A DNA stretch of 56,721 nt from Archangium sp. GTDB taxonomy: Bacteria; Myxococcota; Myxococcia; Myxococcales; Myxococcaceae. This document shows, piece after piece, positions 1 through 56,721 of the stretch (within the stretch, counting starts at the first letter, position 1; the number at the start of each line of letters is the position of its first letter). The stretch spans positions 1-56,721 of the forward strand of contig JAUYRZ010000026.1 of the NCBI GenBank assembly GCA_030695565.1, written 5' to 3'. Under the pieces are notes generated by a model. That model made no database searches. It saw only the letters and a program-made list of their open reading frames with translations, and was not told the origin of the DNA. Both the position numbers and the translations under genes were made by a program.

Positions 1-272
1 AGTCGTTTGTCGAGGAACCGCAGCCGGCGGTCGATCTCGCGCAGGCGCTTCTTGCCGTAGATGTACTCGGCGTTCTCCGACCTATCTCCCAGGGAGGCAG
101 CGAAGGACACCTCGGCGGTCACCTTGGGCCGCTCGACCGTGAGCAGAAATTTCAACTCGGCGCGCAGCTTCTCGGCCCCCGCGCGGGTGATGTAGAGCGT
201 GCCCCGCTCCCGCGGCTCGTCGTCCTCGGCGAGATCCTCGGGGTCTTCGATTTCTTCTTCGGGGTCGGCCAT
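1..272 (-). CDS. greB: Transcription elongation factor GreB/GreA family, N-terminal part (cut by window edge)
   Basis: The frame opens at an ATG (complement of 270-272) and runs off the left edge, giving about 90 residues. After an acidic lead (MADPEEEIEDPEDLAED) comes the Gre N-terminal coiled-coil domain: LYITRAGAEKLRAEL, then ERPKVTAEVSFAASLGDRSE and NAEYIYGKKRLREIDRRL. The AASLGDRSENAEY block carries the acidic tip residues that Gre factors insert into the RNA polymerase secondary channel to stimulate cleavage of backtracked RNA. The YIYGKKRLREIDRR pattern is closer to GreB than GreA. The FKBP-like C-terminal domain lies outside the window. It is divergent from the lipoprotein gene at 324, with about 50 bases between. 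Confidence 0.9.
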   Translation of the reverse strand, partial: MADPEEEIEDPEDLAEDDEPRERGTLYITRAGAEKLRAELKFLLTVERPKVTAEVSFAASLGDRSENAEYIYGKKRLREIDRRLRFLDKR

Positions 273-323
273 GACGCGCGGGCGTCTAGCACACGCCCCA
301 AGTCGTGCTATGCGCCCTTGCCC

Positions 324-896
324 ATGCGAACCCTCGCCTTCATGAGCGTCCTGCTGCTCTCGGCCTGCGAGCGAATCGATTACATCGAGCTCGTTCCGAC
401 CGAGGTCGTGTTCAAGGCGCCCACGGCCCAGTCGTGGCTTGAAGCGAAGTGCATGGCGCGCAACGGCGCCCGCGCGGTCAAGGCGAAGGTCGGCTGGTCG
501 GTGGTGGACCCCACAGTGGCCGCGGTGACCAGCAAGGGCCTGGTGACCCCGGTCGGCGATGGTGAGACCGAGGTGATCGCCAGGGTCGGTGACGTCGAGG
601 CCCGCGCGGTGGTGCAGGTCATCTACGTCGACCGCATCGAGATCGAGCCCAGGGTGCTCACCATCAAAGAAGGTGCCGAGTCGGCGCACGTTCAGGTGAA
701 GGTTTTCCGCAAAAACGGCAAGGTGCTGACTGACCGCAAGGCCCTGTTTTCGTCGGCAGACCGAAAAATCGCCCAGATCGTGGGCGACAACGCGATTTTG
801 CCGCTCGATCCCGGCACCACGACGGTGAAAGTTCAGGTAGAGGGCGCCACCGCGTCTTTCGATGTGGTCGTTGAGTCAGACAAGCAGAAGAAGTGA
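324..896 (+). CDS. Secreted lipoprotein with bacterial Ig-like (BIG2-type) repeats
   Basis: Starts at ATG 324; an in-frame TTG six bases upstream is less likely. The first 15 residues (MRTLAFMSVLLLSAC) form a lipoprotein signal with the lipobox Cys at residue 15, so the mature protein should be membrane-anchored. The rest is beta-rich with two Ig-like blocks. The first contains VDPTVAAVTSKGLVTPVGDG, the usual 'value-vs-context, then constant' signature of BIG2 domains; the second covers IEIEPRVLTIKEG to the end. Such domains commonly mediate surface adhesion or act as stalks. No enzymatic motif is present. The gene lies alone between greB and two tRNA genes. Confidence 0.75.
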   Translation: MRTLAFMSVLLLSACERIDYIELVPTEVVFKAPTAQSWLEAKCMARNGARAVKAKVGWSVVDPTVAAVTSKGLVTPVGDGETEVIARVGDVEARAVVQVIYVDRIEIEPRVLTIKEGAESAHVQVKVFRKNGKVLTDRKALFSSADRKIAQIVGDNAILPLDPGTTTVKVQVEGATASFDVVVESDKQKK

Positions 897-919
897 GTCG
901 TACCGCAGCAAGTTGTTGA

Positions 920-992
<73 letters not shown>

Positions 993-1009
993 CTGCAGGA
1001 CACATAGCC

Positions 1010-1082
1010 GGCCCCGTCATCTAGTGGCCCAGGATACGGCCCTTTCAAGGCTGTTACACGGGTTCGAATCCCGTCGGGGTCA
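1010..1082 (+). tRNA. tRNA-Glu (anticodon TTC)
   Basis: The acceptor GGCCCCG pairs with CGGGGTC with one G-T pair. The D-stem ATCT/GGAT, the anticodon loop CTTTCAA and the T-arm ACGGG-TTCGAAT-CCCGT all fold. CCA is not encoded. It is probably co-transcribed with tRNA-Lys, as both precede one strong terminator. Confidence 0.95.
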
Positions 1083-1084
1083 AT

Positions 1085-1127
1085 CCCCGGAGCTCCAGCG
1101 CAACGGGGCTCCGGGGTTTTGATTTTT
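1085..1127 (+). terminator. Rho-independent terminator of the tRNA-Lys/tRNA-Glu unit
   Basis: A perfect 9-bp stem, CCCCGGAGC (1085-1093) with GCTCCGGGG (1108-1116), is followed directly by TTTTGATTTTT. It begins three bases after tRNA-Glu. Confidence 0.85.
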
Positions 1128-1225
1128 AACGGCCTGTTATCGATCTCGTGCCGGCTAGTTACGCCACCGAATCGATGCGCCGTGGTTCTGTTCTTCCTCA
1201 GCAGCCAACCAAGAGGGAGCACACC

Positions 1226-1516
1226 ATGTCGAAAATCGAAGCGTCACAAACCCACTCGTCAGCCTGGATCGCCCAGGTCTGGATCTCGTTCGCCGCCGCG
1301 GTGGGCGTCACCTCGATGGGCATCTGGTTCTTGCCCGTCGACCCCTGGGTAAAGGCGTTCATGGGCATGGGGCTGCTCTTCTCGGTGGGCAGCACCTTCA
1401 GCCTCGCCAAGACCGTGCGCGATCAGCACGAGTCGGACTCACTTCGTAAACGCATCGACGAAGCGCGGGTCAACCGCATCATCGCCGAGCACGACCCGCT
1501 CAAGCCTGCGCTGTGA
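1226..1516 (+). CDS. YiaA/YiaB-family two-helix inner-membrane protein
   Basis: ATG 1226 was chosen because a GAGGGAG ribosome-binding site sits just upstream; the frame extends further 5' but that part looks non-coding. The product is 96 residues. Two transmembrane helices fit the YiaAB pattern: AWIAQVWISFAAAVGVTSMG followed by a short VDPWVKAF turn and a second helix MGMGLLFSVGSTFSLAKTV. The C-terminal third is charged and cytoplasmic. Function of the family is unknown. Its last 17 bases overlap the convergent gene at 1500. Confidence 0.8.
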   Translation: MSKIEASQTHSSAWIAQVWISFAAAVGVTSMGIWFLPVDPWVKAFMGMGLLFSVGSTFSLAKTVRDQHESDSLRKRIDEARVNRIIAEHDPLKPAL

Positions 1517-2342
1517 GCTCCGGCAGCTCGAGCAAGGCAAAGAAGAGCGCGCCTTCTGCTTCCGGCGGCTGGGCCCGGAAGAGCCCCCGGGCTCCGATGC
1601 TCACGGCGATGTGACCGCCGAGCGCCCAGGCGAACCCTTCGTCGCAGTGGAAGTGGGGTCGCCAGAACGCCGCGAGCCCATCGGGCTTCAAGTCGGGCTG
1701 GCAGACGCGGCGCACCCGATCGGTCGAGGCGGGCTGGGCTTCTTCATCACTCCAACTCCACATCCAGGTGAAGACGTCGGGCAGGTAGCTGCCCACCAGC
1801 TGGGCGGACAGCTCGAGCGAGCCGGCCGGGCGATCGAGGCGCAGCACGCCCTGGGCGGGGTCGAAGGCAAAACCGGTCACCTTGCCCAGGCGCTGCTGCA
1901 GCTGGCCCTGCAGATCGTGAAAGGCGCGTTCGGTGCCGGTGAGCGCGTCGAAGAGCTCGTCGGTGATCAGCAGTGACTTCAGCTCGCCACGTTCGAGGCG
2001 GTTGAACCAGGCGACCGAGCCGTCATCGCGGAGGAACTTCCAGTCGGCGAAGGCCGGGTTGGGCCGTTCGATCACCACCCTGCCCGGCACCCAACGGCCC
2101 TCCAGCGCGGCGGCCAGCTCAGTGATGGCTTCGCTCAACCGCAGCGCTTCTTCGCGCGGATCGACGTGCAGCTGCGGCTGGGGTTTGGGTTCTTGGCCGC
2201 CTTCGCCTTTGGTCTGCAGCTCGGTGATGCGCAGCCCCTGGGGCGTGCGGGCGATGGAGAGCTCGACCTTCGTCCAACCGGACGGCGCCAGGAGCATCAG
2301 GCTGTCGTGAAGCGCGAAGACGAGCGGTTTCGGATCGGGCAC
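1500..2342 (-). CDS. Conserved hypothetical protein (DUF6882-like region)
   Basis: 280 residues from a GTG start without a clear ribosome-binding site. No signal peptide or membrane segment. The central to C-terminal part has LELSAQLVGSYLPDVFTWMW followed by SWSD and later FHCDEGFAWALGGHIA; the 'aqllGsy...tWmWsW' pattern resembles the DUF6882 group of proteins. That assignment is a memory-based guess. The N-terminal third resembles an immunity/antitoxin-like DUF fold in composition, but nothing proves this. The gene converges with the YiaA-like gene, and the two coding ends overlap by 17 bases. Confidence 0.6.
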   Translation of the reverse strand: MPDPKPLVFALHDSLMLLAPSGWTKVELSIARTPQGLRITELQTKGEGGQEPKPQPQLHVDPREEALRLSEAITELAAALEGRWVPGRVVIERPNPAFADWKFLRDDGSVAWFNRLERGELKSLLITDELFDALTGTERAFHDLQGQLQQRLGKVTGFAFDPAQGVLRLDRPAGSLELSAQLVGSYLPDVFTWMWSWSDEEAQPASTDRVRRVCQPDLKPDGLAAFWRPHFHCDEGFAWALGGHIAVSIGARGLFRAQPPEAEGALFFALLELPELTAQA

Positions 2343-2377
2343 GCGCTGCGCCAGTAGCGCTCCTCCAAAGCGAAGTC

Positions 2378-2418
2378 GACCCTATCTCCCTGTCCCCGCG
2401 GGGGAGAGGGTCGGGAGA
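2378..2418. repeat. Interspersed palindromic element, copy A
   Basis: The left arm CGACCCTATCTCCC and right arm GGGGAGAGGGTCG enclose a GC-rich loop. This is one of eight related elements in the window sharing the core CCCTCTCCC/GGGAGAGGG. It lies between the stop of the CAP lipoprotein gene and the start of the 1500-2342 gene. Confidence 0.75.
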
Positions 2419-2424
2419 GGGCGG

Positions 2425-3660
2425 TCAAGGACACGAGGTCGGCTTCACGTCGTATTCCACGACGCCCAGCCCACCCGTGCCCACCAACCGCACGTGGTAG
2501 GTCTGCCCCGCAACCGGGTTCCACCCATCGCGAAACACCGCGACCGTGGCCTGCCCATACGAGCCATTCAGAATCTCCAGCCGCGTGGGCATCTCCACCC
2601 CGTCGCCCGTGCGCGTGACGCTCACGGTGGTGCCCGACAACGGAATGTTCCCGTGAATGGTCCAGTGCCACTGGGTCAGCTCGAGCGGCGAGAACCCCGG
2701 GGGCGGAAAGGCCACGAACTCAGGGCGCACGCTCGAGCCGCTGCTCCCGAAAACGCTGATGCACGAGGCCGAGCCGTAGTTGTTGCCGCCGCGGTAGTGC
2801 CCGATGCCCACCGGCCCCAACGGAGGATTGAGCAACCACCGCCGGTGACCGAACGTCGTCTCGTTGCCGAAGTCGATCATCCACAGGTCGATCGCGTCGG
2901 TCGCATCACGAGCGCCCCAGGCGATGTTGCTCGAACCCGCGCCGCCAGCGCCCGCCTGCGTGTAACAAGTCGCCGACGACTGGGGAAAATGCGCCGCTGG
3001 GCCCGCCGGGTTCCACGCCGAGACGACCGCGCAGGCCTGACCGGTGCTGTTCGCGCCCGAATCATCTGCCGTGGGCCCCAGCCCCACCAGCCAGCGATAG
3101 AAGTTCAACCGCGCGAGCGCATCGTCGAGGGCGTTGCGCGAGATCGCGCCGGGATCGCAGGTGGTGGTGGTGTTGCTGAACCCATCGCCCGCTTCTTTGC
3201 GCGTCTGCGCCGCACTCCAGGCCGTGCAGACCTGCGCCGACGTGCGCGTCTCCGGGGTCCCCGGCGCCACCGGCGTGCAGCTCGAGCCATCGCCGGTAAA
3301 ACCCGGGCCACACACGCAGCGCGCCAACGTGCGTTCACACCGCGCGCCCGCCGCCATGCAGGTGATGCCCGCGCAGGGATCGACTCCAGCGTCGACGGCG
3401 GGGCTCCCCGCGTCCACCACCGGAGCAGCGCCCGCGTCAGGCACCGAAGCACCCGCATCATTCGTTCCCGCGTCTTCGGCCGGAGTCGCGCCCGAATCGG
3501 CACCACTCGCCGTCTGGAGCGACGCCGTCACCAACGCCGGATCAGCGAGCCCCACGCACCCAGTCGAGAGCAGCAAGCCGGCGAGAACGAAGGAGCGCAC
3601 ACCTTGTTGTCGCTCCCGTCTTCGAACCGGTGCGGCGCTCTCACGCCTTGAGAGGAGCAC
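2425..3660 (-). CDS. Secreted CAP (SCP/PR-1)-domain lipoprotein
   Basis: The start is uncertain: GTG 3660 or GTG 3600. The latter begins VRSFVLAGLLLSTGC, a clean lipoprotein signal with lipobox LSTGC. Next comes an Ala/Asp/Gly linker rich in DAG repeats (typical of myxobacterial surface lipoproteins), then an EGF-like Cys cluster (CAGITCMAAGARC...CVCGPGFTG). The remainder is a CAP domain: ALDDALARLNFYRWLVGLGP near the front and FGHRRWLLNP around residue 272, which is the CAP 'HRR.lL.P' signature. CAP proteins are usually extracellular, with roles in adhesion, lipid binding or proteolysis. Function here is unknown. Confidence 0.75.
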   Translation of the reverse strand: MLLSRRESAAPVRRRERQQGVRSFVLAGLLLSTGCVGLADPALVTASLQTASGADSGATPAEDAGTNDAGASVPDAGAAPVVDAGSPAVDAGVDPCAGITCMAAGARCERTLARCVCGPGFTGDGSSCTPVAPGTPETRTSAQVCTAWSAAQTRKEAGDGFSNTTTTCDPGAISRNALDDALARLNFYRWLVGLGPTADDSGANSTGQACAVVSAWNPAGPAAHFPQSSATCYTQAGAGGAGSSNIAWGARDATDAIDLWMIDFGNETTFGHRRWLLNPPLGPVGIGHYRGGNNYGSASCISVFGSSGSSVRPEFVAFPPPGFSPLELTQWHWTIHGNIPLSGTTVSVTRTGDGVEMPTRLEILNGSYGQATVAVFRDGWNPVAGQTYHVRLVGTGGLGVVEYDVKPTSCP

Positions 3661-3949
3661 TGCCCACCGCAGTGCCGCTCGCCCCCTGCAATTCGAGCAA
3701 TACCGCCCACTTCAGCCCGTGAGCGCTTCGTACAGGCTCACCCACCACGAGAACTGATCCGATCGCGCATCGGCGGGCGCACCTCGAATTGGGCCAGCGC
3801 CATCGCGTTCGAGCCGCGCGCCCACGCGGCGTAGACCGAGCCCATCGCCCCGCCTGCTTCTCCCCGACTCTCAGGGTCGCGTCGAGGGCGCTGGGCTGAA
3901 GGGGCTCAGAAGGGCCAGCGGCGGGGCGAGAGCATGCCACGCATCTCGT
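3661..3949. other. Intergenic stretch without a convincing gene
   Basis: A 99-residue minus-strand frame exists but is Arg/Ala-rich, has no domain and no ribosome-binding site, and looks like a chance frame in high-GC DNA. No repeat or hairpin stands out. Confidence 0.5.
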
Positions 3950-4507
3950 TCAGAACGAGCCGCTGAGTCCCACCGGCGTGACGTTCACCGTGACGCCCTC
4001 GAGCAGCTTGCCGGTGAGGCGCGCGTTGAAGATGCCCATGGAGAGATCGAAGAAGGCCAGGAACCCGCCCTGAATCAGCAACGATTGGCCCAGGCCCACC
4101 ATTCGCGGATCGCCCACGGCTTCACCTCGCTGCCAGAGGAACGCGGCTGTCGCGAGGTAGGCGAGATCGAGCGCGGCGTTGATGAAGAAGATCTTCTCGA
4201 TCTGCTCCGAGGCCTCGAGGCTCTGCTTCGCGTTGAGGGCGGCGGGGTTCGCGTTCCACTCGCGGATGAGCGTGTTCAACGCGAGGCCCAGGTTGACGGC
4301 GTTCCACAGCAGGTTGCCCAGGTGGAGGAACCGCACCCGCTCGTCGCGCTCCAGGCCGAAGCCGATCGCACCGGCCGCCATGTTGCCCACCGCCCAGCCG
4401 CCGAGAACGAACATGCCCACCCGGCTGGTCGTCAGGCGCTCCCGGTTCCAGGCTTCGAGATCGAGCGGTTGGGCGGTGAGGGTCACGGCCGCGATCAAGG
4501 CGAGCAT
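3950..4507 (-). CDS. Small multipass membrane protein (DUF6992-like)
   Basis: ATG 4507 was chosen because it gives a signal-like start (MLALIAAVTLTAQPLDLEAW); the longer frame would run into mutY. The product is 185 residues with about four hydrophobic helices: GMFVLGGWAVGNMAAGAIGF, then FLHLGNLLWNAVNLGLALNT, FFINAALDLAYLATAAFLW and LIQGGFLAFFDLSMGIFN. The 'GmxvLGgWAxGN' start and 'NxxWNxvNlxia' motif recall DUF6992 proteins. That is family resemblance only, and function is unknown. It is divergent from mutY with 34 bases between, so the two share a promoter region. Confidence 0.65.
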   Translation of the reverse strand: MLALIAAVTLTAQPLDLEAWNRERLTTSRVGMFVLGGWAVGNMAAGAIGFGLERDERVRFLHLGNLLWNAVNLGLALNTLIREWNANPAALNAKQSLEASEQIEKIFFINAALDLAYLATAAFLWQRGEAVGDPRMVGLGQSLLIQGGFLAFFDLSMGIFNARLTGKLLEGVTVNVTPVGLSGSF

Positions 4508-4541
4508 GCCGCCGTGAATAACTTGTGATGAGGTCGAACGC

Positions 4542-5621
4542 GTGACGAATTCGGTGGAGCGCGCGACAGAACTCAAGCGGGAGCTGCGCACGCAATTGCT
4601 GCGGTGGTTCGATCGATCGAAACGCGATCTGCCCTGGCGCAAGTCGAGAGAGCCGTACGGCGTCTGGGTCAGCGAGATCATGCTGCAGCAGACGCAGGTC
4701 GAACGCGTGGTGCGGTACTGGACGAAGTTCCTCGCGAAGTTCCCCACGGTGAAGTCGCTCGCGGCCGCGCCGCTGGAAGAGGTGCTCGGGCTGTGGACGG
4801 GCCTCGGCTACTACTCGCGGGCGCGCAACCTGCACGTGGCCGCGCAGGAGATCGTCGCTCGGTTCGAAGGCGAGCTCCCCGATTCGGTCGATGCGCTGCT
4901 CACCCTGCCCGGCTTCGGCCGCTACACCGCGGGGGCCGTCGCTTCGATCGCGTTCGAGCTCGAGGCGCCGCTGGTCGATGGCAACGTGGCGCGGGTGTTC
5001 TCCCGATTGCTCGAGCTGGATGGTGTGCCAGGCGAGAAGGCGCGGGAGGCCGGCTTGTGGGCAGCCGCCGAGGTGCTGGTATCAGGCGCGCGGCCGGGTG
5101 ACTGGAACCAGGCGCTGATGGAGCTCGGCGCGACGGTCTGTCTGCCGCAGAACCCGCTGTGTCTGGTGTGCCCCGTGAGGGCGTCGTGCAAGGCGCTGGC
5201 GAGCGGACGCGTCGATGAGCTGCCCCGGCCCAAGAAGCCGCCGAAACGAAAGCGGCTCGAGCTGGCGGTGGCGGTCGCGCGGCGTGGTGACGAGGTGTTG
5301 CTGGCGAGGCGCGAGGAGAAAGGCCTCTTCGGCGGGCTCTGGGAGCTGCCTGGGATCGAGCTGGTGCTCGGCGCGACGAGCGATCGTGCCCTGCAGAAGC
5401 TGCTCGGGAAGAAGGCGGCGATCGGGCCCGAGTTCAGCGTGGTCGAGCGCACGTTGACGCATCGTGAGCTGGTGATGCGGCTCCATCCGGTGGCGTTGCC
5501 GAAGAAGCTCGCCGCTCCACCGCCCGGCTATCTCGAGTGGCGTTGGGTGCCACGCGCCGAGCTCGCGGCGCTGGGAATGAGCTCGGCGACCCAGGGCGCG
5601 TTGGCCGAGACCACGGACTGA
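4542..5621 (+). CDS. mutY: A/G-specific adenine DNA glycosylase MutY
   Basis: MutY removes adenine mispaired with 8-oxoguanine. Start GTG 4542 is preceded by GATGAGG at good spacing. 359 residues, normal for the family. Visible elements: catalytic Glu45 in SEIMLQQTQV, the helix-hairpin-helix LPGFGRYTAGA (122-132), catalytic Asp146 in VDGNVARV, and a [4Fe-4S] set C200-x6-C207-x2-C210-x5-C216. The C-terminal half from about 235 is the NUDIX-like 8-oxoG recognition domain (LFGGLWELPG; ERTLTHRELVMRLHP). All key residues are present. It is divergent from the small membrane protein at 3950. Confidence 0.97.
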   Translation: MTNSVERATELKRELRTQLLRWFDRSKRDLPWRKSREPYGVWVSEIMLQQTQVERVVRYWTKFLAKFPTVKSLAAAPLEEVLGLWTGLGYYSRARNLHVAAQEIVARFEGELPDSVDALLTLPGFGRYTAGAVASIAFELEAPLVDGNVARVFSRLLELDGVPGEKAREAGLWAAAEVLVSGARPGDWNQALMELGATVCLPQNPLCLVCPVRASCKALASGRVDELPRPKKPPKRKRLELAVAVARRGDEVLLARREEKGLFGGLWELPGIELVLGATSDRALQKLLGKKAAIGPEFSVVERTLTHRELVMRLHPVALPKKLAAPPPGYLEWRWVPRAELAALGMSSATQGALAETTD

Positions 5622-5674
5622 GCTTTCACTCTCCAGGGCGCCCGAGGGGTCGCGCCGGCAGCTGTTCCGTCCAT

Positions 5675-6499
5675 TCAAAGCAGCGCCCGCAGCCGCGCCT
5701 GAGCCGAGAGCAGCTCCGCGCTGATTCGCGCCGCGTCTTCGACGGAGTGCAGGCCCAGCCCACAGGCTGGTGAAAGAAGCAGGCGGGAGAGCACGCGTTG
5801 AAAGTTCGGAGTGCTCGCTCGCAACGACGCCGCCACCGAGTCGCACCGTTCGTTCACGTCGTACTTCGCGCTGGCGTTCGTCGGAATGATCCCCAGGCAC
5901 AAGGTGCCTCCCGCCTCGACGAATCGCAGCCACGCGCGCCGATCCTCGAGGAGCGCATCGAGCGACAACCGCGCGTCGAGGCCGATCAGATCGAAACCAA
6001 GCCCGAGCAACTCACCCCACCGCGTCTGCCCGCAGCAGTGAAGCCCCACGATTGCCCCGGCCTCACTCGCCGCGCGCCGCACCGCCTCGAGCGCGTCGAC
6101 GGGCAAAGGCGCCATGCCCAGCCCTGGCTCATCGAGAAAGATGATCGGAGTCACCTTGGCCGCGAGCAACTCACGCGTCATGGCCACCGCCTTCGCCGCG
6201 AGGTGTTCGACCACGCCTTCACGCCGATCAGAAAACGCCGTCACCGTCGCCGGCCCCGCGAGCTGAGCCTTCGCGAACCGGGCGCCCCGCAGCTGAAGCG
6301 CACCGATGAACGGCTCGAGCGAAGGCGGTAACTCCGAACTCAACGCGAGCGGGAGCATCAACTCGCCGGCCACTTCGGGCAGGTATGGAACATCCTGTTG
6401 CAGTGACACGTGCAGCGCTTCGGCCAGTGAAAGCGGCAGGCTACCGACGCCGGTCATCGCACACGGGGGCAGCAGACTCAGTGCGTCACGACGGCTCAC
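5675..6499 (-). CDS. MetE C-terminal-like (cobalamin-independent methionine synthase/UROD-like) barrel protein
   Basis: About 274 residues from GTG 6499; GTG 6505 or the ATG at MTGVGSLP (6457) are alternatives. The family start GxGSLP is at residues 17-22. Zinc/thiol-site ligands of methionine synthase are visible: the H-x-C motif in GLHCCGQ (H154, C156) and a distal Cys in SPACGLG (C246). The conserved acidic loop LDEPGLG (122-128) is also present. Only one barrel exists, without the MetE N-terminal domain (full MetE is about 750 residues), so this resembles the archaeal-type or stand-alone MetE-like proteins whose methyl donor is not certain. Divergent from the gene at 6546. Confidence 0.75.
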   Translation of the reverse strand: MSRRDALSLLPPCAMTGVGSLPLSLAEALHVSLQQDVPYLPEVAGELMLPLALSSELPPSLEPFIGALQLRGARFAKAQLAGPATVTAFSDRREGVVEHLAAKAVAMTRELLAAKVTPIIFLDEPGLGMAPLPVDALEAVRRAASEAGAIVGLHCCGQTRWGELLGLGFDLIGLDARLSLDALLEDRRAWLRFVEAGGTLCLGIIPTNASAKYDVNERCDSVAASLRASTPNFQRVLSRLLLSPACGLGLHSVEDAARISAELLSAQARLRALL

Positions 6500-6545
6500 G
6501 GGCACAAGTCTAGCCGGGGCGAAGAGTCGCGCTACGCTCGGTCTC

Positions 6546-7100
6546 ATGGCGGTTCGGCGGTTCCTCACTGCGTTGATCGTGCTCATCGCATCAACCACGA
6601 GTGCGCAGGTCGACGTGAAGGCGGCGCTCCCCGTGCTGCTCAAGGTGCTGACCTACGACGTCAACTTCGACGCGCGTGGAGCGGGCCCCTTCGTGCTTCT
6701 CGTCGTCTCAGAACCCTCGCAAGCCGCCGATCGGACAGCGCTCATCGCGAGCTTGAAGGACTCCATCGTCACCGAGATCAAGAAACGCCCGCTCAAGTAC
6801 ATCGCGGTCGACTTCAGCGACGAGAATCAGCTGCAGGCAGAGATCGACAAGCACAAGGCCTCTGCGTTGCTGTTGGTGCCCGGTGCTTCAGCGGCGACCA
6901 TCAAGGCCTTGTGGGAGATCTCGCAAGACAACCAGCTCTACGCGCTCGCGCTCGACGCAGAGACGGTGCAGTCGTCGTTCCCGCTCGGCGTGAGCATGGT
7001 GGGCGACAAGCCGCAGATCATCATCAACGAAAAGTCATCGAAGGCGGTGGGTGCGCGCTTCGAGACCGTGGTGCTGCGCATGGCGAAGGTCATCCAGTGA
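6546..7100 (+). CDS. Secreted YfiR-like (DUF4154-type) protein
   Basis: ATG 6546 gives a good signal peptide (MAVRRFLTALIVLIASTTSA, cut after SA). The mature part (VDVKAALPVLLKVLTYDVNF...) has the alternating sheet-helix layout of YfiR-like periplasmic proteins: FVLLVVSEPSQ early, ALLLVPG in the middle, and SFPLGVSMVGDKPQIIINEK near the end, where YfiR-type proteins have a similar 'G..i.lv.g...i.iN' segment. YfiR proteins bind and repress a partner at the inner membrane, but no partner cyclase is adjacent here. The last 11 bases overlap the convergent retron RT gene. Confidence 0.65.
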   Translation: MAVRRFLTALIVLIASTTSAQVDVKAALPVLLKVLTYDVNFDARGAGPFVLLVVSEPSQAADRTALIASLKDSIVTEIKKRPLKYIAVDFSDENQLQAEIDKHKASALLLVPGASAATIKALWEISQDNQLYALALDAETVQSSFPLGVSMVGDKPQIIINEKSSKAVGARFETVVLRMAKVIQ

Positions 7101-9159
7101 CTTCGTCGAGCGCGGCCTTCAACCTCTGACCCTTGGCGCGGTCGACCATCATCACGTAGGCGATCTTCCCCTCGAGCACGCGGCGGTAGTCGGGCACCTT
7201 GTCGCGGTTCTGCGCCTCGAGGCCGGTCTTCTTCGCCTGGTGAAGGATGGCGCGCAGCCGCTTGAGCTCGTCGCGCGGCACCCCGGGCTTCTCGTTCACC
7301 ACGATGCCGGTGACGTCTTGCCGGCCACCCCGCCCCTGCGCGCGGCCCTTCTTCGGGTTGAGCGCGAAACCTTCGTCCTCCACCACGTGCCGAATGCTCG
7401 CGTGCACGAAGCCCAGCTCACCGCGCGTGAAGGTCTTCTTCGAGAAGGAGAGATCGTCGGCGTAGCGCGTGTAGACCCAGCCCTTCTTCGCGAGCCGGCC
7501 GCGCAGGCGGCGATCGAGCTTGCGGGAGATCGCGTTGGCGATGAGCGGGCTGGTCGGCGCACCTTGCGGCAGACACCGTTCACCGACGGCCACCCACCAC
7601 TCCGCGCCTTCGAAGCTCACCTTGCGGCGCGGCGCTTCGGTGCACAGCAGGCCGAGCACCGTGGCGACCGCGGGTGAAAACCCGAACGATTGAAAGAGCC
7701 CGCGCACGCGGCGGTACGAGATGGTGGGGAAGAAGTTCTTCAGGTCCACGTTGAGCACCACGCCCTGCCCCACGTGCGGCGTGGCGTTGGTGACGGTGCT
7801 GCGGCCCTTCACGAAGCCGTGCGCTTCCGCCTCGAGCGGGATCTTCTCGAGCACCAGGTCGAGCACCTTGCGCTGCGTCGCCTTGAGCAACGCGTGCGGC
7901 GCCGAGAGCAGCCGCTTACCGCCCGAGCGCTTCTCGATCTCGAAGTAGACGTAGTGCGTCTTGCGCGTGGCTTCGGCGTGGAAGCACAACCACCGCAGCT
8001 GCTTGATGGTGAGGTCGAGCCCCTTCGCCACGTCGGCCGGCGTGCTCCACAACGGCAGGCCGAGCTTCTGGAGTGACTCCACGTCGACGCGCCGGTCGGT
8101 GAGCCCGCGAGAGACACCGCGGCCCAGGTAGATGATGTCTTCCGCGCGACGCTTCGCCACGCCTTCGACGCGCGCGAGCTCTTTGGCCTCCGCTGCCTGC
8201 TTGCGCTCTTCGCGCTTCTTGCGCTTCGCCTCGCGGATCTGCTCGATCGCGTCATCCGCCGTCTTCGCGGCAGCAGCGGTGGCGAGCCGATCGGCGTCGT
8301 GAAAGCGCAGCCACAAATCACCCACGCGGTGGATCTCGGCGATCTGCACCTCGGTGAGCAGGCCGCGCAGAATGAGCCCGCGATCGATGAGCGCGGTGCG
8401 TTCGTCACTCTGCGGAGGAATCGTGTCGACCCGGCCGATCCACGCCGTGCGGTACGGGTTGATCTTCACCGCGCGTTTGCGCAGCTCGTCGGCCGACAGC
8501 CCGAGGATCTCCGGGTTCGCCTGGTAGCTGTTGAGCACCAGCGGCGCCGCGGGCGGAGGCGGCGCGACCCGTACCGGAGGCGACTGCTGTTGCCGCTGCT
8601 GGGTGGTCACGGCGGGCGGGGGCGCGACCACGCCGAAGCGCCAGGTGCCCGAGACGAGCGAATAACCCAGGCCCGGCAACAACTCCGTGCACAGGCGGCC
8701 CACCAGGGTGGCCACGGTCATGAAGTCCGGAGAATTCGTGCGCGTGATCTCGGCTGCGATCTCCATCGAGTTGAACGGCTGCTTCTTCGCGGCCCGCGCG
8801 TGGATCGAGGCGCGAATGCGCTGCTCCTGCGAGAGACCCGAGCCGACCACGCCCACCACGTTGGGCGGCGGCACCACCAGCGGCGGCGAGCTCACCGGGC
8901 CGAAGGTGCCCCCCGCGTCCTGCGCGTAGCCCAGCGGGAGCAACAGCCCGTCTTTGAACAACCGATGCACCGTGTCACTGGCCAGGCGCAGATCATCGGC
9001 GGTGCGGTGGGGATCGTTCGCGGTCACCTCGTTGGCGATGTCGAGCGCGGTGAAGCGCTCCTTGCGCGCCACCCGGCCCAGCATCGCGTCGCGCACGAGG
9101 TTCTGCTGCGCGGTCCCGCCGCCGCCGAACATGCGCTTGACCTGGTCCCAGAACGACAC
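7090..9159 (-). CDS. Retron reverse transcriptase with long N-terminal extension
   Basis: Synthesises msDNA from the adjacent msr-msd RNA. Start GTG 9159 has the site AAGGAG (complement of 9172-9177), which lies inside retron repeat a2. 689 residues, longer than the about 485 I recall for the Myxococcus Mx162 RT. Residues 19-79 and 111-170 are two similar helical modules (RVARKERFTALDIANEVT; ARAAKKQPFNSMEIAAEIT), followed by a Pro/Gln linker and a charged coiled coil (300-345). The RT core (about 360-680) has NATPH (458-462, the retron NAxxH motif), catalytic Asp472 in NVDLKNFFP, LPQGAPTSP (530-538), YADD (566-569) and VTG (616-618). All catalytic residues are intact. Its 3' end overlaps the convergent YfiR-like gene by 11 bases. 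Confidence 0.95.
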   Translation of the reverse strand: MSFWDQVKRMFGGGGTAQQNLVRDAMLGRVARKERFTALDIANEVTANDPHRTADDLRLASDTVHRLFKDGLLLPLGYAQDAGGTFGPVSSPPLVVPPPNVVGVVGSGLSQEQRIRASIHARAAKKQPFNSMEIAAEITRTNSPDFMTVATLVGRLCTELLPGLGYSLVSGTWRFGVVAPPPAVTTQQRQQQSPPVRVAPPPPAAPLVLNSYQANPEILGLSADELRKRAVKINPYRTAWIGRVDTIPPQSDERTALIDRGLILRGLLTEVQIAEIHRVGDLWLRFHDADRLATAAAAKTADDAIEQIREAKRKKREERKQAAEAKELARVEGVAKRRAEDIIYLGRGVSRGLTDRRVDVESLQKLGLPLWSTPADVAKGLDLTIKQLRWLCFHAEATRKTHYVYFEIEKRSGGKRLLSAPHALLKATQRKVLDLVLEKIPLEAEAHGFVKGRSTVTNATPHVGQGVVLNVDLKNFFPTISYRRVRGLFQSFGFSPAVATVLGLLCTEAPRRKVSFEGAEWWVAVGERCLPQGAPTSPLIANAISRKLDRRLRGRLAKKGWVYTRYADDLSFSKKTFTRGELGFVHASIRHVVEDEGFALNPKKGRAQGRGGRQDVTGIVVNEKPGVPRDELKRLRAILHQAKKTGLEAQNRDKVPDYRRVLEGKIAYVMMVDRAKGQRLKAALDEVTG

Positions 9160-9166
9160 GCTTCTT

Positions 9167-9196
9167 TCACTCCTTCAGGGAGAACCTGACCACCGA
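9167..9196 (-). repeat. Retron inverted repeat a2, containing the RT ribosome-binding site
   Basis: The 3' boundary of the msr-msd RNA. It ends 7 bases before the RT GTG start. The AAGGAG ribosome-binding site for the RT is inside the repeat, so a1:a2 pairing would cover it. Confidence 0.88.
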
Positions 9197-9228
9197 CTTC
9201 TACCTCTGGACCACGTCCGATAACCCAG

Positions 9229-9307
9229 GGGCCGACCTGAGCTGTCGCGATGAAAACCACGTTGTCTTGGTCGTCGCGAAGCGACTCGTGACAGCTCGGG
9301 TCGGCCC
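9229..9307 (-). other. msd hairpin (template of msDNA)
   Basis: GGGCCGACC(T)GAGCTGTC and GACAGCTC(G)GGTCGGCCC form an 18-bp stem with one T/G position. The 43-nt loop contains a further GTCGC-GAA-GCGAC stem (9273-9285). A single long hairpin is the expected shape of the single-stranded DNA part of msDNA. Confidence 0.85.
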
Positions 9308-9380
9308 AAAAAGAACATCGGGCGTGGGGTCGAATGGATGAGACGGCGCCACCCCGGCGGAACACCGGGGCATGACGGGC

Positions 9381-9410
9381 TCGGTGGTCAGGTCCTCCCT
9401 GCAGGCGTGA
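9381..9410 (-). repeat. Retron inverted repeat a1
   Basis: The 5' boundary of the msr-msd RNA, starting 6 bases after the WHSWIM stop codon. It pairs with a2; the longest uninterrupted match is ACCTGACCACCGA. Confidence 0.9.
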
Positions 9411-9416
9411 AAATCA

Positions 9417-11105
9417 TCAATGGAGCAGCTCCTTCTTTGCAGAATCCGTCGAGAGAATCTCGGCGTTCTCGAACAGCTTGAGCGCGATCAAGTGACGGCA
9501 CGGCCCCTTCTTCAGCCGGAACTGGCGGAAGTGATCGCAGCTGCAGGTGGCCTTGGAGAACCCACCGTCGGCATCGAACACCGCCTCGCAGCGAGAGCCC
9601 ACGCGCGCACCTTCAGGCTTCACCTGCGCGATGAGCAACTGCCTCGCCTTCGGCAGCACCTCGCGGCGCTCCAGCGTGACGCCTCCCCGTTTGTACGTGT
9701 CGATGCCGGCAGCCAGCTCGGGTGACGGCGGGCCCAGCACGCTCTCAGAGAGCGCGACCGGCATCACCTCGCGGAAGCGGTACTGCTTTGCGGCGAAGTC
9801 GAAGATCACCTGACCTTGCTGCGAGAGGTGATGCAGCGAGCCGATCAACGCGGGCCGGGAGACCTCCACCAGCCGCGAGAGTTCATCGAAGCTGCTCAGG
9901 TGCTGCTTCTTGAGGTGCTCCAGAATGCGCGCACTCGCCCGCAGGTCGGCCACGAAGGCGCCCGAGAGCAGCTCGAGATTCCCGCCGCTGGTCCAGTCGT
10001 TGGTGGTCCACCCGGAGAGGCCGAGCACGAAGCGCATGTCGCCCAGGTGCGCGGTCCAGATCGACGGCAGGCCCGAACCGAGCAGCTGCACGGTGAACTT
10101 CTCCGCGATGGGGAGCAGCCGCGCGAGCACGCCCAGCCGCCGCCGGCCCCAGACCTTGATGGTCTCGGGTTTCTCGCCCACGTACGGCAGGCCGTGGCTC
10201 TCGACGCGCACGCCCCACGGCTGCAGCACCATCGAGGGCGCTTTGCCCGGCGTGAGCTGGAACTCGATCGAACGCGGGCCCGCTTTTTCGCGATTGCGCT
10301 TGAGATGCGCCAGCAGCGAATAGACCGCGTCGACGCTCAGCTCGACCTCGCGTGAAGGCAACGCCATGGCCGCGGAGAGCTGACCGAAGCCCTTGAGCCA
10401 GCTCGGAGGGAGATCGATCTTCTCTTCCCGGTAGGTGCCGGCGCTCTCGACCTTCACCTCGAAGCCGGTGGGATCCACCAGCAAGCGCGTCTCGCGGTAC
10501 GTGCGCAGCGTCTGGAAGTGTTCGTAGAGCGCGATGGAGTAGTCGACGTTGGTGGTGCCCAGGCCCGAGGCCGTGGTGCCTTCGAAGGCGTCACGATCGA
10601 CGAAGAGACAGCCGTAGCTCGACTCGTCTTTCGCGAAACACTCGAAGAAAACGGTGTCGGGCGCGACGGTGACCACGGGGTCGCAGGGCACCAACGCGCG
10701 GAACATCTCCGGGTCGTTGCGCATGAGCTCAGTGGCCCACTGGCGGCGCGCGGTCCAGTAGACGTGGTGCATCTGCTGGAAGTCCTGTTGCAGATTGGCC
10801 GGCGGCGCTTCGCCCTGCAGCTTCTCGATCTCGCGGCGCTTCTCGACGTCGATGATCGACGCGCGCAGGTCGTCTTCCTGGCGGGTCTGTTCGGTCTTCC
10901 ACGCCTCGTAGACGGCCTTGTCGCGCTTCTTGAAACGGAAGTCGCCGATCACCACGTCGTGCAGCGCGCTCATCGCCTCGCGGAAACGCAGCGGGTTCTT
11001 CAGGCGCTGGTCGAAGAAGACTTTCGGGCGAGCGAGGTTGGGCTGAAACGAGAGCGCAGAGCCGACCATCCCGGACGAGCCGAGGTATTTGAGATCGAGC
11101 TTCAC
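9417..11105 (-). CDS. Retron-associated winged-helix/SWIM zinc-finger protein (WHSWIM)
   Basis: 562 residues from GTG 11105 with an AGGGGAAC-like site upstream. The C-terminus carries a SWIM zinc finger: C521-x-C523-x12-C536-x-H538 (CSCDHFRQFRLKKGPCRH). Around residues 385-450 is a winged-helix-like stretch (ILEHLKKQHLSSFDELSRLV, then SRPALIGSLHHLSQQGQVIF). The N-terminal 380 residues have no motif I recognise. SWIM fingers bind DNA or protein. With the adjacent RT and ARM-repeat genes this matches the accessory protein of what I recall as type XIII retrons. It is the likely effector or msDNA-sensing part of the system (inference). The gene is 49 bases downstream of the ARM gene, with a palindromic repeat between them. 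Confidence 0.88.
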   Translation of the reverse strand: MKLDLKYLGSSGMVGSALSFQPNLARPKVFFDQRLKNPLRFREAMSALHDVVIGDFRFKKRDKAVYEAWKTEQTRQEDDLRASIIDVEKRREIEKLQGEAPPANLQQDFQQMHHVYWTARRQWATELMRNDPEMFRALVPCDPVVTVAPDTVFFECFAKDESSYGCLFVDRDAFEGTTASGLGTTNVDYSIALYEHFQTLRTYRETRLLVDPTGFEVKVESAGTYREEKIDLPPSWLKGFGQLSAAMALPSREVELSVDAVYSLLAHLKRNREKAGPRSIEFQLTPGKAPSMVLQPWGVRVESHGLPYVGEKPETIKVWGRRRLGVLARLLPIAEKFTVQLLGSGLPSIWTAHLGDMRFVLGLSGWTTNDWTSGGNLELLSGAFVADLRASARILEHLKKQHLSSFDELSRLVEVSRPALIGSLHHLSQQGQVIFDFAAKQYRFREVMPVALSESVLGPPSPELAAGIDTYKRGGVTLERREVLPKARQLLIAQVKPEGARVGSRCEAVFDADGGFSKATCSCDHFRQFRLKKGPCRHLIALKLFENAEILSTDSAKKELLH

Positions 11106-11113
11106 GACTTGTT

Positions 11114-11148
11114 CCCCTCTCCCCTCGGGAGAGGGTCAGGGTGAGGGC
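11114..11148. repeat. Interspersed palindromic element, copy B (inside retron operon)
   Basis: A perfect 9-bp palindrome, CCCTCTCCC (11115-11123) with GGGAGAGGG (11127-11135), followed by the family tail TCAGGGTGAGGGCC. It lies in the 49-base gap between the ARM and WHSWIM genes. Confidence 0.85.
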
Positions 11149-11154
11149 CGAACA

Positions 11155-13014
11155 TCATTCAGTGACCTCACTGCCCACAAACCGAAGTTCAGGAAGCTCA
11201 CGAGCCAGCAACTCACTGAGAGCCACATCGAGAGTCGCCGCACGAACGACCTGGGCAAGCGCAGTCCGCCGCTCCGAGTGCCGCACGCTCCGCAGCGAGT
11301 AGCCCAGCAACTTCACCAGCGCCGCCGCCTCTTCCGGCTTCGACACGATTCGCTCCGCCACCTGCCGGGCCGCGTGCCGCTTCGCCCTGCTCCCGCGGTG
11401 CACCGACAGCAACGTGGTCGCCCACACCCGCTGCAAGGTATCGGGTGAGAACCGCGCCTCACGCGCCTCGAACTCGGTCAGAAACCGATCACGAACATCC
11501 GCATAGGGCGTCTCACTCATCGCCAACCACAGCTCGATCGACTCACCGAAACGCGAGTCGCGCTGCATCAACTCCATCGCGGTCTTCCGCACGTCGACGT
11601 GTCTCGCATCGAGCAGCTCGCGCACCAGCAGCGGCCGCGCGGCGTCCTCGAGAATGAGCTGCTGGGCCACCCACTCCATGCCCTGCTGCCGCACGTGAGC
11701 CGCTTCTGCGTTGCGCAGCCGCAGCAACGTCTCCAACTCCTTCGCGGTGCGAATGGGCCGGGCCTTCGCCCACTCCAGCCCCAGCTCCGCGACCGGGGCC
11801 GCCCGGGCGCACGCGAGCTCGATGCACTGCTCCAGCGACAGCCGCGAGGGCGCGACGTGCCGCTTCACCGCCGCGCACACCAGGAGCAGCACTTCAGGGT
11901 TGGAGATCGAGAGCAGCTGCAGCCAGTCGGAGATCGGCAACGTCTCCAGGCCCTTGGCCGTCTCCAGCACCTTGCCACCCAGCCGCTGCACCTCTTCATG
12001 CGCGCTCTTGAGCAGGGGAATCATGCGGGCCGCGGTCAACCCCTGCAGCTGCGAGGCGTGGTGCGTCTCCAGGGCCCAGATCGCAAACCGGCGCACCGGC
12101 CGCGAGCCCGCGGTGAGCACCAGCTCGAGCAGCGCCTCGTGACCTTCTTTCCACGCGTCGGGTGCGAAGGGGGCGAACTGGAGCTCGGAGAGGTTCTTCC
12201 CCGCGGCCAGCTTCACGCCCAGCGGCGCGCGCTGCAGCACGTCGGAGCCACCGTACAACGCGTGCACCAGGAACCACGCGTCGAGCAGCGACTCGGTGCT
12301 GGCCAGGTGTTCATCGCGGTACCGCGCCAGCACGGGCAACACGTGCTGCCGGTAATCGAGCGTCGACTGCTTGAAGAGCTTGCGGAAGAACCGCCAGGTG
12401 CGGCGCTGGAGATAGCGGCGGGTCGAGAAGGTGAAGACGAGCGGATCGGCCCGCTCTTCCCCGCCCCCGCTCCTGATCGACTCCCACTTGTTGGTCTTCG
12501 GGTTGCGGCCCCAGTGCCGGTGCGGGTTGACCAGCGGGATGTACGGGCGTCGAGCACGCGTGGTGAGGCCGCTGACCGGGTTCGTGTAGCTGCGTTTCCC
12601 CGCCCCTCGCCATCGGGGCAGCCGGCGCAGCAGCTCTTTGGGCTCGCTCAGCAGCTGCTCCGTCACCGAGCGGCGGTTCTGCCAGTCCCACCGGGTCTGG
12701 GTGACCAGGCGGCGCTTGACGAGGCGGTCGAACGCGACGGCGAAGTGGCCCAGCAGCTCGGTGTCGTTGGCCTTCTCGGCGAGCTTGAAGAGGGTCTTGA
12801 CGAACACCCGGTGCCCCGGGCGATCGCAGCCGTCGGCGATGTACCCCTCGAGCAGCTTGCGGGCGAACGGCCGGGTCTCCGTGAAAAGCGCCTGGGCCAC
12901 CCCGGCGAGCTTCTTCTGGGCGCGTGAACCGAGCAGCTCGGGCAGCGCGCGAGCGTCGCCGGCCTCGAGAAACTCATCGAGGAGCAAACTGGAGCTGCTG
13001 GCGCCGCCCGTCAT
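11155..13014 (-). CDS. Retron-associated ARM/HEAT-repeat protein
   Basis: ATG 13014 preferred over an in-frame TTG three codons upstream; 619 residues. No signal peptide or membrane segment, so cytoplasmic. From about residue 250 to the end the sequence is a series of helix pairs typical of ARM/HEAT solenoids (VRRFAIWALETHHASQLQGL; HVRQQGMEWVAQQLILEDAA; HVDVRKTAMELMQRDSRFGE; ERRTALAQVVRAATLDVALS). The middle has a basic, aromatic segment (NPHRHWGRNPKTNKWESIRS) that may contact nucleic acid. No nuclease motif is evident. First gene of the retron operon, and the assumed protein-interaction component of the defence unit (inference from gene order). Confidence 0.85.
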   Translation of the reverse strand: MTGGASSSSLLLDEFLEAGDARALPELLGSRAQKKLAGVAQALFTETRPFARKLLEGYIADGCDRPGHRVFVKTLFKLAEKANDTELLGHFAVAFDRLVKRRLVTQTRWDWQNRRSVTEQLLSEPKELLRRLPRWRGAGKRSYTNPVSGLTTRARRPYIPLVNPHRHWGRNPKTNKWESIRSGGGEERADPLVFTFSTRRYLQRRTWRFFRKLFKQSTLDYRQHVLPVLARYRDEHLASTESLLDAWFLVHALYGGSDVLQRAPLGVKLAAGKNLSELQFAPFAPDAWKEGHEALLELVLTAGSRPVRRFAIWALETHHASQLQGLTAARMIPLLKSAHEEVQRLGGKVLETAKGLETLPISDWLQLLSISNPEVLLLVCAAVKRHVAPSRLSLEQCIELACARAAPVAELGLEWAKARPIRTAKELETLLRLRNAEAAHVRQQGMEWVAQQLILEDAARPLLVRELLDARHVDVRKTAMELMQRDSRFGESIELWLAMSETPYADVRDRFLTEFEAREARFSPDTLQRVWATTLLSVHRGSRAKRHAARQVAERIVSKPEEAAALVKLLGYSLRSVRHSERRTALAQVVRAATLDVALSELLARELPELRFVGSEVTE

Positions 13015-13039
13015 GGCGCCCAACCCTAGGAGAAACGCT

Positions 13040-13068
13040 TTGACCGTCCAAGCGTGGATCCTTATGGT
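13040..13068 (+). promoter_or_regulatory. nuoA: Candidate promoter for nuoAB
   Basis: TTGACC (13040-13045), a 17-base spacer and TATGGT (13063-13068) resemble a sigma-70 promoter. Transcription would start within a few bases of the nuoA ATG (13078), implying an almost leaderless message. However, GGTGG inside the -10 box could instead be the ribosome-binding site, so this call is tentative. The same 63-base gap must also hold the retron promoter on the other strand. Confidence 0.35.
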
Positions 13069-13077
13069 GGCTCCGCG

Positions 13078-13446
13078 ATGGAAAACCCACTCACTCCGTA
13101 CCTCCCGGTGGCAGTCGTTCTGCTGCTGGCCGGCGGCCTGGCCCTCATCATTCCTCTTCTGGCCGGTGCACTCGGCCCCCGCAGCATGAGCACGGTCAAG
13201 TCGGAGCCCTTCGAAGGCGGCAATGCGCCGATGGGCTCGGCTCGCCAGCGTTTCGCGGTTAAGTTCTATGTCGTCGCGCTCCTCTTCATCGTGTTCGATG
13301 TCGAGGCCGTGTTTCTTTACCCCTGGGCCGTGAACTTCAAGGCGCTGGGTTGGTTTGGGTACATCACCATGGCGGTCTTCGCCTCAACGCTCGTCGCCGC
13401 GCTCGCATACGTCTGGAAAAAGGGCGCGCTGGACTGGGAGAGCTGA
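13078..13446 (+). CDS. nuoA: NADH-quinone oxidoreductase subunit A
   Basis: ATG 13078 with GGTGG seven bases upstream. 122 residues with three membrane helices: LPVAVVLLLAGGLALIIPLL, a central FYVVALLFIVFDVEAVFLYP and a last ITMAVFASTLVAALAYVW. The FDVEAVFLYPWA motif is the NuoA/ND3 hallmark, and the preceding loop SEPFEGGNAP corresponds to the conserved ND3 loop (bacterial 'yECG' loop) but lacks the Cys. The subunit is part of the membrane arm of complex I. nuoB follows after 3 bases. No nuoC is adjacent. Confidence 0.95.
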   Translation: MENPLTPYLPVAVVLLLAGGLALIIPLLAGALGPRSMSTVKSEPFEGGNAPMGSARQRFAVKFYVVALLFIVFDVEAVFLYPWAVNFKALGWFGYITMAVFASTLVAALAYVWKKGALDWES

Positions 13447-13449
13447 ACA

Positions 13450-13998
13450 ATGTCCGACGACTTGCCGATCATCACCACGCGGAAGGATGACGCCCAGGGC
13501 TTCATCCAGAACATGATTTCCAAGGGCCTGGGCTGGGCGCGGAAGTACTCGCTCTTCACCTACCCCTACGCGACCGCCTGCTGCGGCATGGAGTACATGT
13601 CCGTCGCGGCCGGCCGCTACGACATCTCGCGCTTCGGCGCCGAGTTCCCCCGCTTCTCGCCCCGCCAGGCCGACCTGCTGATGGTGATCGGGACGATCAA
13701 CCTGAAGCAGGCGCCGATCCTCAAGCGCGTCTACGAGCAGATGACCGAGCCCAAGTGGGTGGTCAGCTTCGGCGTGTGCGCGTCTTCGGGCGGCTTCTAC
13801 GACAACTACGCCGTGCTCCAGGGCATCGACCGGATCATCCCCGTCGACGTGTACATCCCCGGTTGCCCGCCCCGCCCTGAGCAGATCCTCGACGGACTCA
13901 TGCTGCTCCAGGACAAGATTCAGAATCAGCGTCACTACCTGGGCAACAAGCAGCCGATCACCGAGCGCCCGGGCTACCGCGATCTGACCAGCAAGTAA
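13450..13998 (+). CDS. nuoB: NADH-quinone oxidoreductase subunit B
   Basis: Carries the N2 [4Fe-4S] cluster that passes electrons to quinone. 182 residues from ATG 13450. The tandem CysCys (C44, C45 in [10 protein letters not shown]), C110 ([10 protein letters not shown]) and C139 ([10 protein letters not shown]) are the four cluster ligands, and all are present. It lies 3 bases after nuoA and clearly forms an operon with it. The next element is a palindromic repeat and then a convergent gene, so the rest of the nuo genes must be encoded elsewhere. Confidence 0.97.
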
Positions 13999-14010
13999 TT
14001 CTGAGTTGAT

Positions 14011-14049
14011 CCCCTCTCCCTTGGGGCCCTTGGGAGAGGGTCAGGGCCG
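14011..14049. repeat. Interspersed palindromic element, copy C
   Basis: CCCTCTCCC (14012-14020) and GGGAGAGGG (14032-14040) with an 11-base loop that is itself palindromic (GGGGCCC). Sits between the convergent ends of nuoB and the thioesterase gene, where it could act as a bidirectional terminator-like hairpin. Confidence 0.8.
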
Positions 14050-14051
14050 AA

Positions 14052-14519
14052 CTACCAGCGGTGATACGCGGGATGCCCCGGCTCAACCGCCACGAAGGTG
14101 CCCCGGCAAGTGCCACGCACCTTGCCCTGGGCCTCGAGCACGCCTTCCACGACACACCGATCATTCGTCGACTCGACGACCTTCGCCGTCAGGGTCACGG
14201 GCTGATCCGTCGGACACGGCCGCTTGAGCACGATCGCGTAATCCGCGGTCACCGTGCACGGAGGCGACTCCACGCCGCGCTTCACCATCAGGTGATGCGC
14301 CGCCGCCCAGTTGCAGTGACAGTCGAGCAGCGATCCGATGATCCCGCCGTTGAGCACCCCGGGAAAAGCCTCGTGGTACGGCTCGGGCGTCCACGTCGCC
14401 ACCACCTGCTCCCCCTGCACGAAGCTGCGAATGCGCAGGCCCTTCTCGTTGCTGGGGCCACACCCGAAACAGGCGTTGTGCGGGGCGAAGGTCTCCTGAA
14501 GACTCTTGCCGTCACTCAT
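14052..14519 (-). CDS. PaaI-like hotdog-fold acyl-CoA thioesterase
   Basis: ATG 14519 overlaps the stop of the upstream lytic transglycosylase gene (ATGA), so translation is probably coupled. 155 residues. The front carries the NACFGCGPSNEKGL motif seen in many hotdog thioesterases, then ATWTPEPYHEAFPGVLNGGI, corresponding to the 'H.g.pGivhGG' catalytic segment with Asn in the usual His position before GG. The middle strand DYAIVLKRPCPTDQPVTLTA fits the hotdog sheet. Likely substrate is an acyl-CoA, but which one cannot be told. Confidence 0.8.
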   Translation of the reverse strand: MSDGKSLQETFAPHNACFGCGPSNEKGLRIRSFVQGEQVVATWTPEPYHEAFPGVLNGGIIGSLLDCHCNWAAAHHLMVKRGVESPPCTVTADYAIVLKRPCPTDQPVTLTAKVVESTNDRCVVEGVLEAQGKVRGTCRGTFVAVEPGHPAYHRW

Positions 14520-15157
14520 CGAGAGGCCATCGTCCAATCCCCCGGCTCGCCGTGCGCCGCCTTGAGCACCGCGTACTCGCGGCGAACGGCTCTCACGTAG
14601 TTGTGCCAGAGGTCGGTGTTCCTGGCCTTGTAGGCGCCGATGAGCCGGTTGGGCCCGGCGTTGTAGGCCATCAGGGCCAGGTCGAGCCGGCCGCGAAAGA
14701 GCTCCTTCAAGTACTTGAGGTACCGAACGCCCAGCCGCACGTTGAGCGAGGGGTCGGCCTCGAGCTCGGCCTGGCTGAGCTTCACCCCTTCACGCTGGGC
14801 CACCCAGGCCAGGGTGGTCGGTCGCAGCTGCATCAGCCCGCGCGCGCCCACCACCGAGGTGGCGTGCTGGCGGAACTCCGACTCGACTTCGATGACCGCC
14901 ATCACCAGCATCGGATCCAGGCCGGCCCGCTCCGATTCTTCGGCGATCGCTTCGGCCACGTGCTCACGCAGCTCGATGCCCCAACCCGGAGCGCGCTCCA
15001 GCAGGGTCTGCTCGATGCGGGCGAAGTCGGGGTGGCGCACGGTGCGCACGCCTTCGACCTGCACACCCGTCGCGGCCGGCGGCTCCGCCAGGGGCCACAA
15101 GCTGAACGCGATGGTGGCCGCGCTCGCGACCGCCACCAGGGGGAGTGACCACTTCAC
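14516..15157 (-). CDS. Lytic transglycosylase, SLT/GH23 family
   Basis: Cleaves the glycan strand of peptidoglycan in the envelope. 213 residues, ATG 15157. The N-terminus (MKWSLPLVAVASAATIAFSL) is a signal peptide or anchor. Conserved GH23 motifs follow in order: catalytic Glu92 in VIEVESEFR (the ES motif), GLMQLRP (107-113), and AYNAGPN (164-170). It overlaps the phasin-like gene upstream (start/stop ATGA at 15154-15157) and the thioesterase gene downstream in the same way, so the three are one operon. Confidence 0.92.
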   Translation of the reverse strand: MKWSLPLVAVASAATIAFSLWPLAEPPAATGVQVEGVRTVRHPDFARIEQTLLERAPGWGIELREHVAEAIAEESERAGLDPMLVMAVIEVESEFRQHATSVVGARGLMQLRPTTLAWVAQREGVKLSQAELEADPSLNVRLGVRYLKYLKELFRGRLDLALMAYNAGPNRLIGAYKARNTDLWHNYVRAVRREYAVLKAAHGEPGDWTMASR

Positions 15158-15435
15158 TTCGAGAGACCCTCGAGGCGCTTGGTCAGCGCTTCCAGGCGGG
15201 CGTTGAGCTGGGCCACTTCTTCACGGCGGGGCACCTTGAGGCGCGCCACCGAAGTCTTCACCACCTCTTCCACCCGGCGCTCGAGGTCCCTCCGCTGCCC
15301 GGCGAGACGCTCACTCAACTTGCGCGCCTCCTCCTGGCTCACGCCCTGGATACGGCCGAGGAGCTTCTGCGCCTCCTCCTCCGCGCCGTGCACGGTGGTC
15401 AGGGCCTGGCTCCAGATCTGTTGAAAGAACTCCAT
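15154..15435 (-). CDS. Phasin-like coiled-coil protein
   Basis: 93 residues from ATG 15435 (MEFFQQIWSQALTTVHGAEE). Entirely helical: a hydrophobic start followed by a long charged coiled coil ending in LNARLEALTKRLEGL. The pattern 'aEEEAqkLlgri...v..eeArkl' and C-terminal heptads match the phasin/PhaI-type poly-hydroxyalkanoate granule-associated family. No PHA synthase is in the window, so a general coiled-coil role is possible. First gene of the phasin-slt-thioesterase operon, 62 bases after the second phasin-like gene. Confidence 0.7.
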   Translation of the reverse strand: MEFFQQIWSQALTTVHGAEEEAQKLLGRIQGVSQEEARKLSERLAGQRRDLERRVEEVVKTSVARLKVPRREEVAQLNARLEALTKRLEGLSK

Positions 15436-15497
15436 GGCCCACCTCCAACCACATGTAGCAGCCAGGGGGCAACCCCCCTGGGCAAGCGGTCGAAACC

Positions 15498-15872
15498 TTA
15501 TGCCGACGCGGTGGGCTTCTTGGAGATGAGCTGGTCGACCTTCTTCGACAAGCGCACAAGCTCCCGATTCAACTCGACAATTTCGTCATGCGAGGCAACG
15601 CCCAGGGCGGCGAGCACCTGATCCTGCAGGCCGTCGAGGCGCTTCTTCACCTCACCACCGACCGCGCCCACCTGCTTCTCGAACTGCTTGAGCGGCTTGC
15701 CGGTGCGCACGCCCTTGATGAGCGTCTCGATCTCTTTCTGCTGCGCCTTGCCGCGCTTCACGAGCTCCTTCTCGAAGCTGAGCAGGCGCTTGCGGGCGTC
15801 TTCGAGTTGGCCGAGGACGAGGTTCTGAACATCAGCGACGGGCGACGACTGAACAGTCTGCTTACGAGCCAT
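15498..15872 (-). CDS. Phasin-family coiled-coil protein
   Basis: ATG 15872 chosen because GGAGG lies 8 bases upstream; 124 residues. Helical: DVQNLVLGQLEDARKRLLSF, EKELVKRGKAQQKEIETLIK, then a C-terminal heptad region (HDEIVELNRELVRLSKKVDQ) and a Lys/Ala-rich tail. The end 'v.s..ei.eLn..l..Ls.kvd.L' is the typical C-terminus of phasin-like (PhaF-type) proteins. It is homologous in layout to the next gene downstream (15154-15435), so the pair may work as partners on granules or membranes. Confidence 0.72.
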   Translation of the reverse strand: MARKQTVQSSPVADVQNLVLGQLEDARKRLLSFEKELVKRGKAQQKEIETLIKGVRTGKPLKQFEKQVGAVGGEVKKRLDGLQDQVLAALGVASHDEIVELNRELVRLSKKVDQLISKKPTASA

Positions 15873-15965
15873 GGGGAAAACCTCCACTGCGAGTTATGAC
15901 GCACCGCGATATAACGCGGCGCAGCATCCATGCAAGTGGGGTCCGGGTATTTGCTGACCGAGTAC

Positions 15966-16002
15966 CCAAAAAAAGAGCGGCCCCCGTGAGGGAGCCGCTC
16001 TT
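15966..16002 (-). terminator. Rho-independent terminator after rpoC
   Basis: Read on the minus strand: AAGAGCGGC, loop, GCCGCTCTT (9-bp stem; 15994-16002 with 15973-15981), then a T run (complement of 15968-15974). It begins 28 bases after the rpoC stop and ends the rpl-rpo operon. Confidence 0.9.
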
Positions 16003-16029
16003 GGGCTACTTCAGCTGTGGTTGGTCAGC

Positions 16030-20253
<4,224 letters not shown>

Positions 20254-20350
20254 GGGCTCACCTGGGGCAAAGAAGAGTCTTGTTTAAGTCTTGAATTCGA
20301 AATGACACCTGACCCGTACGGTCAGGCGTCGGTCTCACGGGCCGCCTCAG

Positions 20351-24559
<4,209 letters not shown>

Positions 24560-24669
24560 TGCCGCTTCTCCAGAAAGACAGGACCAAAAACTTAAGGACT
24601 GCAAAGACGGGCAAAGCCGGTGACCCATTGAGGTCACCGGCTCGCCCAACGAATCGACTTAGAAACGAA

Positions 24670-25038
24670 TTACTTCAGCTCGACGGTGGCACCGGCGGCG
24701 GCCAGCTTTTCCTTCATCTTGGCCGACTCCTCCTTGTTCACGCCCTCCTTCACCGTCTTGGGCGCGCCCTCGACGAGGTCCTTGGCCTCCTTGAGGCCCA
24801 GGCCCGTCAGTTCACGGATGACCTTGATGACGTCGATCTTCTTGTCGCCGGCCTTCGCCAGGATCACGGTGAACTCGGTCTGCGCCTCGACAGGCGCGGC
24901 CGGGCCAGCCGCTGCCGGAGCGGCCGCGGCCGCTGCTGCAGAGACGCCCCACTTCGACTCGAGCTGCTTCACCAGGTCGGCCGCTTCGAGAACAGTGAGG
25001 CCCGAGAGCTGGTCGATGATTGCGTTGATGTCTGCCAT
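24670..25038 (-). CDS. rplL: 50S ribosomal protein L7/L12
   Basis: 122 residues, standard. The N-terminal dimerisation helix pair ([20 protein letters not shown]) is followed by an Ala/Pro hinge ([18 protein letters not shown]) and the globular factor-binding domain ([40 protein letters not shown]). Forms the stalk that recruits GTPase factors. 55 bases downstream of rplJ. Confidence 0.98.
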
Positions 25039-25093
25039 GACTTGTATTCCTTAAAATTTGAACAGCGGTAGATGGTTGAAAAACAGGGTTTGG

Positions 25094-25606
25094 TTACGCC
25101 TTCTCCGACTTCGCCTTGATCACCCGCACCAACGACGCACTCGGTTCCTTGATGGTCCGAAGCAGCTTGGTAGCCGGCTGGTTGATCATGCCGAGGATCG
25201 TCGACCGCAGCTCGTTCAGACCCGGCAACTTCGCCAGTGCCTGCACGCCCGCAGCGTCGATCTTCTGACCTTGAATGACACCCGAACGGATCTTCACCGT
25301 CTCGAGGCCCTTCACGAACGCCGCCAGAATCTTGGCAGGCGCCACGACGTCGTCGTAGCTGATGGCGAGTGCCACCGGCCCCACGAAGTCGTCAGAGATC
25401 TTCTCGACAGAGGTGCCCTTCGCTGCGCGTTTGGCCAGCGTGTTCTTCAGCACCTTCCATTCGACCCCGCCGTCACGAAGCTTCTTGCGAAGCTTGTTCA
25501 CGGTGTCGACGTCCAACTTGTTGAACTCAGCAGCAACCACACCCTTTGCACGGGTGAACTTGTCGTTGAGTTCCTTGATCAGGATTTCTTTCTCGCTCTT
25601 GAGCAT
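25094..25606 (-). CDS. rplJ: 50S ribosomal protein L10
   Basis: Starts at ATG 25606, preceded by a perfect AAGGAGGTG site; the longer frame upstream is leader RNA. 170 residues: MLKSEKEILIKELNDKFTRA, the conserved RNA-binding face (LRKKLRDGGVEWKVLKNTLA) and a C-terminal helix that binds L7/L12 dimers. Anchors the stalk on 23S rRNA. L10 normally represses its own message by binding the leader; a structured 385-base leader precedes it here. Confidence 0.97.
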   Translation of the reverse strand: MLKSEKEILIKELNDKFTRAKGVVAAEFNKLDVDTVNKLRKKLRDGGVEWKVLKNTLAKRAAKGTSVEKISDDFVGPVALAISYDDVVAPAKILAAFVKGLETVKIRSGVIQGQKIDAAGVQALAKLPGLNELRSTILGMINQPATKLLRTIKEPSASLVRVIKAKSEKA

Positions 25607-25991
25607 TTGCACACCTCCTTCCGTTTTTGACATCCCGGTAAAGCGAATGCAGGAGCGAGAATTCGTCGTGAGGCACAAGATGAGCGTCTCGCTCATCTCT
25701 CTCACCGCTCCCCGTCTCGGCAGGGCAGCCCAACAAGGCCACCGTTTAAGCAACTTCGCTTCGAACCAAGGTCTCCCCCTCACCACTGCGGTGAGAGTTG
25801 CCAAGAGACTTCAGCGCTCGGCTCAGCTGCCCCTGCTGTCTTCATCCAGGGTCTATTCTTGATTGTTGACGCCCTGAAATTGGCGTCGCGATTGCAAAGC
25901 ACGCCGCGCTTACACGAGGTAGGCGCGGCGTGTCAATAGCAGCAAAGTCGAGGCTTCAAGCCGACTTAGCTGAACTGCCGGGTCACCAGGC
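25607..25991 (-). promoter_or_regulatory. Untranslated leader between rplA and rplJ (probable L10 leader region)
   Basis: A 385-base gene-free stretch. It holds three perfect hairpins: GATGAGCG/CGCTCATC with a 3-base loop (25679-25697), GACGCC/GGCGTC (25868-25887), and a 10-bp CACGCCGCGC/GCGCGGCGTG stem (25900-25932). A TTGACA box (complement of 25931-25936) starts at the distal hairpin, but no good -10 follows at 17-18 bases, so a promoter is only possible. None of the hairpins is followed by a T run, so they are more likely a regulatory leader for L10 binding or an RNA-processing site than a terminator. The Rfam L10-leader consensus was not checked. Confidence 0.5.
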
Positions 25992-26699
<708 letters not shown>

Positions 26700-26753
26700 G
26701 GTGGAACCTTTTTCTTTTTAGAAGTGGGAGGAGAGGAAGAAAGAGAGAAGCGT

Positions 26754-27197
26754 TCAGGAAACCGTGATGCCCATCGAACGAGCGGTGCCCGCGATGGTGC
26801 GCATGCACGCCTCGATGCTGCCGGCGGTGGTGTCCTGGATCTTCAGCTTGGCGATCTCTTCGACCTGCTTCTTGGTCACCTTGCCGACGATCTCCTTGCC
26901 GCTCTTCTTGGCCCCGGAGCCCTTCTTCTTGTCCGTGTGCAGGCCGGCCGCCTTCTTCAGGAGCACCGACGCGGGAGGCGTCTTGAGCTCGAAGGTGAAG
27001 GAGCGGTCCTGGTACACGGTGATGATCACGGGAATGATCATCCCGTCCTTCATCGCCTGCTGGGTCTTGGCGTTGAACTGCTTGCAGAACTCCATGATGT
27101 TCACGCCCATCTGACCGAGCGCGGGACCAATCGGAGGAGCCGGGTTTGCCTTACCGGCGGGGATCTGCAGCTTGACCTGCCCTGTGATCTTCTTCAT
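26754..27197 (-). CDS. rplK: 50S ribosomal protein L11
   Basis: 147 residues from ATG 27197. Proline-rich N-domain [20 protein letters not shown] (the thiostrepton-site region), [18 protein letters not shown], and an RNA-binding C-domain ending in [20 protein letters not shown]. Part of the GTPase-associated centre. 84 bases downstream of nusG. Confidence 0.98.
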
Positions 27198-27281
27198 TTC
27201 GGTACATCTCCCGTGGTTCGAACGGAGGTCGCCCTCCTCCCACGCTGGTGTTGCGGTTGGGTACTGCGGTGAAAATCAGCT

Positions 27282-27839
27282 TTAGCCGGTGGTCTTCTCG
27301 ACCTGCATGAAGTCGAGCTCGACGGGGGTTGAGCGGCCAAAGATGCTGACGAGCACCTTCACGCGGCCCTTCTCCGGGTTGACCTCTTCGATGGTGCCGT
27401 TGAAGTTCGCGAACGGGCCGTCGATGACGCGCACGGTGTCGCCGTCGTCGTACTGCACCTTGGGCTTGGGCCGCATGGTGCCTTCCGAGAGTTGAGTGGT
27501 CAGGCGCTGCACCTCGGCGTCACGCAGGGGCGGCGGATCATCCTGGCCGACGGCGCCGAGGAAGCCGGTCACCTTGGGGGTGTTCTTCACCAGGCTCTTG
27601 GTGCGGTTGTTCATCGCCATGTTCACCAGGATGTACCCGGGCATGGTCTTGCGGCGCGTGGTGCGCTTCTGGCCGTCACGCATCTCGACCACCTGCTCGG
27701 TGGGCACCAAAATGTCGCCGAAGAACTCCTGGAGCCCCTCGAGCTTGATCTTGTCTTCGAGGCTCTTCTTCGCCTTGCCTTCGAAGTTCGAATACGTGTG
27801 GACGACGAACCACTTCTTCTGCGTGTTCTCTTCGCTCAT
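27282..27839 (-). CDS. nusG: Transcription termination/antitermination factor NusG
   Basis: Start ATG 27839 overlaps the secE stop (ATGA), which decides it over the longer frame. 185 residues. The N-terminal NGN domain runs from [20 protein letters not shown] through [13 protein letters not shown] and TPKVTGFLG; the C-terminal KOW domain is [20 protein letters not shown] ending in [16 protein letters not shown]. Binds the RNAP clamp and couples to ribosomes or Rho. Second gene of the secE-nusG unit. Confidence 0.98.
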
Positions 27840-28279
27840 CCCAACTTCCCCCAGACAGCCGGCAACCACTTGACCATCAGGTTGTAGCTGAGCGTGTCCA
27901 TCCCGAAGAGGATGATCGCAGCTACGAGCGAGGCAACGACGACGGCGATGGTCGACACCCGAACGTCTTCCCACGAAGGCCAGGTCACGCGCATCAGCTC
28001 TGTGGCGACCTCCATCGAGAGGGTGTTGATGCGCGGGTTCGTCCACGCGTACCCCGTCAGTCCGGCGGTGAGCACGAAGCCCAGCACGTCAGCCAGCTTG
28101 ATGCCGGTGCCCGAGACGATCTCGGTGTTGGTGACCCCGATCTGCCCCATCAGGAGCTCGACCAATCGACCCAGGAACAGGGTCAGGATCAGCCCGAAAA
28201 CGAGGTAACTCACGACGACGAGGCGGCGCGGATCCATCTCCGCACGATTCGCTTGCTGGCTCGCTTCAGTCACCGACAT
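27836..28279 (-). CDS. secE: Preprotein translocase subunit SecE
   Basis: 147 residues, the long three-helix form. Helix 1 [20 protein letters not shown], helix 2 [18 protein letters not shown], then the conserved amphipathic segment [20 protein letters not shown] (family motif 'El.kVtWPt..e...') and helix 3 [20 protein letters not shown]. Stabilises the SecYG channel. Starts at ATG 28279, 89 bases below the tRNA-Trp gene, and overlaps nusG by four bases. Confidence 0.96.
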
Positions 28280-28368
28280 GGCGGGACCCTTCCGTTTCTA
28301 CAAACTGAAACCTCGAACGCCAGTCGGAGTTCTTCCGACCGGCGCTCGAGTGGATTTCCTTCAGAAAC

Positions 28369-28444
28369 TGGCACGCCAGGCAGGATTTGAACCTGCAACA
28401 CGCGGTTTTGGAGACCGCTGCTCTACCGTTGGAGCTACTGGCGT
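28369..28444 (-). tRNA. tRNA-Trp (anticodon CCA)
   Basis: Minus strand: acceptor ACGCCAG pairs with CTGGCGT, anticodon loop CTCCAAA, T-arm GCAGG-TTCAAAT-CCTGC, discriminator G, and the terminal CCA is encoded. Located between rpmG and secE, the arrangement common in bacteria. Confidence 0.96.
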
Positions 28445-28454
28445 CCGAGAGAAC

Positions 28455-28622
28455 TCAGCCGACCTTGCCTTCTTTGTGGTCCGTGTGCTTGCGGCACTTG
28501 CGGCAGAACTTCGACATCTCGAGCTTGTCCTGCTGCTTGCGACGATTCTTGGTCGTCACGTAGTTCCGGTCTTTACAGACCGTGCACTCGAGCGAAATGA
28601 GGCTGCGGTTGCCCTTGGGCAT
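28455..28622 (-). CDS. rpmG: 50S ribosomal protein L33
   Basis: 55 residues from ATG 28622, with AAGGAG upstream; a short gene easily missed. Sequence [20 protein letters not shown] then [20 protein letters not shown] and [15 protein letters not shown]. Both zinc-ribbon CxxC pairs (CTVC; CRKC) are present, so this is the Cys-containing (zinc) form. It sits between tuf and tRNA-Trp, 10 bases from the tRNA. Confidence 0.97.
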
Positions 28623-28651
28623 GACACGACTCCTTGAAGATGTACGACAGA

Positions 28652-28681
28652 GGGGACGGCTCCCTGACAGAAGCTGTCCCC
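28652..28681 (-). other. Hairpin between tuf and rpmG
   Basis: GGGGACGGCT (28652-28661) pairs with AGCTGTCCCC (28672-28681), 10 bp including one G-T, with a 10-base loop. No T run follows on the minus strand, so it may be a processing or weak pause site. A TTGACA hexamer overlaps its distal edge (complement of 28685-28690) without a matching -10 box. Confidence 0.5.
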
Positions 28682-28739
28682 TCGTGTCAAGAGGTACGCG
28701 CCGGTGAGGGCGCGCCCCCGTAGAAATGGGTTGGACGAC

Positions 28740-29930
28740 TTAGGCGATGATCTCGGCGACGACGCCGGAACCGACGGTACGGCCACCTTCACGGATGGCG
28801 AAACGCAGTTCCTTCTCCATCGCGATGGGCGTGATGAGCTCGACTTCGATGCCCGTGTTGTCGCCGGGCATGATCATCTCGACGCCTTCGGCGAGGAACA
28901 CCGAGCCCGTCACGTCCGTGGTGCGGAAGTAGAACTGGGGGCGGTAACCCTTGAAGAACGGCGTGTGACGACCACCCTCTTCCTTGGTCAGCACGTAGAT
29001 CTGCGCCTTGAACTTGGTGTGCGGGTTGACCGAGCCGGGCTTGGCGAACACCTGGCCACGCTCGATGTCTTCACGCTTGAGGCCACGAACGAGCGCGCCG
29101 ATGTTGTCGCCGGCCATGCCGCTGTCGAGCAGCTTCTTGAACATTTCGACGCCGGTGACGACGGTCTTCACGGTCGGGCGCAGGCCGATGACTTCGACTT
29201 CTTCACCGATCTTGATGACGCCACGCTCGACGCGGCCGGTGGCGACGGTGCCACGACCTTCGATCGAGAACACGTCTTCGACAGGCATCAGGAAGGGCTT
29301 GTCGATCGCGCGAACGGGGGTCGGGATGTACGAGTCGACCGCCTCCATCAGCTTGAGGATCGCGGGCTCACCGATCTCCGACATGTCGCCCTCGAGCGCC
29401 TTGAGCGCCGAGCCGGGAACCACCGGGATCTTGTCGCCGGGGAACTCGTACTTCTTGAGGAGGTCGCGGATCTCTTCTTCGACCAGCTGGCGGAGCTCAG
29501 CGTCATCGAGCATGTCGACCTTGTTCAGGAAGACGACGATGTACGGAACACCGACCTGGCGGGCCAGGAGGATGTGCTCGCGGGTCTGGGGCATCGGACC
29601 ATCGGGCGCGCTGACGACCAGGATCGCGCCGTCCATCTGCGCGGCGCCGGTGATCATGTTCTTCACGTAGTCGGCGTGGCCGGGACAGTCGACGTGCGCG
29701 TAGTGACGGTTCTTGGTCTGGTACTCGACGTGCGCGGTCGAGATGGTGATGCCGCGGGCGCGCTCTTCGGGCGCCTTGTCGATCATGTCGTACGCCAGGA
29801 AGGTGGCGCCGCCCGACTTGGCGAGCACCTTGGTGATCGCGGCGGTCAGCGTGGTCTTGCCGTGGTCAACGTGGCCGATCGTGCCGATGTTGACGTGCGG
29901 CTTGTTTCTCTCGAACTTTTCCTTCGACAT
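28740..29930 (-). CDS. tuf: Translation elongation factor Tu
   Basis: 396 residues, full length. GTPase motifs: GHVDHGKT (19-26, P-loop), DCPGHADY (switch II), and NKVD; effector region around [15 protein letters not shown]. Delivers aminoacyl-tRNA to the ribosome. 57 bases downstream of tRNA-Thr(GGT), matching the classical tRNA-tufB unit. Only one tuf copy is in the window. A second copy next to rpsG/fus would be expected elsewhere. Confidence 0.99.
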
Positions 29931-29987
29931 GTCGGTCTTCCTTCTTGGACTTGAGGTTGCGTGAGGGACTTCGAATCAGACTTCAAA

Positions 29988-30063
<76 letters not shown>

Positions 30064-30165
30064 ACTGCACTGCTCTTCGCCTGCTCTGCTTTTTCTGCTG
30101 CTGCGACTGCGCCTGCTATCACTGCTACTGCTCTTGCTCCAACGACCTTCTCAAGGACTTCGAGA

Positions 30166-30241
30166 TGGAGCGGGGAACGGGATTCGAACCCGCGACATTC
30201 AGCTTGGAAGGCTGACGCTCTACCAGCTGAGCTATCCCCGC
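30166..30241 (-). tRNA. tRNA-Gly (anticodon TCC)
   Basis: Acceptor GCGGGGA/TCCCCGC (one wobble position allowed), anticodon loop CTTCCAA, T-arm GCGGG-TTCGAAT-CCCGT, CCA encoded. The 102-base spacer to tRNA-Thr(GGT) is a CTG-rich low-complexity stretch without other features. Confidence 0.95.
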
Positions 30242-30267
30242 ATGAGGCCCGGTTCGAGGTGAAAAAG

Positions 30268-30351
30268 TGGAGGGGGGTGGATTCGAACCACCGAAGGTCG
30301 AGGACCGACAGATTTACAGTCTGTTGCCGTTGGCCACTTGGCTACCCCTCC
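30268..30351 (-). tRNA. tRNA-Tyr (anticodon GTA)
   Basis: 84-nt class II tRNA with a long variable arm. Acceptor GGAGGGG/CCCCTCC, anticodon loop CTGTAAA, T-arm GGTGG-TTCGAAT-CCACC, discriminator A, no encoded CCA. Confidence 0.95.
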
Positions 30352-30399
30352 GGAAGGGCATTTTCTATTCAGTTGTGCTTCGCCTCGACTCGACTTCGT

Positions 30400-30472
30400 G
30401 GCCGGCGCCGGGATTCGAACCCGGGACCTACTGATTACAAATCAGGTGCTCTACCAGCTGAGCTACACCGGC
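30400..30472 (-). tRNA. tRNA-Thr (anticodon TGT)
   Basis: Acceptor GCCGGTG/CGCCGGC (one T-G pair), anticodon loop TTTGTAA, T-arm CCGGG-TTCGAAT-CCCGG, no encoded CCA. The discriminator base reads C, which is uncommon. First gene of the Thr-Tyr-Gly-Thr-tuf unit. Confidence 0.93.
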
Positions 30473-30525
30473 AAGGTTCCGAACTGCTTGGGGAAACCTG
30501 CCACCCGTCTGTCGAGGGGCGGCGC

Positions 30526-30555
30526 TCTCTATCCACGCGTGCCGAGGCAAGTCAA
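30526..30555 (-). promoter_or_regulatory. Candidate sigma-70 promoter of the tRNA-tuf operon
   Basis: Minus strand TTGACT (complement of 30550-30555), 18-base spacer, TAGAGA (complement of 30526-30531). The predicted start is about 45 bases before the first tRNA, a typical distance for a tRNA operon. It lies in the short gap below rlmB. Confidence 0.45.
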
Positions 30556-30579
30556 GGAGATCTCAAACAACGCCCTCGA

Positions 30580-31317
30580 TCAACCGCGCTGGCGGGCGAT
30601 TTCGTACAGCAGCACGCCGGTGGAAACCGACGCGTTGAGGCTCGCGACCTGACCCTGCATGGGGATGCGCACCTTGAAATCGGCGTGACCGAGCACGCCC
30701 TTCCGCACGCCGCCGCCTTCGGCGCCGACGATCACTGCCAGAGGCCCGGTGAGCTTGGTGTTCCAGGCGATCTCTTTGGCTTCGGGGTCTGCAGCCACCG
30801 ACCAGAAGCCCGCTTCTTTGAGTTCCTCGATGGCGCGGGAGAGGTTGGTCACGCGCGCGACGTGGCAATGCGAGGTGGCGCCGGCCGAGACCTTCACGGC
30901 CACCGCGGTCACCTGCACCGCGCGGTCTTTCATGATCACCACGCCCTGAGCCCCGAACGCGGCCGCCGAGCGGATGATGGCGCCCAGGTTGTGCGGGTCT
31001 TGAATGCCGTCGAGCAGCACCACCAGCGGCTGCTTGCCCGAGGCCTTCGCCTTTTTGATCAACTCCGCGAGGCCGATGTATTCGAAGTCGCGAACCTCGG
31101 CGACGATGCCCTGGTGCGACTCGCCTTCGGTCATGCGATCGAGGCGCTCGCGATCGACGATCTCGACCTTCACCTTCGCTTCTTTCGCGCGGGTCATCAG
31201 CTCGCCCTGCACGCGCTGATTGACGACCCCTTCGGCGATCGCGATGCGTTCGACCGTATCGGGGCGGCCCTTGAGGGCCTCCATCACCGGGTTCACTCCG
31301 TAAATAAGGCTGCTCAC
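30580..31317 (-). CDS. rlmB: 23S rRNA 2'-O-methyltransferase RlmB-type (SPOUT/TrmH family)
   Basis: Start GTG 31317 overlaps the stop of the upstream gene (GTGA), giving 245 residues beginning VSSLIYGVNPVMEALKGRPD, the family start. An N-terminal L30e-like RNA-binding domain is followed by the SPOUT knot with its three motifs: LDGIQDPHNLGAIIRSA, AVIVGAEGGGVRKGV, and IPMQGQVASLNASVSTGVLL. Methylates a ribose in 23S rRNA (G2251 in E. coli). The target here is inferred. Third gene of an operon with a secreted protein and a RimK-like ligase. Confidence 0.93.
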   Translation of the reverse strand: MSSLIYGVNPVMEALKGRPDTVERIAIAEGVVNQRVQGELMTRAKEAKVKVEIVDRERLDRMTEGESHQGIVAEVRDFEYIGLAELIKKAKASGKQPLVVLLDGIQDPHNLGAIIRSAAAFGAQGVVIMKDRAVQVTAVAVKVSAGATSHCHVARVTNLSRAIEELKEAGFWSVAADPEAKEIAWNTKLTGPLAVIVGAEGGGVRKGVLGHADFKVRIPMQGQVASLNASVSTGVLLYEIARQRG

Positions 31318-31727
31318 ATGACCTCCACTGGCAGCGTGATGTTTTTGACCTGCCGCGAGCACTGCTTCTCGGTGCAGATGAAGAAGGTCATCTTCGCTTC
31401 GACGCTGCTCATGCCATGCGCCGTCGGAGTGAAGGGAACTTCGAATCTCGGATCTTCTTTTTTCGCGCTCACCGAATCGGCCAGCGTCAGCTTCTCTTTG
31501 CTCAACTTGCTCTGCTTGCTCGACAGCTCGATCTTCAGCGGCGCCTCATCGGAGACGTGCGCGCCGTTCTTCGACTTGATCGAGATGACGACCTTGCCGG
31601 TGTCTCCAGCCTTCAGCCTGGTGGACGTGCCTTCGGTGCTGACCTCATAGAACGACGCAATATCGGTCTCCGCGGCCCACGCGGGAACAGCCAGCACCGT
31701 CATCACCACCATCAGCGTACGCATCAT
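31314..31727 (-). CDS. Small secreted protein, DsbD N-domain-like
   Basis: Starts at ATG 31727 or the next codon ATG 31724 (AGAGG upstream fits the second better). A signal peptide MMRTLMVVMTVLAVPAWA is cleaved before AET. The mature domain of about 120 residues is beta-rich and ends in SSVEAKMTFFICTEKQCSRQ plus VKNITLPVEV. Two cysteines spaced C-x4-C in this strand resemble the N-terminal DsbD domain ('f..C....C....'). This is a structural guess, and no function is assigned. Coupled to rlmB through a 4-base overlap; 32 bases after the RimK-like gene. Confidence 0.6.
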   Translation of the reverse strand: MMRTLMVVMTVLAVPAWAAETDIASFYEVSTEGTSTRLKAGDTGKVVISIKSKNGAHVSDEAPLKIELSSKQSKLSKEKLTLADSVSAKKEDPRFEVPFTPTAHGMSSVEAKMTFFICTEKQCSRQVKNITLPVEVM

Positions 31728-31759
31728 GTCCTCTGTATGGACCCCGGAGGCCCAAGGTT

Positions 31760-32653
31760 TCAAGCCGGGTGCAGGACCCTGTACATCACTTCGGCCCTTT
31801 GGATGATGGCCGTTGCGAGATCGACGCCGGTGGCGGCCTCCATTTCGGGCAAAGAAGGCGACGCGTTGACCTCGAAGACCCGGGGTGGTTTCTGACCACC
31901 GACTTCGAGCAGGTCGACGGCGCAGACCTCGAGTTCGGTGAGTTTGGCGGCGGCTTCCGCTGCGAGGCGGAGCGGTTCGGTGAGCTCGGTCGGCTCGATG
32001 CGGGCATTGCGCGACAAGGTGCGGCTGAGCCTGCCCGCTCGGGGTACGCGGGAAGCCGCCGCCAGCGCGATGCCGCCCACCACGAACACGCGCACGTCAC
32101 GCTGCGCCTTGCGCACGTATTCCTGCATCACGATGTTGTGACCCAGGCCCAGCACCGCTTCCAACGCGGCCTCCAGAGACTGGCGCGACTCGCAGAGCAT
32201 CACGCCCCGCCGCTCGCTGCCGGCCATCAACTTCACCAACACGGGCACCCCACCCACTTCATCGACCATCGCCTGGAGATCGCGGACCTCGCGCGAGATG
32301 ACCGTGACGGGGATCTCCAGGCCGGCGGAAGCGAGGCGCTGCAGACACCGCGCGGGGTTTCGGGACAAGCCGATGGCGGGCGCCGAGTTGAGCACCACCG
32401 CGCCGTGCGCCTGGAAGTGATCGACGATGGCCAGCCCGTAGCTGGCGATCGACGAGGCGATGCGAGGAATGACCACGTCGGGCACGCGGATGGTCTTGGT
32501 GCGGTACACGAGGCCCGGTTTCTTGCGGCCCAGGCGCACCGAGACCTCGAGCGGGTTGAGCACCCGCACCTGATGACCGCGCGCCTTCGCGGCTTCGACC
32601 ATGCGCCGGGTCGAAGGGATGCTGCGCGAGCGGCTGAGGAGCACGATCTTCAT
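31760..32653 (-). CDS. RimK-type ATP-grasp ligase
   Basis: ATG 32653 gives the family start MKIVLLSRSRSIPSTRRMVE; 297 residues. ATP-grasp elements: the central domain VPVLVKLMAGSERRGVMLCE (Lys and the Gly-rich loop), an E-x-Y before the hinge (NIVMQEYVRKAQRDVRVFVV), and the metal-binding end RVFEVNASPSLPEME (E/N pair). RimK enzymes add glutamate to ribosomal protein S6 or to other acceptor carboxylates; some homologs build small peptides. The acceptor here is unknown. Convergent promoter-wise with cglB at 32719 (divergent starts). Confidence 0.88.
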   Translation of the reverse strand: MKIVLLSRSRSIPSTRRMVEAAKARGHQVRVLNPLEVSVRLGRKKPGLVYRTKTIRVPDVVIPRIASSIASYGLAIVDHFQAHGAVVLNSAPAIGLSRNPARCLQRLASAGLEIPVTVISREVRDLQAMVDEVGGVPVLVKLMAGSERRGVMLCESRQSLEAALEAVLGLGHNIVMQEYVRKAQRDVRVFVVGGIALAAASRVPRAGRLSRTLSRNARIEPTELTEPLRLAAEAAAKLTELEVCAVDLLEVGGQKPPRVFEVNASPSLPEMEAATGVDLATAIIQRAEVMYRVLHPA

Positions 32654-32718
32654 CAGGCACAGGCGTATGGCGAACTCCTGCAACGGATTCCAGTGCGTCC
32701 TCACACTCATCCGTTTCG

Positions 32719-33960
32719 ATGCGACTCCGAGCCCTGGTGATCTTCCTCCCGTTGGTGGCGTGCCAGACGTACGACTTCGAGCGGGTGGTGCCGCTGCTCG
32801 TCGCGCAGACGGACGACACGAGTGTGATCGCCAGCAAGCGGCTCAAGCCCAACGTGATGCTGCTGGTCGACAAGTCGGGCTCGATGAAGGAGGCCATCGA
32901 CGACACGGACTTCGCGAGGTTCTGTACCCCGGAGTGTGGCGCGAGCGGGAAGGCCGACTGCGACCCGCGTTGCCCCACGCGCATGAGCGACCTGCGCCTC
33001 GCGATGTCGACCTTCCTGGCCAATTCAGGGACGGTGGCCCGGCTGGGTGCGACGACTTTTCCGGCGGCTGAAGGCTGCTCCGTGCCGACGAACATCAACG
33101 TGCAGCTGCCGCCTCCGACCGAGACCGACGATGGGGCAGAGGCGGCGCTGGCGGCGTCGGCGAGCGAGATCAACCGGCTGATTACGGCGGTGCCTCCAGG
33201 GGGAGGAACGCCGACGGGCCGCTCGCTGGCCTTTCTGGGCACCTATGGAGGGCTCGGAGTGGGAGCGCCCGATGACTTTCGCCAGGACTACGTGCTGCTG
33301 CTGACCGACGGGTTGCCCAACTGCAACGACGCGAACCCGAACGCGGTGTGCGGCTGCGGCAATACCTGTTCGGTGGCGCAAACCACGACCTGCGGTTGCA
33401 CCTCGGCGAGTTGCACGAACCTCGCGAACTGCTCCATTGGATGTCTCGACCAGGCCGGCGCGGTGGAGAACGTGAAGGCGCTCCGCCAGAAGGGCATCAG
33501 GACCATCGTGGTGGGTTTCGGATCCTTCTTGACGCAGGGTGCCGGCCCCCAGGTGCTCAACGCCATGGCGCGTGAAGGCGGGGTTCAGCGGCAGTGTCCC
33601 GGCGGTACCGACCTCGAATGCGGCGGCACGGTGGGGAGCTGCGACACCAGCACCAAGCAGTGCTCCACCGCCTTCTACCAGGCGACCAACGCCGTGGAGC
33701 TGGCGGCGACGCTGCGCAAGATTCTCGAAATCATCGTGCCCCCCAACGCGTGCGAGTTCGTTTTGAAGCAGCGGCCCTCCGACGAACGATACGTGTCGGT
33801 GCTCGTCGACGACCAGAACCTCACACAGGGCCCGGAGACGTACCTCTACGATTTTTCCTCGAACGCGGTCACTTTTCAGGGGGCGATGTGCGCCCGGATC
33901 ACGGCGTCCACCCCGCAGCGAACCGTGAAGGTGGAATTCAGGATCGTCGAGCGCTTCTAA
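32719..33960 (+). CDS. CglB-type adventurous gliding motility lipoprotein (VWA domain), copy 1
   Basis: 413 residues from ATG 32719. Lipoprotein signal MRLRALVIFLPLVAC with lipobox Cys15. The sequence CQTYDFERVVPLLVAQT is the start I associate with CglB of Myxococcus. A von Willebrand A domain follows with an intact MIDAS D-x-S-x-S (D51-K-S-G-S55), a Thr in PPGGGTPTGRSLAFLG, and Asp in LLLTDGLPNC. Many Cys pairs suggest disulfide bonds. CglB is an outer-membrane adhesin of the Agl-Glt gliding complex that couples the motor to the substrate. The second copy follows after 30 bases. Confidence 0.85.
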   Translation: MRLRALVIFLPLVACQTYDFERVVPLLVAQTDDTSVIASKRLKPNVMLLVDKSGSMKEAIDDTDFARFCTPECGASGKADCDPRCPTRMSDLRLAMSTFLANSGTVARLGATTFPAAEGCSVPTNINVQLPPPTETDDGAEAALAASASEINRLITAVPPGGGTPTGRSLAFLGTYGGLGVGAPDDFRQDYVLLLTDGLPNCNDANPNAVCGCGNTCSVAQTTTCGCTSASCTNLANCSIGCLDQAGAVENVKALRQKGIRTIVVGFGSFLTQGAGPQVLNAMAREGGVQRQCPGGTDLECGGTVGSCDTSTKQCSTAFYQATNAVELAATLRKILEIIVPPNACEFVLKQRPSDERYVSVLVDDQNLTQGPETYLYDFSSNAVTFQGAMCARITASTPQRTVKVEFRIVERF

Positions 33961-33990
33961 GGGCCGACTGAGTCAGGTAGGGTCCGCGCC

Positions 33991-35223
33991 ATGATGCGTT
34001 CCGTCGCGCTCTTGTCCGTGCTGACCCTTGCCGGTTCCTGCCAGACCTACGACTTCGAGCGGGTCATTCCCCTCGCCGTCGCGCAGACCACCGACAAGAC
34101 CATCGTCGCCAGCAAGCGGCTCAAGCCCAACGTGATGCTGCTGGTCGACAACTCGGGCTCGATGTTGCTGCCGACCGATTCGTCAGACCCCGACTGCGGC
34201 TCGTGTGGAAACGCGGGCAATCTGTGCCCCGCGACCTGCCCCACCCGCATCACCGAGCTGAAGAGCGCGATGGCGACGTTCCTCCAGACCTCGGGCACCA
34301 TCGCGCGGCTGGGCGCGACGGTTTATCCGATCGACCAAACCTGCGGCACCCCCGGCAACATCGACGTGTTCCTTCCTGCAAAAGCCGTCACCGATGACGG
34401 GACGGACTCCGCGCTCACCACGAATGCGCAGTTGGTCAATGCGCGCATTCAAGCGCTCAGCCCCGGCGGCGGCACGCCCACGGGCAACTCGCTCGACTTC
34501 CTCGGCACCTACGGTGATTTGAACGACAGCGCCGACTTCCGCGACGACTTCGTGCTGCTGCTGACCGACGGTCTGCCGAACTGCAATGGGGCCAACCCGA
34601 ACGCCATCTGCCCTTCCAACTGCATGAACATGACCTGCTCGGCCCCGGCGATCGCGGCGTGCAGCTGTACCACCTCGACCTGCGTCCCGGCCACGCTGTG
34701 TGCCAACGGCTGTCTCGATCAGGCTGGCGCCGTCGAAGCCGTCAAGCGTCTGCGCCAGAAGGGCGTTCGCACCATCGTCGTCGGCTTCGGTGCGGATCTC
34801 GCCTCAGGCGCAGGGCCCGTCGTCCTCAACGCGATGGCCCGTGAAGGTGGCTTCGCCCGCGAGTGCCCGAACAGCACCAACGCCGAGTGCGGCAGCGGTG
34901 GAAGCTGCAACATGGCCACGAAGCAGTGCTCGACCGCGTTCTTCCAGGCGGCCAACGGCACCGAGCTCGCCGCAGCGCTCCGGAAGATCAGCGAGTCGTT
35001 CCAGGGTGACCCGTGCGAGTTCACCCTCTCCGCTCGCCCGTCTGACCCGCGCTACCTGTCGGTGGTGATCAATGGCACCAGCGTCGCGGCCAGCAGCACC
35101 ACGTACTCGTACGACCCGAACTCGAACAAGGTCACCTTCCTCGGGCCGCTTTGCACGCAGCTGAATACGTCGACCACCCAGAACCCGGTCAGCGTCGAGT
35201 TCCGGATCGTCGAGCGGTTCTAA
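33991..35223 (+). CDS. cglB: CglB-type adventurous gliding motility lipoprotein (VWA domain), copy 2
   Basis: 410 residues from ATG 33991. Signal MMRSVALLSVLTLAGSC with lipobox Cys17 and the same CQTYDFERVIPLAVAQTTDK start. MIDAS D53-N-S-G-S57 is intact, followed by PGGGTPTGNSLDFLGTYGDL and LLLTDGLPNCNGANPN. Closely related to the gene before it along its whole length, including the C-terminus (VEFRIVERF in both), so the pair arose by tandem duplication. Which copy is the true functional CglB cannot be decided here; this one keeps the 'LVDNSGSM' form. Confidence 0.86.
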   Translation: MMRSVALLSVLTLAGSCQTYDFERVIPLAVAQTTDKTIVASKRLKPNVMLLVDNSGSMLLPTDSSDPDCGSCGNAGNLCPATCPTRITELKSAMATFLQTSGTIARLGATVYPIDQTCGTPGNIDVFLPAKAVTDDGTDSALTTNAQLVNARIQALSPGGGTPTGNSLDFLGTYGDLNDSADFRDDFVLLLTDGLPNCNGANPNAICPSNCMNMTCSAPAIAACSCTTSTCVPATLCANGCLDQAGAVEAVKRLRQKGVRTIVVGFGADLASGAGPVVLNAMAREGGFARECPNSTNAECGSGGSCNMATKQCSTAFFQAANGTELAAALRKISESFQGDPCEFTLSARPSDPRYLSVVINGTSVAASSTTYSYDPNSNKVTFLGPLCTQLNTSTTQNPVSVEFRIVERF

Positions 35224-35228
35224 GGTTC

Positions 35229-35262
35229 GGCCCTCACCCTGCCCCTCTCCCGAAGGAGAGGG
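35229..35262. repeat. Interspersed palindromic element, copy D
   Basis: GGCCCTCACCCTGCCCCTCTCC then GAA and GGAGAGGG. The stem CCCTCTCC (35243-35250) pairs with GGAGAGGG (35255-35262). Lies between the convergent ends of cglB copy 2 and the DsrE-like gene, where it can act as a terminator-like hairpin. Confidence 0.8.
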
Positions 35263-35271
35263 AAACCTGGT

Positions 35272-35679
35272 TTAGAAGGTGAGCACTCTGGCGTCCTCGG
35301 TCAGCCGCCAGATCTGCGGCAGTCCGAGGACGTCGTCGAGCACTCCGAGTTCTTTGAGTTCGGTGGCTGACAGGCCGCACAGTTTGACCGTGGTGTCGCA
35401 GGCCATCGCTCTCGCCCCGAGACCGCGCGCGTCTTGAATCATGCGGCCGGGCAGCGGCGCACCCAGACCTTCGCCTCTCGTCGCTTCCGCGCGTTCACGA
35501 TCGGTGAGCGGCTTGCCGAACGTTCCTTTCGCCAGCGCCCTCAGTGCCTCGAAGGAGAAGACGAAGATCACCTCGTCGCCCATCGCGGCGGCGGTGATGC
35601 CTGTGGAGGCGGTCTGCCAGGCGGCTTCATAACCTGCGTTGCTCACGAAGAAGACGACGCGTCGGGACACGTTCGCCAC
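35272..35679 (-). CDS. DsrE/DsrF-like small sulfurtransferase-fold protein
   Basis: 135 residues, GTG start at 35679. DsrE-like fold: RRVVFFVSNAGYEAAWQTAS, MGDEVIFVFSFEALRALAKG, then the conserved late segment with GARAMACDTTVKLCGLSATE (Cys in the position used by many DsrE proteins) and LGLPQIWRLTEDARVLTF. The family relays sulfur or acts as peroxiredoxin-like. Partner genes are not adjacent, so the role is unassigned. Its promoter would be divergent from the gene at 35785. Confidence 0.75.
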   Translation of the reverse strand: MANVSRRVVFFVSNAGYEAAWQTASTGITAAAMGDEVIFVFSFEALRALAKGTFGKPLTDRERAEATRGEGLGAPLPGRMIQDARGLGARAMACDTTVKLCGLSATELKELGVLDDVLGLPQIWRLTEDARVLTF

Positions 35680-35784
35680 TGTAGCTCAACGTGGCCGTCG
35701 AGGATGAACCCGCGCTGCGCTACGCTGCCTCCTCGACTTCGGTTCGAAGCAAGGCCACCCGAGGTCGACCTCCTGGAGACGTCG

Positions 35785-36348
35785 ATGCACTCCCCTCAGC
35801 TCCGTCTGGCCGCGCTCGCCGCTGCCTTGTTCGCCACCTTCGCTTCCGCCTCCGTCATCGTGCACGAGACCCTCGACGCCATGGCCCAACGGGTTCCTCT
35901 GATCGTTCGCGGCCGCGTCGCGCGCTCCGTTTCTGCGTGGGATGCCGAGAAGCGCACCATCTGGACGTGGACCGAGATCTCCGTCACCGACGCCATCAAG
36001 GGCAAGCCGGGCGGCCTGGTGTTGATCAAACAGCCGGGTGGTGAAGTCGGCGAGCTGGGCCAGGCCGTCGCGGGCGCAGCGACCTTCAAGGAAGGCGAAG
36101 ACTGCGTGGTGTTCCTCGAGCCTGCCCCGCTGGAGTCCTCCGCCTTCATGGTGAGCGGGATGTCGGCGGGCAAGATCCTGATGACCGAAGTGAAGGGCCT
36201 GCCCACCGCGGTGCGTGACACCACGGGCCTCGCCTTCGCGCGGCCGGCAGGCGGGAAGATCGCCGAGCAGGTGAAGTCGCCTGAGTTCCTCGGCAGCCCG
36301 GCTGACTTCATCAAACGAATCCGCGCCGCGGCCGGGGGTGCCAGGTGA
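35785..36348 (+). CDS. Secreted hypothetical protein coupled to the matrixin
   Basis: 187 residues from ATG 35785 (TGGAG upstream). Signal peptide MHSPQLRLAALAAALFATFA followed by SASVIVHETLDAM. The mature part reads like an OB/beta barrel (VPLIVRGRVARSVSAWDAEK; TWTEISVTDAIKGKPGGLVL; IKQPGGEVGELG; EGEDCVVFLEPAP), a pattern shared by many secreted myxobacterial proteins that precede a Zn-protease gene. No catalytic motif. Its stop overlaps the matrixin start (GTGA), so the two are translated together and likely act together. Confidence 0.75.
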   Translation: MHSPQLRLAALAAALFATFASASVIVHETLDAMAQRVPLIVRGRVARSVSAWDAEKRTIWTWTEISVTDAIKGKPGGLVLIKQPGGEVGELGQAVAGAATFKEGEDCVVFLEPAPLESSAFMVSGMSAGKILMTEVKGLPTAVRDTTGLAFARPAGGKIAEQVKSPEFLGSPADFIKRIRAAAGGAR

Positions 36349-38570
36349 ACGCCCGCTTCGTGTTGCTGGCGATGTCCCTGCTCTCCACCGCCACCTTCGC
36401 TGACCCGAGCGGCCGCCGATGGGCGCTGGGCCCCTGCGGCACCGCCTGCCCCATGGGCACTCAGTGCGTGAGCAACCGCTGCGTGCCCCAGTTCCGCATG
36501 GCCGCGTCGGTCGACAACACCGGCGGCATGACCATCAACCCGAGCTTGAGCTACTCGAGCTTCGTCACCCGCACCCCGTCTGCGTTCGCGGCGTGGACGG
36601 TCGGCCGCGTCAGCTGCAGCACCAGTTGGAACACCGTGTTGGTCGGGTCGTTCTCGAGCCCCACCGGAGTCGCCGCGAAGAACGGCAACGATCGTTTCAA
36701 CAACATCATCTGGCTCAGCGGCACGCAGTGGACCTACCTCGCGAACCAGTTGGCCATCACCACCACCAGCTACCTGACGGCGAACAACGAGATCATCGAC
36801 GCCGACATGGAGCTGAACAACAACGTGCGCTGGTCCGACAACCTCGCCGCCAACACCTACGACATGGAGTCGGTGGTGCTCCACGAGGCCGGCCACTTCA
36901 TGGGCCTCGACCACACCTCGAGCGCCAACGCGGTCATGTACGCCGACGTCAACCTCGCCGACGCGAAGCGCGTGCTCTCCGGCCTCGACACCAACGACGT
37001 GTGCACCGTGTACCCGGGCGACTCCGGTGGCCAGGGCGAGACCTGCACGGCTGACGGCCAATGCAGCGGAGGCCGGGTGTGCCGTACCCGCAGTGGTGGC
37101 ACCGCGAAGATCTGCACCACCAGCTGCACCACCTCGACCACCTGCACCACGGGCAACACCTGCCAGGCCGCGAACGTGGGCATGGCGTGTCTGCCGCAAG
37201 TCGGTGCGCCTGATCAGTGCAAGTTCTGTCAGACCGGCGGCGAGTGCAGCTCGGGGTTGTGCCTGCGTTTCGACACCGGCATCACGTTCTGCAGCCTGGC
37301 CTGCAGCGCCGATGCGCAGTGTGGCCCGAACTACACCTGCCAGCAGCCCGAGGGCTTCTGCGTGCCCAACGCGATGACCTGCACCAACCAGTGCACCTCG
37401 GGCGATCAGTGCGCGGCGGGCTACACCTGCAACGGCGGCACCTGCACGCCGCGGGGCGATACGGGCGATCCGTGCACCGTTTCTCTCGTGTGCAAGGCCT
37501 GCAACGTGTGCACGCGCGAGAGCTCTTCGAGTGCGCTGTCGTATTGCCGCTCATGCTGCGACGGCATGGGCATGGGCGGGTTCTGCAACTCGTGCCCGAA
37601 CACCGCGTGCGGTTCGGGGAACACGTGCGCGGCGCTTTCGACCGGCAACTCGAGTGTGTGCCTGCCCGGTTCGTCTGCTCCCGGTACGTGCCAGCCGTGC
37701 AACGGCACCAGCTGCGCGGAGGGCCTGAGCTGCGTGGCCGGGCGATGCCGCGCGAGCTGCAACCCGCTTTCTCCGGGCACGTGCTCGGCGTGCTTCTCGT
37801 TGGCCAATGGCGGCGCGTGCGCTTGCTCCGATGAGATCCAGACCGAGGGCGAGCCTTGTGGCGCGATCGGAAACACGCTCGCGGCATGTGGCGCCGGCCT
37901 CGCGTGTGTCGGGAGCACGTCGACGGTGTGCAGGGCCCGGTGCGATCCGGCGCAGTCGGGTTCGTGCAGGACCGGCCAGTCGTGCCAGCTCATCAGCGGC
38001 GTCGGCGTGTGCATGCCCGGCAGCGAAGGCGCCACGTGCGCGGCGTGTACGAATACCGGCGCGTGCAACACCGGCCTGACCTGCTACCTCGGCCGTTGTT
38101 ACGAGGCCTGCAACGTCAACCTCGCGAACGCGTGTTCGAGCTGCGTGCAGTCGATGGCGGGTGGTCAGGGTATCTGCGGTTGCCAGGATCAGATCAGCCC
38201 GGAGAACGGGCCGTGTGGAACGCAGCCCGATGTTCACGCGTGCTCGGCGGGGACCAGGTGCCTTGCTGGCGTGTGCCGGGCTCCGTGCGATCCCATGGCG
38301 CCGTTCAACTGTCCTCCGGAGACCGCGTGTCAGAACGTGGGTGGGTTGAACTTCTGCGCTGACATCGTCTCGAGTGGTGGTGGTGGCGGGACCTCGAGCG
38401 GTGGTGGCGGTGGTGGGCGCAGTGGCGGTGGTGGTGGATCGTCGGCGACGGGTGGTGGTGGTGGCGGCGGGACCACGGACCTCGGGTGCGGGTGTGGTGC
38501 TTCGGGCGGGCCGCTGGGGGCTTTGGTGTTCGGGCTCGTCGGGCTGCTCCGCCGGCGCCGCAGGAGTTGA
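36345..38570 (+). CDS. Matrixin-family secreted metalloprotease with Cys-rich repeats and MYXO-CTERM-like tail
   Basis: 741 residues from GTG 36345, overlapping the upstream stop. Signal peptide MNARFVLLAMSLLSTATFAD. The catalytic zinc site H180-E-A-G-H-F-M-G-L-D-H190 is the extended metzincin motif; a Met-turn follows (AVMYA, M198). Residues about 210-680 are a long series of Cys-rich modules (C-x-Gly spacing like 'GetCtadgqCsggrvC'). Then comes a Gly/Ser/Thr-rich linker and the C-terminal end CGCGASGGPLGALVFGLVGL with RRRRRS, which fits the MYXO-CTERM sorting signal (Cys motif, hydrophobic helix, Arg cluster). Expected to be surface-anchored. Confidence 0.88.
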   Translation: MNARFVLLAMSLLSTATFADPSGRRWALGPCGTACPMGTQCVSNRCVPQFRMAASVDNTGGMTINPSLSYSSFVTRTPSAFAAWTVGRVSCSTSWNTVLVGSFSSPTGVAAKNGNDRFNNIIWLSGTQWTYLANQLAITTTSYLTANNEIIDADMELNNNVRWSDNLAANTYDMESVVLHEAGHFMGLDHTSSANAVMYADVNLADAKRVLSGLDTNDVCTVYPGDSGGQGETCTADGQCSGGRVCRTRSGGTAKICTTSCTTSTTCTTGNTCQAANVGMACLPQVGAPDQCKFCQTGGECSSGLCLRFDTGITFCSLACSADAQCGPNYTCQQPEGFCVPNAMTCTNQCTSGDQCAAGYTCNGGTCTPRGDTGDPCTVSLVCKACNVCTRESSSSALSYCRSCCDGMGMGGFCNSCPNTACGSGNTCAALSTGNSSVCLPGSSAPGTCQPCNGTSCAEGLSCVAGRCRASCNPLSPGTCSACFSLANGGACACSDEIQTEGEPCGAIGNTLAACGAGLACVGSTSTVCRARCDPAQSGSCRTGQSCQLISGVGVCMPGSEGATCAACTNTGACNTGLTCYLGRCYEACNVNLANACSSCVQSMAGGQGICGCQDQISPENGPCGTQPDVHACSAGTRCLAGVCRAPCDPMAPFNCPPETACQNVGGLNFCADIVSSGGGGGTSSGGGGGGRSGGGGGSSATGGGGGGGTTDLGCGCGASGGPLGALVFGLVGLLRRRRRS

Positions 38571-38804
38571 ACGCGCCGACCGGCCTTGGGGAAGCGTGGT
38601 CGGTGAGGGGTTTGCTGGGGCGCCTGGGTGGGCGGGCTCTCGGCACGTCGCACGGTGAGCGCGGGTGACGTGGTGGTCAGGAGAAGTCGTCGGAGCCGTG
38701 AGCGATCACGGTCGCGGCTGAGAGCCGGCGCACTTTCCTGGCCGTGCACGCGTGTCATCACCGGTATCAGAGTTTGAAAAGTCGACCCGGGCAGGGAGGC
38801 CCGG

Positions 38805-38845
38805 CCCCTCACCCCGACCCTCTCCCCGCTCGCGCAGGGAGAGGG
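38805..38845. repeat. Interspersed palindromic element, copy E
   Basis: Full-length form: CCCCTCACCCCGACCCTCTCC... with 9-bp arms CCCTCTCCC (38818-38826) and GGGAGAGGG (38837-38845). It lies in the 283-base gap between the convergent ends of the matrixin and the lipoprotein at 38854; nothing else was recognised in that gap. Confidence 0.85.
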
Positions 38846-38853
38846 AGAGCAAG

Positions 38854-39663
38854 TCAGAGCGGATCGTCGGCGGCGGGCACTGCTCCCGGCTTCGTCTCTC
38901 TGGGCTTCGACTTCTCGGGGGCCACTTCGCGGCGCTCTTCAGGCGTCAGATCCTTCGCGACCTGCGCGGAGATCGCCGTGACCATCTGCTTGATGCGCTC
39001 ACCGAACAGCTCCGTGTTCTTTCGCACCGCGAACGGATCGAGCGGCTCCAGCCCCGCGTCCAGGTCGTCCGAATAGAAACGCCGGTGGTACAGCTCAGGC
39101 CCATTGATCCGGAACATGCGCGCGAAACCTTTCAGGTATGCCCCCGCCTTGCCCTTCTCGCTGCGCATGCCGTACTCCTCGACCACGATCTCCACGATGG
39201 TGTCCGCGCCCAGGGCCGCGAGCCGCTCGTAGTCGGGCGCGTTCGCCGGCACCTCGTGCACCAGGAAGCTCTCCAGCACGCGGGCCACCTCGACAGGGTG
39301 AACCACTTCGCTCCACGGCGACTGCCGGGGCAGCTGGGCCAGCGTGTTGGCGCGCAGTGAATCGGCCACCTCGAACCGCGAGATGGTGTGGTGCGTCACC
39401 TCGAACTCGCCGGCCTTGTTCTTCTCCAGGCTGCCCACCGTCAGCGCGTTGCCCAGGCGGCGATCGCCTTCTTTGTCGTCGAGGCGCTTGAGCCGCTCCT
39501 TGTATGAGCTGTCGTTGCGGAACACGTTCGACTTGGGCCCCGCCTCGTCTTCGATGCGCGCGATGAAGGCGATCAGCTTCGTCTCATCGAGGGAAGAAGC
39601 GGACAACGGCTTGTGGGCACAACCGGCCCCGAGAAGCAGCACCACGGGCAGCAACGTGCGCAT
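38854..39663 (-). CDS. Lipoprotein of unknown function
   Basis: Start ATG 39663: the true gene begins here, although the frame stays open far upstream (antisense to the next two genes). 269 residues. Signal MRTLLPVVLLLGAGC with lipobox Cys15. The mature protein is alpha/beta (IAFIARIEDEAGPKSNVFRN; FEVADSLRANTLAQLPRQSP; EVARVLESFLVHEVPANAPD; GADTIVEIVVEEYGMRSEKG) with a Lys/Pro-rich tail. I do not recognise the family. It is divergent from the gene at 39757. Confidence 0.75.
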   Translation of the reverse strand: MRTLLPVVLLLGAGCAHKPLSASSLDETKLIAFIARIEDEAGPKSNVFRNDSSYKERLKRLDDKEGDRRLGNALTVGSLEKNKAGEFEVTHHTISRFEVADSLRANTLAQLPRQSPWSEVVHPVEVARVLESFLVHEVPANAPDYERLAALGADTIVEIVVEEYGMRSEKGKAGAYLKGFARMFRINGPELYHRRFYSDDLDAGLEPLDPFAVRKNTELFGERIKQMVTAISAQVAKDLTPEERREVAPEKSKPRETKPGAVPAADDPL

Positions 39664-39756
39664 GCCCTCGGGTCTACCCCGAACTCTCTGGACCGGCGAG
39701 CCTGATTCCGCTACGAGGCGTCGACCTTTCAACGACTTGCGAGGGGGAAATTCGCG

Positions 39757-40878
39757 ATGAAGACGCTTCGATGTGCCGCCGCTGCGCTGGGACTGTCTCT
39801 GGGACTGATGGGTTGCCCTGAGAAAAAGGTGGAGCCGACCCCTCCCAAGCCTGTGGAAGTGAAGCCCGCTGTGGTCGTCGCTCCGCCGCCTGCGGCTGAG
39901 CCTCGTGCCGACAAGGAGTGCGCGGCCCCCATCGATCCGGGTCCCGTCACCGAGCTCAAGTTCGGCGAGCGCGTCGCCAAGCAGACCGGCGCCACCCTGA
40001 CCTTCACCGACAAGGACGCCGACGGCGCCCTCACCTTCGGCGTGCTGGGCCCGGTCAATGAAGACTCCGGGCTCAACATCCTGGCGATCAAGAAGTACGT
40101 GAAGTTCTTCCAGGACGAGAAGGCCGACGCGATCATCGTCACCGGTGACGTGGGCGAAGTGGCCAGCGGCATCGGCCGCGTGCTCGAAGAGCTCGGGGCC
40201 ACCAAGCTGCCCGTGTTCGTGATCATCGGCAACCGCGAGTGCCGCGCCGAGTACACCGACGGCCTCACCGCCGCCCGCGCGAAGAACCCGAACATCGTGA
40301 ACCTGAACGAGGTGCGCGTGGTGCAGTTCCCCGAGCTGTCGCTCGTCTCGCTGCCCGGCTACCACGACGCGAACTACATCAACTGCAAGACGGGCTGCCA
40401 GTACGTGAAGTCCACCGTCGCCGAAGTGGTGCGCGCGGCCAAAGATGCGAAGACCCCGGTCGCGCTGGTCGCCCACGGTCCTCCGCATGGCAACGGCAAC
40501 CAGGCCCTCGACTTCGCGGGCGCGGGCGGCAACGTCGGTGACGAGGCGATCACCAAGGCCATCGGCGAGGGCAACATCGCCTTCGGCGTCTTCTCGAACA
40601 TCAAAGAGGCCGGCGGCCGGGCCACCAAGGACGCCGACGGAACGCAGCTGGCGAAGGAAGGCGAAGCCTCCAAGTCGCTCTTCCTGAACCCGGGCCCCGC
40701 AGACACCATGGGCTGGGACATGAACGACAGCACCAAGTCGGTCGGCATGGCCGCGGTGTTCACCGTGAAGGAAGGCCAGGGCACGTACAAGATGCTCCGC
40801 CTCAAGCCCCCCACTGCCGCCGAGAAGGCCGAGTCGAAGAAGTTCGACCCGCCCGCTCGCGAGGAGAAGGCGCCGTAA
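39757..40878 (+). CDS. Lipoprotein with a degenerate metallophosphoesterase-like domain
   Basis: 373 residues from ATG 39757. Signal MKTLRCAAAALGLSLGLMGC with lipobox Cys20, then a Pro/Val linker. The core resembles a calcineurin-like phosphoesterase: FGVLGPVNEDSGLNILAIKK, ADAIIVTGDVGEVASGIGRV, LPVFVIIGNRECRAEYTDGL, and VALVAHGPPHGNG. The family's first D-x-H is replaced by G-P-V-N, and the 'GNH(D/E)' Asn-His pair appears as GNRE, so metal ligands are missing and catalysis is doubtful. Gene order suggests it is read alone or with the MshEN gene 13 bases later. Confidence 0.7.
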   Translation: MKTLRCAAAALGLSLGLMGCPEKKVEPTPPKPVEVKPAVVVAPPPAAEPRADKECAAPIDPGPVTELKFGERVAKQTGATLTFTDKDADGALTFGVLGPVNEDSGLNILAIKKYVKFFQDEKADAIIVTGDVGEVASGIGRVLEELGATKLPVFVIIGNRECRAEYTDGLTAARAKNPNIVNLNEVRVVQFPELSLVSLPGYHDANYINCKTGCQYVKSTVAEVVRAAKDAKTPVALVAHGPPHGNGNQALDFAGAGGNVGDEAITKAIGEGNIAFGVFSNIKEAGGRATKDADGTQLAKEGEASKSLFLNPGPADTMGWDMNDSTKSVGMAAVFTVKEGQGTYKMLRLKPPTAAEKAESKKFDPPAREEKAP

Positions 40879-40891
40879 CGCCGTAGCTCTG

Positions 40892-41704
40892 ATGGCTCCT
40901 CCCGGAAGACGGCGTCGCCTCGGTGACTTGCTCATCGATGCGGGGCTGATCAGCGAGACACAACTCAAGGCCGCGCTCAACGAGCAGCGGAAGTGGGGCG
41001 GTCGTCTGGGAAGAACGGTGGTGGAGCTCGGCTTCGTCACCGAGACCGCGATCGGGTTGGTGCTCGCCAATCAGCTCGAGCTGCCTTCCGTCGACCTCGA
41101 CACCATGCCGCTCGATCCGGCCGCGCCCACCTGGCTGCGGCTCGATCTGTGTGAGCGCTACGGGGTCTTCCCGCTGGCGATCAACCCGGCGGCACGGGCG
41201 ATCAGCCTCGCCACCTCCGATCCCACCAACGTCGAGCACCTGCAGGCGTTGGAGTTCGCCACCAACCTCAAGGTGATGCCCACCGTGGCCACCGCTTCGG
41301 CCATCGAGCGGGCGATTCGGAAACACTACTTCGGCGAACACGTCGAGGCCGCGCCCCCCCTGCCCCCGGTGACGACGACCACGCCGGTGCCTGCGAAGCC
41401 GAGGGCGGTGAACGACACCAGCTTCGAGCTCGATGCGCTTCTCGGTGATGAACCGCGAAAAACCGCCGAGCTGCCGGCCCTGCAGTTGCCGGTGGCCGCG
41501 TTGAAGCCGGTCACGCAAGCGCCGCCCAACCTGGCCGAAGCACAGCTCAAGCAGGAGATCGCGGTGCTGCGCGAGAAGGTCGACAGCCTCGAGGAGATCA
41601 ACGCGTCGCAGGTGCGGGCGCTGCGAGTGCTGCTGGAGCTGCTCATCGAGTCGGGCCTCGTCACCCGCGACGAGTACCTCGAGAAGCTGCACGCCCCCGA
41701 GTGA
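40892..41704 (+). CDS. MshEN (GspE/PilB N-terminal) domain protein
   Basis: 270 residues from ATG 40892. The N-terminal 150 residues match the MshEN domain of type II secretion/type IV pilus ATPases: LGDLLIDAGLISETQLKAAL, RLGRTVVELGFVTETAIGLV, then ALNEQ and LATSDPTNVEHLQALEFATN. The Walker ATPase part is absent. The middle is Pro/Ala-rich, and the end is a coiled coil (LKQEIAVLREKVDSLEEINA) plus a second small conserved patch. MshEN domains bind cyclic di-GMP in several species, so a regulatory role for motility or secretion is plausible. The paralogous ATPase must be elsewhere. Confidence 0.8.
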   Translation: MAPPGRRRRLGDLLIDAGLISETQLKAALNEQRKWGGRLGRTVVELGFVTETAIGLVLANQLELPSVDLDTMPLDPAAPTWLRLDLCERYGVFPLAINPAARAISLATSDPTNVEHLQALEFATNLKVMPTVATASAIERAIRKHYFGEHVEAAPPLPPVTTTTPVPAKPRAVNDTSFELDALLGDEPRKTAELPALQLPVAALKPVTQAPPNLAEAQLKQEIAVLREKVDSLEEINASQVRALRVLLELLIESGLVTRDEYLEKLHAPE

Positions 41705-41712
41705 AGTCTTTT

Positions 41713-41730
41713 CCTCTCCCTCTGGAGAGG
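41713..41730. repeat. Interspersed palindromic element, copy F (short form)
   Basis: CCTCTCC (41713-41719) and GGAGAGG (41724-41730) with a 4-base loop. Lies in the 57-base gap between the convergent MshEN and CNB genes; terminator-like. Confidence 0.65.
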
Positions 41731-41761
41731 AGTGCGCCCGAGCGCTCGATGCGAACGGCAG

Positions 41762-44374
41762 CTACAGAATTTCTGCGGCGTCGTTCTGCTGGCGCTTCAG
41801 ATCCGACTTCATGCGCTCATCGATCAGCACCGAGACGTGCTCGAGCACCTGCGGATGGCTGAGGATCAGGCTGTCGAAGTCGGTCTTGGGCAGCCTGAGC
41901 AACGAGGTGTGCCGAATCGCGCGCACGGTGGCCGACGCTGGAGTGCGCATCAGCAGCGACATCTCTCCGAAGACCTGGCCTTCTTTGAGCGTGGCGATGC
42001 GGTTGCCCTTCGCCTCGATGGCCACCTCGCCCGAGAGCACCACGTAGAGCCCGTCGCTGGTGGCGCCTTCTTTCACCAGCACGTCGCCGCGGTTCACGTC
42101 GCGGGCGCGGAACTTCTGCACCAGGTCGCGCCGATCGTTGCGGTTGAACGGCGCGAAGATCGCCGCCTGGTTCATCAGGTTCGAGAGCATGCGCTGCCGG
42201 CAGAACTTCTTGAGCGCGGTGGAGACCACCGGGTAGCTGCTCGAGAGCTCTTTCAAGATCTCCGCGGAGATCACCAGCACCTGGGTGTCTTCGGCGGCGG
42301 CCTCGACCGACGCACTGCGCGGGGCCTCTGAGAGCAGCGCCATCTCGCCGAAGAAGCTGCCTTCTTCGAGGGTGGCGAGCTCCTTGCGCTCGTTGCCGTC
42401 GGTGCGGAACACGCGAACCTGGCCACCGCAGATCACGTAGAAGGCGTCGGCCTTGTCGCCCTGCTCGAAGACGAGCTGGCCTTCTTCGAAGCGCTGCAGC
42501 GGGCACTTCTCGAACAACGCGATGAACGCGTCTTCGGGCAGATCGGAGAAGAGCGGGATCTTCGGGAGACCACCCTGCTCTGCGCGGGGATCTTCCGGGG
42601 CCTCCATCGCCTCTTCGACGGCAGGAGCCGCGCCGGTGACGCTGGTGGCCGCCGCTTCCACGGCGTGGAGCAACGAATCGCTCTCGTCGAGATCGAGCTC
42701 GGTGAAGCTGGGCATCACGCGCGGGGCCGGCGCCACCGCTGCGGGCGCGTCGGGATCGAACTGCATGAACGCCTGCAGGCTGCGTTCGAGATCGGTCGAA
42801 GGTGCAGCCGGTGCCGTGAGCGGAGCGCTGCTGGCCGCGCCCGGCCGCACGCCAGCTTCTTCACGGGTGGTGGCCGGCGTGAAGGTGGGCGGCAACCAGA
42901 TGCGGCTCGAAGAAGGTGACGACGACGGCACACCCGGCGGAGGTCCGTCTGCGCGGCGCGGCTTGAGGCCCGGAGGTTGCGCTTCGGAGGCCGCGAGGGG
43001 TCTGATCGACGGAGGTGCCGACGCGGCGTCACCCACGGAAGGCGGCAAGGCGCTCGAACGCCGCGAAGGCGCCTCGGGCTCCGGCGCCACCGCCTCGATG
43101 ATCATCGCCGGAGGAAGCGGCGAAGGATCTTCGATGATCACCGCGGGCGGGAGCCTGGCAGCCAGCGGCGCGTCGAGCGGCTCGGGGTCGAGCGACTCGA
43201 TGATCGCCGACTGACCGCCCTCGCCCCAACCCTCTCCCCCTCGGAGAGAGGGAGTCGGTGGAGCGATTCTGGTTTCGATGATCGTCGCCTGAGGCTTCGC
43301 AGCCAACGGCGCATCGAGCGGTTCGGGGTCGAGCGACTCGATGATCACCGCGGGCGGCAGCTCCGGCGGTGGCGCCTCGGCTTCGACCGTCAGCTCGAAC
43401 ACCGGCACCGAAGGTTTCGGGTCCGGGATGGCCTCGGTGAGATCGTAGACCGCCGAAGTGCGCGAAGGAGCGGCAGGCGCCTGGACGCTCAGCTCATCGA
43501 CGGCGTCGGCGGGCGGCGCGGGAGGCACGCCCTCCAGCTCGAAGCTCTGCACGGGCGAAGGCGGCGGAAGCTCGAAGGTGATCGCCGGAGCGAGCGGCGG
43601 GGCCGTCTGCAGCTCGGGCGGCAGCTGATCGGAGTCCAGCAGCGGCTGCCCCTCGATGGGGATCTCCACCTCGCCGCTCACCGACTGACCGCCCGTCATG
43701 TCGATGTCGATCGACGTCTCGGTCAACGCCTTCGGGCCGCTCTCGGCCGCTTCTTCCACTTCGATCTCGAGCGCCCCGGCGCGAGGCCCCGTGTGCGCGC
43801 TCATGCCGCCCACCGAGCTCGGCCCATCGGCCATGGGGATCTCGTACTCGGGCAGCTCGAGCGCGTCGGCCCGGTTCATCGGCGACGGCGCTTCGACCTT
43901 CGCGGGCTGATAGCCGGGCTTCGCCTTGATGATCGGCGCGTCGAGATCGATCGCCGCCTTGTTGTTGCTGAAGCTCGAGGTGACGGGCGCGGAGACGTTG
44001 CGCGTGACCTCCATCTCGACGGGCGCTGCCGCCGCGCCCATGGGCTTTCGCTGCCCACCCGACTTCTGGGCGTAGAGCTCAGCGAGCATCTTCTGCACGC
44101 CCTTGTGGGCGGGGTCGATCTCCAGCACCAGCTTGCTGGCGGCGATCGCGCGCGGCAGGAAGCCGTCTTTCGCGTAGCCCTCGGCGGCCATCGAGTAGGC
44201 CTGAATCGCCTTGTCCTTCTTGCCGGCCTTCGACCAGGCATCACCACAGCGCAGGCGGGCCTGGTGGTCCTTCTTGTCGAGGGTGCAGAACTCTTCGTAG
44301 GTCTCGGCGGCCTTGGCGAAGCGGCCCTTGGTGAAGAAAGCGGAGGCTTTGTCCTTGAGGGCGCGGGCCTCCAT
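41762..44374 (-). CDS. TPR protein with two C-terminal cyclic-nucleotide-binding-like domains
   Basis: 870 residues from ATG 44374, overlapping the upstream stop by one base. Residues about 1-115 are TPR-like helices (KASAFFTKGRFAKAAETYEE; PRAIAASKLVLEIDPAHKGV). Residues 120-600 are a Pro/Ala-rich low-complexity region with repeated 'IIESLDPEPLDAPLA' units. Two CNB folds follow: about 600-700, with a normal phosphate-binding cassette FGEMALLSEAPRSASV, and about 730-835, with FGEMSLLMRTPASATV, which lacks the ligand-binding Arg. One translated palindromic repeat (43217-43255) sits in the linker. Likely a scaffold or second-messenger sensor; the output is unknown. Last gene of the scp operon. 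Confidence 0.82.
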   Translation of the reverse strand: MEARALKDKASAFFTKGRFAKAAETYEEFCTLDKKDHQARLRCGDAWSKAGKKDKAIQAYSMAAEGYAKDGFLPRAIAASKLVLEIDPAHKGVQKMLAELYAQKSGGQRKPMGAAAAPVEMEVTRNVSAPVTSSFSNNKAAIDLDAPIIKAKPGYQPAKVEAPSPMNRADALELPEYEIPMADGPSSVGGMSAHTGPRAGALEIEVEEAAESGPKALTETSIDIDMTGGQSVSGEVEIPIEGQPLLDSDQLPPELQTAPPLAPAITFELPPPSPVQSFELEGVPPAPPADAVDELSVQAPAAPSRTSAVYDLTEAIPDPKPSVPVFELTVEAEAPPPELPPAVIIESLDPEPLDAPLAAKPQATIIETRIAPPTPSLRGGEGWGEGGQSAIIESLDPEPLDAPLAARLPPAVIIEDPSPLPPAMIIEAVAPEPEAPSRRSSALPPSVGDAASAPPSIRPLAASEAQPPGLKPRRADGPPPGVPSSSPSSSRIWLPPTFTPATTREEAGVRPGAASSAPLTAPAAPSTDLERSLQAFMQFDPDAPAAVAPAPRVMPSFTELDLDESDSLLHAVEAAATSVTGAAPAVEEAMEAPEDPRAEQGGLPKIPLFSDLPEDAFIALFEKCPLQRFEEGQLVFEQGDKADAFYVICGGQVRVFRTDGNERKELATLEEGSFFGEMALLSEAPRSASVEAAAEDTQVLVISAEILKELSSSYPVVSTALKKFCRQRMLSNLMNQAAIFAPFNRNDRRDLVQKFRARDVNRGDVLVKEGATSDGLYVVLSGEVAIEAKGNRIATLKEGQVFGEMSLLMRTPASATVRAIRHTSLLRLPKTDFDSLILSHPQVLEHVSVLIDERMKSDLKRQQNDAAEIL
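43217..43255. repeat. Interspersed palindromic element, copy G, translated inside a CDS
   Basis: CGCCCTCGCCCCAACCCTCT with inverted partner GGAGAGAGGG (43243-43252). Read in frame on the minus strand it encodes about residues 372-387 of the TPR/CNB protein (TPSLRGGEGWGEGG). The protein on both sides repeats the unit AIIESLDPEPLDAPLAA. Confidence 0.85.
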
Positions 44375-46467
44375 CAGCGTTTCCCTTCGGGAGCGTCGGG
44401 CGCGAGGGCCTCCACCGCGGCGGTGGCGCTGTTGCGCACCTGAAGATCGTAGTCACCCTTGAGCGCGTCGATGGCTTCGAGCTGTGCGGGCACCTTGAGC
44501 TGGGCCAGCGCCCGGGCGGCGGCGCTGCGCACCTCGGCGCTGTCGCTGTAGAGATCGCGGCCGATGGCGTCGGCGGCGCGCGGGTCTCCCAGGCGACCGA
44601 GAGCGTGCAGCACGTCACGGCGCGCGACGGCCTCTTGATCATCGAGCAGCGCCAACAGCACCGGGATGGAGCTCTTCGAGTCCATCTCGCCCAGCAACAC
44701 GGCCGAGGCGCCCGCTTCGGAGCCGCCTTCTTTCGCGAGCTGTTCGAGTTTCGGAGCGGCCTCGGGGGGCAGTTTGAGGCCGCGCAGCGGATCGATGAGG
44801 CGCGTGCGATCACCCGCGAGTTCACTGATCGCCTGGAGCACCACGAGCTGCCCCTTTGGCCCCGACTCGGCGAGGGCCTGGGCGGTGGTGCCCTGCACCG
44901 AACGTTCGGCGTCGAACAACCCGGGGCGCGCGTCTTCTCCGAGGAAGGCGAGCGCGCTGTACGCGGCGCCCCGCAGCGACGGGCTGGTCTCGCGCACGAA
45001 CGCCTGGCCGTGCACCTTCGCGCCCTCGACCTTCAGCTTGCCCAGCGCGCGCAAGATCGAAGCGAGCACCCTCACCTCGTCTTCAGCCGCGTCATCGAGG
45101 ATCTCACGAGGCGCGCGGGCCTCGAGCAGGGTCTTGCCGGCTTCCTTGGCGCGCTGGGCATCGAGCTGCTGCACGCGGCCGAAGAGCTCGCTGGTGCGCG
45201 CGCGGGCCACGGCGAACGGATCGTCAGGCGACGGGGCCTGGGTGGGATCGAAGCCATCGGCGTAGGTGGTGGGCAGCTCGGCGGGAATCCAGTCGAGGCG
45301 GCGGGGCTCGAGGGACTTGAGCTCGGCGTCCCACGCCTTCTGCACGAAGGCGGCGCCCGCAGGATCGTTCAACTCGGCCAGCGCTTCGATGGCCAGGCGG
45401 CGGGTCTGCTCGTCACTGGCGGTGGTGAGCGCTCCGACCTTCGGCACCAGCTCACCTCGAGGGGCGAGCGCGATGATGGCCAGCAGGCCCGCGTTCACCG
45501 TCGCAGGGCTCTTGAGCAACTCGATGATGGGCTCTACGGGGCAGCCGCCGCGTTTGCGCAGCTCACGGCCGGTGCTGAGCACCTCGGCGTCGTTGGCAGA
45601 CACCACCAGCGAGCACAGCGCCTTGTCGACTTCGGGAGAACGAGGCAACGCGAGGATCGCGCGGGTGGCGAACGGGCTGGTGGGGCTCTTCTCCTGTGCG
45701 ACCGCGAGGAGCTTGGGCAGGGCCGAGGTTTCGCCCAGGCGGCCGAGCGCTTCACACGCGGCTTCGCGGAGCTCCGGGTAGTTCTCGTCGAGCAACGCGG
45801 TGACCGCGGGGGCTGCGCGGGGATCGCGGGCCAGGCCCAGGCCACGCGCGGCTGCAGCGGCCAGACCGACGTGTTTGTCTTTGAGGAGCGGGACCAGCCG
45901 ATTGACGGCTTCCGGGCGGCCCGAGCGGCCGAGCTCTTCAGCGGCGCCGATGCGCTCGGGCAACGAGCCATCGTTGAGCACCTTCATGTTGCGGTCCCAG
46001 ATGGCCTTCGCTTCCGCGACGACCACCGAGGCCATCGCGCCGGGGATGTTGGTGCCCTTGAGCGCCTGGACGATCGCCATGCGCGTGGTGCGGCCGCGCC
46101 GCGAGTATTGCAGCGTGAGGTAGCTGCGCGCCTTGTCGGTCTTGAACGAAGCGAGCGCAGCCGCGGCGGCCTGCTGCACCTGCTCATCGGGGTCGGCCAA
46201 CCCCTCGCCGAGCAGGTCGACGATGCGCGAATCCTGCGTCTTGCCCAGGGCGGTCATGGCCTCAGCGCGCACGATGGAGACGGGGTCTCTGGCCAGTTGG
46301 GAAAAGAGGCTGACGTCTTCAGCCTCGAACCGTTCCGCCAGCCGTTTGACCGCGAGCGCCCTCACCTCGGGCCGGGCGCTCTGGAGATCAGCCAGCGTCT
46401 TGTCACGCCCACCCGAGCAGCCGACGACGAGGACCGCAACGAGCGCGCTGAGAGCACGACGACTCAT
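44374..46467 (-). CDS. HEAT-repeat lipoprotein
   Basis: ATG 46467 (a GTG two codons up is an alternative); 697 residues. Lipoprotein signal MSRRALSALVAVLVVGC with lipobox Cys17. The rest is a HEAT-repeat solenoid: many 'D..v...A...L' helix pairs (LSRRGRTTRMAIVQALKGTN-type; VLHALGRLGDPRAADAIGRD; VRSAAARALAQLKVPAQLEA; LQVRNSATAAVEALAPDAPE). Binding partners of such solenoids cannot be read from sequence. Starts 9 bases after the RluB-type gene and overlaps the CNB gene, so it belongs to the long scp operon. Confidence 0.85.
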   Translation of the reverse strand: MSRRALSALVAVLVVGCSGGRDKTLADLQSARPEVRALAVKRLAERFEAEDVSLFSQLARDPVSIVRAEAMTALGKTQDSRIVDLLGEGLADPDEQVQQAAAAALASFKTDKARSYLTLQYSRRGRTTRMAIVQALKGTNIPGAMASVVVAEAKAIWDRNMKVLNDGSLPERIGAAEELGRSGRPEAVNRLVPLLKDKHVGLAAAAARGLGLARDPRAAPAVTALLDENYPELREAACEALGRLGETSALPKLLAVAQEKSPTSPFATRAILALPRSPEVDKALCSLVVSANDAEVLSTGRELRKRGGCPVEPIIELLKSPATVNAGLLAIIALAPRGELVPKVGALTTASDEQTRRLAIEALAELNDPAGAAFVQKAWDAELKSLEPRRLDWIPAELPTTYADGFDPTQAPSPDDPFAVARARTSELFGRVQQLDAQRAKEAGKTLLEARAPREILDDAAEDEVRVLASILRALGKLKVEGAKVHGQAFVRETSPSLRGAAYSALAFLGEDARPGLFDAERSVQGTTAQALAESGPKGQLVVLQAISELAGDRTRLIDPLRGLKLPPEAAPKLEQLAKEGGSEAGASAVLLGEMDSKSSIPVLLALLDDQEAVARRDVLHALGRLGDPRAADAIGRDLYSDSAEVRSAAARALAQLKVPAQLEAIDALKGDYDLQVRNSATAAVEALAPDAPEGKR

Positions 46468-46476
46468 GCCCACGTC

Positions 46477-48501
46477 TTACCACGAGCCTCGGGGCTTCCT
46501 CGGAGAACTCCTGCCGCCCCCGGGGCTCTTCCGGCCACCCTTGAATCCAGCACCGGGCTTGCCTTTGAAGGAGCTGCCGGGCTTCTTGAAGCCGCCCTTC
46601 TTGAAGCCGCCGGGCTTGGCGCCGGGGCCGGTGCGACGGGGGCCGCTGGCGCGTTCACCGACGCGGGCCGCCGTTTCGCCGAAGCCTCGGGCCCCGTCGC
46701 TGCGGGGACCACCGGGTCCACCGAAACGCGAGCGGGGGGCGTCGTCACGTTTGCCGCCGCGGCCGAAGGCGCCTTCGATGCGCGCTCCGGTGCGAGCGAC
46801 CGCCGCCGTCGCGCCTGAAGATGCACCGCCGTACGCGCGCTCGCCGGGGAACGGCTTGGAGAGCTCACGGCCCGGGGCCGCGACGCGCGGCTCCTTGCGA
46901 TCACGGCCCGTGGAACGTTCTTCGTCACGACCACCGCGGCGTGCGGGACGCTCGTCGCCGGGGAAACGGTTTTTGCCGCCGTCACGGGAGCCGAAGCGGC
47001 CGCCCTTGCCGCCACCGAAGTCACTCTTGCCGCCGAACTCGCGCTTGGCGCCGAACTCACGCTTGGCGCCGAACTTGCCGCCCCGGTCATCGCTCTTGCC
47101 GCCGAATTCACGCTTCGCGCCGAACTCACGCTTCGCGCCGAACTTTCCGCCCCGGTCGTCGCTCTTGCCGCCGAACTCGCGCTTCGCACCGAACTCGCGC
47201 TTGCCGCCCCGGTCGTCGCTCTTGCCGCCGAACTCGCGCTTCGCACCGAACTCGCGCTTGCCGCCACGGTCGTCGCTCTTGCCGCCGCACTCGCGCTTCG
47301 CACCGAACTCGCGCTTGCCGCCACGGTCGTCGCTCTTGCCGCCGAACTCGCGCTTCGCACCGAACTCGCGCTTTCCGGCGCGCTCATCGCTCTTGCCACC
47401 GCGATCGTCTCGCGGGACCGAGCTGCGCTTCACGCCGTCACGATCTCCACGGGGAGCGCGGTCTTCAGCGAACTCCCGCTTGCCGCCTCGCTTCTCGCCG
47501 TCGCGATCACCGCGAGGCGCCCTGCCCTCCTCACGAGCGCTCGGCCGACCAGCAAAAGGCTTCCTCGGCTCGGACTTCGTCTCGCGAGGAGCGTCCTGCT
47601 CGTCTCCGGCGCCATCGTCCATGGACAGCGGCTCTTCCTGCTCTGATTCCGAGGCGCGCTCGGGGCGCTCCTCACTCCTGGTGCGCTTGCCTTCGGGGCG
47701 CGTGTCTTCTTCAGGCTCGAAGCCCGGGGCTGCGTGACCATGGCGGCGCGCAGGCAGGGTGAGGCGCGGTTCAGGCTGCGCATCACCTTCAGCGGCGGCC
47801 TTCACGCGGCGGATCTCGTCGTGGCTCAGCGCGCGCAGTTCTCCAGGACGAAGGCCATGCACGGGCAGACCGGCGTGAGCAGGGCGATACAGGCGCACGA
47901 CCGGGTGGCCGATCGCCGCACACAACCGCTTGACCAGGTGCTGCCGGCCTTCGGTCACGACGATCTTCACCCAGGTGTTGCGCTCGGCCTTCTCGAAGAT
48001 CTGCGCCTGAACGGCGTGGGCCATTCCGTCTTCGAGGCGCACGCCATCGACCAGCTTCTGCAGCGACTGATCGTCGGGCACACCCTTCACCTTCGCGAGG
48101 TACACGCGCGGCACCTCGTGGCTGGGGTGCATCAGCTTGTTGGCGAGATCACCGTCGTCGGTGAGCAGCAGCGCGCCTTCAGCGTCGTAGTCGAGACGGC
48201 CGACGGGGAAGACGCGGCTTCCCGCATCCTTCGCGTAGTCGCCCACGGTGGGCCGGCCTTCGGGGTCGGACAACGTGGTGACCACTCCGGGCGGTTTGTA
48301 GAAGAGGAAGTACTTCCGCTCGGGGTTGACGGCGACCAGCTTGCCGTCGAGCAAGACGAGATCTTTGGTGGCGTCGACTTGCGTGCCGAGCACGGTGACG
48401 ACCTTGCCGTTCAGCTTGACGCGGCCTTCGACGATCATGTCCTCAGCGTGACGACGTGAAGCAACTCCAGCGCGGGAAAGAAATTTTTGCAGGCGTTCCA
48501 T
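46477..48501 (-). CDS. rluB: RluB/RsuA-type pseudouridine synthase with long repetitive basic tail
   Basis: 674 residues from ATG 48501. The first 235 residues are a complete RsuA-family enzyme: S4 domain (MERLQKFLSRAGVASRRHAE), YKPPGVVTTLSDPEGRPTV, catalytic Asp104 in VGRLDYDAEGALLLT, and EGRQHLVKRLCAAIGHPV. From about 240 on is an unusual 430-residue tail rich in Arg, Gly, Lys and Asp. Residues about 367-494 are tandem repeats of a 19-residue unit (KREFGAKREFGGKSDDRGG, with some 23-residue forms). RGG/RG-rich tails bind RNA in other proteins. Isomerises uridine in 23S rRNA (family role). Lies 7 bases after scpB. Confidence 0.9.
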   Translation of the reverse strand: MERLQKFLSRAGVASRRHAEDMIVEGRVKLNGKVVTVLGTQVDATKDLVLLDGKLVAVNPERKYFLFYKPPGVVTTLSDPEGRPTVGDYAKDAGSRVFPVGRLDYDAEGALLLTDDGDLANKLMHPSHEVPRVYLAKVKGVPDDQSLQKLVDGVRLEDGMAHAVQAQIFEKAERNTWVKIVVTEGRQHLVKRLCAAIGHPVVRLYRPAHAGLPVHGLRPGELRALSHDEIRRVKAAAEGDAQPEPRLTLPARRHGHAAPGFEPEEDTRPEGKRTRSEERPERASESEQEEPLSMDDGAGDEQDAPRETKSEPRKPFAGRPSAREEGRAPRGDRDGEKRGGKREFAEDRAPRGDRDGVKRSSVPRDDRGGKSDERAGKREFGAKREFGGKSDDRGGKREFGAKRECGGKSDDRGGKREFGAKREFGGKSDDRGGKREFGAKREFGGKSDDRGGKFGAKREFGAKREFGGKSDDRGGKFGAKREFGAKREFGGKSDFGGGKGGRFGSRDGGKNRFPGDERPARRGGRDEERSTGRDRKEPRVAAPGRELSKPFPGERAYGGASSGATAAVARTGARIEGAFGRGGKRDDAPRSRFGGPGGPRSDGARGFGETAARVGERASGPRRTGPGAKPGGFKKGGFKKPGSSFKGKPGAGFKGGRKSPGGGRSSPRKPRGSW
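47018..47400 (-). repeat. Coding tandem repeat, 57-base unit (some 69-base), in the RluB tail
   Basis: About six imperfect copies encode KREFGAKREFGGKSDDRGG variants. One copy carries a Cys in place of Phe (AKRECGG). Copies differ at third positions, so the expansion is not entirely recent. The repeat is in frame and contains no stop on the minus strand. Confidence 0.9.
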
Positions 48502-48508
48502 CTTGGTT

Positions 48509-49471
48509 TCAGCTCTCAGAGTCCGTGGGTGGGTTCGGCGGTGCTGCAGGTGTCGTCCCGGGCTCTGGGGGCGGCTGCGGCGGGTTCAGGATCTTGGCGG
48601 CGGACTTCGAGATGACGTCGGCCTGATCGATTGCGGTCTCCAACACAGCGAGTGCTTCTTCGGAGGCCTGGTCTTGCGCCGCGAGCTTCTCGGCGAGCTT
48701 GTTGTCGGAGAGTTCTTCGAGAATGCCGGCGACGGGCTTGGGGGCCTCGCGCTCGACGATCTCCTGGTTCTCTTCGCTGAGCTCCTGGAACTCGCGAAGG
48801 GTCGGCAGCGCCGAGAGGCTCTTGAGCGCGAAGAACTCGAGGAACTCGCGCGAGGTGCCGTAGAGAATCGGGCGGCCGACTTCTTCCTTCTTGCCGACGA
48901 TCTTGATCAGTCGGCGATCGAGCAGTGCCTTGAGCACGGCGCCGGAGTCGACGCCACGCACGTCTTCGATCTCGGGGCGGGTCACCGGCTGGCGGTAGGC
49001 GATGAGCGCGAGCGTCTCGACGGCGGCGCGGGTCAGGCGCTGCGGCTTGACCTTGAGGAAGCGGCGCACGTACTCGGCCGATTCAGGCACCGTGCGCAGC
49101 TGCCAGGCGCCCGCGACCTCGTGGAGCATGATCCCGCAATCGACGCGCGCGAGCATGAGCTCCTGGAGCGCCTTCTCGATCTTCTCGCGGTCGATGCCGG
49201 TGGCGTCGAAGAACTGGTCGAGGGTGAGCGGCTGGGGCGCGACGAAGAGCACGCTCTCGATCACGTTGCGGATCTGCGGGTCGGTCAGCTTGCGCGACTT
49301 CGCGAGGATCTTCTCGAACGAGCTCTCCGACTCGACGGCGTCGATGTCGGCCGCATCGAGATCTTCGAGCTCGGGATCACCCGCGGGGCCTTCGGTGACC
49401 GCTGCGACTTCTTCTTCGGAGAACGGGCTCGGTCCACCCGAGCCGCCTTCGCCGTTCTTATTCGTACTCAC
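48509..49471 (-). CDS. scpB: Segregation and condensation protein B
   Basis: Start GTG 49471: AAGGAG lies 7 bases upstream inside scpA, and the two genes overlap by 14 bases. About 320 residues. The core is the double winged-helix ScpB domain: LTDPQIRNVIESVLFVAPQP, LHEVAGAWQLRTVPESAEYV, QRLTRAAVETLALIAYRQPV, TRPEIEDVRGVDSGAVLKAL, RPILYGTSREFLEFFALKSL. Additional acidic N-terminal and C-terminal Pro-rich tails are present. Works with ScpA and SMC in chromosome condensation. Confidence 0.96.
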   Translation of the reverse strand: MSTNKNGEGGSGGPSPFSEEEVAAVTEGPAGDPELEDLDAADIDAVESESSFEKILAKSRKLTDPQIRNVIESVLFVAPQPLTLDQFFDATGIDREKIEKALQELMLARVDCGIMLHEVAGAWQLRTVPESAEYVRRFLKVKPQRLTRAAVETLALIAYRQPVTRPEIEDVRGVDSGAVLKALLDRRLIKIVGKKEEVGRPILYGTSREFLEFFALKSLSALPTLREFQELSEENQEIVEREAPKPVAGILEELSDNKLAEKLAAQDQASEEALAVLETAIDQADVISKSAAKILNPPQPPPEPGTTPAAPPNPPTDSES

Positions 49472-50387
49472 TGTCGAGCTCCTTCGAAGGGGCGGCGCCG
49501 CCTTCAGTACCGAAGTCGGCGAGCGCATCACCCTTCTCGCTGATCAAAATGTCGTCGCTGCCCTCGGCCTGGAAGACGCGCAGCAGCTTGAGCTTGCACA
49601 TCTCGAGCAGCGCCAGGAACGTGATCACCACGTCGCTGCGCACGCGCGCGCCATCGAACAACCCGAGGAAGAGCACGGCGTGCCCCTTGCCCTCGGCGCG
49701 GATCTTGTCGGCGATGCGGTACATCGCGACCGAGAGCGAGAGGTGTTCGCGGGTGACCTCATGCTGCCGCTTGGGCTCGAGCGCCATCAGCACGCGGTCG
49801 AGGGCCTCGATCAGCTTGTAGATGCTGATCTCCTGCAGGCCGACTTCTTCCTCTTCCAGCGGCACTTCTTCCACCGCCACCCGGCGCGGGAAGACGTCGC
49901 GATCGAGGATGGGGTTCAAGGCCAGCTGATCGGCCGCGGCGCGGTACTTCTGGTACTCGAGCAGGCGGCGCACCAGCTCGGCGCGCGGGTCGCGTTCCTG
50001 CACCAGCTCCACCGAGTCCTGGCCTGCGGGCAGATCTTCGCGCGGCAGCAACATGCGCGACTTCAAGTGGAGCAACGTGGCGGCCATCACCAGGAACTCG
50101 CCGGCGATGTCGAGGTTGATCTCCCGCATCGCCTGGATGTGGGCGAGGTACTTCTCGGTGATCAACGCCATCGGGATGTCGAGGATGTCGAGCTTGTGCT
50201 CGCGGATCAGGTGCAGCAGCAGATCGAGCGGGCCCTCGAAATTGGGCAGCGCAATACGGAAAGCGTCGCGGGGGGCGATCACTTCCGTCAATGCGTCCTC
50301 CTGTGCAGGACTCACGTCCTTCACGTCAGCCACGGGTCGCTCAACCCCTCGCAAAGGCCGGAAAATCGGCCTCGGCTCGTGTACCAC
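49458..50387 (-). CDS. scpA: Segregation and condensation protein A
   Basis: Start GTG 50387, or GTG 50333 (the alternative is close to an upstream GAGGGG); 309 residues for the longer form. Kleisin of the SMC-ScpAB complex: LPNFEGPLDLLLHLIREHKL, LDILDIPMALITEKYLAHIQ, LDIAGEFLVMAATLLHLKSR, MLLPRE, and the C-terminal winged-helix VITFLALLEMCKLKLLRVFQ. All are hallmark ScpA segments. Follows trpS by 24 bases and overlaps scpB, forming the conserved scpAB pair. Confidence 0.96.
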   Translation of the reverse strand: MVHEPRPIFRPLRGVERPVADVKDVSPAQEDALTEVIAPRDAFRIALPNFEGPLDLLLHLIREHKLDILDIPMALITEKYLAHIQAMREINLDIAGEFLVMAATLLHLKSRMLLPREDLPAGQDSVELVQERDPRAELVRRLLEYQKYRAAADQLALNPILDRDVFPRRVAVEEVPLEEEEVGLQEISIYKLIEALDRVLMALEPKRQHEVTREHLSLSVAMYRIADKIRAEGKGHAVLFLGLFDGARVRSDVVITFLALLEMCKLKLLRVFQAEGSDDILISEKGDALADFGTEGGAAPSKELDSEYE

Positions 50388-50411
50388 GGTTACCTGGGGT
50401 GAGCCCCTTTT

Positions 50412-51389
50412 CTACAGCCCGACGGCCTGGCGCACCCGGGCGATCACCGGGGCCGCGTAACCACGGGCTTTCGCGGCGCCTTGTTGGAGCAGCCGCTCCA
50501 GCTCGGCCCGGTCGTTCATCAGCTCGGCGTAGCGCTTGCGGGGTTCGGTGAAGGTCGCGAAGTACCCGTCGAGGAGCAGCTTCTTGAAAGCGCCGTAGCC
50601 GTGCGTCTGGCCGGTGCCGCCGGCTTCTTTCCACTTCGCGTCGATGGCGGCGAAGTCGGCGGGCGCATGCACCACCTTGAGCAGGTCGTAGAGCGGCTGA
50701 TTCTCAGTGGGCTTGGCCGCTTCCGGCGCCGTCGAGTCGGTCTTCATCGTCTTGATCTGCTTCTCGACTTCTTTGTCGGTCGCGAAGAGGTCGATGGTGT
50801 TGCCGTAGGTCTTCGACATCTTCTGCCCGTCGGTGCCCGGGACCACGGCGGTCTCGTCGCGCGTGCGCCCCGCCGGAAGCTTGAGCAGGTCTGCGTTGTA
50901 CTGACGGTTGAACTTGCCGGCCCAGTCGCGCGTGAGCTCGAGGTGCTGCCGCTGATCCTTGCCCACCGGCACCACGTCGGAGTCGTAGAGCAGAATGTCG
51001 GCGGCCATCAGCACCGGGTAGCCGAAGAGCCCGAAGTCGGGCTTGGCGCCGTGCGCGAGCTTGTCTTTGTAGCTGTGCGCGTTCTCGAGATCGGCCATCG
51101 GCACGACGGTCCCGAGGATCCAGTTCAGCTCGGGGATCTCCGGGATATCGCTCTGGCGGAACAAGGCCGCCTTCGCCGGGTCGACGCCCAGCGCGAGGAA
51201 GGCCGCGGCAGTCTCGAGCGTGAGCTCGCGCGCCTTCGCGCCGTCACGGACCGAGTTGAGCGCGTGCAGGTTGGCGATGAAATAGAGCGCCTCGCCCTGG
51301 TCCTGCATGGTCACGAACTCGCGGATCGCGCCGTAGTAGTTGCCGATGTGGAGCCGGCCGGAAGACTGAACGCCCGAAAGAATGCGCAT
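50412..51389 (-). CDS. trpS: Tryptophanyl-tRNA synthetase
   Basis: 325 residues, normal for bacterial TrpRS. Class I signatures: HIGN at 14-17 and KMSKT at 190-194. Substrate-binding segments: MADLENAHSYKDKL, QSDIPEIPELNWILGTVV, GKDQRQHLELTRDWAGKFN. ATG 51389. Located between the Xer recombinase (9 bases upstream) and scpA (24 bases downstream) within one operon. Confidence 0.98.
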   Translation of the reverse strand: MRILSGVQSSGRLHIGNYYGAIREFVTMQDQGEALYFIANLHALNSVRDGAKARELTLETAAAFLALGVDPAKAALFRQSDIPEIPELNWILGTVVPMADLENAHSYKDKLAHGAKPDFGLFGYPVLMAADILLYDSDVVPVGKDQRQHLELTRDWAGKFNRQYNADLLKLPAGRTRDETAVVPGTDGQKMSKTYGNTIDLFATDKEVEKQIKTMKTDSTAPEAAKPTENQPLYDLLKVVHAPADFAAIDAKWKEAGGTGQTHGYGAFKKLLLDGYFATFTEPRKRYAELMNDRAELERLLQQGAAKARGYAAPVIARVRQAVGL

Positions 51390-51398
51390 GCGGGTTGT

Positions 51399-52313
51399 CT
51401 ACTTCAACTTGGCGCGCTTCGGCGCTTTCGAGCGCGGGTGCTTGTCGTCGTACATCGCGCGCAGCCGGCGGGAGTCGACGTGCGTGTAGATCTGCGTGGT
51501 GCCCAGGTCGGCGTGACCGAGCATCGCCTGCACTGCGCGCAAGTCGGCGCCCCGCTCGACCAGGTGGGTCGCGAAGGAGTGCCGCAGTTTGTGGGGTGAG
51601 ATGAGCTTGGTGATGCCCGCCCCACGCGCGTGCCGACGGAGCAGTTTCCAGAAGCCCATGCGGGTCAGCGCCTTGCCGCGCGGTGAGACGAAGAGCGCTT
51701 TCGACTCGCGGCCCTTGAGCACGGAGAGCCGGGGGCCGTCGAGCCAGGTCTTGATCGCTTCGATGGCCTTCTTGCCGAGCGGAATGATGCGCTCTTTGCG
51801 GCCCTTGCCGAAGGCGATGATGTAGCCGTCGACCAGGTTCACGTCGTTGATGCTCAGCGAGACGAGCTCGCTGACGCGCAGGCCCGTCGCGTAGAGGACC
51901 TCGATCATCGCGCGATCACGGATGCCGGCCAGCGTCTTCACGTCGGGCGCTTCGAGCAGCGCGATCACCTCGTCGACGGTCAGGAAGACCGGCAGCTTTC
52001 GCGCGTGCTTCGGCGTGTCGAGATCGCCGGTGGGATCGGCGGGGGCGAGCTTTTCGTCTTCGAGGAAACGGTGGAAGCCGCGCAGCGCAGCGAGGTGACG
52101 GGCGCGGCTCCGGGGGGCCAGGCCCTTCTTCGCGAGCCAGGCCATGTGCTCGAGCACGTCTTCGCGAGTGGCGGCCTCGACCAGCAACGCGCGCTTGTGG
52201 AGCTCGCCCAGGTAGTCGCGCACGTCGGCCGCGTAGGCATCGACCGTCTTCGCGGCCAGGTTCCGTTCGGCCCGGAGGTAGGTGATGTAGTGATCGAGCA
52301 ACGCCAACTGCAT
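51399..52313 (-). CDS. Tyrosine recombinase XerC/XerD type
   Basis: ATG 52313 gives the family-like start MQLALLDHYITYLRAERNLA; 304 residues, typical XerC/D length. N-terminal SAM-like core-binding domain, then catalytic residues in order: Arg146 (ATGLRVSEL), Lys170 (GKGRKERIIP), His241 and Arg244 (HKLRHSFATHLVERG), His267 (LGHADLGTTQ), nucleophile Tyr276 (YTHV). All are intact. Chromosome-dimer resolution at dif is the standard role; whether this is XerC or XerD is not decidable here. A dif site was not found in the window. It is the first gene of the trpS-scp operon, and no phage or integron context surrounds it. Confidence 0.94.
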   Translation of the reverse strand: MQLALLDHYITYLRAERNLAAKTVDAYAADVRDYLGELHKRALLVEAATREDVLEHMAWLAKKGLAPRSRARHLAALRGFHRFLEDEKLAPADPTGDLDTPKHARKLPVFLTVDEVIALLEAPDVKTLAGIRDRAMIEVLYATGLRVSELVSLSINDVNLVDGYIIAFGKGRKERIIPLGKKAIEAIKTWLDGPRLSVLKGRESKALFVSPRGKALTRMGFWKLLRRHARGAGITKLISPHKLRHSFATHLVERGADLRAVQAMLGHADLGTTQIYTHVDSRRLRAMYDDKHPRSKAPKRAKLK

Positions 52314-52622
52314 GCGCGGATCATCTCGTGGGGGATCGCGCGGTACAAGTTCACGGCCGAGAAGCGCCTGCACGAGTGGGGGTGAAAGGTGATCTCGCGG
52401 GAGGTGCTCGGGGCTCGCCGGCCCTCGACTTCGCGCTTTCTGTGACGCAACTGCACCTGGCGATGGGCAAATGGGCGTTCAAGCGCGACCCTCGCGACGC
52501 TCGTACAGCGGGCTGTACGCCTGTGACTTGCGTCGAAGCTTCGTGCGGCGTGCGTGATTAGAAACGCGCGCGGGTGAGGGAGGCACGGAGGCACCGGAGT
52601 CAGTCGGTGGAGTTTGAGTACC
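52314..52622. other. Intergenic region between the xer and yciO operons
   Basis: 309 bases without a convincing gene. It must contain the xer-trpS-scp promoter on the minus strand, but no clear -35/-10 pair was seen. A 7-bp perfect palindrome GTACAGC-GG-GCTGTAC lies at 52503-52518 and could be an operator; this is a weak suggestion. Confidence 0.4.
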
Positions 52623-53243
52623 TCAGCTCTCCATCACCAGGATGCCCTTACCCTGACGAAGGACTTCGATCTGATCGTCGATGAGCGACACCACGGTCGA
52701 AGGTTCATCCGGCTGCGGGCCACCGTCGAGGATCAGGTCGAGCCGCTGACCGAGCGCTTCTTTGATCTCCTTGGCATCGGTGAGCACCAGGCCATCCATG
52801 TCGGTGGCGGACGTCGTCACGATCGGCCGACCGAGCATCGCTGCGATCGCCAGCATCAGCGGCGCCTGCGGCACGCGAATGCCCACCTGCTTCTGCTTGC
52901 TCTGCATCATGTCGGGCACCAACTTCGTCGCCTCGAGCACGAACGTGAACGGGCCGGGCGTCAGCTGCCTCATGATCCGGTACGCGAAGTTCGACACCTT
53001 CGCGTACTTCGCCACGTCAGAGAGATCGGGACAAAGGATCGCCAGCGGCTTCTTGCGATCGCGGTTCTTCACGCCGTACAGCCGGTCGATCGCCTTCTTC
53101 GAGTTCAGATCGCACCCGACGCCGTAATACGTGTCGGTCGGGTACGCGATGAGGCCACCGTCCTCCAACACCTTCACAGCCCGCTCGACCGTCCGGGGCT
53201 GAGGGTGGACGGGATCGACCTCGATGATGGGCGCTAACGGCAT
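52623..53243 (-). CDS. yciO: YciO-type L-threonylcarbamoyladenylate synthase-like protein
   Basis: ATG 53243 gives 206 residues, the same length as E. coli YciO, with no C-terminal Sua5 domain. Start IIEVDPVHPQPRTVERAVKV resembles YciO rather than TsaC. YrdC-domain motifs: LIAYPTDTYYGVGCDLNSKK, NRDRKKPLAILCPDLSDVAK, LTPGPFTFVLEATKLVPD, GIRVPQAPLMLAIAAMLG. Family members bind RNA and make or resemble the threonylcarbamoyl-AMP enzyme of t6A formation; YciO itself has lower activity. Second copy expected elsewhere. Ends the 54-kb region operon, 22 bases after the secreted-protein gene. Confidence 0.85.
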   Translation of the reverse strand: MPLAPIIEVDPVHPQPRTVERAVKVLEDGGLIAYPTDTYYGVGCDLNSKKAIDRLYGVKNRDRKKPLAILCPDLSDVAKYAKVSNFAYRIMRQLTPGPFTFVLEATKLVPDMMQSKQKQVGIRVPQAPLMLAIAAMLGRPIVTTSATDMDGLVLTDAKEIKEALGQRLDLILDGGPQPDEPSTVVSLIDDQIEVLRQGKGILVMES

Positions 53244-53265
53244 GGAATGGCTGTAGCCGAAGTCC

Positions 53266-53952
53266 TCAGCGTTTGCAGGACTTCCACGCGGGCGTGAAGA
53301 CCTGCTTATCCGGGTCGAGCACGTAGTCGACGACCTGACAACGCTCTCCCACCAGGGTGGCGGACATCGCCCCACCCCAGTCGGCGTGCAAACGAACGCG
53401 CGCCACACCCTTCGCGTCGAAGAGCACCGTGGAGAGCCGGGGCTTGCAGACGTCGGTCGCACCCTTCTGCACCGAGATCACCGCGGCCGCGCTCTTGCCC
53501 GAGAAGAACCAGAACTCGCCGTCGGCCGCGTCGGCTTTCGCGTCGCACCACTTCTTCGGCGTCGAGGTCAGCTCGAGCTTGAAGCCGTCGCCCAACGGCG
53601 CTGCGGGGCAGCTCAGCTTCGGCTCGAAGCGCGAGGTGCTCAGCTGCTTCATCACTTCACCCAACACCGCCTTGCGGCCGAAGAGCCTCTTCTCGCTGCC
53701 GGGTGCCCGGTCGAGTGACTGCTGGAGCTGCTCGAGCGCGCGGCCGGCCCCGCCCATGAAACGCATCAGGTAGATGCCTTTGGGCTCGCAGCCCTCCCAC
53801 TGCGGGGCGATCAGCTTGTCGCTGTCGGAGACGCCGCCTTTGGGCAGCGCGTCGACCACGTTGCCGATGTGGCCGAGCGGCGCGGAGATCTCTGCGAGAG
53901 CGGGCACGGCGGGCGGTGCGGCGAGGATCAGGGCGGCGAGCAGCGGGAACAT
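53266..53952 (-). CDS. Secreted hypothetical protein
   Basis: 228 residues from ATG 53952. Signal peptide MFPLLAALILAAPPAVPALA. The mature part has two well-separated domains: GCEPKGIYLMRFMGGAGRAL and LEQLQQSLDRAPGSEKRLFG early, then a beta-rich half (KLELTSTPKKWCDAKADAAD; AAVISVQKGATDVCKPRLST; ADWGGAMSATLVGERCQVVD) with several Cys. I do not recognise a family. Sits between the alpha/beta hydrolase (10 bases upstream) and yciO in a four-gene operon. Confidence 0.65.
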   Translation of the reverse strand: MFPLLAALILAAPPAVPALAEISAPLGHIGNVVDALPKGGVSDSDKLIAPQWEGCEPKGIYLMRFMGGAGRALEQLQQSLDRAPGSEKRLFGRKAVLGEVMKQLSTSRFEPKLSCPAAPLGDGFKLELTSTPKKWCDAKADAADGEFWFFSGKSAAAVISVQKGATDVCKPRLSTVLFDAKGVARVRLHADWGGAMSATLVGERCQVVDYVLDPDKQVFTPAWKSCKR

Positions 53953-53962
53953 GGGGCTGCTC

Positions 53963-54493
53963 TTACCTGGTCTGGCCCTTCACCCCAACCTTCAGCCACT
54001 GGGTCGCGGCCTCGAGGGCGAGCGACTCCTTCGAGCCGAAGTCGTGCCCTGCGCCGATCAGCGGGAAGATTTCGGCCGAGCCAGCGAACGTGCGCAGCAC
54101 TTTGATCGGGCCCAGCTCGTCTTTCGTGCCTTGCGCGATCCACGTCGGGCACCGGAGCGCGGCGAGCGCCTGTTCATCGAGCGGCCTCTTCTTCCCCGGC
54201 GGCCGAATCGGGAAGCCCAACAGCACCACCGCCTCGAGTTGGCGCCGCGCCGCGAGCCGGATCGCCAACCGGCCCCCGAACGATCTGCCCACCAGGATCA
54301 AGGGGCCTGCTGGCAGTTGGTCGTCGAGCCAGGCTCCGTAGACTTCGAGCTCCGGCGTCAGCTTGAGGCGCGGCGGCGCGAGACGGAGGCAGGGAAAGCC
54401 CAGGGCCTCGAGCCGGGAAGAGAGGTTCACCAGGATCGGCTGATCCGCGCTGCCCTGAAACCCGGGCAACAGCACGACCGTCGGCCGAGTCAT
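53963..54493 (-). CDS. Small alpha/beta hydrolase (KANL3/Tex30-like)
   Basis: 176 residues from ATG 54493, overlapping the stop of the TPR gene (ATGA). Nucleophile elbow VGRSFGGR with Ser71, Asp125 in GTKDELGPI and His150 in GAGHDFGS form the catalytic triad; the oxyanion loop is LLPGFQGS. The compact fold without lid matches Tex30/KANL3-type hydrolases. The substrate is unknown. Co-transcribed with the TPR/HEPN-like gene upstream. Confidence 0.82.
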   Translation of the reverse strand: MTRPTVVLLPGFQGSADQPILVNLSSRLEALGFPCLRLAPPRLKLTPELEVYGAWLDDQLPAGPLILVGRSFGGRLAIRLAARRQLEAVVLLGFPIRPPGKKRPLDEQALAALRCPTWIAQGTKDELGPIKVLRTFAGSAEIFPLIGAGHDFGSKESLALEAATQWLKVGVKGQTR

Positions 54494-56493
54494 TTCCGCT
54501 TCCGCGCGCGAAGCAGCGTCGGCAACACGCCGGTGCTCTCGCCCGCAAACGAGAAGAGCAGCCGCTCGCGGAACTGCTTGAGCCCCTCCCAGTCGATCTC
54601 GATGTGCCCGTGCGCCACCGGATCACGCAGCGTCTCTTTGCCCCACCTGACGAAGCCCGCGAACTCGCCCCAGAACGCAGACGGCAGCTCGAAGCTCGAG
54701 GTGAGGAACTGATTGAAGATCGACAGGTACGGCTCTTCACGCCGCTCCAGCACGCGGCTGACTTCACCCAGCGAAGGCGGGCGCGCCGACTGCTCGCGAT
54801 CGAGCGACTCGAAGAACCGATCGGCGTACTCCACCCGATTGCCCCGGCGTTCGCGCACACCGTCTTCCAGAAAACGGCTGCGCAGCTGACGCTGATCGAG
54901 CCACTGATCGAACGGGTGAACGATCAACTCCACCAGACTGCGTTCGAAGGCGCCGGAGAAGAGCACCGCCACGGCGGCCGCAGGAAGCTCGGTGTAGAGC
55001 GAGGTCTGGTACGTGCGCTCGGCCACCAGCAACATCTGCCGCAGCCGCTCCGGACACGCGATGCGGCCCTGGCTGAACGCGCGCTCGAGGTTCTCGTTCG
55101 ACTTTCCGTCGATGTCCTTCTCGCGCTGCTCCAACTCGGAGCGCAGGTGGAGCGGGCTCTCCGACTGCAGCACGGCCACCCGCTGCGTCGCATCGCGGGC
55201 CTGCGCTTCGGCGACGGCCCGTTCTGCCTTGAGCCGCTCGACCTCGCGCTTGAGGCGATCGACTTCGGTCTCGCGCACCAGGAACCGCCGACGCAGCGCT
55301 TCTGCTTCGGCCTTGGCCGCGCCCACCCGCTCTTCTGCTGACGCCTCGAGGGCCTGGCGCCAACCCAGCCGGCGCGCGGTGAGCTCGAGCGCCCGCTTCG
55401 CCTCGGGCTCGTCGGGATCCAGCTCGAGCGCGCGGCGGAAGTGCGCATCGGCCTCTTCGAACGCGCCCGCTTCGGCGGCGAGGTGACCGAGATCGACGAA
55501 GGCCCCTGAACCGACGCGGGGAATCGAGGCTTCGGGCAACGCGACGGCCAGGTTCAACGCGACGCGCGCTTCGTCAGCCCGGTGCAGCAACCGCAGCGCG
55601 CGGCCCCGGGCCGAGTGGAAATCGAAGTCCCACCCGGTGTCGCGCACCTTCACCAGCTGCTCGGCCTGATCCAACCACTCGAGCGCGCGCGCGGGTTCGC
55701 CTCGCAGGTTGGCGATCTGCGCGAACTGCACCAGGTCGTCTGCTTGTGGATCCTGCGCGAGCCGCCGGGCGATGGCGGAGTCGACCGCCGCCCGCTCCCC
55801 CGCCAGCTCGCCCGCGTAGGCCATGTGCGCGATCTGGTACGGCTCGAGGTGCCCCGCCGCGTCGATCTTCCGCCACGCTTCGAAGGCCCCGCGCGCGTCG
55901 CCGCGCAACAACTTCACGTCGGCGCGCAGCGCCTTGGCCGTCCACAGCAGCACCGCGGCGGTCTCACTGCCTTCGATCTGCGCGGCCAGGCGATCGGCGT
56001 CGTCGAACTGCCCCCGGCGCAGCTTCACCATCGCCAGCACCAACCGCGTATCGGCCCCGCCTCCGACCAACATCGCGCGGGCGAGCTGCGCTTCGGCTTC
56101 TTCCACCCGGCCCACGCGGAGCAAGGCGCCTGCGAAATAGGTGAGCACCTGCGGGTCGCGCGGGCGGGCCCGGCGAACGCGGCCCAGCAGCTCGATGGCC
56201 TTCAGCGGCTCGTCGGCGTCGAGATAGAGGCTGCCCAGGCGCGCTTCGATCTCACTGTTGGCCGGGTGCTGCACGAGGCCCGCTTCGAGCACCTTGCGCG
56301 CTTCGTCTCGACGGCCGAGCTGACGCAGGGCTTCGCCCAGGAGTGAGGCGATGGCCGCTTCTTTGAAGCCCGCGGCTTCCACCTCGCGGACCAGGGTCTC
56401 CACGGTCGCCCACTCGCCACGATCGGAGTGGAGCCGCGCCTGCTCGAGTTGGGCGATCGCTCTGCGCTTGTTCAGCCCGGACACCGGCGGCAC
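54490..56493 (-). CDS. TPR protein with coiled coil and HEPN-like C-terminal domain
   Basis: 667 residues from GTG 56493 (GTG 56484 is an alternative better spaced from AGTAGG). Residues about 10-390 are TPR units (ALLRVGRVEEAEAQLARAML; HRADEARVALNLAVALPEAS; AGAFEEADAHFRRALELDPD). A charged coiled coil spans 395-460 (VDRLKREVERLKAERAVAEA). The C-terminal 190 residues are helical and contain R623-D-P-V-A-H628, an R-x4-H pattern like that of HEPN ribonucleases, followed by GHIEIDWEGLKQFRERLL. Such domains are found in toxins and defence proteins. The match here is by motif only. It heads an operon with an alpha/beta hydrolase, a secreted protein and yciO. Confidence 0.78.
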   Translation of the reverse strand: MPPVSGLNKRRAIAQLEQARLHSDRGEWATVETLVREVEAAGFKEAAIASLLGEALRQLGRRDEARKVLEAGLVQHPANSEIEARLGSLYLDADEPLKAIELLGRVRRARPRDPQVLTYFAGALLRVGRVEEAEAQLARAMLVGGGADTRLVLAMVKLRRGQFDDADRLAAQIEGSETAAVLLWTAKALRADVKLLRGDARGAFEAWRKIDAAGHLEPYQIAHMAYAGELAGERAAVDSAIARRLAQDPQADDLVQFAQIANLRGEPARALEWLDQAEQLVKVRDTGWDFDFHSARGRALRLLHRADEARVALNLAVALPEASIPRVGSGAFVDLGHLAAEAGAFEEADAHFRRALELDPDEPEAKRALELTARRLGWRQALEASAEERVGAAKAEAEALRRRFLVRETEVDRLKREVERLKAERAVAEAQARDATQRVAVLQSESPLHLRSELEQREKDIDGKSNENLERAFSQGRIACPERLRQMLLVAERTYQTSLYTELPAAAVAVLFSGAFERSLVELIVHPFDQWLDQRQLRSRFLEDGVRERRGNRVEYADRFFESLDREQSARPPSLGEVSRVLERREEPYLSIFNQFLTSSFELPSAFWGEFAGFVRWGKETLRDPVAHGHIEIDWEGLKQFRERLLFSFAGESTGVLPTLLRARKRK

Positions 56494-56720
56494 CCTACTC
56501 TGTTCGTTTGCGGAAGAAGTCTCGAGTGACGAGGGCGACTTCTTGTACTTGTTCGGCCCTCACCCCGACCCTCTCCCGAAAGGCAGGGTGAGCGCATCTT
56601 AAACCGCTGAAGTTCGATCACTTTTTGAAACTCGATCGACTCCGCGCTTGCCGAATGATCGTCTTCGAGGATGCCCGCCTCGAGGAAGGTGAAGCCGGAA
56701 GCAGTCCGTAGAGTCTTCGA
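56472..56720 (-). CDS. Possible C-terminal end of a gene cut by the window edge
   Basis: An open minus-strand frame enters from the right edge and ends at TGA 56472-56474. The first 43 residues look protein-like (LRTASGFTFLEAGILEDDHS, ASAESIEFQKVIELQRF) with moderate third-position GC. It then reads through the palindromic repeat H (KMRSPCLSGEGRGEGR) into an Arg-rich tail that overlaps the TPR gene start. No family recognised; it may be a chance frame. Confidence 0.25.
   Translation of the reverse strand, partial: SKTLRTASGFTFLEAGILEDDHSASAESIEFQKVIELQRFKMRSPCLSGEGRGEGRTSTRSRPRHSRLLPQTNRVGCRRCPG
56555..56592. repeat. Interspersed palindromic element, copy H
   Basis: GGCCCTCACCCCGACCCTCT then CCCGAAAGGCAGGGTGAG. 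The left half matches the family consensus exactly; the right arm is degenerate (GGCAGGG). Located upstream of the TPR/HEPN-like gene. Confidence 0.75.
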
Positions 56721-56721
56721 A

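Follow-up and report, generated by a model that had tools for sequence, protein, structure and literature searches.

Gene content and boundaries of the cassette

The window analyzed here, a 56,721-nt stretch of an Archangium sp. genome (GCA_030695565.1, contig JAUYRZ010000026.1), carries on its minus strand, in this order, a HEAT/ARM-repeat gene (11155–13023), a WHSWIM gene (9417–11105), a 248-nt msr-msd element (9165–9412), and a reverse transcriptase (RT) gene (7090–9159). Retrons, which were first found in myxobacteria, are bacterial units in which a reverse transcriptase converts a portion of the unit's RNA into a small DNA. The RT of 689 aa begins with GTG, and it matched the PADLOC model RT_XIII (E 2.4e-151) with a score 137 bits above that of the next model and Pfam RVT_1 at residues 408–604. 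The three motifs by which retron RTs are defined (PMC6868368) were all found, namely NAXXH as NATPH (residue 458, region X), YADD (566), and VTG (616, region Y), and the best matches among solved structures were retron RTs, the closest being Ec86 (7v9u, E 9e-42). The core of the protein covers about residues 290–689, and an N-terminal extension covers about residues 1–209.

Both partner genes belong to type XIII families, which are characterized by WHSWIM and HEAT/ARM (or WGR) genes adjoining the RT. The HEAT/ARM-repeat protein (622 aa; start at TTG 13023 or ATG 13014) matched HEAT-ARM_XIII with E 1.4e-165 and had no Pfam match; its low-confidence model was almost wholly helical (mean pLDDT 58.8) and too weak for a fold search. 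The WHSWIM protein (562 aa) matched SWIM_XIII with E 4.8e-172 and has a C-terminal SWIM zinc finger (Pfam SWIM, residues 515–544), with a structure prediction of pLDDT 32. Domain searches recognized no catalytic domain in either protein.

The limits of the cassette were read from genomes of the same genus. An Archangium MAG (locus L005), whose RT is 88% identical to that of the window, carries the same cassette with identical neighbours. In two genomes of the genus without the retron (G067 and G071), only about 60 bp separate the stop of the left neighbour from nuoA. These empty sites indicate that the ncRNA and the three genes, and nothing else, form one cassette of about 5.9 kb (7101–13029), which is thereby cleanly delimited by a natural comparison of presence and absence. 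The final codons of the RT run into the end of the left neighbour. In another genome of the genus (G068), the retron site holds a different insertion of 1.2 kb with a secreted, esterase-like ORF (L177:306-1501), indicating that varied genes become inserted between these neighbours.

Position, arms and fold of the msr-msd element

The preliminary description of this DNA had recognized an msr-msd gene from the letters, and its arms (9381–9410 and 9167–9196) were recounted with the same result of 27 matches in 30 positions. An inverted-repeat search extended them to 32 nt each, with a1 at 9381–9412 (the 5ʹ end of the transcript) and a2 at 9165–9196 (the 3ʹ end of the element), both on the minus strand; 29 of the 32 positions pair (91% complementarity), and a1 has counterparts in six loci of the window's type, in type A loci and in Mx162-like loci. 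Ungapped inverted repeats in the region scored at most 23, compared with a maximum of 12 over 200 dinucleotide shuffles. The spacing was also as first described, with 6 nt (9411–9416) from the upstream stop and 7 nt (9160–9166) to the GTG start of the RT. The element folds as RNA with −147.2 kcal/mol (z = −9.6), a stability equalled by none of the 200 shuffles, and the elements of four relatives gave z values from −10.0 to −13.8. The element occurs as a single copy in its genome.

Between the arms, all on the minus strand, the transcript would begin with the branch junction, where the last base of a1, A (9381), and the GC after it give an AGC with the candidate branching guanosine at 9380. The preliminary description had placed this gene "to the base"; the AGC and G9380 are indeed present at the inner end of a1, and the junction is conserved in relatives, which makes G9380 a plausible branch point, the branching itself being deduced from this context. 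The form GAGC is the one reported for Mx65 (PMC6868368). Next come an msr hairpin of 9 bp with a UUC loop (9351–9371), the 5ʹ side of a lower msd stem (9317–9327) that pairs with 9211–9221, the 5ʹ arm of the msd stem (9286–9307), an apical part with its own small hairpin or hairpins that is kept in L005 (9251–9285), the 3ʹ arm of the msd stem (9229–9250), and the 3ʹ side of the lower stem (9211–9221). The msd stem had been found in the right place (9229–9307), and its length of 18 bp was an underestimate: the arms are 22 nt long and form 20 Watson-Crick pairs. Both remaining positions are A·C in the RNA, that is, G·T wobbles in the cDNA. Thus, the element has the layout of a retron RNA gene, with an a1/a2 inverted repeat around an msr (one to three hairpins of 7–10 bp) and a long-stem msd.

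Searches of Rfam at gathering and relaxed thresholds gave no match of the element to a retron family, which would be no surprise if a curated model for it is lacking. Matches to microRNA families were generic to long hairpins, had scores far below gathering, and were dismissed.

Conservation in homologous loci

Among 195 Myxococcota genomes surveyed, SWIM_XIII was present in 79 and RT_XIII in 78. A paired a1/a2 element lies between the SWIM gene and the RT in the loci of the window's type (W-type), in type A loci, and in most of the examined Mx162-like loci, a class assigned by the CAGC junction and unit length rather than by sequence comparison. In the loci called type C, a simple inverted-repeat search gave no convincing a1/a2 element. 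The RNA type of the window is common to six loci (alignment A1), five of which were recovered from the 195 genomes by an exact core pattern. Conservation among them is found in the branch junction, in the hairpin of the msr, in the lower stem with GATGTTCTTT, and in the RNA motif GAAGTCG that precedes a2. The junction reads CGAGCCC in five of the six loci and CGAGTCC in L066, that is, GAGT for GAGC. In the RT tree, the six W-type RTs formed one clade (100/100), apart from a well-supported clade with Mx162-like RNAs.

Compensatory changes in the stems were looked for in A1, their absence being what the preliminary description had named as grounds for giving up its reading. Over the six loci, 88.9% of the cells pair, and 36 of the 80 pairs are altered on both sides, which none of the 500 shuffles matched; the presence of paired changes in homologous stems leaves that objection without ground. 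The signal disappeared when the register was slid, although this control somewhat favours the result since the pairs were counted on an RNAalifold structure from the same alignment. The msr hairpin (helix 4) was paired in 98% of cells with two pairs changed on both sides, the lower stem (helix 5) was likewise 98% paired, and in the msd stem (helix 6) 18 of 21 pairs had changed on both sides.

These data bear on two other explanations of the element. It might be a structured leader that controls translation of the RT and is not reverse-transcribed, such as an attenuator, a terminator, or a regulatory RNA. The element does lie directly upstream of the RT gene, and an AAGGAG within a2 (window 9160–9176, minus strand) stands 11 nt ahead of the GTG; pairing of a1 with a2 might thus hide the ribosome site of the RT. 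However, a retron RT with retron motifs and two type XIII partner genes adjoin the element, and type XIII subclades share its structure and position; we therefore regard a mere leader as very improbable, while a2 may still influence regulation as a side effect. The RT start is farther from a2 in loci L067–L069 than in the window.

Alternatively, the retron might have decayed, its RNA gene being no longer copied. This idea draws on another type XIII-like RT match of the same genome (L003, G000:C124:41200-42330), which has in-frame stops in the matched stretch and is possibly a decayed copy or else an alignment running past its end. In the window, however, the three genes are open over their full length, and compared with L005 they showed pS of 0.34–0.39 and pN of 0.08–0.12, a difference that indicates purifying selection, and the RNA stems are maintained by paired changes. 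Decay of the window's retron is thus hardly credible. The genome holds at least three type XIII-like RTs, namely that of the window, an Mx162-like one (C21), and one of clade C (C124).

The retron reading is directly based on the gene set, the RNA structure and its conservation, the RT motifs, and the cassette boundaries. Taken together, the element is almost certainly the msr-msd gene of a type XIII retron, a reading that the RT_XIII match, the retron motifs, and the structure kept in homologous loci bear out; msDNA production and phage defence would follow from this assignment. Elsewhere in the survey, locus L073 has a SWIM_XIII gene (387–2057) that comes after a HEAT-ARM end and is followed by a sigma-factor-like ORF, and no retron RT or msr-msd was found within 3.4 kb downstream of this SWIM_XIII gene.

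Comparison with known retrons

Ec86 (Retron-Eco1), which has the closest solved RT, follows the same overall principle, whereas its partner genes are different and its msd and RT are smaller than those of the window retron. Type XIII retrons as defined in PADLOC have the same three protein families, and their a1/a2 msr-msd likewise stands between WHSWIM gene and RT; compared with other members of the type, the window RT belongs, with the other W-type RTs, to a small separate clade. Retron-Mxa1 (Mx162) and Retron-Sau1 (Sa163) have an RT with an N-terminal extension and overlapping msr and msd ends (PMC6868368). The window retron shares the N-terminal extension with them, its msr and msd ends may likewise overlap, and Mx162-like RNA loci, with long a1/a2, a strong msr hairpin, and a long msd stem, also adjoin SWIM_XIII genes. 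In contrast, the window retron has a shorter msd and another msr sequence, its branch junction reads GAGC rather than CAGC, and its RT falls in a separate clade. As both the RT clade and the junction differ, the window does not belong to the Mx162/Sa163 subgroup, and the locus gives a second, distinct subclass of type XIII RNA with conserved anchors.

The N-terminus of the RT in the W-type clade starts with a short SFWxxxxxFF-like motif, which was common to all members when read by eye. Residues 1–209 aligned only with L005, the N-termini of the remaining members being shorter. In the window and L005 only, these roughly 200 extra residues look like a small helical domain in duplicate; about one copy was seen by eye in L066 and none in L067–L069. 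The extension may anchor the RT on a partner protein.

Proposed mechanism

In the retron mechanism described earlier (PMC6868368), the RT would start at the 2ʹ-OH of G9380, presented by the folded transcript through pairing of a1 and a2, and would then synthesize DNA along the msd, beginning just inside a2 and moving in the direction of the msr. The predicted product is an msDNA in which the RNA is joined by a 2ʹ-5ʹ bond to a DNA with a long hairpin. In Mx162, 8 nt belong to both msr and msd (PMC6868368). By the proportions of Mx162, the 3ʹ end of the DNA would lie near 9330–9336, or, if synthesis stops at the lower stem, near 9311–9318; these two candidate ends give an expected DNA length of about 115–140 nt.

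The unit probably serves in defence against phages. Those retrons that have been studied give protection against phages, and in them an RT-RNA-DNA complex restrains an effector, according to a published account (PMC12548924). In the present retron, the RT, the msDNA, the WHSWIM protein, and the HEAT/ARM-repeat protein would probably form one complex in which effector activity, attributable to either the WHSWIM or the HEAT/ARM-repeat protein, is restrained until a phage disturbs the complex. The literature found, of partial coverage, described no mechanism for type XIII retrons.

Fast change of the msd stem and loci with several units

The msd stem evolves differently from the msr. The msr of L005, the closest relative, departs from that of the window at 2 of 73 nt (a single paired change within its hairpin), whereas 14 of the 21 pairs in the msd stem are different, 13 of them on both sides; the three genes show 34–39% synonymous differences. 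This number of changed pairs exceeds the expectation for one site per pair (p 0.004) and does not exceed that for two sites (p 0.32). Over 27 Mx162-like loci, 22 of 38 msd-stem pairs were altered on both sides (0 of 500 shuffles); such two-sided changes were counted in 145 cells, and pairing stood at 97.5%. One-sided changes were rare, and over 351 Mx162-like pairs the stem changed at about the synonymous rate. Replacement of whole stems as a necessary explanation is unproven, since orthologous stems within one genus change pair by pair and the stem rate is about synonymous.

The mirrored changes allow selection on the msDNA hairpin to be asked about from the letters alone. In cells of the Mx162-like loci, the upper msd stem had 34 A·C and 7 G·U, and the msr hairpin had 0 A·C and 48 G·U. 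When distinct events were compared between RNA-only and msd helices, this bias gave p 0.21 and was rejected as proof of selected DNA pairing. A role of the stem as a guide or captured spacer was unsupported: neither the window stem nor one stem of L078 had an exact match in viral contigs, and the 3ʹ arm matched elsewhere in its own genome only the partner arm and one site with three mismatches.

We tentatively propose, as a possibility that we rate as rather unlikely, that the type XIII msd hairpin is a fast-changing cassette, in which the shape is kept, the letters of both arms are replaced at or above about the synonymous rate, and some loci hold two or three units. Either selection would diversify the stem, which might serve for instance as a decoy or sensor of phage enzymes, or one arm would template the other, with selection acting on the DNA and not the RNA duplex. 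The literature found, again covered in part, contained no report on stem evolution or multi-unit loci. These two points, the mirrored evolution of the stem and the multi-unit loci, deserve follow-up.

Five Mx162-like loci carry two or three units per RT; the msr and the apical loop are alike, and the self-complementary msd stems differ. The units lie at 3597–3721 and 3956–4080 (minus strand) in L078, at 5491–5616 and 5902–6027 (plus strand) in L075, at 663–788 and 990–1115 (minus strand) in L089, at 766–890 and 1127–1251 (minus strand) in L094, and at 1138–1264, 1524–1650, and 3391–3517 (minus strand) in L080. Two of the three units in L080 are located downstream of the RT.

Follow-up and report, generated by a model that had tools for sequence, protein, structure and literature searches.

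The host gene and its repeat-derived block

The window, that is, the whole 56,721-nt stretch of DNA that was analysed, is one contig (C90) of an 8.5 Mb Archangium genome in 134 contigs (G000). It carries a gene for a protein with an N-terminal TPR region, a long Pro/Ala/Glu-rich linker and two C-terminal cyclic-nucleotide-binding domains (TPR/CNB protein). The features of this gene are as follows.

41762-44374, minus strand: host gene, 870 aa; a single open reading frame through the block, with orthologs
44168-44353, minus strand: TPR region, aa 8-69 (Pfam)
42239-42496, minus strand: best-scoring cNMP-binding domain stretch, aa 627-712 (Pfam)
43214-43255, minus strand: REP-derived coding block TPSLRGGEGWGEGG, 14 codons, aa 374-387 (DNA and translation; 0/9 orthologs have it)
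43218-43238, plus strand: C-rich 21-nt repeat core CCCTCGCCCCAACCCTCTCCC (core search; family alignment)
43230-43252, no strand assigned: palindromic stem and loop CCCTCTCCCCCTCGGAGAGAGGG (stem search; RNA fold)

Pfam searches place PF00027 in two stretches of the protein (E 6.9e-45) and TPR_16 at E 3.9e-6. The named relatives of the gene come from Archangium and Myxococcales metagenome-assembled genomes (MAGs). Modelling with AlphaFold2 leaves aa 171-526 continuously below pLDDT 50, with the first helix or strand after the TPR region not before aa 528. This supports a disordered linker but does not prove it, as the model was built on a nine-sequence alignment and has a mean pLDDT of 49.7. The palindromic repeat at 43217-43255 (copy G) had been described in the first-pass annotation as lying in frame within this linker, which is borne out, the block being placed here at 43214-43255. 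It had also been described as an intergenic-type repeat captured without breaking the gene, and the frame is indeed open from the TPR region through both cNMP-binding domains. The capture reading is therefore well supported. The block would be translated as TPSLRGGEGWGEGG, and its opposite strand reads CCCTCGCCCCAACCCTCTCCCCCTCGGAGAGAGGGAG.

Nine orthologs cover the linker: eight full-length sequences (L056, L057, L058, L059, L060, L061, L062 and L064) and L042, from genome G005. Repeats of L056 and L057 (L039, L040, L044), sequences broken inside the linker by contig ends (L041, L045 and L063, from G004) and one matching only from aa 632 onward (L065) were left out of the count. The GEGxGEG block is present in 0/9 of these linkers, so that the predicted absence of a 13-16 residue block was found, and conservation in distant orthologs lacking the repeat family, which had been named as the observation that would speak against capture, did not arise. 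The domains align well among orthologs and the linker poorly, being repetitive and quick to evolve. In the sister genome, the nearest relative, the DNA alignment ends at window position 43057 and restarts at 43349, with none over 43058-43348; the linker varies too much for any other species to provide an empty site exact to the base. No clear TPR/CNB ortholog was found in G002. The linker in G004 (L063/L045, L041) is a long AAERA/AAEKA repeat, within which the assembly breaks.

A REP-like repeat family

The repeat was annotated as a family member, and this is upheld by two observations. The core CCCTCRCCCNNNCCCTCTCCC, at ≤2 mismatches, occurs five times in the window, whereas 100 shuffles give a mean of 0.01, and the DNA of copy G is identical at 35/37 nt to an intergenic-type copy in L123. 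Further copies in the window are listed below, and another degenerate stem lies at 41712.

2388-2410, plus strand: diverged stem copy (repeat list, stem search)
11115-11147, minus strand: repeat copy (core and stem search)
35231-35262, plus strand: repeat copy (core and stem search)
38806-38845, plus strand: repeat copy, not present in the corresponding interval of the sister genome G003
56557-56577, plus strand: repeat copy with a degenerate right arm (core and stem search)

At the intergenic sites orthologous to 2388 and 11115, the place is taken in G003 (L114) by a palindromic element of another kind or by a composite REP, as if the sites had been reused.

In the 2.447 Mb of the genome that was sampled, 175 copies have the stem and sufficient flanking sequence for classification. 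This is ~72 per Mb, so that a whole genome would hold roughly 600 by extrapolation. A genome-wide pattern count (327 + 306 versus a control of 261 + 247) was set aside in favour of the sampled sequence and random positions, since the reversed pattern that served as control itself matches family members when 2 mismatches are allowed. The family thus has the general character of REPs, being a short imperfect palindrome in high copy that is mainly extragenic and near gene 3' ends. Copies outside genes (n=166) favour convergent and unidirectional spacers, with 70 convergent, 68 unidirectional, 25 divergent and 3 unassigned, compared with 58, 154, 102 and 48, respectively, among 362 noncoding control positions. 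Some close opposite-strand pairs occur among the copies listed (e.g. C16:6729/6811 and C31:25191/25281).

The terminal tag of the GTAG/CGTC REP superfamily is not enriched. GTAG is about as rare in the flanks of the copies (10/177) as in a random control (6/177), and CGTC is found in 15/177 versus 34/177. Several hundred REP-like copies coexist in this genome with zero matches to the Y1 transposase model PF01797, and one of six genus genomes has a match, near a contig start; this absence is not decisive because it reflects a single family model. The 45-nt consensus matches 167 plasmid records at 440 places, mainly in Sinorhizobium, Azospirillum and Rhizobium, with 86-93% identity among the 20 matches listed.

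Copies within other genes

The TPR/CNB capture is not a lone case, as eight further in-gene copies were found in the sampled part of the genome. Altogether, nine of the 175 copies (about 35-42 nt long) lie within eight long genes, all in frame. The in-gene rule is a longer-ORF rule, which is passed by 8/175 copies (9 once the other copy in the ADA-NUDIX open reading frame is counted) in comparison with 850/1500 random positions (57%). Eight copies pass only a looser rule. One of them, C27:20091, was accepted since it shares an open reading frame with another copy and the orthologous site in G004 is without it; the other seven were left out, and the in-gene copies could therefore be up to 16/175. 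Matches with 3 mismatches and no stem (9/29 in genes) were dropped as mostly chance matches. The host proteins, which are unrelated to one another, include the following in addition to the TPR/CNB protein.

C114:147596: PabA-PabB fusion, DPLSLRQGGEGLGEG, between the GATase and chorismate-binding domains
C114:110911: EpmA-like LysRS paralog, LPLPSGEGRGEG (Pfam tRNA-synt_2)
C30:62577: PD-(D/E)XK nuclease protein (AddB-like)
C41:4713: Lhr-type helicase, FPLPSGEGQGES
C21:21045: spermidine-synthase-like (SpeE-like) membrane protein, PPSPRGGEGRGEG
C23:63820: TonB receptor, APHPNPLPASQGEG, before the plug domain
C27:20692, and C27:20091 under the looser rule: adenosine deaminase and NUDIX-like protein (ADA-NUDIX)

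The TonB and C27:20692 cases sit at the score threshold (0.10). We take the LysRS paralog to be EpmA. Within the searched part of the ADA-NUDIX protein, Pfam detects the deaminase alone, and the NUDIX-like part is a reading of the sequence. This gene (L219, C27:19658-22375, minus strand) carries its two REP copies in two different frames.

Comparison across six genomes reveals both occupied and repeat-free sites. At the EpmA site, a REP is present in 3/6 species (G000, G003 and G001), with three different loops (TCG, TGCGAAGCG and CCGCGG types), and is lacking in G004, G002 and G005. The EpmA-type solved structure 3g1z has a 15-residue gap at the REP site, and the alignment gap with structure 3a5z is a few residues off it; both PDB entries are titled putative lysyl-tRNA synthetase. 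The PabAB linker carries a repeat in the GEGxGEG frame in G000, G003 and G001 and in the SGERxxVR frame in G004 and G002, and G005 is without it. The Lhr genes of G000 and G003 carry the complete element and those of G001 and G002 partial arms, while G004 and G005 have none; the G003 element is a composite with an extra stretch that is also found at an intergenic site. The SpeE-like gene has a REP in G000 (GEGxGEG) and, in another frame, in G001, but not in G003, G004 or the more distant G002 sequence. ADA-NUDIX was found in 3/6 genomes, with a REP at both sites in G000 and at neither in G004. The G003 ortholog (L221/L224, contig C2) has long in-frame inserts at both, namely a longer unrelated insert at site 1 and, at site 2, one in which REP-like arms flank ~100 nt of other sequence. 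The PD-(D/E)XK gene had no match in the genomes of the five relatives.

The different frames in PabAB and the SpeE-like gene, together with the different loop subtypes in EpmA and Lhr, raise the speculation that certain loops and inter-domain linkers in this clade are hot spots of capture, at which species would take up the element independently, or replace one REP by another, without a resident RAYT. This proposal is tentative. If true, it would imply a continuing supply of Gly/Glu-rich linker peptide, and linkers reused in different frames are a more interesting lead than the single capture.

Origin of the block and alternative explanations

It is very probable that a REP-like palindrome inserted in frame into the TPR/CNB linker, where it is tolerated as a neutral spacer, and that such insertion is recurrent in the clade. 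The short, high-copy element would have entered the disordered TPR/cNMP linker by an unspecified route, probably after tandem duplication of the linker. The family is almost stop-free in five of the six frames (open in 145-177 of 177 copies; the sixth is open in 54). Its landing would have lengthened the gene by 14 codons net and in a frame yielding a hydrophilic Gly/Glu-rich peptide, so that the gene stayed open and the insertion was probably tolerated. Neutral padding is the most likely effect of the block. Other genes of the clade have also taken up this element in frame, and more than once, at permissive loops and at linkers between domains.

Selection on the peptide itself, whether for spacer length, for a Gly/Glu-rich contact or for a translation-slowing mRNA hairpin, is an unlikely alternative to neutral padding. 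The GEGxGEG frame is used by 6/9 in-gene copies, and the simulated chance that any one frame reaches this number is about 0.012, although the count is small (n=9), the test is post hoc and filtering against less tolerable frames can give the same bias. The peptide in this frame is hydrophilic, with a mean hydropathy of -1.34; two frames of the C-rich strand are similarly so (-1.78 and -1.28), and hydropathy alone therefore fails to explain the bias. The intact palindrome kept at one EpmA site in three species would be consistent with selection, but the host proteins are unrelated, sites are empty in some relatives and the frames in PabAB and the SpeE-like gene differ among species. The RNA stem of the TPR/CNB copy is stable, yet no more so than shuffles (z -0.37), and the hairpin idea is not supported.

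The first-pass annotation had also noted a duplicated protein unit on both sides of the repeat, and the insertion could have caused the duplication in one target-site or repair-associated event. The linker contains the following units.

43286-43357, minus strand: duplicate unit 1, PPAVIIESLDPEPLDAPLAAKPQA, aa 340-363 (repeat list and translation)
43256-43285, minus strand: short segment TIIETRIAPP of unit 1, aa 364-373, with the REP directly after it
43151-43213, minus strand: duplicate unit 2, QSAIIESLDPEPLDAPLAARL, aa 388-408
43115-43150, minus strand: REP-free short segment of unit 2, PPAVIIEDPSPL, aa 409-420

The shared 16-residue unit IIESLDPEPLDAPLAA is present on each side, as had been claimed, but abuts the block on neither. 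The N-side copy (aa 344-359, preceded by AV) ends 14 residues ahead of the block and the C-side copy (aa 391-406, preceded by SA) starts 3 residues past it, and their DNA differs at 4/48 bases, all synonymous. IIE motifs are spaced 21, 26, 22 and 12 residues apart, a long-short-long-short order whose first short unit has 14 residues too many, exactly the length of the REP block. The duplicated stretch runs on beyond the position of the REP and takes in a further IIE segment that is REP-free, and PPAVIIEDPSPL is the internal equivalent of an empty site. When each 14-codon stretch of unit 1 was omitted in turn and the remainder aligned with unit 2, top scores of 98.5 were obtained for stretches starting at aa 372, 375 and 376, and 97.0 for that starting at aa 374, all of which coincide with the block; starts at 369 and 373 give 97.0 as well, and this comparison therefore does not fix the block edges exactly. 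Moreover, the REP-free ortholog in G001 (L057) has its own series of five LDAPL/PDAPL units.

A single event thus appears distinctly improbable, even though both units flank the repeat, and any link between insertion and duplication looks weak. The IIE spacing, the omission comparison, the synonymous changes and the L057 series suggest that the linker is probably duplication-prone in any case and that the array was already in place when the REP inserted into one of its units. Duplication followed by insertion is the order to which these data point, and the opposite order, with insertion first, may also apply.

An assembly artefact at a high-copy repeat is very unlikely. The named relatives are MAGs and the genome itself is in 134 contigs, but the element is only ~40 nt, short beside the gene around it, a single syntenic gene with a continuous frame accounts for both flanks, and the frame is kept in all eight copy-bearing genes. 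Chance slippage in a repetitive, quickly evolving GC-rich linker can be virtually dismissed, given the near-identical copy elsewhere in the genome, an expectation of 0.01 cores per window and orthologous linkers of similar make-up that lack a match, apart from one 3-mismatch hit at another position in L064.

Comparison with known systems

In-frame palindromic repeats are already known, and the TPR/CNB capture belongs to a known kind of event; the new member is a REP-like family that lacks the GTAG/CGTC tag and for which no Y1 transposase was detected. The available part of PMC3733652 (2013) describes REPs inside reading frames in several species, many of them in DNA repair genes and with recB of two Xanthomonas species hit at nearly the same position, and its authors suggest that intragenic REPs are tolerated in linkers and loops. 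Those GTAG/CGTC REPs resemble the present family in being 20-40 nt palindromes, mainly intergenic near gene 3' ends, with few in frame; in contrast, the family here has no enriched tag and one linker can carry it in different frames in different species. The excerpts of PMC2229807 review in-frame RPEs and other MITEs. Rickettsia RPEs (Ogata et al. 2000/2002, as cited in the parts of PMC2229807 and PMC3733652 available) lie in frame in many unrelated genes, with some proteins still active. In-frame insertion into genes for unrelated proteins is likewise found here, in eight genes, whereas RPEs differ in length, at 105-146 bp as opposed to ~40 nt, and belong to a different phylum. Enterobacterial in-frame MITE/RU elements, to the extent covered in the available text of PMC2229807 and PMC2759123, are also small non-autonomous repeats that add peptide to genes, but are longer, at 103-168 bp, and mostly bounded by terminal inverted repeats. 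Plasmids of Azospirillum, Sinorhizobium and Rhizobium carry REP-like palindromes that match the 45-nt consensus, a likeness in sequence, and these belong, unlike this family, to Alphaproteobacteria. Literature searches for myxobacterial intragenic palindromes and for the motif letters found nothing on point, which for the former does not imply absence from print.

As documented by repeat-free orthologous sites, a REP-like family outside Rickettsia would add peptide sequence both to conserved enzymes and to linkers in a clade of myxobacteria. EpmA, PabA-PabB, Lhr and the ADA-NUDIX protein offer testable cases of tolerated short DNA insertions that shape loops, and bear on whether the harmlessness of its peptide lets one frame persist more often.

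Other repeats are present in the window. A 57-nt tandem repeat at 46948-47427, with 19-aa units and nine overlapping register copies, lies inside the reading frame at 46477-48501 (minus strand). Adjacent paralogous reading frames at 32719-33960 and 33991-35223 share DNA repeats that are 75-86% identical, and a 32-nt inverted repeat (9165-9196 and 9381-9412, separated by 184 nt) is 91% complementary.
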